41,653 nt of DNA from Myxococcales bacterium (GTDB lineage Bacteria; Myxococcota_A; Polyangia; Polyangiales; Polyangiaceae), in assembly GCA_013297655.1 (NCBI GenBank), contig JAAFHV010000029.1, positions 1-41,653 on the forward strand, in the 5' to 3' direction. Numbering within the stretch: the stretch's first letter is position 1; the number at the start of each line of letters is the position of its first letter. The notes under the pieces are model-generated. The model ran no database searches. It was not told the DNA's origin and worked only from the letters and a program-made list of their open reading frames with translations. Both the position numbers and the translations under genes were made by a program. Shown piece by piece: positions 1 to 41,653 of this stretch.

Positions 1-318
1 TCACCTCCCGCGTACGCCAAAGCCGCGAACGAAGAAGGGCCGCTCGTCGTGCTCACCGTGCGTATCGACCTGTCCGGTGCGTTCGACGATCCGCGCTTCT
101 TCGAGGCCGTTTGGGGAACGAATTGGGGAACCAAGGTGCTCGGGGTGAAGCTGCGCCCACCTGTCGATTGGAAAGAAACTGGCGCGCTCGTCGGCGAGAG
201 CTATCGCCTCTTGGCGCCGAAGAAGCTCGTCGCGACGCTCGCTCGTCGAGAGCGCCGAACCACCGAAGCATGCACCATACATGCGCCATCGAAGCCCATC
301 GTTCGACGGGGCGCATAG
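1..318 (+). CDS. 3' end of an unrecognised protein gene (5' end outside window)
   Basis: Frame 1 is open from the first base to a TAG at 316-318, giving a C-terminal fragment of about 105 residues. The segment with WGTNWGTKVLGVKL and RPPVDWKETG reads like folded protein rather than shadow coding, while the last 25 residues are basic and look like a tail. I do not recognise the family. A GTG at 49 could in principle be a start, but the frame is open upstream and nothing looks like a ribosome site there, so a truncated gene is more likely. A minus-strand frame over the same bases has a less protein-like composition. Confidence 0.5.
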   Translation, partial: SPPAYAKAANEEGPLVVLTVRIDLSGAFDDPRFFEAVWGTNWGTKVLGVKLRPPVDWKETGALVGESYRLLAPKKLVATLARRERRTTEACTIHAPSKPIVRRGA

Positions 319-425
319 AGAAAGACGCGGTCCGCCCGCGCGAAGCGTCGCATGGCTCGCGCTCGCCGCAAGCGCGTCCCAGCGTCGCGATTGTCGTCGC
401 GTCGCCGTTGGGGCATGGTGCGGAG

Positions 426-905
426 GTGAGCGAAGAACCGGAGAGCGAAGAAGAAGCGACGACCGAACCGCAGGACGATCGACGCTGGCACGCCGAAGGC
501 TGGCTCGCGGTGGTCTTCAAGAACGAGGACGACGACGGCTGGGCCGTGAGCATGACCCGCGACGGCGAGCCCGAGCCCACGATCGTGGTGCCGTGGACGA
601 TGGGCCGCGACAAGAAGAACCCGAAACCGCTCGATAAAGGCGGGTTCACCGTGCTCTTGAAGAACGCGACCGAGACGCGACGCCGCACCGAACAGCAACG
701 CCACGCGCGCCTCCACAAGTCGGTCGAGATCACCTCCGGCGACAAACGCGTTCGTGTCGAGCTCGACATCGTAGAGGACGAGGACGATCCTCACGCCTGG
801 CTCTCCGCCCACGCCGACGGCGAGCAGATCGCGCGCGCGCGGGTGGAGCCTTCGTTCAAGCTCACCTCGAAGTCGGCCGCAGCGTGGCTCGAGGGAGAGT
901 CGTGA
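426..905 (+). CDS. hypothetical protein, 159 aa
   Basis: The frame runs further upstream, but the earlier part is Arg/Ser-rich shadow-like sequence. The GTG at 426 is the likely start; it opens an acidic stretch of repeated Glu, and no well-spaced Shine-Dalgarno is visible (a GGAGG overlaps the start). The body has plausible beta-rich segments (WLAVVFKNEDDDGW, GGFTVLLKNATETRRR, KRVRVELDIVEDEDD). There is no signal peptide or membrane segment. The function is unknown and no family is recognised. It lies about 100 bases after the preceding partial gene, in the same direction. Confidence 0.55.
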   Translation: MSEEPESEEEATTEPQDDRRWHAEGWLAVVFKNEDDDGWAVSMTRDGEPEPTIVVPWTMGRDKKNPKPLDKGGFTVLLKNATETRRRTEQQRHARLHKSVEITSGDKRVRVELDIVEDEDDPHAWLSAHADGEQIARARVEPSFKLTSKSAAAWLEGES

Positions 906-1085
906 GCGTTGGCTGAGTCTTGAGCGACGCGCCGCCACGTTCCAGGCTCGTCGCATAGCGCACCCCACACCGAACGACGCCCGTAAACGCTCAGTGGCCA
1001 CGGACGACGGCCGGTTAAAACGCGCGCGATGGTCGTGCAAGAAGAAGCGCCGCGATCGCACGCAGAGCGCCCCCCTCGCCTCGTG

Positions 1086-2132
1086 TCAGAAGCCCTTTTT
1101 GCTCGACGCAGGGGGCGGACCGGGGGTGAGCGAGCGCCTCACCGCGAACAGGGCCGGCTTGATCCACGCGCTCTGACGCTTCTTCTCTTCCGGGAAGAGC
1201 GCGTCCAAGAGGGCGCTCACCCTCGCAGCGAAGTTGTCGGCCTGGCGCTGCGCGAGGAACGCGTCCAAATCGGCGCCGAACGCGCGCGCCGATGGATAGC
1301 GATGCTCGCGGTTCCGCTCGAGCGCGCGTGTCACGATCGGGACGAGCGCGGCGGGCACGTCCGGGGCGTGCTCACGCACGTCGGGGATGTTCCCGCGCTG
1401 CACTGCGCGGAGCGTGTCCGCGTCGTCGTCGCGGCGGAAGAGCCGGCGCCCGGTGAGCATCTCCCACAGCGTGGTGCCCAATCCGAAGACGTCGCTCCGG
1501 CGGTCGAGCGGGAGCTGCATGATTTGCTCCGGCGACAGATACGGCAGCTTGCCCTTCACGATCCCCGGCGCGCTCTTCGTGCTGCGTCCGAGAACCCGCG
1601 CGAGCCCGAAGTCGAACAGCTTGATCTCGCCGTTCCACGTGAGAAACACGTTTGTCGGGTTCACGTCGCGATGAACGAGGTGGAGCGGCTCGCCCTCTTG
1701 GCTCTTGAACTCGTGCGCGTACTCGAGCGCGTCGGTGATGCGCGCGCAAATGAACGCGGCGATCTCGGGGTGGATCCGCAACGTGCGCGCGACGCAGGTG
1801 TCCCACACCGCGGCGAGGGTGGTGCCGAGCAAGAGCTCCATCGCGATGAACGCGTGCTCGTCCGCCACGTCGACCTCGTAAGTGCGCACCACGTTCGGGT
1901 GCACGAGGCGCTGCAGCAGATCGCCCTCGTCGACGAACATCCGCAAAATCTCGGGATCGCGACGCAAATCCTGGCGAATGATCTTGAGCGCGACGGTGCG
2001 AGCGATGCTGCCCTCCGACGTGCACGCGAGGTACACGGTCGCCATGCCGCCGCCGGCGATCTTGGACACGATCTCGTAGCGACCGATCCTCGTCGGGCGG
2101 TACGGGGTTGGCCGCGATGGTGGGCTAGCCAT
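1086..2132 (-). CDS. Ser/Thr protein kinase, cytosolic
   Basis: A 348-residue Hanks-type kinase. The Gly-rich loop IAGGGMATVYLA is at about 25-36, the ATP-anchoring Lys in VALKII at about 50, the catalytic loop HRDVNPTN at about 154-161, DFGLA at about 174, and an activation-segment SPEQ follows. The loop Lys of the usual HRDxKPxN is replaced by Asn; substitutions here are common in myxobacterial kinases, and the essential Asp, Asn and both metal-binding residues are present, so activity is plausible. There is no transmembrane segment or sensor domain; the last 60 residues are basic. It lies 52 bases downstream of the giant TPR gene on the same strand and may be its partner, which is inference from position only. 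Confidence 0.93.
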   Translation of the reverse strand: MASPPSRPTPYRPTRIGRYEIVSKIAGGGMATVYLACTSEGSIARTVALKIIRQDLRRDPEILRMFVDEGDLLQRLVHPNVVRTYEVDVADEHAFIAMELLLGTTLAAVWDTCVARTLRIHPEIAAFICARITDALEYAHEFKSQEGEPLHLVHRDVNPTNVFLTWNGEIKLFDFGLARVLGRSTKSAPGIVKGKLPYLSPEQIMQLPLDRRSDVFGLGTTLWEMLTGRRLFRRDDDADTLRAVQRGNIPDVREHAPDVPAALVPIVTRALERNREHRYPSARAFGADLDAFLAQRQADNFAARVSALLDALFPEEKKRQSAWIKPALFAVRRSLTPGPPPASSKKGF

Positions 2133-2184
2133 GATGAAAGACTACGTGCTTCGTCGGGAAGCGGCTACTTCCACGCGTCTCGTC

Positions 2185-5100
2185 TCACCCTCGGATCGCG
2201 CTCGACGTCGGGCCGCCGTCGGCCAAGTTCACGCCGACGGCCTGGCGCAGGTCGGCGTACAAATCGCCTGTCGCGAACAGGTAGAGCTCCCCGAGCTTCT
2301 CGCGCGGCGTGAGGTCGCTCGGGCCCTGCGGCTCGGCGGAGACCGCGCGCTTCGCGATACGCACGTCTTGCGCGAGCAACAGGCCGACCCGCATGCTCGA
2401 GATGTCCGCCGCTTGGCTCCAGCGCCGAACGTCGAGCTTCCCTCCCTCCGCCTGCGCCACGCTCACGGCTTGGTTCACCGCGGCGCGCTCGTCGTCCGTC
2501 ATGACTTGGTAGAGGGCGCGGTCGAGCTTCTGCGCCGCCGGGTCCGAGCCTCGCTCGCCGAGGCCCACGCGCACCGCCGTCGCGAGCATGCTCGTGAGCT
2601 CCGACACGGCGGGGAAGAAGCCACGCGCCGCGAGCTCGGGTCGCTGCTCGGCGAGCCGTTTGCCCACCAGGTACGGGAGGATCGTCTCGGTGCCGGCGAG
2701 CGACTCGGGGCTCACCAGCATCGCCCCGTACGGAAATTTCGCCGGTGAAAATGGGAGGTTACGCGCCGAGCGCGCCACGAGGAGCTCGGGCCCCACGCAC
2801 GCCAAGATCTCGCACGAGTCGGAGAAGGTCTGGCGGATCGTGTCGGCGTGGCGGGTGAGCTGGCGCGTGAGCGGTTTACCGAAAGAGGCCATCCGCTCGT
2901 CGGGGCTCATCGCCGCTTCTTGCATCCGGCACACCGCCGGCGTCATCCACGCGAAGATGCTCGTGAGCATCGGATCGAGATCGCGGTGGTAGAGGTGCGA
3001 GGCCCACGCCTCTTCCACGAGGCTCCCCGGGATCACCCCGAGGGCGAACGGCGGGTAGTCGGCGAGGAAGCGCGCTTCTTCTTCCGTCGGCGCGCGAAGC
3101 TCAGCGAGCACCTGCGCGGTCGAGAGCGCACGATCGAACTTCGCTTGGCGGAGGAACACGCCATAAAGCAGCTCGTAGCTCTTTCGGTCGTACGGATCGC
3201 GCTCGAGATCGGCGCGCAGCAGCGTGACGGCCTTGTCGAGCTCGTCTTGGGAGATCAGGATCTCCACCGCCGCGCTCTTCACCATGCTGTCGCCGGGCTT
3301 CACCCGCTTCGCGCCCTCGAGCGCCTTCGCGGCGAGCTCGGCGTCGCCGAGGCGATCCTTGTATACCTGCGCCAAGTTGCGGAAGAGCGTGAAGACGAGC
3401 TCGTCGTCGCCGTCGTCGCGCACCCGCGCGATCATCTTTCGGTACGCCTTCTCCATCCCCTTGAAGTCGGAGATGTCGTCGAGGGCGCGCGTCTGCGCCT
3501 CGAACGCGTCGAGCCGTGTCTTGTCGGCGTCGAGGGTCTGGTCGTAGAGATCGGCCGCGCGAGCCTTGTCGCCGAGCTTGTCGCCGACGATCTGCGCGAA
3601 CGAGAACAGCGCCTTCGCGCGTCGCTCGGGCGTCTCCTGCACGCGCACGATCCGCTCGAGCACCTCCGCGAGGCGCGCCCATTCGTCGAGCTCCCCGAAG
3701 AGCCACATCGCGGTGTGGAGGAGCCAGTGGTCGTCGGGACGAAGCAAGAGCGCCTCTTCCACCACCGGTCGTGTAGCCGGCAAATCGCCGAGCGAATGAG
3801 ACAAAATCTCGATCGCCGACACGAGTGCGGCGTAGCGCGCGTCTTCCGAGGTCTCCACCCGCGAGAGGCGGATCTTCATGTCCGCCGCGCGCGCCAAATC
3901 TCCCGTCGCGACGAGCGCCTCGGAGAGCACCTCGAAGAGCGCGCGACCGTCGCCCGGCACCGGACGCTGCCCCGTCGCCTCCGCGTCGCCGTCGTCCGCG
4001 CCGTCGAGGACACGGAGGAGCACCTCCACCGCGCGCGCGTTCTCGCCACGCGACGCGAGCAGCTTTCCGAGCTTCGCGAGCATGTCCGGCTCGAGCTCCG
4101 CCGAGCGCACCAGCATGCGCTCGAACGCGACGTCGGCGCGAGGGCCGAGGGGGCTGTCTGCCGGCGCACGCGACATGATCTCGATGACGTCGATCAAGGG
4201 CTGACGCTCGTGCGGGAGCGCGTCCATCGCGGCGACACACGCGCCGAGAGCCTTCGCCAAGTCCCCGAGACCAATCGCAATTTTGGCCGATGTGCGTAGG
4301 CGCCCGTAGAGGAGGCCGCTGTCACGATCGCGCGAAGCAGCGGTGACGAGGAGCTCGCACGCGGGGAGCGCCTCGGCGAAGCGCCCCTCCGCGACGAGGG
4401 CATCGAGCACGGCGGTCGCGGCGCGCTCGTTGGACGGGTCGGCGCGGAAACCGGCGTCGTATGCGGCGGTCGCGGCGGCGTCGTCCCCTGCCCGCGCGTG
4501 CTCGGCGCCGAGCTCGACCCAGAGCTGCGCCTTCACCCGTTGCGACTCGGTCGCTTCGATCCGCCCACGGAGCGCCGCGATCGCGCGCCCCCCGTCGCCG
4601 AGCTCGCGCGCGATCCGCTCGAGGCCCTCCCACGCCGCGGCGCACGAGGGATCGTCACGCGTGGCGCGCTCGTAGTAGCCGCGCTGCGCGAGCGGCTCGT
4701 CCAGCATCGCCGCGATCGCGAGGTACTGCTGCGCGCGCTTCACCGGATCTTGAAGGATGTCCGCGAGCCGTCCGCGGTAGTCGGCGAGGGCGTGCGGATC
4801 TTGCATCCGTTCGGCGAGCTTCGCGGCGCGGGTGAGGTACGTCTCGTTCGTCGGATCGGCGTCCGTCGCGCGGCGGAGGTTGTCCGCGGCCGACACCTGA
4901 TCCCCGAGCTTCGTCTCCGCGATATCGGCCGCGAACGCGTAGGCCTCGCCCTGCTCTCGCGGCGTATCGGCGGACGCACCACGAAGGCCCGCCGCCTCCA
5001 CCAGACGCGGAAAATCGCGCAGCGCGAGGTAACACTTCTCCAGGGAAATTCGCGCCTCGCGGTGGCCCGGCACGAGCTGCAGCAGCGTGCGCAACACCCC

Positions 5101-7743
5101 CGCCGCCTCTTCGCGTTTCAAGAAGCGCTTCTCGAGGAGGTCGGCGAGGCGCAGGTGCGCGTCGATGCGAAGCTGCCCTTTGGCATGGGCGATGAGCTGC
5201 TTCAGCGACCACTCCACCTCGGCGTACCGATCGAACTTCTGGGCCGAGCGCTCGAACGAAAGGAGCGCGGCCACGTTCGTGGGATCGATCTCGATCGCGG
5301 CCTCGAAGTGGCGGATCGCCTCGCTCGGGATGCGCTGCGCCTCGCCGACCGCGATGTGGAGCGCCATCCGCTCACGCGGGAGCCGGGTGCGCTCGAGCGC
5401 GCGCTGGAGCATCTCGAGGTGGCCTTGGTGATCGCCCCGTGCGCGCGCGGCGTTCGCTTTCCGCACGAGCAGCACCGGGTGCGACGCGTCTGCCCGTTCG
5501 AGCTCGCTCACGTAAAAACCGGCCGCGTCGGGGCGCCCGATCGGGCCTTCGTACCAGCGGATGGCGTTCGCGAGGAGAGCGATACGCTCGGACGGACGCG
5601 CGTTCCCGAGGCGCTCCATCGTCATGTCGATGAGGGCGGGGAACTTGTCGAGGCGCGTGGCGAGGCCCTCGAGGCGCTCGACGATTTGTGGGTCGTCCGG
5701 GGTCGAGCCGTACGCCTCGAGCATGCCGTCGAAGGCCTGCGCGAAGTCCGACATCCGATCTTCGAGGACGCCCGCGAGGCGAAGCAGGAGGCGCGCGCGC
5801 GGCACCGGGCTCGGGGTGCGATCGAGGCGCGAGAGCAAGAGCTCGCACAAGTCTTCCCACCGCTGCTGGTCTTGGAGCGCGCGCTCTTCCGGGTCGGCCT
5901 CGCTCTGCCAAACCGGCGCGACCTTGACCGACGATTTTGGCTGATAAGAATTCGAGACGAGGAGCGCCGTGTGCGATCGCGGAGCCTCCGCGATCGCGGC
6001 CGATGCCTCGAGCGACACGAGCTCGGGCTCTCGCGCGTGGCCGTGGTCGCGCGCGGAATCGGGAGGCTCGAGATCCTGGTCGTCGTGTCGGAGGTCGTCT
6101 TGATGCTCGGGTGCGTACGAGCGGGCGTGCGGCGACTCGGAGGACACCGCTTGCGGCCACGCGGACGGTGGCACCGCGGTCTCCTGCGGGGTGTACGCGC
6201 TCTCGTCCGGAGCGGGAGGCACCTCGGTGCGCGACGAGGGATCGTCGTCGGGATCGTCGAAGTGCGCGCGTGCTGACTCGTCGGCAAACGACCGCAGCGA
6301 ACGTAGCGACCTTTGCGGGTCGGTCGCGAGGTCCTCCGGGTTCGAGTAACCCCTCATTTCAGCTAGGGATTTCGAGGGATCGGTGGCGAGATCCTCCGCA
6401 GCTCCGTAGCGGTCGCCCTTCATCGAAATCGAGGGCGCGAACGCTGGATCGAACGCGCGGCGCTGGCCGGTCTCGAGGAGGTTCATCGCGCCGGATCGGT
6501 TCGGATCGAACGACTCGAAATCGCCGGTCGTGAGGAGGAAGTCCTCCGGCTCCTCGCGCACCTGCGACGTACCCGGGTCGGGGTCGTCGACCGAGTCGAC
6601 CTCGTCGCTCCCCGTGCGCTCGACGAGGAGCTCGTTCGACAAGTCCTCCGCCGCGAGCGACGGCTCGTAGGCGATGCGCCCGTTCCGATCACGCGGCATG
6701 AGCCTCGGCACGATCGTGTTCGGCTCCGCGTCGATCTCCGCGTCGATCTCCGCCTCGATCTCGGCGGGGCGTCGGCCCGGCATCGGCACGATCGTCGCGT
6801 CGTCGATCCGCGCCTCGGTGGGGGGCTCGGAGTCCGGATCGCGCGGCATGATCCGCGGCACAATCGTGGGCTCGTCGAAGCTCACGGACACCGGCGCGCG
6901 CGCGGCTGCGATTTCGGACGTCGCCCACGGGTCGGCGTACGGCTGCCGAGCGGGCTTCACGTGCACCACCTCGATCGCGCGCTCCGGCACCTTCGCGAAC
7001 GCCACGCCATCGACCGAAGCGCGCTCGGGCGCACGAGGCGGACGAGCCGCGCTGGAGACCACCTCGTCGAGGAGCTCGCCCGGGTTCCAGTTCCCCGACT
7101 CTCCCTCTTGAATCGTCACCTTCGGGGCGGCGTAATCCATCGGCGCCGCGTCGGTTCGGGCCGGAAAGTGGGGCTTTGCGGGAGGGAACTGCGGCTTCGC
7201 GAGGGCGAACGGCTCCGCTTCGCTCTCTTGTGGCTGAAGCCCGCGCTGCGTCTCGCGCGCCATCGAGGGGATCTGGAGGTCGTTCGCGGTGTGCTCGTCG
7301 TCCGCGAAGGAGGAGCGCACCGGCGGTTTCCGCGGATAATCCATGCGGGTCATGGAATCCGGGCCCGGCTCGTCGACGCCGATCGCGGGCAACGCTTCGC
7401 TGTCGACGATCTCGTCGCGCGCGTCGCGCGGAAGCTTCACGGGCTCGTCGTCTCGACGCGACGCCCGCGCCTGACGGCGGAGCGCCTCGAGGTCGAGCTG
7501 GGCGGTGGCTTCGTCGTCGTCGTGCGCTGCCAAAAGAGATCCGACCGGCGGTGCGAGGACGTGGGGGTCGCACGGGATCGCGCGACCTTTGGGGGAGCCC
7601 GCCTGACCCCACGAAGATACCATGGGCAGAATCGGGGGGCCGAACAACGCGGGGAAACGATCCGCCATCTGGCGCGGCTCGCTGCGTTTTGTGCCGCGAA
7701 CCCGCCAACGGCCCTCGTCGCCGACCACGGACGGCCCTAACAC
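2185..7743 (-). CDS. giant acidic/TPR-repeat protein
   Basis: Up to 1,852 residues. Roughly the first 600 are low-complexity, acidic and Pro-rich, with internal repeats: three copies of a TIVPR(I/L)MPRD-like unit, the run AEIDAEIDAE, and two copies of a unit around EDLATDP. From about 620 to 1,500 are degenerate tetratricopeptide helical repeats (for example AIRHFEAAIEIDPTNVAAL), which normally mediate protein-protein contacts. About 300 further residues at the C-terminus match nothing I know. There is no signal peptide or membrane helix. The start is uncertain: GTG 7743 has AAGGGGAA just upstream, while ATG 7668 and ATG 7623 are in frame and lack ribosome sites. A scaffold role, perhaps with the adjacent kinase, is inferred. 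Confidence 0.85.
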   Translation of the reverse strand: MLGPSVVGDEGRWRVRGTKRSEPRQMADRFPALFGPPILPMVSSWGQAGSPKGRAIPCDPHVLAPPVGSLLAAHDDDEATAQLDLEALRRQARASRRDDEPVKLPRDARDEIVDSEALPAIGVDEPGPDSMTRMDYPRKPPVRSSFADDEHTANDLQIPSMARETQRGLQPQESEAEPFALAKPQFPPAKPHFPARTDAAPMDYAAPKVTIQEGESGNWNPGELLDEVVSSAARPPRAPERASVDGVAFAKVPERAIEVVHVKPARQPYADPWATSEIAAARAPVSVSFDEPTIVPRIMPRDPDSEPPTEARIDDATIVPMPGRRPAEIEAEIDAEIDAEPNTIVPRLMPRDRNGRIAYEPSLAAEDLSNELLVERTGSDEVDSVDDPDPGTSQVREEPEDFLLTTGDFESFDPNRSGAMNLLETGQRRAFDPAFAPSISMKGDRYGAAEDLATDPSKSLAEMRGYSNPEDLATDPQRSLRSLRSFADESARAHFDDPDDDPSSRTEVPPAPDESAYTPQETAVPPSAWPQAVSSESPHARSYAPEHQDDLRHDDQDLEPPDSARDHGHAREPELVSLEASAAIAEAPRSHTALLVSNSYQPKSSVKVAPVWQSEADPEERALQDQQRWEDLCELLLSRLDRTPSPVPRARLLLRLAGVLEDRMSDFAQAFDGMLEAYGSTPDDPQIVERLEGLATRLDKFPALIDMTMERLGNARPSERIALLANAIRWYEGPIGRPDAAGFYVSELERADASHPVLLVRKANAARARGDHQGHLEMLQRALERTRLPRERMALHIAVGEAQRIPSEAIRHFEAAIEIDPTNVAALLSFERSAQKFDRYAEVEWSLKQLIAHAKGQLRIDAHLRLADLLEKRFLKREEAAGVLRTLLQLVPGHREARISLEKCYLALRDFPRLVEAAGLRGASADTPREQGEAYAFAADIAETKLGDQVSAADNLRRATDADPTNETYLTRAAKLAERMQDPHALADYRGRLADILQDPVKRAQQYLAIAAMLDEPLAQRGYYERATRDDPSCAAAWEGLERIARELGDGGRAIAALRGRIEATESQRVKAQLWVELGAEHARAGDDAAATAAYDAGFRADPSNERAATAVLDALVAEGRFAEALPACELLVTAASRDRDSGLLYGRLRTSAKIAIGLGDLAKALGACVAAMDALPHERQPLIDVIEIMSRAPADSPLGPRADVAFERMLVRSAELEPDMLAKLGKLLASRGENARAVEVLLRVLDGADDGDAEATGQRPVPGDGRALFEVLSEALVATGDLARAADMKIRLSRVETSEDARYAALVSAIEILSHSLGDLPATRPVVEEALLLRPDDHWLLHTAMWLFGELDEWARLAEVLERIVRVQETPERRAKALFSFAQIVGDKLGDKARAADLYDQTLDADKTRLDAFEAQTRALDDISDFKGMEKAYRKMIARVRDDGDDELVFTLFRNLAQVYKDRLGDAELAAKALEGAKRVKPGDSMVKSAAVEILISQDELDKAVTLLRADLERDPYDRKSYELLYGVFLRQAKFDRALSTAQVLAELRAPTEEEARFLADYPPFALGVIPGSLVEEAWASHLYHRDLDPMLTSIFAWMTPAVCRMQEAAMSPDERMASFGKPLTRQLTRHADTIRQTFSDSCEILACVGPELLVARSARNLPFSPAKFPYGAMLVSPESLAGTETILPYLVGKRLAEQRPELAARGFFPAVSELTSMLATAVRVGLGERGSDPAAQKLDRALYQVMTDDERAAVNQAVSVAQAEGGKLDVRRWSQAADISSMRVGLLLAQDVRIAKRAVSAEPQGPSDLTPREKLGELYLFATGDLYADLRQAVGVNLADGGPTSSAIRG

Positions 7744-7746
7744 TTC

Positions 7747-7760
7747 CCCTTACGTAAGGG
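7747..7760. promoter_or_regulatory. perfect 14-bp palindrome, putative operator 1
   Basis: CCCTTACGTAAGGG is a perfect dyad. It lies directly before a good -35 hexamer (TTGACG, 7763-7768) of the ISC operon and directly upstream of the GTG at 7743 of the opposite gene. A related site occurs at 7805-7818. It is a candidate binding site for the MerR-type regulator encoded next door; that link is inference. Confidence 0.55.
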
Positions 7761-7762
7761 TC

Positions 7763-7795
7763 TTGACGCACCGGTCCTGGTTCGCTACCTAGATC
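7763..7795 (+). promoter_or_regulatory. putative promoter of the ISC operon
   Basis: TTGACG at 7763-7768 matches five of six -35 consensus bases. No strong -10 lies 17 bases downstream (TACCTA at 7786); CTAGAT or TAGATC at 7789-7795 would need a spacer of 20-21. A strong -35 with a weak or over-spaced -10 is typical of promoters activated by MerR-family proteins, which fits the adjacent regulator. The transcription start was not determined. Confidence 0.45.
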
Positions 7796-7804
7796 CAAGC
7801 CTCA

Positions 7805-7818
7805 CCCTTACGTGGGGG
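7805..7818. promoter_or_regulatory. degenerate copy of the palindrome, putative operator 2
   Basis: CCCTTACGTGGGGG shares its first nine bases and the final GGG with the palindrome at 7747-7760, 58 bp upstream. Its G-run also serves as the ribosome site for the ATG at 7825. A protein bound here could block transcription or translation of the operon's first gene. Confidence 0.45.
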
Positions 7819-7824
7819 TTTCCC

Positions 7825-8601
7825 ATGAGCATCCGCCTTCCCCTCCTCCAGAGCCTCTCCAGCCTGCCCTTGCCGCCCGAAATGGCGCAGGACACGTGCG
7901 GCGCGGCGTCCGGCCAGGCGAGCGGCCCCATGTTGCAAGTGGGGGATCTCGCTCGTGAATGCGGAAAAACGGTCCGCGCGATTCATCTCTACGAAGAGCT
8001 CGGGCTGCTCACCCCGCAAGGCCGCTCCAAGGGTCGCTACCGCCTCTACGCGAGCACCGCGGTCGTTCGTATTCGGTGGATCGGGAAGCTCCAAGACATG
8101 GGCTTCAGCCTGACCGACATCCAAAGTCTGGTCCGCGATTGGGACGACCAACGCTCCGCGGCGCGCACCATGGCGAAGATGCGCGAGCTCTACGCGAAGA
8201 AGCTCGCCGAGACGCAGGCCCACATCGAACGCCTCAAAGATCTCGAGCGCGAGATCGTGAGCAGCATCGACTACCTCGACGCATGCGACGTGTGCGATCC
8301 GGAGCGCCTCCTCGCTTCGTGCACCTCGTGCGAGCACCACGCCCACGGCACCACCGTACCGGAGCTCGTATCGGGCTACAGCGTGGCGGCCGGCACCCCG
8401 ATGCCCACCGGCTCGAGCCCCGCCCTCCCTGGACTTTCGAGCCCATCGCTCCCTACTCCCTCCTCGTCGTCGCCAACGTCGTCGCCCCCGTCGGGGCACG
8501 CGATCGACGCGCTCTCGACTTCTCCCACCGCGGGCCGACGGAAATCCGTCCTTATCTCACGGCCCGCACCGCCCGCACCGCCCCCGCGAGACATCCCATG
8601 A
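7825..8601 (+). CDS. MerR-family regulator with four-Cys motif, first gene of ISC operon
   Basis: 258 residues. A MerR winged-helix DNA-binding domain spans about 37-105 ([24 protein letters not shown], then GRYRLY), followed by a dimerisation helix at about 110-150. Next comes C154-x2-C157-x8-C166-x2-C169 with His at 171, 172 and 174. From about 190 on the tail is Ser/Pro-rich. A Cys cluster after the dimer helix is where SoxR and other MerR proteins bind their metal or Fe-S cofactor, so this is a plausible Fe-S or metal sensor. It occupies the position of IscR but is not an Rrf2 protein. ATG 7825 is chosen because GGGGG precedes it; ATG 7930 lacks a ribosome site. Its TGA overlaps the iscS ATG (ATGA). 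Confidence 0.88.
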
Positions 8602-9824
8602 CGTCCCTCAAGTTCCCCATCTTCATGGATTACCACTCGACGACGCCGGTCGACCGCCGCGTGCTCGACGAGATGATTCCCTATTTCACCGAAAAGTTCG
8701 GCAACGCCGCGAGCCGCAACCACGCCTTCGGCTGGAGCGCCGAAGAGGCGGTCGACCAGGCCCGTGAGCGGGTCGCGAAGCTCATCGGGGCGCAGAGCGA
8801 AAAGGAGATCGTGTTCACCTCCGGCGCCTCGGAGAGCAACAACCTGGCGCTCAAGGGCGTGGCCGAGTTCTACAAAGAAAAAGGCAATCACATCATTACC
8901 ACCGTGATCGAGCACAAGGCCGTGCTCGACACGTGCAAGCGCCTCGAGAGCGAGGGCTTCGAGGTGACGTACCTGCCTATCGAGGCCGACGGTCGCGTCT
9001 CGGTCGAGAAGGTCGCGAACGCGATCACCGACAAGACGATCTTGGTCTCCGTCATGCTCGCGAACAACGAGATCGGCACCGTGCAGCCCCTCGCCGAGAT
9101 TGGCAAGATCACCCGCGAGCGCGGAGTGCTCCTCCACACCGACGCGGTGCAGGGCGTGGGCAAGACCGCGTTCGACGTGCAAGCGATGAACGTGGACCTC
9201 GCCTCGATCACGGCGCACAAGATGTACGGACCGAAGGGGGTCGGCGCGCTCTACGTGCGACGGCAGAAGCCCCGCGTCCGCATCGCGGCGCAGATGGACG
9301 GCGGCGGCCACGAGCGCGGCATGCGCTCCGGAACGCTGAACGTGCCCGGCATCGTGGGCTTCGGCAAAGCCTGCGAAATCATGACCAACGAAGGCGTGGA
9401 AGAAGCGAAGAAGCTCCTCGCCCTCCGTGAGCGCCTCCGCACCCGCCTCATGTCGGAGCTCGACGAAGTGCACGTGAACGGCTCGATGGAGCACAGGCTC
9501 GCGGGCAACCTCAACGTGTCGTTCGCCTTCGTCGAGGGCGAGGCGATGATGATGGCGATCAAGGACGTGGCGGTGAGCTCCGGCTCGGCGTGCACCTCCG
9601 CCAGCCTCGAGCCGAGCTACGTGCTCCGCGCCCTCGGCGTGGGGGACGAGCTCGCCCACTCGAGCATTCGCTTCGGCCTCGGCCGCTTCACCACCGAAGC
9701 CGAGGTCGACTACGTGGCCGAGCTCGTCATCCGCAAAGTGCGTCACCTTCGCGACATGTCGCCCCTCTACGAAATGCACAAAGAGGGTATCGATCTTACC
9801 AAAGTGGAGTGGGCGCATCACTGA
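8598..9824 (+). CDS. iscS: cysteine desulfurase IscS
   Basis: A 408-residue PLP enzyme that converts cysteine to alanine and passes persulfide sulfur to IscU. The PLP lysine is K208 in [12 protein letters not shown], and the catalytic cysteine is C332 in the [21 protein letters not shown] loop region. The protein ends in WAHH, as E. coli IscS does, and the length matches (404 in E. coli). The frame is open upstream inside the regulator gene, but ATG 8598 begins the conserved N-terminus ([13 protein letters not shown]) and overlaps the regulator stop as ATGA, which indicates translational coupling. Confidence 0.97.
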
Positions 9825-9872
9825 GCGCTCTTTCCCCCGTCAATCCACGCATCCGAGCGTAAAGAAGACCCT

Positions 9873-10277
9873 ATGGCCTACAGCGACAAAGTCATCCAGC
9901 ACACCGAGAACCCGAAGAACGTCGGCACGCTCGACAAGGAAGATCCGAACGTGGGCACCGGCCTCGTCGGCGCTCCCGCGTGCGGCGACGTGATGCGCCT
10001 CCAAATCAAGGTCGGCGACGGCGGTGTCATCGAGGACGCGAAGTTCAAGACCTTTGGCTGCGGCTCCGCGATCGCCTCTTCTTCGCTCGCCACCGAGTGG
10101 CTCCGCGGAAAGACGCTCGACCAGGCCGAGGCGATCAAGAACTCCGACATCGTCGAGGAGCTCGATCTTCCCCCCGTGAAGATCCACTGCTCGGTCCTCG
10201 CCGAGGACGCGATCAAGAGCGCGATCGCCGACTATCGCCAAAAGCAGGGTAAGAAGCAGGCCGACAACAAGGCCTGA
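9873..10277 (+). CDS. iscU: Fe-S cluster assembly scaffold IscU
   Basis: A 134-residue scaffold on which [2Fe-2S] clusters are built from IscS sulfur and iron. The three cluster-ligand cysteines are present: C37 in PACGD, C63 in FGCGS and C106 in HCS, together with D39. The HscA-recognition motif LPPVK is at 99-103, matching the presence of hscA downstream. The C-terminus is a short Lys/Gln-rich tail. It starts 48 bases after iscS. Confidence 0.97.
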   Translation: MAYSDKVIQHTENPKNVGTLDKEDPNVGTGLVGAPACGDVMRLQIKVGDGGVIEDAKFKTFGCGSAIASSSLATEWLRGKTLDQAEAIKNSDIVEELDLPPVKIHCSVLAEDAIKSAIADYRQKQGKKQADNKA

Positions 10278-10290
10278 AGCGAGAATTGCC

Positions 10291-10701
10291 ATGAACTCCC
10301 CCCAAGAAGCGTCCTTCGCGACCACCGGCGAAAAGCCGCACGCCGAGAAAAAGACGCCGAGCATCACGGTGAGCCCTCGTGCCGTGGAAGCGATCAAAAA
10401 GCAGATCCAGAAGCGAAACGTGCCCGATACGTCGCTCCGCGTCGGCATTCGCGGGGGCGGCTGCTCGGGCTTCTCTTACGTCATCGAGTTCCACGACGGC
10501 GCTCCCCGCGCGCGCGACCACGTCTACGACCACGTCGCGAACGACGGAACCCCCGTGCGCGTGGTGGTCGATCCGAAGAGCCTCGTTTACCTGAACGGCA
10601 CGATGCTCGAGTGGGAAGAGAAGCTCCTCCAAAAGGGCTTCAAGTTCCTGAATCCGCAAGAGCAAGCGAGCTGCGGCTGCGGCCACAGCTTCCAGGTTTA
10701 G
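10291..10701 (+). CDS. iscA: A-type Fe-S carrier IscA
   Basis: 136 residues. The three conserved A-type cysteines are C58 (GGGCSGFSY) and C128/C130 (CGCGHSF), which bind iron or a cluster for delivery to apoproteins. About 22 residues at the N-terminus precede the conserved core (ITVSPRAVEAI), so the protein is longer than E. coli IscA (107 aa). The start at ATG 10291 is 13 bases after the iscU stop; a later start cannot be excluded. It could be named ErpA by sequence, but its place in the operon favours IscA. Confidence 0.94.
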   Translation: MNSPQEASFATTGEKPHAEKKTPSITVSPRAVEAIKKQIQKRNVPDTSLRVGIRGGGCSGFSYVIEFHDGAPRARDHVYDHVANDGTPVRVVVDPKSLVYLNGTMLEWEEKLLQKGFKFLNPQEQASCGCGHSFQV

Positions 10702-10897
10702 TCGCGGGATAGTCGTCGGGCCGGAGAAGTCGTCGCCGCGCCCACCGGACGGCCTTCCAAGGGCCGACTCGAGGCGTATCCCGCAATCCCGCTCCGCTCC
10801 CGTCAAAGCCCAATCCATCGCGGAGCCCGCCTCCGAGTCCGTGACGCCTCTCTCGCCAAAAGCTGCGTCGCGCGGACGCGGGTGAAAGAGAAGTCAC
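10702..10897 (+). other. iscA-hscB spacer with inverted repeat
   Basis: At 196 bp this is the only long gap in the operon. It contains GCGGGATA (10704-10711) and its inverse TATCCCGC (10777-10784), enclosing a small GGCCTT...AGGGCC hairpin at 10751-10765. No T-run follows, so it is not a clear terminator. It may be an RNA-processing or attenuation site that separates iscSUA from hscBA-fdx, or a second promoter region. Confidence 0.3.
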
Positions 10898-11419
10898 GTG
10901 AATCCCTTTTCCGAGCTCGGGCTCGCCGACACCTTCGAGGTCGATGTAAAAGCCCTCGAGAAGACACACCGCGACCTGTCGCGCGCGCTGCACCCCGACA
11001 GGTACGTGCAGGCGCCCGCGGGTGAGCGCCGGGTCGCGCTCGAGCGCGCCGTGCGTGTGAACGAGGCATTCCGCGCGGTGAAAGATCCGCTCTCGCGCGC
11101 CGAGGCCCTCTTCGCCCTCCGTGGCACACCGATCGGCGACGGCAAAGAGCCGAAGCCCGATCCCGACTTTTTGATGGACGTGCTCGAGAGCCGGGAGGCC
11201 CTTTCGGACGCGAAGGGCGAGAAGAACGCCGCCGCCGTCGCGAAGCTGAAGGCCGCCGCAGAGGCCAACCACGAGCGTGTTCTCGCCGCCCTCGGTGCCG
11301 TGTTCGCGAAGCCCGAAAAACCCGACGAGAGCGCGGTAAAGCTCCTCGGAAAGCTCCGATTTTTCCGCCGTTTTCTAGAAGAAGTGTCCGACGTGGAGGA
11401 CGACCTCGATGCTACTTGA
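10898..11419 (+). CDS. hscB: Fe-S co-chaperone HscB (J-domain protein)
   Basis: 173 residues. The J domain carries HPD at 32-34 (SRALHPDRY), which stimulates the ATPase of HscA; the C-terminal three-helix part (about 90-170) binds IscU. The length matches E. coli HscB (171). It starts with GTG, preceded by a purine-rich AAAGAGAAG. The last 11 bases overlap the start of hscA, indicating coupled translation. It lacks the N-terminal Cys-rich zinc domain seen in eukaryotic HSCB, as in other bacterial HscB. Confidence 0.95.
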   Translation: MNPFSELGLADTFEVDVKALEKTHRDLSRALHPDRYVQAPAGERRVALERAVRVNEAFRAVKDPLSRAEALFALRGTPIGDGKEPKPDPDFLMDVLESREALSDAKGEKNAAAVAKLKAAAEANHERVLAALGAVFAKPEKPDESAVKLLGKLRFFRRFLEEVSDVEDDLDAT

Positions 11420-13316
11420 GATCTTCGATCCGAAAGCGCCGCCGCGCGCGGTGGGCATCGACCTGGGCACCACGAACTCGCTCGTCGCCTACGTGCGCGA
11501 AGGGGTTCCGACCACGATCGAAAACTGCCACATGGAGACGCTCGTGCCGAGCGTGGTCCACTACGATCCGCGCGGGCACACCGTCGTCGGCAAAGACGCG
11601 GTGCCGCTCGCGCACGAGCACCCGCGCGAGACGATCGTGAGCGTGAAGCGCTTCATGGGCCGCGGGGCCGACGATCCGGAGACGAAGCGCCTCGGGCCCT
11701 ACGTGTTCATGCCCGCCGATCCATCGGGGCCGAACACCGTGCGCTTCGACGTGCGCGGAAAACCGGTTACGCCAGTGGAGGTGTCGGCCGAGATCCTGAA
11801 GTCGCTCCGCGAGCTGGCGGAGGACGAGCTCCGCACCGTCGGCGGCTGCGTGATCACGGTCCCGGCGTACTTCGACGATGGTCAACGGCAGGCCACGAAA
11901 GACGCCGCCCGCCTCGCCGGCCTCGACGTGCTGCGCCTCTTGAACGAGCCCACCGCCGCTGCTCTCGCGTATGGCCTCGAGAAGAAACAGAATGGCACCT
12001 TCGCGGTGTACGACCTCGGCGGCGGCACGTTCGACGTCACGATTCTTCTTTTGGAAGATGGCGTATTCCAGGTGAAATCCACCGGCGGCGACAGCGCCCT
12101 CGGCGGGGACGACATGGACCGCGCGCTCTTCGAGCACATGCTCGCGAGTGCCAAGAAAGAAGCGAGCACGCTGACACCGCACGAGGTGCGCGCCCTCCTC
12201 GACGCCGCCAAAGAGGTCAAACACGCGCTCACGAGCGCGGACACCGTCACGAAGACCTTGCCGCTTGCCGGCGAGCCGAGCGTCACGGTGACGCGCGCGG
12301 AGCTCGATACGCTCGTCGCGCCACTCTTGGAGCGTACCGGCCAAGCGAGCCGGCGCGCGATGAAAGACGCGGGCATAAAGCCAAAAGACCTCGACGGGGT
12401 GATTCTCGTCGGCGGCTCGACCCGCGTTCCGGCAGTGCGTGCTTACGTGGCCAAGCTCTTCGAGCACGAGCCCCTCTCCGACATCGATCCGGACAGCGTG
12501 GTCGCGCTCGGGGCGGCGGTGCAGGCCGATTTGCTCACGAACGCGGACCGCGAGGGCGAGGTGCTGCTCCTCGACGTGCTCCCGCTCTCGCTCGGGATCG
12601 AAGTGGGCGGCGGCGTGGTCGACAAGATTCTCGCTCGCAACACCACGATCCCTACTGGCGCGCGGAACACGTACACCACCCAAGAAGACAAACAGACCGG
12701 CTTCTTGCTTCACGTGGTGCAGGGAGAGCGCGAGCTCGCCGCCGACTGCCGTAGCCTCGCGCGGTTCGCGCTGAAGGGCATTCCGCCGATGCCGGCCGGC
12801 CTCGCGCGCCTCGAAATCACCTTCAAGGTGGACGCCGACGGTCTCCTCTCGGTTCACGCCCGCGAGACGACGACTGGAATCGAGCAGCGGGTGGAGGTGA
12901 AACCCTCGTATGGGCTCGACGACGACACGGTGGAGCGCATGCTCACCGAGGCGCTCGATCATGGGGAGTCGGATTTGCTGAAGAGGCGAATCCTCGAGGG
13001 CCGCGTGGAGGCCGAACGTGTCGCCTCCGCGACCGAAAAGGCGCTCGCGAACGACGGGCACCTCGTCTCCGCGGAGGAGCGCGCGCTCATCGAGTCTGCG
13101 ACCCGCGCCCTCCGTGAAGCGGCAGCGGGAGAGGATCCGCAGAAGATTCGCGCCCGCCTCGACGACCTCGATCGTGCAACCAAAGAGTTCGCCGGCCGCC
13201 GCATGAACGTGGCAGTCGCGCGTGCCCTCGCCGGACAGAACGTGGGCAACCTCGAAGAAGGGGTAAAACACGCAAAAGGCGTAGAAAACGCCCACGTCGA
13301 ACGCCCCATCGATTAA
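11409..13316 (+). CDS. hscA: Fe-S chaperone HscA (Hsp70 family)
   Basis: 635 residues; E. coli HscA has 616. The Hsp70 ATPase domain spans about 14-390, with IDLGTTNSLVAYV, DLGGGTFDVTIL and a VGGSTRVPAV signature. The substrate domain follows with DVLPLSLGIEVGGG, a typical HscA/DnaK junction. With HscB it acts on the LPPVK motif of IscU to promote cluster release. ATG 11409 lies inside the hscB 3' end. A long antisense frame over this gene (11412-13958) is a composition shadow. Confidence 0.96.
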   Translation: MLLEIFDPKAPPRAVGIDLGTTNSLVAYVREGVPTTIENCHMETLVPSVVHYDPRGHTVVGKDAVPLAHEHPRETIVSVKRFMGRGADDPETKRLGPYVFMPADPSGPNTVRFDVRGKPVTPVEVSAEILKSLRELAEDELRTVGGCVITVPAYFDDGQRQATKDAARLAGLDVLRLLNEPTAAALAYGLEKKQNGTFAVYDLGGGTFDVTILLLEDGVFQVKSTGGDSALGGDDMDRALFEHMLASAKKEASTLTPHEVRALLDAAKEVKHALTSADTVTKTLPLAGEPSVTVTRAELDTLVAPLLERTGQASRRAMKDAGIKPKDLDGVILVGGSTRVPAVRAYVAKLFEHEPLSDIDPDSVVALGAAVQADLLTNADREGEVLLLDVLPLSLGIEVGGGVVDKILARNTTIPTGARNTYTTQEDKQTGFLLHVVQGERELAADCRSLARFALKGIPPMPAGLARLEITFKVDADGLLSVHARETTTGIEQRVEVKPSYGLDDDTVERMLTEALDHGESDLLKRRILEGRVEAERVASATEKALANDGHLVSAEERALIESATRALREAAAGEDPQKIRARLDDLDRATKEFAGRRMNVAVARALAGQNVGNLEEGVKHAKGVENAHVERPID

Positions 13317-13337
13317 CCAAGAAGAGAGAGTGGACTC

Positions 13338-13688
13338 GTGCCGATCGTCGTTTTCAAGGGATACGCGGAAGTCGAAGTACCAATTGGCACGAGCCTCCTC
13401 AAGGCCGCGCAAAAGGTCGACGCGCCGGAGGGCTACGCCTGCGGAGGTGTCTGCGCGTGCTCCACGTGCCACGTCTACGTGCTGGCCGGCGCCAACCTGC
13501 TCTCGTCCGCCGAGGACGAAGAGGAGGACATCCTCGACAAAGCCTTCGACGTGCGCGCCACCTCGCGTCTCGGCTGCCAAGCCAAGATCGAGAAGGACGG
13601 GAAGATCGAAGTGGAGATTACCCGCGAGAGCCTGCAAGCCTTCGAGAACGAGCACCCGGAGCACCGCGGGAAATACGTGAAGCGCTGA
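13338..13688 (+). CDS. fdx: ISC-type [2Fe-2S] ferredoxin
   Basis: 116 residues of the adrenodoxin-like class. The ligands are C35, C41, C44 (C-x5-C-x2-C) and C80. An extra Cys at 39 corresponds to the non-ligand cysteine typical of ISC ferredoxins. It supplies electrons for cluster assembly. The start is GTG with a GAAGAGAGAG purine run upstream. It is the last recognisable gene of the operon; no iscX follows. Confidence 0.95.
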   Translation: MPIVVFKGYAEVEVPIGTSLLKAAQKVDAPEGYACGGVCACSTCHVYVLAGANLLSSAEDEEEDILDKAFDVRATSRLGCQAKIEKDGKIEVEITRESLQAFENEHPEHRGKYVKR

Positions 13689-13694
13689 CGGGCC

Positions 13695-13966
13695 GGGGGT
13701 TCTGTGCGCGCGGCGCACGGGGCCGGGGGGAGGAAGAGACGCGGGGCCGGCGGGACACGGCCGCGGGTCGGCACCGTTTTGGGCGATGGGTTTTGTGCGC
13801 GGGGCGCACGGGGCCGGTGGGGGGAAAGAGAGACGCGGGGCCGGCGACGGCCGCGGGTCGGCACGGTTTTGGGCGATGGGGTTTGTGCGCGGGGCGCACG
13901 GGGCCGGTGGGGGGAAAGAGAGACGCGGGGCCGGCGGGAGACGGCCGCGGGTCGGCACGGTTTTGG
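13695..13966. repeat. three tandem ~90-bp repeats with internal hairpins
   Basis: Three consecutive units begin near 13695, 13788 and 13878. The hairpin stems GTGCGC/GCGCAC at 13704, 13795 and 13885 show periods of 91 and 90 bp. Units 2 and 3 are nearly identical; unit 1 is more diverged. Each has a 6-bp perfect stem with a 3-base loop, then a G-rich run (GGTGGGGGGAAAGAGAGACG). The units lie just after the fdx stop, so they could end transcription or protect the operon mRNA, but there is no T-run. Confidence 0.85.
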
Positions 13967-14147
13967 GGCGCTGGCGGGCCCCTCCGCAATCTCGGCATCG
14001 TTCCGCGCGGTGGCCATTCCGAGGTCGCGAGCCTGGCCGGCGGTGGCCATTCGCTACCGCGCGGGAACGCTGCTCTCAGACAGTGACGGCCCCTCCCGCC
14101 AGCGCCCCAAAACCGCGCCCACCCACAGCCTTCCCTCGTCCGCGCGA

Positions 14148-14207
<60 letters not shown>

Positions 14208-14387
14208 AAGAGGAACGGACGGCGTGGGGTCGCTTAGCTCGTTCGCCGAAACGCTGAGCCGGGGACTGCAACGATACGAGAACCTTACGTCGCGCTCGGC
14301 GGCGCGCGGATGATGTCTACTGCAGTCATTCCGTAGTCGTTCGCTCTCGCCTGTGGCGCGCTTCTTTTGGCGCGATTTTCTACGGAG

Positions 14388-16514
14388 CTACCCGCGGCGA
14401 CCGAAGGGTTTCTTGTCTCCTCGGGGCCCGGGGCCGGCGGGACGGGGGCTTTCGGGGCGGTTGCCAGGTGCGCCCGGTTTGCCTCCTGGTGCGGGTGGGC
14501 CTCCTGCTCGTGAGGCGGGCGGGTTGGGGCGGGGACCATTTCCGGGCCGCGGGCCTGCGGGGCGGGCGCCGGCAGGCCCACCGTGGCGCGGGCCTTGAGG
14601 CGCTCCGAAGCCTCGGGCGCCACTTTGGCCTTGGATGCGGCGGGGGGCCGTTACGCCGTACTCCGGGGGGACGAGGCAGTGCGGCGCGCGGCCGATCAAG
14701 TCGGTGCGACCGGCGGCGCGGAGGGCCTCCCTCGCGAGGGGCCAATGTTGCTCGTCCCAATAGAAGACGAGCGCCTTCATCATGCGCTTTTCGCGGAGAT
14801 CGGTCGCGGTATAAACCGGCTCGTTCGTGAGCGGATCGATACCCGTGTAATACATGGTAGTCGCGATCGCCATCGGGGTAGGAATGAAGTCCTGGATTTG
14901 GCGCGGCCGCATCCCGTGGCTCTTCAAATAAAGCGCGAGCTCCACCGTGTCTTTCAACGTGGAGCCGGGGTGCCCGGTGATGAAATAGGGCACCAGGTAT
15001 TGCTCTTTGCCCGCGTCCTCGCTCGCACGGCAGAAGGTCTCCGCGAAGCGCTCGTAGCTCTTGATCGAGGGCTTCTTCATCTTGTCGAGCACGCCGTCGT
15101 TGGAGTGCTCCGGCGCGACGGAGAGCTGGCCCCCGGTGTGATGACGCGCGAGATCTTTCACGAACTCGGGGCTACGCTCGGCGAGGTCGTAACGAACGCC
15201 GCTCGCGACGAAGGCCTTTTTCACGGTCGGCTCTTCGCGCACCTTCTTGAGCAAACGGATGAGCGGAGTGTGGTCCGTAATCAAGTTCTCGCAAATGCCA
15301 GGATGGACGCACGAGAGGCGACGGCACGCGCTCTCGGTTTTTTCGTCCTTGCACGTCATCTTGTACATGTTGGCGGTGGGGCCGCCCACGTCGGAGAGCA
15401 CCCCGCGATAGCCATCCATCCTCGATAGGGCACGAACCTCGCGGAGCACGCTCTCTTCGCTGCGGCTCTGGATGACACGGCCCTCGTGCTCGGTGATGCT
15501 GCAGAACGTGCAACCACCGAAACAGCCACGCATCGTCACGATCGAGTGCTTGACCGTCTCGTAGGCGGGAATGCGATCTTGGTACTTCGGATGAGGCAAG
15601 CGCGTGAACGGAAGGTCGTAGAGGCCGTCCATCTCCGCTTCGGTGAGGGGCAATGCCGGCGAGTTGTAATAAACGGCCTCTTCCCCGTGCACCTGCAGCA
15701 TCGGGCGCCCGTTGTGGGGGTTCGTCTCGTATTGGAACATTCGCGACATCTTCGCGAAAGCCACCTTGTCGCTGCGCGCCTCTTCGTAAGAAGGGAGGAC
15801 CAACAGCTTCCCGTCCGTGGTGTAGCGGCTCTGCTCGGCGAGCAAGGGCTCCCACGCCTTCTTGTTCTTCTTCACGTGGGCAGTGCCGCGAATGTCGGTC
15901 AGGGCCGATACGGGCTCCCCCGCCGCGAGCCTCCGCGCGATTTCCCACGCCGGGCGCTCCCCCATGCCGAACACGAGGATATCGGCCTTTGCGTCGAGCA
16001 AGATGCTTCGCCGCACTTGGTCCGACCAGTAGTCGTAATGGGCAATTCTGCGGAGCGAAGCCTCGATGCCCCCGAGCACCACCGGGAGCCCCGGAAACGC
16101 TTGCCTGCACAGGTTGGAATACACGATCGACGCGCGGTTCGGGCGCGCCTCGGTGTGGCCACCGGGAGTGTACTGGTCCTCCCCGCGCATCTTCTTTTGC
16201 GCGGTGAGCTTGTTGAGCATCGAATCCAGGTTGCCCGCCGCGACCCCGACGAAGAGCTTCGGGCGCCCCATCGCAGCGATGTCGGCGGGGGAGTCCCACT
16301 TCGGCTGCGCGCACACGCCGACCCGGAAGCCGCGCCCTTCGAGGAAACGCGCGATGAGCACCGGCCCGAACGCGGGGTGATCCACATAGGCGTCGCCGCT
16401 CACGATGAGCACGTCGAGCGCGTCCCAACCGCGCGCGTCGAGGTCTTCGCGGGTGGTAGGCAGGAAGCGCGAGGCCTCGTTCGGGCGCTTTTTCCCGAGC
16501 GTGAGGAGAGTCAT
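14388..16514 (-). CDS. YgiQ-family (UPF0313) radical SAM protein
   Basis: 708 residues. The radical SAM cluster motif is C331-x3-C335-x2-C338 in RGCFGGCTFCSI. The N-terminal 300 residues match the YgiQ-specific region (DVLIVSGDAYVDHPAFG, GGIEASLRRIAHYDYW), and the C-terminal part has the conserved IQDFIPTPMA and MMKALVFYWD segments. The substrate of the family is unknown. The last ~75 residues are an unusual Gly/Pro/Arg-rich tail after APRRIQGQ. The start ATG 16514 leads straight into a conserved-looking N-terminus. It converges with the ISC operon across the repeat region. Confidence 0.94.
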   Translation of the reverse strand: MTLLTLGKKRPNEASRFLPTTREDLDARGWDALDVLIVSGDAYVDHPAFGPVLIARFLEGRGFRVGVCAQPKWDSPADIAAMGRPKLFVGVAAGNLDSMLNKLTAQKKMRGEDQYTPGGHTEARPNRASIVYSNLCRQAFPGLPVVLGGIEASLRRIAHYDYWSDQVRRSILLDAKADILVFGMGERPAWEIARRLAAGEPVSALTDIRGTAHVKKNKKAWEPLLAEQSRYTTDGKLLVLPSYEEARSDKVAFAKMSRMFQYETNPHNGRPMLQVHGEEAVYYNSPALPLTEAEMDGLYDLPFTRLPHPKYQDRIPAYETVKHSIVTMRGCFGGCTFCSITEHEGRVIQSRSEESVLREVRALSRMDGYRGVLSDVGGPTANMYKMTCKDEKTESACRRLSCVHPGICENLITDHTPLIRLLKKVREEPTVKKAFVASGVRYDLAERSPEFVKDLARHHTGGQLSVAPEHSNDGVLDKMKKPSIKSYERFAETFCRASEDAGKEQYLVPYFITGHPGSTLKDTVELALYLKSHGMRPRQIQDFIPTPMAIATTMYYTGIDPLTNEPVYTATDLREKRMMKALVFYWDEQHWPLAREALRAAGRTDLIGRAPHCLVPPEYGVTAPRRIQGQSGARGFGAPQGPRHGGPAGARPAGPRPGNGPRPNPPASRAGGPPAPGGKPGAPGNRPESPRPAGPGPRGDKKPFGRRG

Positions 16515-16810
16515 GGCCTTTCCCTTAGCAGGTTGGCGGGAACCAGCCGCGTCCTGGCCGAGCGTTTTGTACGCGGGCGCGCGCCGTCCCGCGAGCGCGC
16601 CCGATCGCGCGAGCGCTGAAACACGACGGAGAGACCGTGCGAGCGAGCGGGACTGCGGCCGAGCAGCGGCGGCCCGAGACGGCCTGTTTTCCGTCCGCGG
16701 ACGGTCTGGCGTCTCGATGAGGCTGTTTTTGTGCCCGTTCGTGATGGCACGGGGCGCGCAAAGGCGACCTCCAGATGCAACCCGTCGGCCCCCGCGCTAC
16801 GATCTTGCGT
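16515..16810. other. divergent intergenic region
   Basis: Separates the radical SAM gene (-) from the Uma2-type gene (+). It contains a perfect 14-bp palindrome CCGTCCGCGGACGG at 16691-16704, a possible operator; no convincing promoter hexamers are seen. Part of it (GCGGACGGTCTG) recurs near 18808. Confidence 0.35.
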
Positions 16811-17596
16811 ATGTCTCGCCTCGAGCACGGCATTCGTTACGTGCGCCCGGTAGCGCCGCTTCGGTTCCCCGCATCGGACCCGGGGTGGGAGATGAGCGAG
16901 AGCGTGCGGCACGCACGAATGTGCGAGCTTTTGTATTCGATCTTGCGACGCGCGCTCCCGGGAGAGGCGGCGTGCGTGGGAGCCGATCAGTTCGTCTATT
17001 TCGACGCGACGAACCCGCGGCGGAGATGCGCACCCGACGTGTTCGTTCGCCTCGGGGTGCCGTCGTGGCAGTTCCGCTCGTGGAAGACCTGGAAACACGG
17101 AGCGCCGCATCTGGCGGTCGAGATCCTCTCCCCGAGCGACACGAAAGAGAAGCTCACCCTCCCGCAGAAGCTCGAGCGTTACCGCCTGATCGGGGTGCGG
17201 GAGGTTGTCGCCTTCGACGTCGACGCCGCGCCCGGGAAGCGAATCCGCGCGTGGGACTCTATTTCGGGCGACTTCGTAGAGCGCGTGGTCGAGGGAGAGC
17301 GCACCCCGTGCCTCACTCTCCGCGCGTTCTCGGAGTCCTTCGCGGACGCCGAGCTCGTGATCGGCTCGTACGAGCACGAGGGCCTCACTGCCCAGGATAG
17401 GCTCGTCACCGCCCTTCGTGTCGCGTGCAGAGGCGAGATGCTCCCCGACCGCTTCGAGGGCGAACGACTGCAGGCTCGAGCAGAAGCCGAACGTGCTCGC
17501 GCCGCGGAGCTCGAGCTCGCGGAGGCCAAGGCCACCCACGCGAAGCTGCTCGCACAAATCGAGGCGCTGCGCAGCGAACGCGACCGCCGCGGCTGA
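16811..17596 (+). CDS. Uma2-family (DUF820) putative PD-(D/E)XK nuclease
   Basis: 261 residues from ATG 16811; an upstream in-frame ATG at 16775 adds 12 residues with no support. The core pattern fits the Uma2 fold: an N-terminal helix with ARMCELLYSILR, then CAPDVFV (acidic active-site residue), then LAVEILSPSDTKEKL and a Tyr-x2-hydrophobic-Gly-Val-x-Glu-Val element (YRLIGVREVVAFDVD). The C-terminal ~60 residues are an Ala/Glu-rich coiled coil. The cellular role of Uma2 proteins is poorly known; they are often multi-copy in cyanobacteria and myxobacteria. Its 3' end converges on the next gene with a 17-base gap. Confidence 0.85.
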   Translation: MSRLEHGIRYVRPVAPLRFPASDPGWEMSESVRHARMCELLYSILRRALPGEAACVGADQFVYFDATNPRRRCAPDVFVRLGVPSWQFRSWKTWKHGAPHLAVEILSPSDTKEKLTLPQKLERYRLIGVREVVAFDVDAAPGKRIRAWDSISGDFVERVVEGERTPCLTLRAFSESFADAELVIGSYEHEGLTAQDRLVTALRVACRGEMLPDRFEGERLQARAEAERARAAELELAEAKATHAKLLAQIEALRSERDRRG

Positions 17597-17613
17597 CCTT
17601 CCGGACCTGCAAT

Positions 17614-17964
17614 TTACCCGAGAAAACGCTCGGTCTCGGCGAGCGCCTCTACGTAGGCCACCGCCGCGTCGAACCGCGAGCCGAACTCCTTCGCGAAGCC
17701 CGCGAACCAGACCCCGAGCTTCGACTCGGGATCGAGCGACGCCAGGAACGTGTGCGCGCGCGACTCGGTGCGGCGGCGTGTTTCCCGCTCGCACGAGGCG
17801 ATCGTGCGCGCACGGTCGCGTGCCTCGGCGTCCACGCGCGCGGCGCTCGGGTTCGCTTCCGCGGCGGCCTTCGTGGCGCGGGCCTCTTCTTCGGCGCGGG
17901 CCTCTTCGCGCGACTCCTCACGAAGGACGGCGAGCATGTGGAACAAAGGGTCGGAACGTCTCAT
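17614..17964 (-). CDS. small hypothetical protein, 116 aa
   Basis: Supported by a strong ribosome site (GGAGGAAACG before ATG 17964). The N-terminal half is a charged Ala/Glu/Arg helix, likely coiled coil (REESREEARAEEEARA). The C-terminal half has SKLGVWFAGFAKEFGSRF, which looks folded and amphipathic. There is no signal peptide or recognised domain. It lies downstream of the broken VWA gene on the same strand. Confidence 0.65.
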   Translation of the reverse strand: MRRSDPLFHMLAVLREESREEARAEEEARATKAAAEANPSAARVDAEARDRARTIASCERETRRRTESRAHTFLASLDPESKLGVWFAGFAKEFGSRFDAAVAYVEALAETERFLG

Positions 17965-18048
17965 CGTTTCCTCCGATGGGTTGCACGCTTCGAGGCGAGC
18001 GCGGGCGGCGGCCGTGACAGACCGACGCCGCGCGCGACCTCGGTCCGA

Positions 18049-18654
18049 TCAGTCGTGGATCGCGCGGAGGAGCACCTCGGTGAGGCCGATGTCCTCCATG
18101 TCGTCGAGGGTCACCGTGTCGCAGATGTCGAACTTGGCGCCCGCCTCGACGAGGTCGTCGTCGAGGGCCTTCAAGAAGCGCGTCGCGGACGGATCTTTGC
18201 CCACTTGCACGAGCGACACGGCGAGCTCCTCGTCGCGGTCGAGGCGCTTCGTCGCGGCGACGATGGTGCGCATCACGGCCAGCTTGTCGTCCGGCTCACC
18301 GTCGGTGACGACCAAGATCGTCTCGCCCGAAGCCTTGGTTTTCCTTGCGCTTTTTCGGGCAAACTAGTCATCGAAGGCGTGCCCGAGGACGGCCGCGAGA
18401 TCGGTTCCTCCGGAGGGCTCGTTCTCCACGAACACCTGGTCGACGCGGTCGGGAGTCACGTTCTCGTAGCGCTTGAAGCGGCCCGCAAAAAGGTAGAGCG
18501 TGAGCCCATCGGGATCGAGCTCGGCGCAGCGGCTCGCGAGGGCAAAGGTGGATTCACGCGCCACGGTCCAACGGCTCTTGCCCGCGGCGCCGTCGCGGAG
18601 CGCCATGCTGCCGCTCTTGTCCAAGAGGAGGGTGTAGTCGCGATCCTTCAACAT
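18049..18654 (-). pseudogene. VWA-domain protein interrupted by one in-frame amber codon
   Basis: Two frames in the same phase (18654-18364 and 18361-18049) join into a 201-codon von Willebrand A domain with a single TAG at 18361-18363. The first part has the MIDAS motif DKSGSM at 12-17 and the Thr of SGGTDLA; the second has the third MIDAS segment VVTDGEPDD. The reading around the stop, AFDD-stop-FARK, continues smoothly through ASGETILVVTD, so a Tyr codon (TAT/TAC) probably became TAG. The ribosome site AAGGGAG before ATG 18654 is good. Alternatives are suppression of the stop or a sequencing error. TerC lies upstream on the same strand, and VWA and TerC proteins co-occur in tellurium-resistance-type loci. 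Confidence 0.88.
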
Positions 18655-18953
18655 GATGGGCTCCCTTTCGAGGTGATGAACGAGGACGAAGCTTCGGGTT
18701 TTCCAGCGGTCTGCCCGTGCGGAGGCCGCGCGCGCCCATTCGCGCTCGCGCAGCGCAGGGCCGTGACGAACGGCGAGCGGCGGCGAGCGGCGAGACGACC
18801 GCGGCGGACGGTCTGCGCGTTCGCCGCGGGCGAGGGCGCTACGCCGACGGTGCTCTACGGGGAAGGTGCGCTACGCGACGAGGTGCGCGCGCACGCCGTG
18901 CCCTAAGGTGCGCAGGCACCTGCGGCGAGGACGACGAGGGAAGCGGGCGACGA
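18655..18953. other. spacer with no supported gene
   Basis: 299 bp between the VWA remnant and the TerC gene, both on the minus strand. It is GC-rich with short GCGGCG runs. No promoter, RNA or terminator could be recognised. Confidence 0.4.
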
Positions 18954-19982
18954 TCAGTCGTCTTGTTTTTCGGGGGCGTCCGTCTCGGACTCACGCGCGG
19001 CCGCGTCGGGCTCACCGTCCGCCTCCGCCTCCTCCGCCTTCTCGCTCTTGTTCGCGCGGAGCGAGACGATCGTGGCGAGGGCGAGGATCCCGACGATGAC
19101 GGCGAGGCTGGGGCCGGCCGAGATCTCCACCCAGCGCGAGATGACCATCTTCACGCCGACGAACGCGAGCACCGCGGCGAGGCCGGGCTTCAGGTACTCG
19201 AGCTTGGTGAGCGCGCCCTGGAGCAAGAAGTAGAGCGAGCGAAGCCCCATGATCGCGAACACGTTCGAGGTGAGCGCGATGAACGCGCTCTTCGTGACGC
19301 CGAACACGGCCGGGATCGAGTCGACCGCGAAGACGATGTCGGCGGTCTCGACGGCGACGAGGGCGAGCACGAGCGGGGTGGCGAGGAGCCGGCCGTTCTC
19401 GCGGACGAAGAAGGCGCCGCCGTGCATTTCGCGGGAGATCGGGAGCACACGGCGCGCGAGGCGCACGACGATGCCCTCCGGCTTCTTCTCGTCTCCGTCG
19501 TCGTCGTCGTCCGAGAACGCGGTCTTCGCGGCGGCGAACAAGAGGAAGCCGCCCATGAGGTACGTGAGCACGTGGAACCGAGCGACGAGCTCGCTGCCGC
19601 CGACGATGAACCCGGTGCGGAGCACGACCGCGCCGAGAACGCCGGCCGCGAGCACCTTACGCTGCGCGGCACGAGGAACCCGGAACTGCGCGAACACGAG
19701 GATGATCACGAACAAGTTATCGACGGAGAGGACCTGCTCGAGGATGTACGCGGCGAAAAACTGCGTGCCGCTCGCGGTGCCGAGACGAACGGTGACGAAC
19801 GCGCCGAACATGGTCGACAGGCCGACCCAAAGGAGCGTGAAGAGGAGAGCTTCCTTGGGGGACGGGTCGCGCGGGGTCTTCTGGAGCACGCCCAAATCGA
19901 GAGCGAGCACGAAGGAGATCACGACGGCGAAGACGGCCCAGAGGACGCCCTGCCCATGTTGCGCGGAGAGCATGGATGTCAT
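18954..19982 (-). CDS. TerC-family integral membrane protein
   Basis: 342 residues from ATG 19982; the frame is open upstream but the first hydrophobic helix begins right after this start. About seven to eight membrane helices are seen. Family motifs with buried acidic residues are LSVDNLFVIILVFAQF and ADIVFAVDSIPAVFGVT, followed by FAIMGLRSLYFLL. TerC/Alx proteins are linked to metal-ion export (manganese for Alx) and tellurite resistance. A His/Asp-rich insertion (FSDDDDDGDEKK) sits mid-protein and the C-terminal ~35 residues are strongly acidic, both cytoplasmic by inference. It is divergent from a LysR-type regulator with a LysR box between them. Confidence 0.93.
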   Translation of the reverse strand: MTSMLSAQHGQGVLWAVFAVVISFVLALDLGVLQKTPRDPSPKEALLFTLLWVGLSTMFGAFVTVRLGTASGTQFFAAYILEQVLSVDNLFVIILVFAQFRVPRAAQRKVLAAGVLGAVVLRTGFIVGGSELVARFHVLTYLMGGFLLFAAAKTAFSDDDDDGDEKKPEGIVVRLARRVLPISREMHGGAFFVRENGRLLATPLVLALVAVETADIVFAVDSIPAVFGVTKSAFIALTSNVFAIMGLRSLYFLLQGALTKLEYLKPGLAAVLAFVGVKMVISRWVEISAGPSLAVIVGILALATIVSLRANKSEKAEEAEADGEPDAAARESETDAPEKQDD

Positions 19983-20029
19983 CTGTGCGCTTTCTGGGCA
20001 CCGGAAGCCAATAGGTAATCCGGGCCAGA

Positions 20030-20050
20030 CGTATCGGTTTTTCCTATACG
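20030..20050. promoter_or_regulatory. LysR-type T-N11-A box between terC-like and LysR genes
   Basis: CGTAT (20030-20034) and ATACG (20046-20050) form an inverted repeat separated by exactly 11 bases, the classical T-N11-A pattern bound by LysR proteins. It lies 14 bases before the regulator's ATG, overlapping a possible -10 (TATACG, 20045-20050), which suits autorepression. Control of the divergent TerC gene is inferred. Confidence 0.6.
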
Positions 20051-20063
20051 ATGCCGAGCGGCC

Positions 20064-21035
20064 ATGGATTTCCTGAACTACCACCACCTCCGGTACTTCT
20101 GGGCGGTCGCGCGCGAAAAGAGCGTCTCGCGTGCGGCGAAGGAGCTGCGTGTCGCGCAGCCCACGGTGAGCGAGCAGATCCGTCTGCTCGAAGATTCGCT
20201 CGGCGAAAACCTGCTCCAACGCGCAGGGCGCGGGGTCGAGCTCACCGAGATGGGTCGCGTCGCGTTCCGGTTCGCGGACGAGATTTTCTCGCTCGGGGCC
20301 GAGCTCTCCGACACCCTCAAGGGCCGCACCGACGGTCGCCCTGCTCGCCTCACCATCGGGATCCTCGACGCGATCCCGAAGATGGTCGCCGCGCGCATCC
20401 TCGCGCCGGTCACGTCCACCTCGGCCGGGTATCGCGTGGTTTGCCACGAGGACAAAGCCGAGCGCCTCCTCGACGAGCTCGCCGCCCACGAGATCGACGT
20501 CGTCATCGCGGACGGACCTATCGGACCATCCCACGACGCACGGGCGCACAACCATTTGCTCGGCGAGTCGGACGTCGCCGTGTTCGGCACGATGGAGCTC
20601 GTGCGCGCTGCGAAGCGTAATTTTCCCTGGTCCCTCGCGGAGATGCCGTTCCTCTTGCCTACCCCCGACGCGCCGCTGCGACGCGCCCTCGAGGCGTGGC
20701 TCGACGAAAAAGGGATCTTGCCGAACGTGGTCGCCGAGATTCAAGACAGCGCGCTGCTCACGACCTTCGGCGAGATGGGAAAGGGCCTCTTCGCAGCCCC
20801 CGACGCGATCGACGCGAAGACCCTCCGCGCGCGCGGCCTCGCGAAGGCAGGCGTGCTCGTGCCCCTGCGGGAGCGCTTTTACGCGGTCACCGTGACGCGG
20901 AAGCTCGAGCACCCCGCCGTCGCGACCCTGGTCGGCGCCGCGCGCGCAGATCTGTTCCCGAGAAAACCGCAAAAGCCGGCGTCGAAGTCACCCGAAAAAG
21001 CGTCCACCGGTCGTTCACCGTCGCGACGCTCCTGA
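20064..21035 (+). CDS. LysR-family regulator, NhaR-like
   Basis: 323 residues. The N-terminal winged helix-turn-helix (NYHHLRYFWAVAREKSVSRAAKELRVAQPTVSEQIRLLE) closely resembles NhaR, the activator of sodium/proton antiport genes. The effector domain spans about 95-300 (RLTIGILDAIPKMVAARIL). The C-terminal ~30 residues are a Lys/Ser/Pro tail. It is divergent from the TerC-type exporter, so ion or metal stress is a plausible signal, but the ligand is unknown. Confidence 0.9.
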   Translation: MDFLNYHHLRYFWAVAREKSVSRAAKELRVAQPTVSEQIRLLEDSLGENLLQRAGRGVELTEMGRVAFRFADEIFSLGAELSDTLKGRTDGRPARLTIGILDAIPKMVAARILAPVTSTSAGYRVVCHEDKAERLLDELAAHEIDVVIADGPIGPSHDARAHNHLLGESDVAVFGTMELVRAAKRNFPWSLAEMPFLLPTPDAPLRRALEAWLDEKGILPNVVAEIQDSALLTTFGEMGKGLFAAPDAIDAKTLRARGLAKAGVLVPLRERFYAVTVTRKLEHPAVATLVGAARADLFPRKPQKPASKSPEKASTGRSPSRRS

Positions 21036-21097
21036 CGCGTCGCGACGCTTGCCTCGCGACACTTCTGAGGCGCGCGCGCGCCGTGTATCGTGACGCC

Positions 21098-22030
21098 ATG
21101 ACGGCCAAGAACGTGTGTGTGGTGGGTGGTGGTCCGTGGGGGCTCGCGCTTGCAGCAGCGGTGGGACGCGCCGGAAACACGGCCCATCTCGTGTCGCGGC
21201 GCGACGGCGTGCTCCCGGAAGGCGCGCGAAAATCCACGCTCGAAGAGGGCTGCAAAGCCTCACGCCTCATCGTTCTCGCAGTGCCGACGGCGGTCTCGCA
21301 CGAGGTCGCGCGCGAGCTCGGCCAACACTTGGGCGGCGAGCACTACGTGGCCCACGGGGTGCGCGGGTTGGTAGGCGCCGACCTCGAGACCGTAAGCGAC
21401 GTGGTCCGCGCGGAGACGCCCGCCCGCCGCGTGGGTGCGCTCGGGGGCCCGGTCTTGGAAGCCGATTTGCTCGCCGGAAAACCGAGCGTCATGGTCGTCG
21501 GCTCGCGTTATCCAGAGGTGAACGAGGTCCTCTCCGAGGCGTTCACCTCGTCGAGCCTGCGCGTGTATCCTACACACGATCTCCGCGGGCTCGAGTGGGG
21601 CTCGGCGCTCGTGGGCTGCATCGCCATCGCGGGCGGCTACGCGCGCGGGCTCGGGATGAGCGCCGGCCTCGTCGCCGCGTTCATGACGCGCTCCGTAAAC
21701 GAAGCGGCCCGCATCGCCGTCGCGGCAGGTGGGGAGAACCTCACCCTCCTCGGGCTCGCGGGGTACGGCGATTTGCTCGCCGCGATCATCCAAGACGACC
21801 GCCCCGAGATCGCCCTCGGCCGCGCCCTGGCCGCAGGCAAGAGCACCGAGCAGGCGCTCGCCGAGGTGAAGCTACGCGTCGAGGCGGTGGAGCTCGTGCC
21901 GCGCATTTTGACGTGGTGCGAGCGGCACGATCTGCGAACGCCGATCTTCCGCGCCCTCGGCCTCGGCATCCTCGGCGGGCACGCTCCAGAGACGTTGCTG
22001 CATCAGCTCATGACGATGCCCCACGTCTGA
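21098..22030 (+). CDS. GpsA-like NAD(P)-dependent glycerol-3-phosphate dehydrogenase homologue, probably non-canonical
   Basis: 310 residues from ATG 21098; the frame is open upstream, but this start immediately precedes the Rossmann motif GGGPWGLALA. The fold is GpsA-like: GGPVLEADLLAGKPS matches the GPTFAKELAAGLPT region of the E. coli enzyme, and LAGYGDLLA matches the GLGDLVLT region. However, key residues differ from what I recall of E. coli GpsA: the catalytic Lys in GAVKNVIAI is Val here (SALVGCIAI), the Lys of ATKGLE is Arg (VRGLVG), and the substrate-binding RNxxxG is RPEIALG. It may therefore use another substrate or be inactive. It lies 62 bases after the LysR gene in the same direction. 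Confidence 0.85.
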   Translation: MTAKNVCVVGGGPWGLALAAAVGRAGNTAHLVSRRDGVLPEGARKSTLEEGCKASRLIVLAVPTAVSHEVARELGQHLGGEHYVAHGVRGLVGADLETVSDVVRAETPARRVGALGGPVLEADLLAGKPSVMVVGSRYPEVNEVLSEAFTSSSLRVYPTHDLRGLEWGSALVGCIAIAGGYARGLGMSAGLVAAFMTRSVNEAARIAVAAGGENLTLLGLAGYGDLLAAIIQDDRPEIALGRALAAGKSTEQALAEVKLRVEAVELVPRILTWCERHDLRTPIFRALGLGILGGHAPETLLHQLMTMPHV

Positions 22031-22192
22031 TCGCGAGCGTCGCTCATCACGAGCGAGCCCCTCGGCGACTAGGCACGACGGCACGAACACATCGTACGCT
22101 ATATCCAACAAGAGATAACGCGCCGCGTGAGAAGTCGGCGATCCACCGCAAAAAACGATACATCGGGCTCGAAGAGCGGAGGGCGGCGTGCG

Positions 22193-24802
22193 ATGCTCCT
22201 GAGCATGGCAAGGCTTGCGCGTCTTTCGTGGCTCGGCCTCTTTCCCTTCGTGATTCTCCAGCTTCAAGGCTGCGGCTCGGAGTCGGATCCGGGTGGCGAG
22301 CCTCCGAGCCCCACCGCTCAGCCTACGGGCACCGGGTCGGTACCTCCCGTGCCCGTCGACCCTCCCGTCGACCTTCGCAAGGAGCGCGCGTGGGAGGTGC
22401 TGAGCGCCCAGGGCGAGACGTACCTCTCCGACGTGTTCTACGCGGACGCGGCGCAGAACGAGCAGGTGATGCCGTACGCGATCGACGGTCACGTGATGAT
22501 CGATCGTTTGATTTACCCGACGCTCGGCAACCCGAACCTCTACGTCAAAGCGGATCCGAAGGACTCGTTCATGGTGGTGATGCGGCTCGAGGACGCCGCG
22601 ATCAAGCACCTCGCGCCGGTCGACAAGGGCCCGAAGGCGGGCACCGAGCTCAACCAAGTGACCTTCACGGAGAACAACGCGAACGGCGTGTTCTTCTTCC
22701 TCGTTCCGCGGCCGCAGCGCGCAGGGGCGACCACCCTGAAGACGCCCACGCTCTACGGCGCCGGCACCGGGATCATTCGCATCAAGCCGAGCGAGATCTT
22801 GGTCCACCCCGAGCCGGCCGACATGCCCGCGGTGCTGAAGGCGCGTAAAACGTACCGGTTCACGTTCCGCCAGGACGTGATGGCCGCCGTTGCCGCCGGT
22901 CTCTACGACGTGCGCATGGAAGTGCGGACCGAGAACGCGCTCACCACGAGCGGCGGAAAGCCGGTCTACGAGTACCAGTACAACGCCCTCCGCGTCTTCG
23001 ACCGCGAGACGGAAGACTACACCGCGCTCAACGTCACCGATACCCAAGTATCGATTGGCGACTTGTACGACGCGAAGACGCTCGCGAAGCTGGACGACTT
23101 CGTTTACTTCGTGAACACCACCCCCGACCCCGGCGTGCGCAGCGCCGCGTTCATCACGTTCAACGGCGATTTGCACAACGGCGGCTCACCGGGCGGCTTC
23201 CGTCAGCGCTTCGTCGCGACCACGTACGCGGGCGAAGCGAAGGTCACCCTCGACGCGCTCAAGAACCTCACGATTCCTATCTTCCTCACCGTCGGCAACC
23301 ACGACGGATACGTCGCGACCGGGCACGTGCCGGGCGCGGTGCGCAGCGCCGAGAGCGCGATCGGCACCTCGCTCGAAGAGGTGGTCGGCGAGGCTTCGCC
23401 CAAGGCGTGGCCCGATTTCAAGTTCGCCGACTACCAGGCTTATCTGAACCGCACGAAGGACGTGCTCGGCGGGCTTCACCGCGACATTTACACCGGCCGC
23501 TTCGCGCGCACCAAGGGCGACACGTTCTCGACCGGATGGAAGGAGCTGCCCGTCGCGGAGCGGAACATGTTCCTCTACGACGGCCTCCAGCAGTGGCAAA
23601 AGACCTACGGTCCCCTCTATTTCTCCTGGAAATTCGGGAAGAACCGCTACGTGAACCTGAACTCGTACGAGATGCGTCAGCACCGTCGTTCGGGCTGGGG
23701 CATGTACACCGTGAACTACGGCGGCGCCCTCGGCGAGACGCAGGTCGACTGGGTCGATCGTGAGCTCGTTCGCTCGCAGGACGACGGGTCCGACGTGATC
23801 ATGCTCGCGCACCACGATCCGCGCGGCGGCCACAACGGGACCGACTTCGGTTACCTGTTCGAGCAGCTCGAGTACCAGAGCGTGCAGCAGAGCGCGTTCA
23901 ACTACATCGTGAGCGAGGTCATCAACCCGGTGGTCTGCAAGGCCCCTTGGTGGGCACTCTCGAGCAACCGGCAAGAGGCCTGTCTCCACGACGGTCTCCA
24001 AGAGTGGATGCGACCGGACGGCGAGTTCGACTGTTTGCCCGCCGAGAAGGGCGCCGACGGCAAGTGCATCGCGAGCCTCTTCACCGGCCCGAGCGGCAAG
24101 CCGTTCCAGTTCTCGAACTTGCAGTTCCTGGAGCGCATCGCCAAAAACCCGCAGGTTCGCACGCTCATCTTCGGCCACACCCACTACAACTCGTACGAGA
24201 TGTGGCAGGCGGGGGACGAGCTCCTCCCCGGGAGGCTGCCGATCGACGACTGGTCGGTAAAGAAGTTCGCGTCGCTCGAAATCGAGAACCCGGTCCGAGG
24301 CCACGCAGCGGTGGAGAACCAGACGCCCTACGCGCTCACCAAGTCGTTCGTGCCGAACAAGGGCGCCTTCGTCCCTCGTCAGGGACTTCCCGGGGTCGTC
24401 TCCGAGCGTCGGCGGGACTACGATCCGAACGAGCTCGACGAGCGCCCGATCGACAGCTCGGTTCGCGCCTTCGCGCAGCAATACGAGAAGGCCAAGAGCG
24501 GGATGCACCACACCCTCGACGGCAACGCCAAACCGCGCGAGCTTTCGATCTTGCGCCTCACGTGCAACGCCGATTTGACGAGCCAAAAGTACAACGACAA
24601 GGCGATGTACGGCTTCACAGTGCTCCACGTGAACAAGAAGACCGACGCGCGCGCCTACACCGTCCCGCAGATCAACCGGCTCACGTTCTTCATCAACTCG
24701 GGCAACGACCGCTTCGACCTCGTGAAGACGGTCGACCTCGACCGCACGATGAAGGTCACTCCTGGGGATCCGAAGAACCCGGTCGGCTCGCTCTTCAAGT
24801 GA
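22193..24802 (+). CDS. secreted lipoprotein with calcineurin-like metallophosphoesterase domain
   Basis: 869 residues from ATG 22193, preceded by GGAGGG. The N-terminus is a lipoprotein signal ending in LQGC, then a Pro/Thr/Gly linker. The first ~270 residues include beta-rich sequence of unknown type. The phosphoesterase motifs are FNGDLHNGG, TVGNHDGY, LAHHDPRGGHNG and FGHTHYN, all expected di-metal ligands, so it is probably active. A spacer of about 200 residues lies between GNHD and the later motifs. The expected location is the periplasmic or outer face. The substrate is unknown. Confidence 0.9.
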   Translation: MLLSMARLARLSWLGLFPFVILQLQGCGSESDPGGEPPSPTAQPTGTGSVPPVPVDPPVDLRKERAWEVLSAQGETYLSDVFYADAAQNEQVMPYAIDGHVMIDRLIYPTLGNPNLYVKADPKDSFMVVMRLEDAAIKHLAPVDKGPKAGTELNQVTFTENNANGVFFFLVPRPQRAGATTLKTPTLYGAGTGIIRIKPSEILVHPEPADMPAVLKARKTYRFTFRQDVMAAVAAGLYDVRMEVRTENALTTSGGKPVYEYQYNALRVFDRETEDYTALNVTDTQVSIGDLYDAKTLAKLDDFVYFVNTTPDPGVRSAAFITFNGDLHNGGSPGGFRQRFVATTYAGEAKVTLDALKNLTIPIFLTVGNHDGYVATGHVPGAVRSAESAIGTSLEEVVGEASPKAWPDFKFADYQAYLNRTKDVLGGLHRDIYTGRFARTKGDTFSTGWKELPVAERNMFLYDGLQQWQKTYGPLYFSWKFGKNRYVNLNSYEMRQHRRSGWGMYTVNYGGALGETQVDWVDRELVRSQDDGSDVIMLAHHDPRGGHNGTDFGYLFEQLEYQSVQQSAFNYIVSEVINPVVCKAPWWALSSNRQEACLHDGLQEWMRPDGEFDCLPAEKGADGKCIASLFTGPSGKPFQFSNLQFLERIAKNPQVRTLIFGHTHYNSYEMWQAGDELLPGRLPIDDWSVKKFASLEIENPVRGHAAVENQTPYALTKSFVPNKGAFVPRQGLPGVVSERRRDYDPNELDERPIDSSVRAFAQQYEKAKSGMHHTLDGNAKPRELSILRLTCNADLTSQKYNDKAMYGFTVLHVNKKTDARAYTVPQINRLTFFINSGNDRFDLVKTVDLDRTMKVTPGDPKNPVGSLFK

Positions 24803-24995
24803 GCCTCTGACACGCCGCTCTCACGAGCCGTCACGCACGCGCCCCTCCTCGTCCCCACGAGGCGGGGCGTTCGCTTTCGTGAGCCGCGGAAGAGGGATTG
24901 CTTCGTCTCGAAATGCGCGGAAGGCCGCCGTCGGCGCGACCGACGTTGGCGCTAACCGATGGAAACCTCACACGTTCCCGCGGACCGACCGCGGT
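24803..24995. other. convergent spacer
   Basis: 193 bp between two convergent genes. GC-rich with no clear hairpin plus T-run. Nothing specific is seen. Confidence 0.35.
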
Positions 24996-25958
24996 CTACG
25001 ACCGGGGGAGGTTTCGGGTGCTCGGGCGCTCGTGGGTCTCGGCGATCGGGACCCGGTACTCGGCGACGACCATCGCGTGATCGGAGTCGATCGTGGGGTC
25101 GGACTCGACGTCGGGATCGAACGGATGATCGCGGAGCCCCTCGTTGAAAAAGCGCACCTCGTAGAGCATCGCGTGGAGCGCGCCCGAGGCGAGCACGTGA
25201 TCGATTTGCTCGGGAATTCCCCTGTGAAGCGTGCTGACGCGAGCGGCGGCGGGGGTCTTTCCGGCGGCAGAGAAGAGCTCTCCTGGTGTGCCCTCACCGC
25301 GGACGATGCGGACCGGGATCGAGCTGTCCGTGTCGTTCAGATCCCCGAGCACGACGATCTCGGCGTTGCCGACGGCGTGGCGCTCCACCAGCCTTCGCAT
25401 GTAGAGCGCTTCGGCTCCGCGCGACACGAGGCTTCGAAGCTCGGCCTCCGCCTTCCCTACCCCTCCCTCCCAACGTACCTCTTCGCCGAGGCTGTCCTCG
25501 AGGCGCTTCGGGAGCTTGCTCTTCCAGTGGGCGGTGAGCACGTGAATGGTGCGTCCGAGCGCGGAGATGCGCACGCGCACCACCGGGCGACGTAGCCGAA
25601 GTCGGCCCGGGAAGGGCTCCGGGTCGCCCTCTCGGAATACGGGAAACGGGAGATTTTCCTCGGTGTGGTGCTCCACCTCTTCCACCGGGAGGCGAGAGAG
25701 GATCACGTTGCCGATGCCGCGCTTGTCGGTGCCGCCGAAGCAAACCGTGTAGGATGCACCGAAAGGCACGTGCGCGAGCACGTCGCGGACGAGCGCCTCC
25801 GAGCCCACCTCTTGCATCGCGACCACGTCGGCGTTCGCGCGCACGAGGTGCTTGGCAATCTCGCGCGCCTTCGAGGGCAAGACGGGCGCGTTGCGGGGAG
25901 AGTCGAAGTAGTCCTTCACGTTGAACGTGGCGATGACGAGCTTCACGCGAACGAGCAT
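24996..25958 (-). CDS. endonuclease/exonuclease/phosphatase-fold protein
   Basis: 320 residues from ATG 25958; an 18-residue upstream extension from 26012 looks non-coding. The fold's motifs appear in order: IATFNVKDYF, VVAMQEVGS (metal-binding Glu), LTAHWKSKL, VVLGDLNDTDSS (catalytic Asp and Asn) and DSDHAMVVAEY (catalytic His). There is no signal peptide, so a cytosolic enzyme is expected. Members cleave phosphodiester or phosphate esters in nucleic acids, inositides or sphingolipids; the substrate cannot be told from sequence. Confidence 0.9.
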   Translation of the reverse strand: MLVRVKLVIATFNVKDYFDSPRNAPVLPSKAREIAKHLVRANADVVAMQEVGSEALVRDVLAHVPFGASYTVCFGGTDKRGIGNVILSRLPVEEVEHHTEENLPFPVFREGDPEPFPGRLRLRRPVVRVRISALGRTIHVLTAHWKSKLPKRLEDSLGEEVRWEGGVGKAEAELRSLVSRGAEALYMRRLVERHAVGNAEIVVLGDLNDTDSSIPVRIVRGEGTPGELFSAAGKTPAAARVSTLHRGIPEQIDHVLASGALHAMLYEVRFFNEGLRDHPFDPDVESDPTIDSDHAMVVAEYRVPIAETHERPSTRNLPRS

Positions 25959-26033
25959 ACACGACGGCCCTCGCGAGGGATGCCCGACGCGAGCGGGTGG
26001 ACGCGTGCGCACGGCGGGTTATGCTCGAGTGCC

Positions 26034-26957
26034 ATGGAGCTCTCGTCGGACACCTTCGCCTGGCTCATTTCGCAGGCCGCCCGCATTCGTTCCGCCCACG
26101 GGGAGGTCATCGGCGTGCCCGCTCTGGTGGAGCCCACGTCCGAGTACTTCCCGGACGCCTTCACGAAAGACGCCGACAGCGTCGATCGGCTCCTCTCGCG
26201 CTTCGTCTCCTATACCCCGCTCGACGAGGAGCTCCCGCTTCGCCTCGGCTTCGAGGAAGACCAGAAAAACGCCCAGGCCGGCGGCTGCGGCAGCACCGCG
26301 TGCGGCAAGGGCGGCGAGGCGGGCGAGCACGGAGCTCGTGGTCGTATCGTATCGATCGACGACGGCTACGGGGTGGTGGTCGACGTGCGCGACGCTGGAA
26401 ATCCCGTTACGTTGACGGCCACCTTGGCCCGCGCGGTCGGCATGCTCGTGCTCGCGGAGGGCGGCGACGAGGTGCGCGAAGAAGACCTCGGCCCCGTCGC
26501 CGAGGTGTGCGCGATGGCGCTCGGTTTCGGCGTGATCTTGCTCAATGGCACTGCCGTTTACGCGAAGGGCTGCGGAGGCATCAAGCTCCACCGCGCGACG
26601 CACCTCACGGTCGAAGAAACGGCGGCGATGGTGGCGCTCTTCGGCCGCGCGTACGGCCACGACATGCGGCGGGTGAAGAAGCACCTCGAGGTCACCCAGA
26701 TCGAAGCGTTCGACGAGGCCCTCGCGTGGGTCGACTCGAACCCCGAGATCGTGGCCCAGCTCCGCGACACGCCCGAGCTCCTCGAAGCCGGCACCTTCGA
26801 TCTCCTCGCCCCGAAGAGCTTCCTGGGCCGCCTCTTCGTAAAAAAGGTCGATGTGGTCGCGAAGGTGCCCGCCAAGAAAAAGGCCCGCTCCGAAGAGGAA
26901 GAGCAGCGGCTCGCGCGCGCAAAAGCCTTGGTGGACGAGGCCCTCGGCTCGTCCTGA
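26034..26957 (+). CDS. conserved-looking hypothetical protein, 307 aa
   Basis: ATG 26034 starts a sequence with a folded N-terminal region (SSDTFAWLISQAARIRSAHGE). Next is a small Gly/Cys insert GGCGSTACGKGGEAG at about 83-97, then a second folded part (GVILLNGTAVYAKGCGGIKLH) with two more features of interest, a Cys and a His-rich THLTVEET segment. The last 60 residues are charged and helical (KKKARSEEEEQRLARAK). There is no signal peptide or membrane helix. I do not recognise the family. Its start is 75 bases from the divergent nuclease-fold gene. Confidence 0.8.
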   Translation: MELSSDTFAWLISQAARIRSAHGEVIGVPALVEPTSEYFPDAFTKDADSVDRLLSRFVSYTPLDEELPLRLGFEEDQKNAQAGGCGSTACGKGGEAGEHGARGRIVSIDDGYGVVVDVRDAGNPVTLTATLARAVGMLVLAEGGDEVREEDLGPVAEVCAMALGFGVILLNGTAVYAKGCGGIKLHRATHLTVEETAAMVALFGRAYGHDMRRVKKHLEVTQIEAFDEALAWVDSNPEIVAQLRDTPELLEAGTFDLLAPKSFLGRLFVKKVDVVAKVPAKKKARSEEEEQRLARAKALVDEALGSS

Positions 26958-27146
26958 GCTCCGTCGCGCCCTCACCGCCCCGGGCCTTCTCGTCCCTCGA
27001 TCCCGCCCGTCGTTGGCCACCTCACGTTCGCGGACGCGCCGGCTGCACGCTCGCGGCCGGGTTTCTACGGCGACGGGACGCGTGGCAGATCGGGCGCTCT
27101 CCTCCGATCCGCTCGCGCGCGATCCGCGCTAACATTCGCGCGGAAG

Positions 27147-28880
27147 ATGCAACGGCAGCCGCCCGCCCTCACCTCCGAAGAGATCAACCTCTACGTTCGC
27201 ACCTACAACTCGCTCCTTCGCTCCACCGGCGAAGTACGAATTAGGGCACTCGAAGAGGCTCATTCTTTCTCGCAGTCGTCGCTCCACGTGGGCGCGCTCT
27301 CCACCAAGATCGACCTGTCGGCGTTCGGATACGCGGCGGGCCGATTGCCGGCGTGCATGCCGGGAATTTCCCTCGTGATTTTGGGCCAGTCGCACGAGCT
27401 GTTCGAGGCAGCGGGGTTCGACGTTCGCTCTTGGCAGATCGTGAAGACGCGCGGTCGGCGGCGGCCCCTCCGGTGGGACGGCGGCGAGCGCCTTGCGGTG
27501 TTCATCGCCTCGGCGAGCGACATGGACGACCTCGTCCCCATCTTGGTCGCGTACCAGATGGAATGGAACAAGATGCACCAGGCGCTCCGCCCCCACGTGG
27601 GCAAAGAGAAGGAGCTCGCGGAGAGCCCTGCCCTCTTGGAGAAGGCGCTCGCTCTCGACGAGGGCGGCGCGGAGAAGCTCTCCGACGCGTTCGGCCGCGG
27701 GGAGCTCTTGAAGGGCCTCACCGCGGTGATGAGCCAGCGCCTCGATTTGCGCACGCACACCCTCGCGTCGTCGTACTCGCAATACCAGCGCGCGGCGCAG
27801 CGGTGGTGGGGTGGAATCGAACCTTCGTATCTCGCGCGCGGTAAAAATCGCGCCCCCGTCTACTTCGTTTCATCCAATACCCACGCGGTCGCCAACTTGC
27901 TCGGCGGGTACGCTCGCACGCACCGCAAAGAGATGGTCGACTGGGCCGTGCGCGAAGATCCGGAGGGCCTCGGGGAGGACGTGCGCAAGGCCGCGGAGTC
28001 GGGCGACGAGGCCGAGCTATCGCCAATCTTGTATTACCTTCTCCGCGCGTTCATCCACTCGGAGTCTTCCGAGAAGAAGATGAACGAGGTTCGTGAGTTC
28101 GAGTCGAAGAAGGGCCTCCTGCACCTCTCCGGCCCCGGGCGAATCGACGTCGACGCGCAGCTCGTCACCCTCGCCGATTTGGACATCTCGCTCGTCGATC
28201 CGCGCCTCCGGGTGCCGGGCTCGGAGCTCTTGGCCGAGAGCCGCGCGATGATCATCAATATCGACTATCCGCTCGGCATGGCTGCCTACCACCTGCTTTC
28301 GCGCGCAGGACAGGGCATCGGCGAGGTGCGTGGTATTTACATCATGGGCAAAGCGGCCACCCTGAACGGCCGCGTCGGCGACGTGCTCCTCAGCGACACC
28401 GTGTACGACGAGCACTCCGGAAATACGTTCCTCTTCAACAACGCGCTCGGCGCGGAAGACGTTGCTCCCTATTTGCGATTCGGGAGCGTGTTCGACAATC
28501 AATCGGCGGTCACGGTGCGTAGCGCGTTCCTCCAGAACAAGGACTACATGGCCACGTTCTATCGCGAGGGGTACACCGTGCTCGAGATGGAGGCGGGGCC
28601 GTTCCTCGGCGCGGTGCACGAGCTCGTGAGCCCACGAAGGCTCCCCTCCGACGAAATCGTGAACTTGAACCCGCACCTCGCGTTCGACGTGGGGCTCCTT
28701 CACTATGCTTCGGATACTCCCTATTCGAGGCGGCAGTCGCTGCTCTCGAAGAGCCTCAGCTTCTTCGGTGTCGACAGCACCTATGCGTGCGCGATCGCGA
28801 TCGTAAAACGCATCTTCACGCAGGAAATTGCTCGTATTACCGCGGAGAAGACCGCGGTCAGACGCGCGAGCGGCGTGTGA
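27147..28880 (+). CDS. two-part protein with C-terminal nucleoside-phosphorylase-like domain
   Basis: 577 residues. About 1-330 is an unrecognised helical region (for example PILVAYQMEWNKMHQAL). About 360-570 resembles the purine nucleoside phosphorylase/nucleosidase fold: RAMIINIDYPLGMAAYHLL, GIYIMGKAATLNGRVGDVLL (compare the family's ...G-x2-vGDvv...) and YTVLEMEAGPFLGAV (compare the VEMEaa ribose-binding motif). AMP nucleosidase has a comparable two-part layout, but I cannot claim that activity. The stop overlaps the next gene's GTG by 4 bases, so the two products are likely made together. Confidence 0.85.
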   Translation: MQRQPPALTSEEINLYVRTYNSLLRSTGEVRIRALEEAHSFSQSSLHVGALSTKIDLSAFGYAAGRLPACMPGISLVILGQSHELFEAAGFDVRSWQIVKTRGRRRPLRWDGGERLAVFIASASDMDDLVPILVAYQMEWNKMHQALRPHVGKEKELAESPALLEKALALDEGGAEKLSDAFGRGELLKGLTAVMSQRLDLRTHTLASSYSQYQRAAQRWWGGIEPSYLARGKNRAPVYFVSSNTHAVANLLGGYARTHRKEMVDWAVREDPEGLGEDVRKAAESGDEAELSPILYYLLRAFIHSESSEKKMNEVREFESKKGLLHLSGPGRIDVDAQLVTLADLDISLVDPRLRVPGSELLAESRAMIINIDYPLGMAAYHLLSRAGQGIGEVRGIYIMGKAATLNGRVGDVLLSDTVYDEHSGNTFLFNNALGAEDVAPYLRFGSVFDNQSAVTVRSAFLQNKDYMATFYREGYTVLEMEAGPFLGAVHELVSPRRLPSDEIVNLNPHLAFDVGLLHYASDTPYSRRQSLLSKSLSFFGVDSTYACAIAIVKRIFTQEIARITAEKTAVRRASGV

Positions 28881-30199
28881 GCAGCGACGACACGTCGCGA
28901 ACCAAGAAACACTCGCGCGCCGATTTGGAGCGGCTCGGCGCGCGCGCGGAAGAGCGTGTCGTTCGTCTCTCCGTCACCGTTTCACGGGGCCCGGACGTGG
29001 GAAAACACGTGGTCGCAGAGCCACGCGCCGCCGTCACGGTGGGCTCCGCGGAGGACGCCGACTTGCGGCTCGGCGACCCTACGGTGAGCCGCTATCACCT
29101 CGAGCTCTCGCCCTCCGAGGGCGGCGTCATGGTGCGCGATCTGGGAAGCTCGAATGGCACTTACCTCGGCCGCGCTCGCCTCGTGCACGCAGAGGTTCCG
29201 AAAGATTCGCAGCTTCGGGTGGGCGACACGACCCTCGTCGTCTCGAGCGCAGACGAGACGGCGCACGTCGACGTGCCGCAAATAGCCGGGCTCGTGACGG
29301 TGAGCCCGCGCATGCACGAGGTGCTGCGCCAGGTAAAGCGGCTCGCGAGCTTCGCGGGATCGGTGATCGTGCTCGGCGAGACGGGCACCGGGAAAGAGCT
29401 CGTCGCCAAAGCACTCCACGACGAAGGCCCGCGCAAAGGTAAGCCATTCGTGGTGGTGGATTGTGGTGCCCTCTCGCCGAACCTCGTCGAGTCGGAGCTC
29501 TTTGGTCACGAGCGGGGGGCCTTCACCGGCGCCGTCGCACGCCACGTGGGCGCCTTCGAGCGCGCCAAAGGTGGCACCGTATTCCTCGACGAAATCGGGG
29601 AGCTCCCCGCCTCGGCGCAGGCCGCGCTCCTCGGCGCACTCGAGCGAAAGAGGGTCCGCCGCGTAGGGGGCGACCGTGAGATCGAGCTCGACATAAAGGT
29701 CGTATCGGCGACGCACCGCGATTTGCGCGCGGAGGTGAACCGCGGCACCTTCCGCGCGGATCTCTATTTTCGTCTCGCCGGCGCGCGGGTGTCGATCCCG
29801 CCTCTACGCGAGCGCCCGGAGGACGTGCCGGCCCTCGTCGACCACTTTTGCGAAGAGAGCGCCGGTGCGAAGTCCCTCATCCCCGATTCCCTCGTCCTCG
29901 CGTGGCAGGGCGCGCACTTCTCCGGCAACGTGCGCGAGCTCCGAAACGCCGTCGAACGCGCCCTCGCCGGAGATGCTTCGATGGACGAAGCGCCGTCGGT
30001 ACACGGTTCGGCGCCCGCAGCCGAAGGCCCCGTAACGCGCTATCGCGACGCCCGCGCACATGCCGTTGGGGAATTCGAGCGCGCCTACGTAACAGCGCTC
30101 CTCTCCCGCACCAACGGCAACGCCTCCGAAGCCGCCCGTCTGGCGACGATGGATCGGCCGTACCTCTTGTCTCTCCTAAAAAAGTACGATCTGCGCTGA
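28877..30199 (+). CDS. FHA-domain sigma-54-dependent transcriptional activator
   Basis: 440 residues from GTG 28877, inside the preceding stop (GTGA); upstream in-frame codons belong to the previous gene. The FHA domain at about 35-125 has the phosphothreonine-binding signature VSRYHLEL...LGSSNGTYLG. The AAA+ domain follows, with Walker A GETGTGKE, the sigma-54 contact loop GAFTGA, Walker B GTVFLDEIGEL and arginine-finger region FRADLYFRL. The C-terminus has a Fis-type helix-turn-helix (NASEAARLATMDRPYLLSLLKK). All parts for opening sigma-54 promoters are present. FHA input implies control by a Ser/Thr kinase; three kinases are encoded in this window. Confidence 0.95.
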   Translation: MSSDDTSRTKKHSRADLERLGARAEERVVRLSVTVSRGPDVGKHVVAEPRAAVTVGSAEDADLRLGDPTVSRYHLELSPSEGGVMVRDLGSSNGTYLGRARLVHAEVPKDSQLRVGDTTLVVSSADETAHVDVPQIAGLVTVSPRMHEVLRQVKRLASFAGSVIVLGETGTGKELVAKALHDEGPRKGKPFVVVDCGALSPNLVESELFGHERGAFTGAVARHVGAFERAKGGTVFLDEIGELPASAQAALLGALERKRVRRVGGDREIELDIKVVSATHRDLRAEVNRGTFRADLYFRLAGARVSIPPLRERPEDVPALVDHFCEESAGAKSLIPDSLVLAWQGAHFSGNVRELRNAVERALAGDASMDEAPSVHGSAPAAEGPVTRYRDARAHAVGEFERAYVTALLSRTNGNASEAARLATMDRPYLLSLLKKYDLR

Positions 30200-30233
30200 T
30201 CGCGCGAGCGGCCGTCGATCGATCGGACCAGCG

Positions 30234-30758
30234 CTAAAGGGGCTGAGTCCGGTGATGAGCGATGACACCCAAGAACCCGATCGCCGCGATGAGCACACAC
30301 ACGCCCGTAGAGTGAAAGCGGCAGGGAACGAAGAGATTCGCGAAGAAGGCGAACAACAAGGGATAAACGAAGATCCGCTTCGCCACGCCAATCGGGAGCA
30401 CGTCGGCGACCTCCTGCAGCCAGCGCGGGGCCGGCCGCGGCGCGATCGCCGAGTCAGGCGCCACGACGTACGCGGAGTACGGGGCGAACGGGTCGTCCAT
30501 CATCCGCTCGCCGCACTCCGGACACGTGAACACGTCACGCGGGAGCTCCGCTTGGCACACCGGGCAAGGCCACGACCGCACCCCCGTCGCGTCCGGGCGG
30601 CGCGGCTCGATCGCGAGCTCGAGGGACGGCTCGTCGCGCGGATCGTCGTCGAACGAGACACGCGACACCTTCGTCACCTGGCCAGAAGAGACGGCGCGCA
30701 CCTTCGTGGTGGCGAGGGCGAGCTCGGGAACCTCGGGAGTCGAATCGTGGTCGGCCAT
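30234..30758 (-). CDS. zinc-ribbon membrane protein, last gene of kinase cassette
   Basis: 174 residues from ATG 30758; the frame is open upstream without support. A double zinc knuckle CPVC-x11-CPEC lies at about 68-86, then a linker and two hydrophobic helices (IFVYPLLFAFFANLFVPC, GVCVLIAAIGFLGVIA) before a short basic end. The ribbon plus LPIGVAKRI plus hydrophobic pair parallels the C-terminal tail of the kinase just upstream (ribbon, LPVTVGKRV, hydrophobic pair with LPCG). It therefore looks like the tail module of that kinase made as a separate protein, perhaps a partner in the membrane. Confidence 0.78.
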   Translation of the reverse strand: MADHDSTPEVPELALATTKVRAVSSGQVTKVSRVSFDDDPRDEPSLELAIEPRRPDATGVRSWPCPVCQAELPRDVFTCPECGERMMDDPFAPYSAYVVAPDSAIAPRPAPRWLQEVADVLPIGVAKRIFVYPLLFAFFANLFVPCRFHSTGVCVLIAAIGFLGVIAHHRTQPL

Positions 30759-30879
30759 GCTCGCTATGGAGCAAGCGGCGCGCCACGAGACCTCGCCAAA
30801 AACCGCACGTACCTTCATACAGTTACGAGACGAATAGCGATGGTCCAGACCCACGATGTTGGGGCGGGCCAACAGGCAC

Positions 30880-32271
30880 CTACGGCTCGTCGTCGAGGCG
30901 CGAGCGTACGTAAACACCGATGGCCGCGACGACGCTCACGGCGAAGAGACCACACGGCAACACGAGGTTGTGCGCGAAGATGGCCGTGAGGATCGCGCCG
31001 AGGAACGAGTACGCCGCGACGCGCTTGCCGACCGTGACCGGCAACGTGCCGACCGGCGCTAGCCAACCGGGGAGCCTGGGGCGCTCGGCGAGCTGGCCGC
31101 GGCGAAACGGCGTGACAGCAGCGCTGGGCCGCGCGCCACAAACCGAGCACACGACCGCGCCCGCGTGGAGCGACGAGCCGCACCCTGCGCACCGCACGAC
31201 GTCGATCGGGAGCGGCGGCTCGGTCCTCCGCGAGACGGGCGCGAGCTCGAGCGGCTCCGAGGTCGCGTCGTCGTCGAGCTCGAGCACAGTTTCACGGCGG
31301 CGGCTCGGCTCGGGCTCCGTCGGCGGACGGAGAGACGGCGCGGACGGCGCGGACGGCACACGTGCCGCGGGGAACGCCAAATCGGGGACGTCGCCCGCGG
31401 CGTTCGGTATTCGCTCGTTCGGCGTGGTCGCCGCCTCTTCGGGGTCGGACTCGGCGTCGACGAGAGCGTCGTGGAGAGCGGAAGCGTCCTCGAAGCGAGC
31501 ACCGGGCTCCTTCTCGAGGCATCGCGCGACGAGCGCCCCTAGGCGCGGAGGAATCGCGACGTCCGAGCGTTGGTGCAGTGGCGGCGGGCGCACCTCGAGG
31601 TGCTGGTAGAGCAGAGTCGCGGCCTCCCCTGCAAAAGGCGGCCTTCCGGTGAGCATTCGAAAGAAGAGGATCCCTAGCGCGTAGACGTCGGCCGCGGGAG
31701 TGAGCACATCGCCCCGAATTTGTTCGGGTGGCATCGACTCCAAAGTACCAATGAACGACCCTGGCTCGGTGAGGGTCGCTTGCCCTTCCGCTTTGGCGAT
31801 CCCGAGGTCGAGCACCTTCACGTGCTCCACCTCGTCTCCGTGGTGCACGAGCATCACGTTGTTCGCGCTGAGATCGCGGTGGACGATGCGCGCCGCGTGG
31901 AGGCCGCGGAGTCCGAGTGTAATGCCCTTCGCGATATGGAAGAAGCGCGCCACGGCGAGCCCCTGAGTACCGATGAGAGCGCCGAGGCTCTTGCCTGCGA
32001 GCAGCTCCATCACGAGGTATACGCCCTCGCCATCCGAGAGCGCGACGTCGAAGACCTCCACCAAGTTCGGGTGGCGCACCTTGGCGGAGAGCTTCGCCTC
32101 CTGGACGAAGCGCTTTACGTAGGAAGGATCGCTCTTCAAGTCCGACGCGAGCACCTTGACCGCGACGTCGCGCTCGAGCCGCAGATCGCGTGCACGATAC
32201 ACTTGTGCCATACCGCCAGTGCCGATGCGGCCATCGATGCGGTAACGGTCGCCGAGCGTTTGCCCGATCAT
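30880..32271 (-). CDS. Ser/Thr kinase with C-terminal zinc ribbon and membrane helices
   Basis: 463 residues. The kinase domain covers about 10-275: GTGGMAQVYRA, Lys39 in VAVKVL, catalytic loop HRDLSANN and DLGIAK in place of DFG. The loop Lys is Ser and the DFG Phe is Leu; the catalytic Asp, Asn and metal-binding Asp remain. The linker is Pro/Glu-rich (about 280-355). A zinc ribbon CAGC-x11-CSVC is followed by a basic stretch and two hydrophobic helices near the end, so the kinase faces the cytosol. It starts 8 bases after the upstream kinase's stop. Confidence 0.93.
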   Translation of the reverse strand: MIGQTLGDRYRIDGRIGTGGMAQVYRARDLRLERDVAVKVLASDLKSDPSYVKRFVQEAKLSAKVRHPNLVEVFDVALSDGEGVYLVMELLAGKSLGALIGTQGLAVARFFHIAKGITLGLRGLHAARIVHRDLSANNVMLVHHGDEVEHVKVLDLGIAKAEGQATLTEPGSFIGTLESMPPEQIRGDVLTPAADVYALGILFFRMLTGRPPFAGEAATLLYQHLEVRPPPLHQRSDVAIPPRLGALVARCLEKEPGARFEDASALHDALVDAESDPEEAATTPNERIPNAAGDVPDLAFPAARVPSAPSAPSLRPPTEPEPSRRRETVLELDDDATSEPLELAPVSRRTEPPLPIDVVRCAGCGSSLHAGAVVCSVCGARPSAAVTPFRRGQLAERPRLPGWLAPVGTLPVTVGKRVAAYSFLGAILTAIFAHNLVLPCGLFAVSVVAAIGVYVRSRLDDEP

Positions 32272-32279
32272 CGAGCGGC

Positions 32280-33764
<1,485 letters not shown>

Positions 33765-33950
33765 CTCACAAGAGGGTACGGGACTTTTGGATGGGGAAGA
33801 AGGGGCTAAAGAAAGGGAAATCGGGCTAGGCGGCGCCGCGCCTCGCAAAAGCTGATTGGCCACGAGCTCGCGCGCCGCGCACATGGTGTGCGTGCAAATG
33901 AAAGGGCTTATCCAGGCGGCGCGGGCCCGTGCTCGTTTGCGCTGCTACAC

Positions 33951-34108
33951 TAGGGCACCGAACCGCTTGATGACCGAGGATTTTCGCCGAGTTGCGAGCC
34001 GTGCAAGGCGCGACGACGAGTCCTACTGCTGCTAGCCGATGAGGAGCAACGAAGCACGGCGAAGTAAATCGGCGAAAAGCCGACCGAATTAAGCGGTTCG
34101 GTGCTCTA
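33951..34108. repeat. 158-bp interrupted palindrome (long-hairpin element)
   Basis: The outer arms 33951-33968 and 34091-34108 pair over 18 bp with one G-T mismatch (core GCACCGAACCGCTT / AAGCGGTTCGGTGC is perfect). Inner matches continue: TTTTCGCCGA (33981-33990) with TCGGCGAAAA (34070-34079), GCCGTGC with GCACGGC, and a central GCTAGC near 34031. The whole can fold into one long stem. No open frame is supported inside. It looks like a dispersed palindromic repeat, MITE-like element or structured RNA, just upstream of a lipoprotein gene. Confidence 0.8.
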
Positions 34109-34114
34109 CGGGTC

Positions 34115-35200
34115 ATGGGGTGGATCCGTTTGCGCGCGAAGGTCGTCATGGCGTTGGGGGTCGTGGTGCCGGCGCTCGCGCTCGCACCGGCGTGCTCTCC
34201 GACGGGAGGCGACCCGGGCGCGTGTGAGGGCGCGACATGCGACGGAGGTGGAGGAGATGCGCCAGTCGTGCCGGATACATGGGTCGCGCTCGACACCGGG
34301 CCTGCCCTCGACGCGACTCCCGGCGCAGACGCGGCGGACGCGGCTTCGACGGACGACGCGAGTGAAGACGCCGCGGCGCGGACCTACGCGGGCGCGCTCG
34401 GCGACGCGGGCGATCCCGGTGACACCGGCACGATGGCCGACGCCGCCGACGCGGCCATGTGCAGCGCCTTCAAGGTCAATCCGGAGACCCGCGCCGAGCT
34501 GAACGGGGCGGGCATGCGCGCGCATCCCGCTGGCAGCTTTGGGTGCCCCGGCGGTGGCACCGCCGGGGTCACCGCAGGCGTCTTCGAGCTCACGCGCGAA
34601 TCGCACGTCACCGCCATCATTTCCCACCGGCTGACCACGAACCAGGCGACGCGCGTTCAACTGCGAGCCGGGTGCGGGCCTTCGTCGACCCTCGTGGTCT
34701 CGCCTGCCCTTCAGCGCACGGCCTCGGCGGTCGTTCCGCCCGGGATTTACACGTTCGTTCAATGCGACAATGGCGGTGGCTTCTTCGCAGAGCCTACGCC
34801 GACGCCGGTAAACACCGACACCACGTGCGTGAACGCCTCCGTGCTGCCCAACACTGGCGCACCCATGTACGACCCGGCCCAGACTCGGTACTTTAAGTTT
34901 ACCGCCGGCCCCGGCATCGCGGCGCACCGAATATGGCTCCAGAGCAACAAGGACTACCCCCCCGGCGGACACACGATGAACACCGGCCGGGCCCGCATCG
35001 TCGTGCGCACCGCCTGCGACGACGCCGCGAGCGGAATATTCGATAGCAACCTCACCTCGCCGCCCAGCAGCCTCTGGACCAACGGCCGAAGGCTGTACGA
35101 GCTCCCCGCCTTGCAGGCGGGGAGCACCTATTGGCTCGTCCTCAGCGAAGTCGATCCCGGACTTACGCTGACCTTGACGTACGAACGGGGGCCGTCTTAG
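34115..35200 (+). CDS. putative lipoprotein with Asp/Ala-rich linker
   Basis: 361 residues. The signal peptide has basic residues, a hydrophobic run VVMALGVVVPALA and a lipobox ending APAC at 27. An Asp/Ala/Pro-rich linker follows to about 115. The globular part contains two similar beta-rich segments, each with ordered Cys (GCGPSSTLVVSPALQ and RTACDDAASGIFDS), and ends with STYWLVLSEVDPGLTLTLTYE, resembling bacterial pre-peptidase-like beta domains. The function is unknown. Its TAG overlaps a dyad shared with the convergent gene. Confidence 0.85.
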   Translation: MGWIRLRAKVVMALGVVVPALALAPACSPTGGDPGACEGATCDGGGGDAPVVPDTWVALDTGPALDATPGADAADAASTDDASEDAAARTYAGALGDAGDPGDTGTMADAADAAMCSAFKVNPETRAELNGAGMRAHPAGSFGCPGGGTAGVTAGVFELTRESHVTAIISHRLTTNQATRVQLRAGCGPSSTLVVSPALQRTASAVVPPGIYTFVQCDNGGGFFAEPTPTPVNTDTTCVNASVLPNTGAPMYDPAQTRYFKFTAGPGIAAHRIWLQSNKDYPPGGHTMNTGRARIVVRTACDDAASGIFDSNLTSPPSSLWTNGRRLYELPALQAGSTYWLVLSEVDPGLTLTLTYERGPS

Positions 35201-35215
35201 GGCATAGCCCCTTAA
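35197..35215. terminator. shared dyad containing both convergent stop codons
   Basis: TTAGGGCATAGCCCCTTAA: GGGC pairs with GCCC across an ATA loop, and the flanking TTA/TAA pair with a one-base bulge. It contains the TAG of the lipoprotein gene and the TAA of the opposite gene. A compact bidirectional terminator is possible but there is no T-run. Confidence 0.4.
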
Positions 35216-36060
35216 CCCACTTTCCAAGCGCTGGCGTACTCTCGCGCGTACGCCTCGAGCGTTCGCGGCGGCTTTCCGGTGAGCTCTTCGACGGCGTTCG
35301 TGACCGCGCTCGCAGCGCCCGCGCGCACGGCTTGGAAGAGCTGCACGAGCAAGCGCGCGTAAGGCTCTTGAATGCCGCCTTTCACGGCGCCTTGCACGAA
35401 CGCTTCGTCTTCGATAGGCACGTAGGCGATGGGACGACCCGCGGCGTTGGCGAGCACGGTCGCCGCTTCGGCATAGGTGAGCGCAGCGGGGCCAGTGATG
35501 ACGAATGCCTTGTTGGCGATGTCGTCGCGGACGAGGGCGGCGGCGGCGCTGTCGGCGATATCCCTCGCGTCGACGAACGCGGTTTTTGCTTCGGCGGCGG
35601 GGAGCGGGATGACTCCCTGGTGGCGAATCGGATCGACCCAAAAGCTGTGGAAGTTGTCCATGAACCACGTGGGGCGCACGTGCACGAAGGGCACTCCCGA
35701 GCGTTCGACGTGGAGCTCGGCCTGGCGGAGCGGAATTTGGTCACTCACGTCGACTCCCGACGCCGTCATGAGGACCGCCTTCTTTACCCGCTTCAGCGCG
35801 AGGTCGAAGAACGGCTTGGAGAGTCCGTGCCCGTCGAGCACGAGCGGCGGGCTGACCCAGAAGAGGCGGTCGACGCCCTCGAGGGCCGGCTCGAACGTGG
35901 AAGGATCGGTGTAGTCGAAGCGCACGGCGCGCACGTTGGCGCGGCTATCTTTCGCGGCCGATCGGGAGGCCGCAGTCACGTCGTGGCCTTTCGCCACGAG
36001 GGCATCTACCACCGACGCGCTCACCTTGCCGGTCGCGTTCAGGACCAATACTTTTGCCAT
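35212..36060 (-). CDS. NmrA-like NAD(P)-binding oxidoreductase
   Basis: 282 residues of the atypical short-chain dehydrogenase type. The Rossmann start is VLVLNATGKVSASVVDAL; the family's RP-x-W/F-F-M-x-N element appears as VRPTWFMDNF, and a late ITGPAALTYAEAA matches the NmrA/quinone-reductase group. It probably binds NAD(P)H; the substrate is unknown. It is divergent from an AraC-type regulator, a pairing common for such enzymes. Confidence 0.9.
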   Translation of the reverse strand: MAKVLVLNATGKVSASVVDALVAKGHDVTAASRSAAKDSRANVRAVRFDYTDPSTFEPALEGVDRLFWVSPPLVLDGHGLSKPFFDLALKRVKKAVLMTASGVDVSDQIPLRQAELHVERSGVPFVHVRPTWFMDNFHSFWVDPIRHQGVIPLPAAEAKTAFVDARDIADSAAAALVRDDIANKAFVITGPAALTYAEAATVLANAAGRPIAYVPIEDEAFVQGAVKGGIQEPYARLLVQLFQAVRAGAASAVTNAVEELTGKPPRTLEAYAREYASAWKVG

Positions 36061-36121
36061 GGGATCGTCTCCTCGCCGCGACCCACACGGGGCGGCGAAG
36101 GAAGAAGTAGGGCGCCTTGAC

Positions 36122-36167
36122 GAGACGCACCATGCGAGTAAGTCTCGTTCGCATAGCAGAGCGTCTC
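36122..36167. promoter_or_regulatory. nested inverted repeats, putative operator
   Basis: GAGACGC (36122-36128) and GCGTCTC (36161-36167) enclose ATGCGA (36132-36137) and TCGCAT (36149-36154), which enclose CGAG (36135) and CTCG (36144). A TTGACG at 36117-36122 could be a -35. The element abuts the regulator's ATG and is a likely AraC-type binding site controlling both divergent genes. Confidence 0.55.
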
Positions 36168-37064
36168 ATGACCGACCCCCTCACGGACTGGACGAACATT
36201 CTTCGCACGCACGGCGTCATCGTCGCGCGCAACCGACTGCCGAGCCGCTGGGGCGTAGCGATGACCGCTCGCCCCGCGACCGCGTTTCACTACCTCCCGC
36301 GCGGCCGCGCGGTCCTCCGCATGGCGGGGCAGCCCGTGCTCGAGCTCCACGAGGGCGACTTCGTTCTCGTCACGCGGGGCGATGCACACGCCATCGTGAG
36401 CGACGTCGACTACCAGGCCATCCCGCTTGCGGAAGTGATCGCCGGGCCTCCGCCCTTTACCGGCGAGCACTGCACGACTCTCTTGTGTGGAGAGTACAGC
36501 CACGACATGCGGCTCGATGGCGCGCCCTGGCATGCGCTACCAGCGCTGGCGCACTTTGCCCACGAAGAGCTCCAATCCGACGACTCCATCCGAACCACGC
36601 TCGACCTGCTGCGGGCGGAGGTCGAGCGGCCAATGGTGGGCGGCGACGCCCTCGCGCGGCACCTCCTCGACGCGCTCTTCGTTTACCTCCTTCGCGCGTG
36701 GGGCAGGTCCGCGCGCTCCGAAGGCACCCTCTTGGGCGGGTTGCACGACACCGCCCTCGCGAAGGCACTTAGGAGGATGCACGATCAGCCGGCGGACGAG
36801 TGGTCACTAGAGTCGCTCGCCGCGGAAGCTTGCCTGTCGCGAGCGGCGTTCGCGCGTCGGTTTACGGAGGCGCTTGGCGAATCCCCGATGGGGTATCTCA
36901 CGCGCTGGCGAATGACGCTCGCGACCAGGTTTCTCGCGGATGGTGGGCTGTCGGTGGCGGAGATCGCGGACCGAGTGGGGTATCGGTCGGAGTTTGCGTT
37001 TAGTAGGGCGTTCAAGAGGTTGAGAGGGGCGGCGCCGAGTGTTTATCGGCGGGGGTTGGGGTGA
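36168..37064 (+). CDS. AraC-family regulator with N-terminal cupin
   Basis: 298 residues from ATG 36168; an upstream ATG at 36117 would translate through the operator-like repeats and is rejected. The N-terminal ~180 residues are a cupin of the AraC-binding type (FHYLPRGRAVLRM, ELHEGDFVLVTRGDAHAI). The C-terminus has two helix-turn-helix motifs: LAAEACLSRAAFARRFTEALGESP and VAEIADRVGYRSEFAFSRAFKR. It is expected to respond to a small molecule and control itself and the divergent NmrA-like gene. Confidence 0.93.
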   Translation: MTDPLTDWTNILRTHGVIVARNRLPSRWGVAMTARPATAFHYLPRGRAVLRMAGQPVLELHEGDFVLVTRGDAHAIVSDVDYQAIPLAEVIAGPPPFTGEHCTTLLCGEYSHDMRLDGAPWHALPALAHFAHEELQSDDSIRTTLDLLRAEVERPMVGGDALARHLLDALFVYLLRAWGRSARSEGTLLGGLHDTALAKALRRMHDQPADEWSLESLAAEACLSRAAFARRFTEALGESPMGYLTRWRMTLATRFLADGGLSVAEIADRVGYRSEFAFSRAFKRLRGAAPSVYRRGLG

Positions 37065-37098
37065 GTATCGGGGGTGCGACGAGGTGCACCCGCGCTCG

Positions 37099-37175
37099 TC
37101 AATCGAGGGTGCGTACGAGCCGCAATCCTTGCGCGTCGAGTCCGTTCCAATCGGCGCCGAGGCGATTGGACGCGG
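37099..37175 (-). pseudogene. C-terminal remnant of an FGE-like (formylglycine-generating-enzyme family) gene
   Basis: On the minus strand, 37175-37099 reads ASNRLGADWNGLDAQGLRLVRTLD then TGA, the usual ending of FGE-sulfatase domain proteins. Nothing upstream of it in frame continues the domain; instead a second, longer copy starts about 60 bases away. The match to that copy covers about 78 bases at high identity, so it is a partial tandem duplication. Confidence 0.65.
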
Positions 37176-37235
37176 GAAGAGGTGCGGCAGAACGCCAACC
37201 TCCGCTTGGCCCCTGTCGTCACCGAGACCGCGCTG

Positions 37236-37653
37236 GTCAATCGAGCGTGCGCACCAGCCGAAGCCCTGCGCGTCGAGTCCGCTCCAATCGGCACCGAGGC
37301 GATTGGACGCGGTCGTCGATGGCGCACGCAACGCCATCTCGCTTCGTGCGTGTATTGCTCGCGCCGAGCCGGTCGCCGGGATTCGCATACGGGCTTTTCC
37401 GGAAACCGAGCCCGTCGTACGGATCACTCGTCCACTCGACTACGTTACCGAGCATGTCGTACAGGCCCCAAGCGTTCGGCGCCTTGAGCATGATGGGCCG
37501 GGCCTGAATGACCACTGGAGACAGCGCAGTGGCGGTCGCGCAGTACCAACCGACCTTATCGAGATTCGATTGCCGCAACCGTTTCTGCACGATCCCGCCT
37601 GGCCCCCGCGGAATCTCGGTTTTGGATCGAACGGAAGCGGCCGCCGTGCTCAC
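37236..37653 (-). pseudogene. degraded FGE-sulfatase-domain gene
   Basis: The minus frame from 37653 contains LDKVGWYCATA and NAWGLYDMLGNVVEWTSDPYDG, diagnostic of the FGE/SUMF1 domain. After GDRLGASN the domain continues in another frame (ARAIHARSEMALRAPSTTASNRLGADWSGLDAQGF), and then shifts again at a one-base deletion (37236-37312 is one base shorter than its copy at 37098-37175) before LVRTLD. At least two frameshifts plus a missing N-terminal half mean it is not functional. Such proteins are frequent, often as lipoproteins next to kinases, in myxobacteria. Confidence 0.75.
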
Positions 37654-37984
37654 GGAGCACCTGGTGTGGCCGCGCGGTAAGATACGTATCGCGGTGGTGG
37701 GCGACGCACGTCGCCAGGATGGCGTGGCTGTCGCGAAGGTGCAAGATCACGCTTGGGGAAGATGGGCGATCGCTGGATTCGTGCGCTGCGTGCGAGCGCG
37801 CCGCGCTGGGGATCGATCGTGGGTCGAAATGGAACGGGCAACTCGTGCCCAAGGACCCTTGGCAGCTGGGCGACGACGCCATACTTCACTCCCGCGCAAT
37901 GTCGCGCTCGCTGGCCGGAGACCTGCTCCATTCGCGCTCGAAGCCTGCGGTCCGGATATGCTCCCATTTCGACCGGTTTGTGTC

Positions 37985-39010
37985 ATGACCTCAACATCAC
38001 TTCCAAAGGCCTGGTGGGCTGCTTTCCTGGCAGTCGCTTCCGCTGGGTGTGGCCTCCTCGAAGAAGCTCCCCCGCCGATCCGGCAGTTTCCCTCTGCATT
38101 CGAGCCCGCCGCGAACGGAACGTTGCCATACGATCCAGATTTCGGGCCCGCCCCGTAGTTTCCCAGGGCAGTGTGTACGACGGCAACTACAACGTGAGCG
38201 CCGAGCTCCCGCCGCGGTTCACTCGCGCGTGTGGGGCCGACGCCAGGGGAGCTTCTCTCGAAGTCGGAACGTTCAGGATGATGGCGCTCGAGGTAACTCG
38301 TCGGGCGTACTCGGGACGGCAAGTGCCCCCCCGAAACGGCAGCCCCCCTACGATCGGACCCGGATCGTTCGCCGCTGGACGCAGCCGCGCGGGCTCTTCA
38401 GCCGATGGCCGTTTCTGCGATCGGCGCGGAGGCGTTCTGCCGGGCCTACGGCGGCGAGCTTCCGACGAAGGGGCAGTGGTTGGTCGCGGCGCACGCGACC
38501 AACGGCACTGTTGGATTGCCTTGGGTGACGGATCGTCTCCTCGGCTGCTTTACGGACCCGAAGCTCCCGCTGTGTAGCGAATACGAGGCATCTGCTCCGC
38601 TCCCACGCAAGCAGCACCCCGGACAGGACTTCGCGAAGCTGCGCGACGTCGGCACCACGGCGTGGGACGTGAGCCCCGAAGGCGTTATGGACCTTTACGG
38701 GAATGCTTTCGAGTGGGTTAGGAGGCCATCGCGGCCCTATGACTACGCGACCTCTTGCGACGCTCCGGCAGTGACGGAGGCAGACTACTATCGAGGTCCG
38801 CCTGTCTCAGCGAACAGCACTGTCGTCCGGGTCAACGTCGGCCCTGCCAGCACCCTCAACGTTATTTGGTTTGAGTGGGACGTGATTGCAACGCAAGGCC
38901 CGGCCTATGGCCCTATCGGCGCTTTCCAGCTTTGGGGCGCGTACGACCCCACCCCGGTCCCCTACTATCGCGACGGTTTTCGATGTGTGTTCCCGAAGGA
39001 GGCGCCGTGA
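37985..39010 (+). pseudogene. lipoprotein with FGE-like domain, two compensating frameshifts
   Basis: ATG 37985 begins a lipoprotein signal (WWAAFLAVASAGCGLLEE). The frame stops at TAG 38156-38158, but the protein continues in the -1 frame (VYDGNYNVSAELPPRF...SLEVGTFRMMALEVTRRAY) until about 38312. It then returns to the first frame (RDGKCPPETAAP...AIGAEAFCRAYGGELPTKGQW...DLYGNAFEWV...YYRDGFRCVFP) to TGA 39008-39010. EVTRRAY, ELPTKGQW, YGNAFEWV and GFRCV are FGE-family landmarks. The indels lie near GGGCCCGCCCC and before a run of seven C. Both lesions could be assembly errors, in which case this is one intact gene of about 341 codons. The intact piece from ATG 38405 is 201 codons. Confidence 0.8.
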
Positions 39011-39360
39011 GGACAGTTATTGAAATTTTGGCATTAGCGATCGTTGGCGGATGAAGCAGCGAGGGCTCGACCGCAGACGCTGGCGTGCAGGAACCGGCTT
39101 GCAGAGTCTCGGTCGCCGAGTCCGGCGGCGCGACGTGCGCTTCCAAGTCGTGCGGTGTCGAGATCGGGATCGGTTCCGCGGGCTCGGGGTACAAGGTGTG
39201 CACGCAGCGATGCGTCGTGGGCGGCGCGAAGGTTTGTGCGTCGGACGAGACGTGCTTTAGCGATACAGGGGTCGCCGACGAAGGCTTTTGCACCCTGAAA
39301 TGCCAGAGCGGGAGCTCCAAGGGCCCGTTGACGTGCCGTGGCTCGGATGCTTGTTACTGA
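39007..39360 (+). pseudogene. Cys-rich lipoprotein gene with TGA at the lipobox cysteine
   Basis: GTG 39007 overlaps the preceding gene's stop (GTGA). It reads MRTVIEILALAIVGG, then TGA (39052-39054), then SSEGSTADAGVQEPAC and a Cys-rich domain (ten or so Cys, e.g. GGATCASKSCGVE, VCTQRCVVGGAKVC, CFSDTG) to TGA at 39358-39360. TGA replaces the cysteine expected at the lipidation site; one base change from TGC or TGT explains it. A frame starting at 39085 gives only a tail without export signal. TGA ends many other genes here, so recoding is unlikely. Confidence 0.7.
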
Positions 39361-39576
39361 TATGTAACCGCGAGTGCGCCACGGACGTTCGCGAGGCCGC
39401 TGCATTCTTTGGCTCTGGCGGCGTCTGTTACCTCGTCCACCGCGCTTTAGCGCCGTAGAGCGGCGCCTTCCCCTGCCCGTCCCAATACGTCCCGAGTGGC
39501 CGTCACCCTCTGCATAATCCTACTCGCGGCTTCGCGGGGTCGCCCGCGCGGTGCGGCGCGAAGGAGATGAAACGTC
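39361..39576. other. spacer with no supported gene
   Basis: 216 bp before the four-helix-bundle gene. No clear promoter is seen; GCGGCTTCGCGG near 39529 can form a small hairpin. The last bases carry the AAGGAG ribosome site of the next gene. Confidence 0.35.
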
Positions 39577-40128
39577 ATGTTGCAGATTCAAGAGGTCGCG
39601 GTCGATATGGTGCGTGGGCTGCGGGCCCCCCTGGTTTTGATCGACGGGGCAGATAGAGACCTGGGGCGGCAAGTGCGGCGCGCGGCGGCGAGCGTGGTGC
39701 TCAATATGGGCGAAGGCTCGGGAAGCAGCGGGGGCACACGGCGGGAGCGGTATCGGTCGGCGCTCGGTTCGCTGCGGCAAGCGGAGGCGGCGCTCACCGT
39801 CGCGGTGGCGTTTGGGTACATCGCGGAGGCGGATGTTGCATCGTGTGCGGCGCGGGTCGCGGCGGGGCGTCGGAAGCTGGCGCTCGGGGCCGTCGCGGGA
39901 GGGCGCGGCGCCCTCGGGGCGGGGGGAGGAGCGCGAGGCGGGGAGAGTTGGAGAGGAGCGGGGGGCGAGGAGCGCGAGGCGGCGGCGGGGAGCGTGTTTT
40001 GTGCGGCTTCAATAAGCCCAGGTTATGCGCGCGTTCGACTCGCCGATCGGCGGCAGTCGCGAAAGTCGCGAAAAGCCACTATACGCCTCGGCACAATCCC
40101 CCCTTCCCCTCCCCCACCTGTCCGATAA
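39577..40128 (+). CDS. four-helix-bundle protein (23S rRNA IVP family) with low-complexity tail
   Basis: 183 residues. The ribosome site AAGGAG lies 10 bases before the ATG. Residues 1-100 match the family: DRDLGRQVRRAAASVVLNMGEGSGSSGG, RERYRSALGSLRQAEAAL and GYIAEAD. Family members occur within 23S rRNA intervening sequences or as scattered chromosomal copies of unknown function. After about residue 100 the sequence becomes Gly/Ala/Arg low-complexity, encoded by a G-rich stretch with a 16-base direct repeat (GAGGAGCGCGAGGCGG near 39926 and 39967). The C-terminal helix is not recognisable, so a frameshift or repeat expansion may have replaced it. Confidence 0.75.
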   Translation: MLQIQEVAVDMVRGLRAPLVLIDGADRDLGRQVRRAAASVVLNMGEGSGSSGGTRRERYRSALGSLRQAEAALTVAVAFGYIAEADVASCAARVAAGRRKLALGAVAGGRGALGAGGGARGGESWRGAGGEEREAAAGSVFCAASISPGYARVRLADRRQSRKSRKATIRLGTIPPSPPPPVR

Positions 40129-40137
40129 GCTCCGTCC

Positions 40138-40848
40138 ATGAGCGAGCCCTATCGCGCCGACCCCGAACAAGATCCCGAGCTCTCGAAGCTCGCCGCGCAG
40201 GGATATGCGCGGCGGAACGAAGAAGGCGCGGCGAAGCGCGAGGAGGAGCGCGTCGCGGAGGCCCACCACTTGAACGCGGCGCTCGGGGAGTTTCTCGGCT
40301 CGTCGAAGAGCAACGCCCCGCTCGTCGCCGCCGGGCTCGGCGGATTGGGCATCTTGCTCGCGGTGCTCGTCGGCGGATGGACGCAGGCCCTCGGTGTCAT
40401 CGGCGCGTTCGTCGCGTTCATCTCCCTGTTCGCCTGGAATCTGATGTTGCCCAAGGTCTCGCCCGAAGAGATCGCTCGCGAGCGCGCGTGGAGCGCCTCG
40501 TTCCCGTTCATTTTGGAGGGCTATTTCGAGGTGCTCTCGCGGCCGCCAAGTGCGGCGCGCTCCCTCGTCTACGAGCTACGGTGGAGAGACGGCATTACCC
40601 CGCCCTCCATTACCGTGCTCGAAGGCGTCTTCGCGGTCGCCGATCCCGGCGCCTGCGTGGAGCGCATCGACGAGGAAGGCGCGCGTGTTCGCAGCGGCGT
40701 CATCTCCGGCGACACGGGCACCCGCGTGAACCGGCAGCCGGTGTACCGCAACCACAAGATTCCTCCGCACGTTCACGACGTCGTCGAAAAGGCGCTCGTC
40801 CCGCTCGCCAAAAGCCACCCGATCGTGAGCGCGACGATAAACGGGTAA
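40138..40848 (+). CDS. hypothetical membrane protein, paralog 1
   Basis: 236 residues. A charged N-terminus of about 55 residues (SKLAAQGYARRNEEGAAKREEE) precedes two hydrophobic helices (LVAAGLGGLGILLAVLVGGW, ALGVIGAFVAFISLFAWNL). The ~130-residue soluble C-terminal domain has FPFILEGYFEVLSRPP, LVYELRWRDG and VYRNHKIPPHVHDVVEKALVPL. There is no known family. The next gene is a clear paralog with the same layout. It begins 9 bases after the preceding gene's stop. Confidence 0.85.
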   Translation: MSEPYRADPEQDPELSKLAAQGYARRNEEGAAKREEERVAEAHHLNAALGEFLGSSKSNAPLVAAGLGGLGILLAVLVGGWTQALGVIGAFVAFISLFAWNLMLPKVSPEEIARERAWSASFPFILEGYFEVLSRPPSAARSLVYELRWRDGITPPSITVLEGVFAVADPGACVERIDEEGARVRSGVISGDTGTRVNRQPVYRNHKIPPHVHDVVEKALVPLAKSHPIVSATING

Positions 40849-40932
40849 TCGCGGCGACGCGAAAGCGCGCCGCGCTCGGAGCTCGCTCGTGCCAAATGCA
40901 CCGTTTGCCCTTCGAACTCCGTTAGCAGCCCC

Positions 40933-41640
40933 ATGAGCGAGCGGAATCGCCCCGATCCGAACCCAGGCCCCGATCTCGCGAAGCTCTCCGCGCAGGGTTA
41001 CGCGCGGCGGAAGAACGAGGGCGAGAGCGCGAAGGTGGTCGCGGAGAAGCGCGCCGAGGAATCCGAGAACGTGAACCGGGCGCTCGCGATCTACCTGAAT
41101 TCATCGCGTAACAAGGCCCCGCTCGTGCTGATGGCGATCGGCATCGTGGCCATTCCGGTCGCGCTGCTCACCGTCCGGTGGCTCGCGCCCCTCTGCGCCT
41201 GCATCGCGTCCCTAGGCTTCTTCGTTTGGTACCAATCATGGCCGCGCGCCACCGACGACGAGGTGTCGCGCGAGCTCGCGTGGACCTCGTCGTTTCCGTT
41301 CGAGCTCACGGGCTACTTCGACGTGCTCGCGCTCACGCCCTCGTCGTCGCGCCAGCTCGTCTACGAGGTCCGCTGGAGAGAGGGGAAAACCGCGCCCACC
41401 TTCGATTTCCTCGAAGGCCTCTTCGCGCTCGCCGATCCGGGCGCGCAGGTGGAGCGGGTCGACGAGCGCGGCGCGCGTATTCGCAGCAGCTTCCTCGACG
41501 GCAACACCGGAATCTTCGTACGCAAGCGCTTCGTGTACCGCAACCACAAGCTCGCCGAGAATGTGCACGCGATCGTCGAGAAGGCGCTCGTGCCACTCGA
41601 CCAAAACCACGCCATCGAGAGCGTCGTGATCGACGCGTGA
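40933..41640 (+). CDS. hypothetical membrane protein, paralog 2
   Basis: 235 residues. The same architecture as the gene before it: charged N-terminus (AKLSAQGYARRKNEGE), two hydrophobic helices (LVLMAIGIVAIPVALLTV, LCACIASLGFFVWYQSW) and a C-terminal domain with FPFELTGYFDVLALTP, LVYEVRWREG and VYRNHKLAENVHAIVEKALVPL. The two C-terminal domains agree at roughly half their positions by eye. The helices are less conserved. The role is unknown; a tandem duplication followed by divergence is evident. Confidence 0.85.
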   Translation: MSERNRPDPNPGPDLAKLSAQGYARRKNEGESAKVVAEKRAEESENVNRALAIYLNSSRNKAPLVLMAIGIVAIPVALLTVRWLAPLCACIASLGFFVWYQSWPRATDDEVSRELAWTSSFPFELTGYFDVLALTPSSSRQLVYEVRWREGKTAPTFDFLEGLFALADPGAQVERVDERGARIRSSFLDGNTGIFVRKRFVYRNHKLAENVHAIVEKALVPLDQNHAIESVVIDA

Positions 41641-41653
41641 GAGGTGTGTGAGC

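Follow-up and report, generated by a model that had tools for sequence, protein, structure and literature searches.

A four-cysteine MerR-family protein heading isc operons is probably a separately evolved feedback repressor of Fe-S biogenesis in many myxobacteria

SoxR and CueR are MerR-family proteins that act as ligand-bound activators from a stretched promoter spacer, and in spacer activators of this type (SoxR, CueR, ZntR) the operator lies within the 19-20-bp interval between the -35 and -10 elements. SoxR holds its cluster on a C-x2-C-x-C-x5-C motif, and we know of no other MerR-family Fe-S protein. Two regulators of isc operons, IscR of Escherichia coli and RisR of Myxococcus xanthus, are built on the Rrf2 scaffold. 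According to the main text of PMC9973013, holo-RisR represses both isc and suf of M. xanthus, with an isc site that covers most of the -10 element and the start; RisR has a probable [4Fe-4S] cluster, its gene lies with suf, and it recognizes the site TkGAC-N7-GTCCw. The same text describes ArsR-like suf regulators, which have another fold and are linked to SUF, as a non-Rrf2 scaffold recruited to Fe-S biogenesis (PMC9973013).

Here we report that the isc operon of the window (the whole stretch of 41,653 nucleotides of Myxococcales DNA that was analysed) is headed by a four-Cys protein of the MerR family (Table 1), which in many myxobacteria is probably a separately evolved feedback repressor. 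The original prediction had placed this gene in front of iscS-iscU-iscA-hscB-hscA-fdx, with an ATGA overlap with iscS. Open reading frames and profile matches confirmed this arrangement: the stop codon TGA of the regulator (8599-8601) overlaps the start codon ATG of iscS (8598-8600). IscA and Fdx of the window satisfy the broader models and not the strict equivalogs. A 90-bp tandem repeat in three copies (90% matches, window 13697-13967) lies directly 3' of fdx, and an AG dinucleotide run of 29 copies at 89% matches (window 14148-14205) is located downstream of the operon.

Table 1. Promoter elements, regulator gene and isc genes of the window, in window coordinates.
Feature	Position	Strand	Basis or remark
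Operator-like dyad O1, just upstream of the -35	7740..7761	.	matrix score 22.5
Predicted -35, TTGACG	7763..7768	+	predicted by reading the sequence
Predicted -10, TACCTA, 17-bp spacer	7786..7791	+	predicted by reading the sequence
Operator-like dyad O2, at the expected start site	7798..7819	.	matrix score 17.7
Four-Cys MerR-family regulator, 258 aa	7825..8601	+	ATG start; first gene of the isc operon
Cys154-Cys169 codons, C-x2-C-x8-C-x2-C	8284..8331	+	sequence; invariant in 71/71 rows
iscS	8598..9824	+	TIGR02006 over cut-off
iscU	9873..10277	+	TIGR01999 over cut-off
iscA-type carrier	10291..10701	+	TIGR00049 over cut-off, TIGR02011 under
hscB	10898..11419	+	TIGR00714 over cut-off
hscA	11409..13316	+	TIGR01991 over cut-off
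fdx, 2Fe-2S ferredoxin	13338..13688	+	Pfam Fer2 over cut-off, TIGR02007 under

The regulator exceeds the cut-offs of three Pfam models, MerR_1 (PF13411), MerR (PF00376) and MerR-DNA-bind (PF09278), and its predicted structure (mean pLDDT 82.6) consists of a MerR winged helix-turn-helix, a helix of 43 residues and a loop bearing the Cys; this loop (block means 68 and 71) and the tail are modelled with less confidence. The top structural matches of the model are MerR proteins (CadR, Z 12.8; NmlR, 12.4; SoxR structure 2zhg, Z 11.3, rmsd 4.1, 112 aligned). The Pfam matches and the fold thus place it in the MerR superfamily, with the DNA-binding domain and dimer helix that had been anticipated. The Rrf2 family is absent from its Pfam matches, and it does not belong with IscR and RisR. 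The start codon at 7825 is plausible, since the residues ahead of position 36 can be aligned in several close relatives, whose matches begin at residue 1-5.

Furthermore, the protein could not be assigned to any of the MerR types tested. In sequence and in structure it comes closest to CueR, ZntR and CadR, through its DNA-binding and dimer regions, but it falls far under the equivalog cut-offs, and CueR (67.6 against 147.4 bits), ZntR (58.4 against 167.95), MerR (57.9 against 150.85) and CadR/PbrR (52.4 against 151.45) were all rejected. SoxR, likewise of MerR fold and with clustered Cys beyond the dimer helix, was rejected with 47.4 bits for TIGR01950 against a cut-off of 116.9. In a PDB profile search, known MerRs matched the DNA-binding and dimer parts only and mostly stopped before the Cys loop, the CueR, ZntR and CadR matches ending at position 110-112, ahead of that loop.

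Relatives were collected by scanning one genome per species with six peptide patterns, one of which spans the first two Cys. This yielded 70 loci from Myxococcales, Polyangiaceae, other Myxococcota or Deltaproteobacteria, and Candidatus Eisenbacteria, three being labelled as Proteobacteria only. Another of the six patterns, RAIHLYEE, shows no variation across the 52 rows of alignment A1, which begins at residue 36 and in which Cys154, 157, 166 and 169 of the window protein are C119, C122, C131 and C134. The predicted motif C154-x2-C157-x8-C166-x2-C169 was borne out, and the question of whether orthologues conserve it received a clear answer: all four Cys are kept in 71/71 aligned rows, the first two being covered by one search pattern. 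Two residues (53 rows) or three (18 rows) separate the first Cys from the second, and eight (62), nine (8) or 25 (1) the second from the third. The spacing C-x2/3-C-x8/9-C-x2-C therefore describes 70 of the 71 rows and differs from the SoxR motif, as had been proposed. The several His residues expected after the fourth Cys are present in the window protein as EHHAH, but four of the 71 rows have no His within eight residues.

Sequence comparison also established that the regulator gene is linked to Fe-S assembly operons. iscS lies directly 3' of it in 56 of the 70 loci, with an extrapolated gap of -14 to +62 bases. In the Eisenbacteria group (12/70) the next gene is iscA (11 loci) or sufC (one), and seven of these loci continue to sufS and sufU; the gene order in locus L062, for instance, is MerR, iscA type, sufC, sufB, a 419-aa ORF, sufS, sufU. 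An Fe-S assembly gene, iscS or that of an iscA/suf operon, thus comes next in 68/70 loci. The two loci with neither are L012, where the stretch ends at the gene, and L070, a long-branched Eisenbacteria row. A chance neighbourhood was rejected, as the linkage recurs across loci and genomes. We also observed that the sufB gene of L062 (L062:10726-13215) encodes 830 aa in which SufBD parts (51-205 and 593-801) flank a long insert matching LAGLIDADG; this insert is probably an intein, judging from the matches.

The linkage was surveyed in 188 Myxococcota genomes selected with a completeness filter of 90. The family was bounded at E<=4e-40, a limit placed at the gap in the match list once that list was known (next match, 2.4e-32). 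Under this bound 58 genomes carry the family, 51 carry HscA over its cut-off and 50 carry both (Fisher p 7e-36). In 45 of these 50 genomes the MerR gene is followed on its own strand, within 5 kb, by the HscA gene, and the three inspected among the other five (G055, G085 and G023) keep MerR-iscS-iscU-iscA-hscB together. In the sole HscA genome without the family, G185, the contig is cut before iscU. Eight family genomes have no HscA over the cut-off, among them G089, which has only a sigma-linked copy of the kind described below. In 14 further Myxococcota genomes the family is absent and HscA is more remote (E<=1e-200, below its cut-off); no MerR match was found beside iscS in the four of them that were inspected. 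ISC can therefore do without the four-Cys MerR. Thirteen Eisenbacteria genomes that already had a match contain one family member each, as expected.

IscR appears to be missing from this setting. The TIGR02010 cut-off was exceeded in none of the 188 Myxococcota genomes, and weaker matches at 1e-25 were present in 64, of which 14 also carry the four-Cys MerR family. The genome of the window, a 546-contig draft that is 97.6% complete, has no TIGR02010 match at 1e-25. Its only Rrf2 protein over the cut-off is encoded on another contig and has two Cys (positions 103 and 134), not the three of IscR and RisR; a further Rrf2 match (L002) is weak, partial and under the cut-off. An IscR elsewhere in this genome was accordingly rejected, in keeping with the idea that the MerR protein stands in the place of IscR, and as the genome is a draft this absence is strong, not absolute. 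Of the three conditions that the original prediction gave as refuting it, two, unconserved Cys and a normal IscR, thus came out in its favour. SufB had no match in the window genome, so that SUF was rejected as a second system and, as far as a draft can show, ISC appears to be the only machinery for cluster assembly present. Across the phylum SufB (E<=1e-60) was found in 100/188 genomes, in 0/51 HscA genomes and in 5/58 family genomes.

The regulator invites comparison with the two Rrf2 proteins. It resembles IscR of E. coli in heading the isc operon, in being, as proposed here, a Cys-liganded regulator, and in the feedback loop that we propose; however, IscR is an Rrf2 protein with three Cys (PMC9973013), whereas this is a four-Cys MerR with another operator. 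With RisR it shares the phylum and, by analogy, the proposed role of holo-repressor at the isc start. It differs in that RisR, as the main text of PMC9973013 has it, is an Rrf2 protein encoded with suf, while the window genome has neither a SufB match nor a three-Cys Rrf2 protein over the cut-off.

We observed that the short words ACCCTTAC and ACGTAAGG recur upstream of the regulator genes and resolve into one 22-bp dyad, ACCCTnACGynnrCGTnAGGGT, the predicted operator. Row L026, one of the 71, was left out of the count for lack of sufficient upstream sequence. At 13 or more of 16 positions the dyad was found in 64/70 upstreams, against 0.15 expected from shuffles. A dyad matrix placed 68/70 upstreams above the 99% shuffle score and 66/70 above all 1400 shuffles; the upstreams counted here had also served to derive the consensus and the matrix, and the shuffles were scored alike. 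Two upstreams fell short of the 99% score: that of L016, where a site occurs at a greater distance, and that of L041. Nine of the 70 upstreams have two sites over 10, including that of the window, whose O1 and O2 are imperfect matches to the dyad and the only sites over 10 in its 41.6 kb.

The main caution comes from a sister clade, of which 12 of 13 weak matches (E 1e-26 to 1e-32; L118-L129) were fetched. An 88-row tree set this clade apart, at 100/100 support, from the family together with its near copies. CxxC-x8/9-CxxC is present in all 12 of these MerRs, which belong to Myxococcota; within the stretches fetched, their loci contain no isc gene, and the operator is likewise absent (best matrix score -9.3). 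The Cys site may thus be older than the isc link or independent of it. Since the sister MerRs carry the motif without isc genes, the motif alone is no proof of a cluster and may bind structural zinc.

The main rival to a cluster or iron sensor is a zinc or thiol sensor, in which the four Cys would form a structural or regulatory zinc site or a thiol switch and the protein would repress the operon while sensing zinc, copper, cadmium or disulfide stress. These stresses damage clusters, CxxC...CxxC is a common zinc-binding arrangement, and by score CueR, ZntR, MerR and CadR are the named families closest to the protein. The ACCCT half-site also resembles those of some metal-responsive MerRs, and by Pfam 2/12 sister loci lie near genes for GTP cyclohydrolase, type I in L119 and type II in L128, both of which are zinc enzymes. 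On the other hand, the family is linked to Fe-S assembly operons of two types and is present where IscR was not found, and we consider zinc or thiol sensing rather unlikely, while keeping it in view. L128 also has a gene with a LON substrate-binding domain close by.

Returning to a repressor that senses cluster or iron, the position of the dyad in the promoter is informative. A TTGAC box is located 19-55 bp upstream of the best site in 53/66 cases (2.15 expected), and 13/66 sites have no such box in range. The best -10 spacing in the 53 promoters is 17 bp in 36, 20-21 bp in three and 19 bp in none. In all 53 the dyad starts 24-44 bp past the start of the -35, and it therefore spans the -10 to beyond the expected transcription start. 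The window does not count among these 53, since O1, the site that scores best there, precedes the -35. Read from promoter sequences, the position of the dyad is mostly repressor-like, at the start site, unlike the stretched spacer from which SoxR and CueR act. The MerR fold, and the way SoxR and CueR work, would suit a classical activator whose ligand-bound form untwists a stretched spacer and switches isc on. However, the best site lies outside the spacer in 53/53 promoters with a -35, and an operator inside a 19-20-bp spacer was seen in none of them. As the first range omitted 0-18 bp, TTGAC boxes at that distance were checked apart, which added a single site of 66, in L008; its second site is placed as in the others, and L008 is a possible exception. 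Activation from the spacer is thus improbable.

Across the 957 kb of loci, a single site scoring above 18 was found outside the 330 bp that precede the conserved domain, and that one lies 379 bp ahead of such a domain. In the window genome the pattern at two mismatches gave 62 sites against 32 for a reversed control, and O1 and O2 were not among the matches listed, so that no regulon can be read from this genome. A longer pattern gave eight sites in 56 genomes, six just before a family gene and two in family-free genomes, and its reversed control gave three. At two mismatches this longer pattern matched no more than 5 of the 14 genomes in that set that carry the family, indicating that the operator pattern is strict. 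This near confinement of the operator to the regulator's own promoter in the scanned loci would also fit a ligand-free autoregulator that keeps operon output steady and needs its Cys for folding, but the four Cys are invariant in an otherwise mostly variable loop, where relatives bind their effector, and we give this reading very little credence.

We judge it likely that the four-Cys MerR is a dedicated autorepressor of the Fe-S biogenesis operon that it heads, sensing cluster or iron. A MerR-type dimer would bind the 22-bp dyad at the start site, with a second copy just upstream of the -35 in the window, and would so block RNA polymerase at promoters whose 17-bp spacer is of normal length. 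Situated where the dimer helix ends, in the region that MerR relatives use for their effector, the four Cys would most likely hold an Fe-S cluster (or iron) supplied by the products of the same operon. The holo form would repress, and cluster loss under iron starvation or oxidative stress would free the operon, a circuit equivalent to the IscR/RisR feedback loop built on an unrelated protein scaffold. The original prediction spoke of an Fe-S or iron sensor for the ISC system. Its first half, a regulator belonging to the ISC system itself, is well supported by the linkage to ISC and SUF operons and the shared promoter operator, whereas the Fe-S or iron ligand, like the binding of this protein to this operator, the repression that would follow and the form that binds, is what we infer.

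We also lean, by a little, towards seeing in this protein a third scaffold after Rrf2 and the ArsR-like suf regulators (which we take to be SufR), that is, an independently recruited Fe-S sensor in the form of a start-site-repressing four-Cys MerR that would rule Myxococcota ISC and Eisenbacteria SUF without untwisting a spacer. The proposed circuit (IscR, RisR) and the MerR fold are already known; a four-Cys MerR in that circuit would be new. No description of such an isc regulator was found in the open-access papers searched, judged by titles and abstract starts, and the main text of PMC9973013 contains the word MerR 0 times. Few cases are known of how IscR-free bacteria match Fe-S supply to demand. 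Here, a Myxococcota group that apparently relies on ISC alone, without IscR, has one dedicated regulator in common, whose operator can be read and whose four-Cys site does not vary, and the operator makes the target and mechanism of the regulator directly testable. If the ligand is a cluster, the protein would join SoxR as a second kind of Fe-S protein within the MerR family, and its recruitment would be clearly convergent.

Second four-Cys MerR copies were also found in one Myxococcota family, where they precede a sigma-factor-like gene in all three examined loci (L101, L102, L107). Sigma-70 regions 2 and 4 were confirmed by Pfam in L102 and recognized by eye in L101 and L107, and in genome G036 an operator-like dyad lies upstream of the sigma-linked copy. 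The MerR scaffold is thus not confined to Fe-S genes. Furthermore, in two genomes of another family (L105 and L112) a four-Cys MerR gene stands just before a cysteine desulfurase gene, the product of which is 37-38% identical to IscS of the window, with SufB encoded on another contig.
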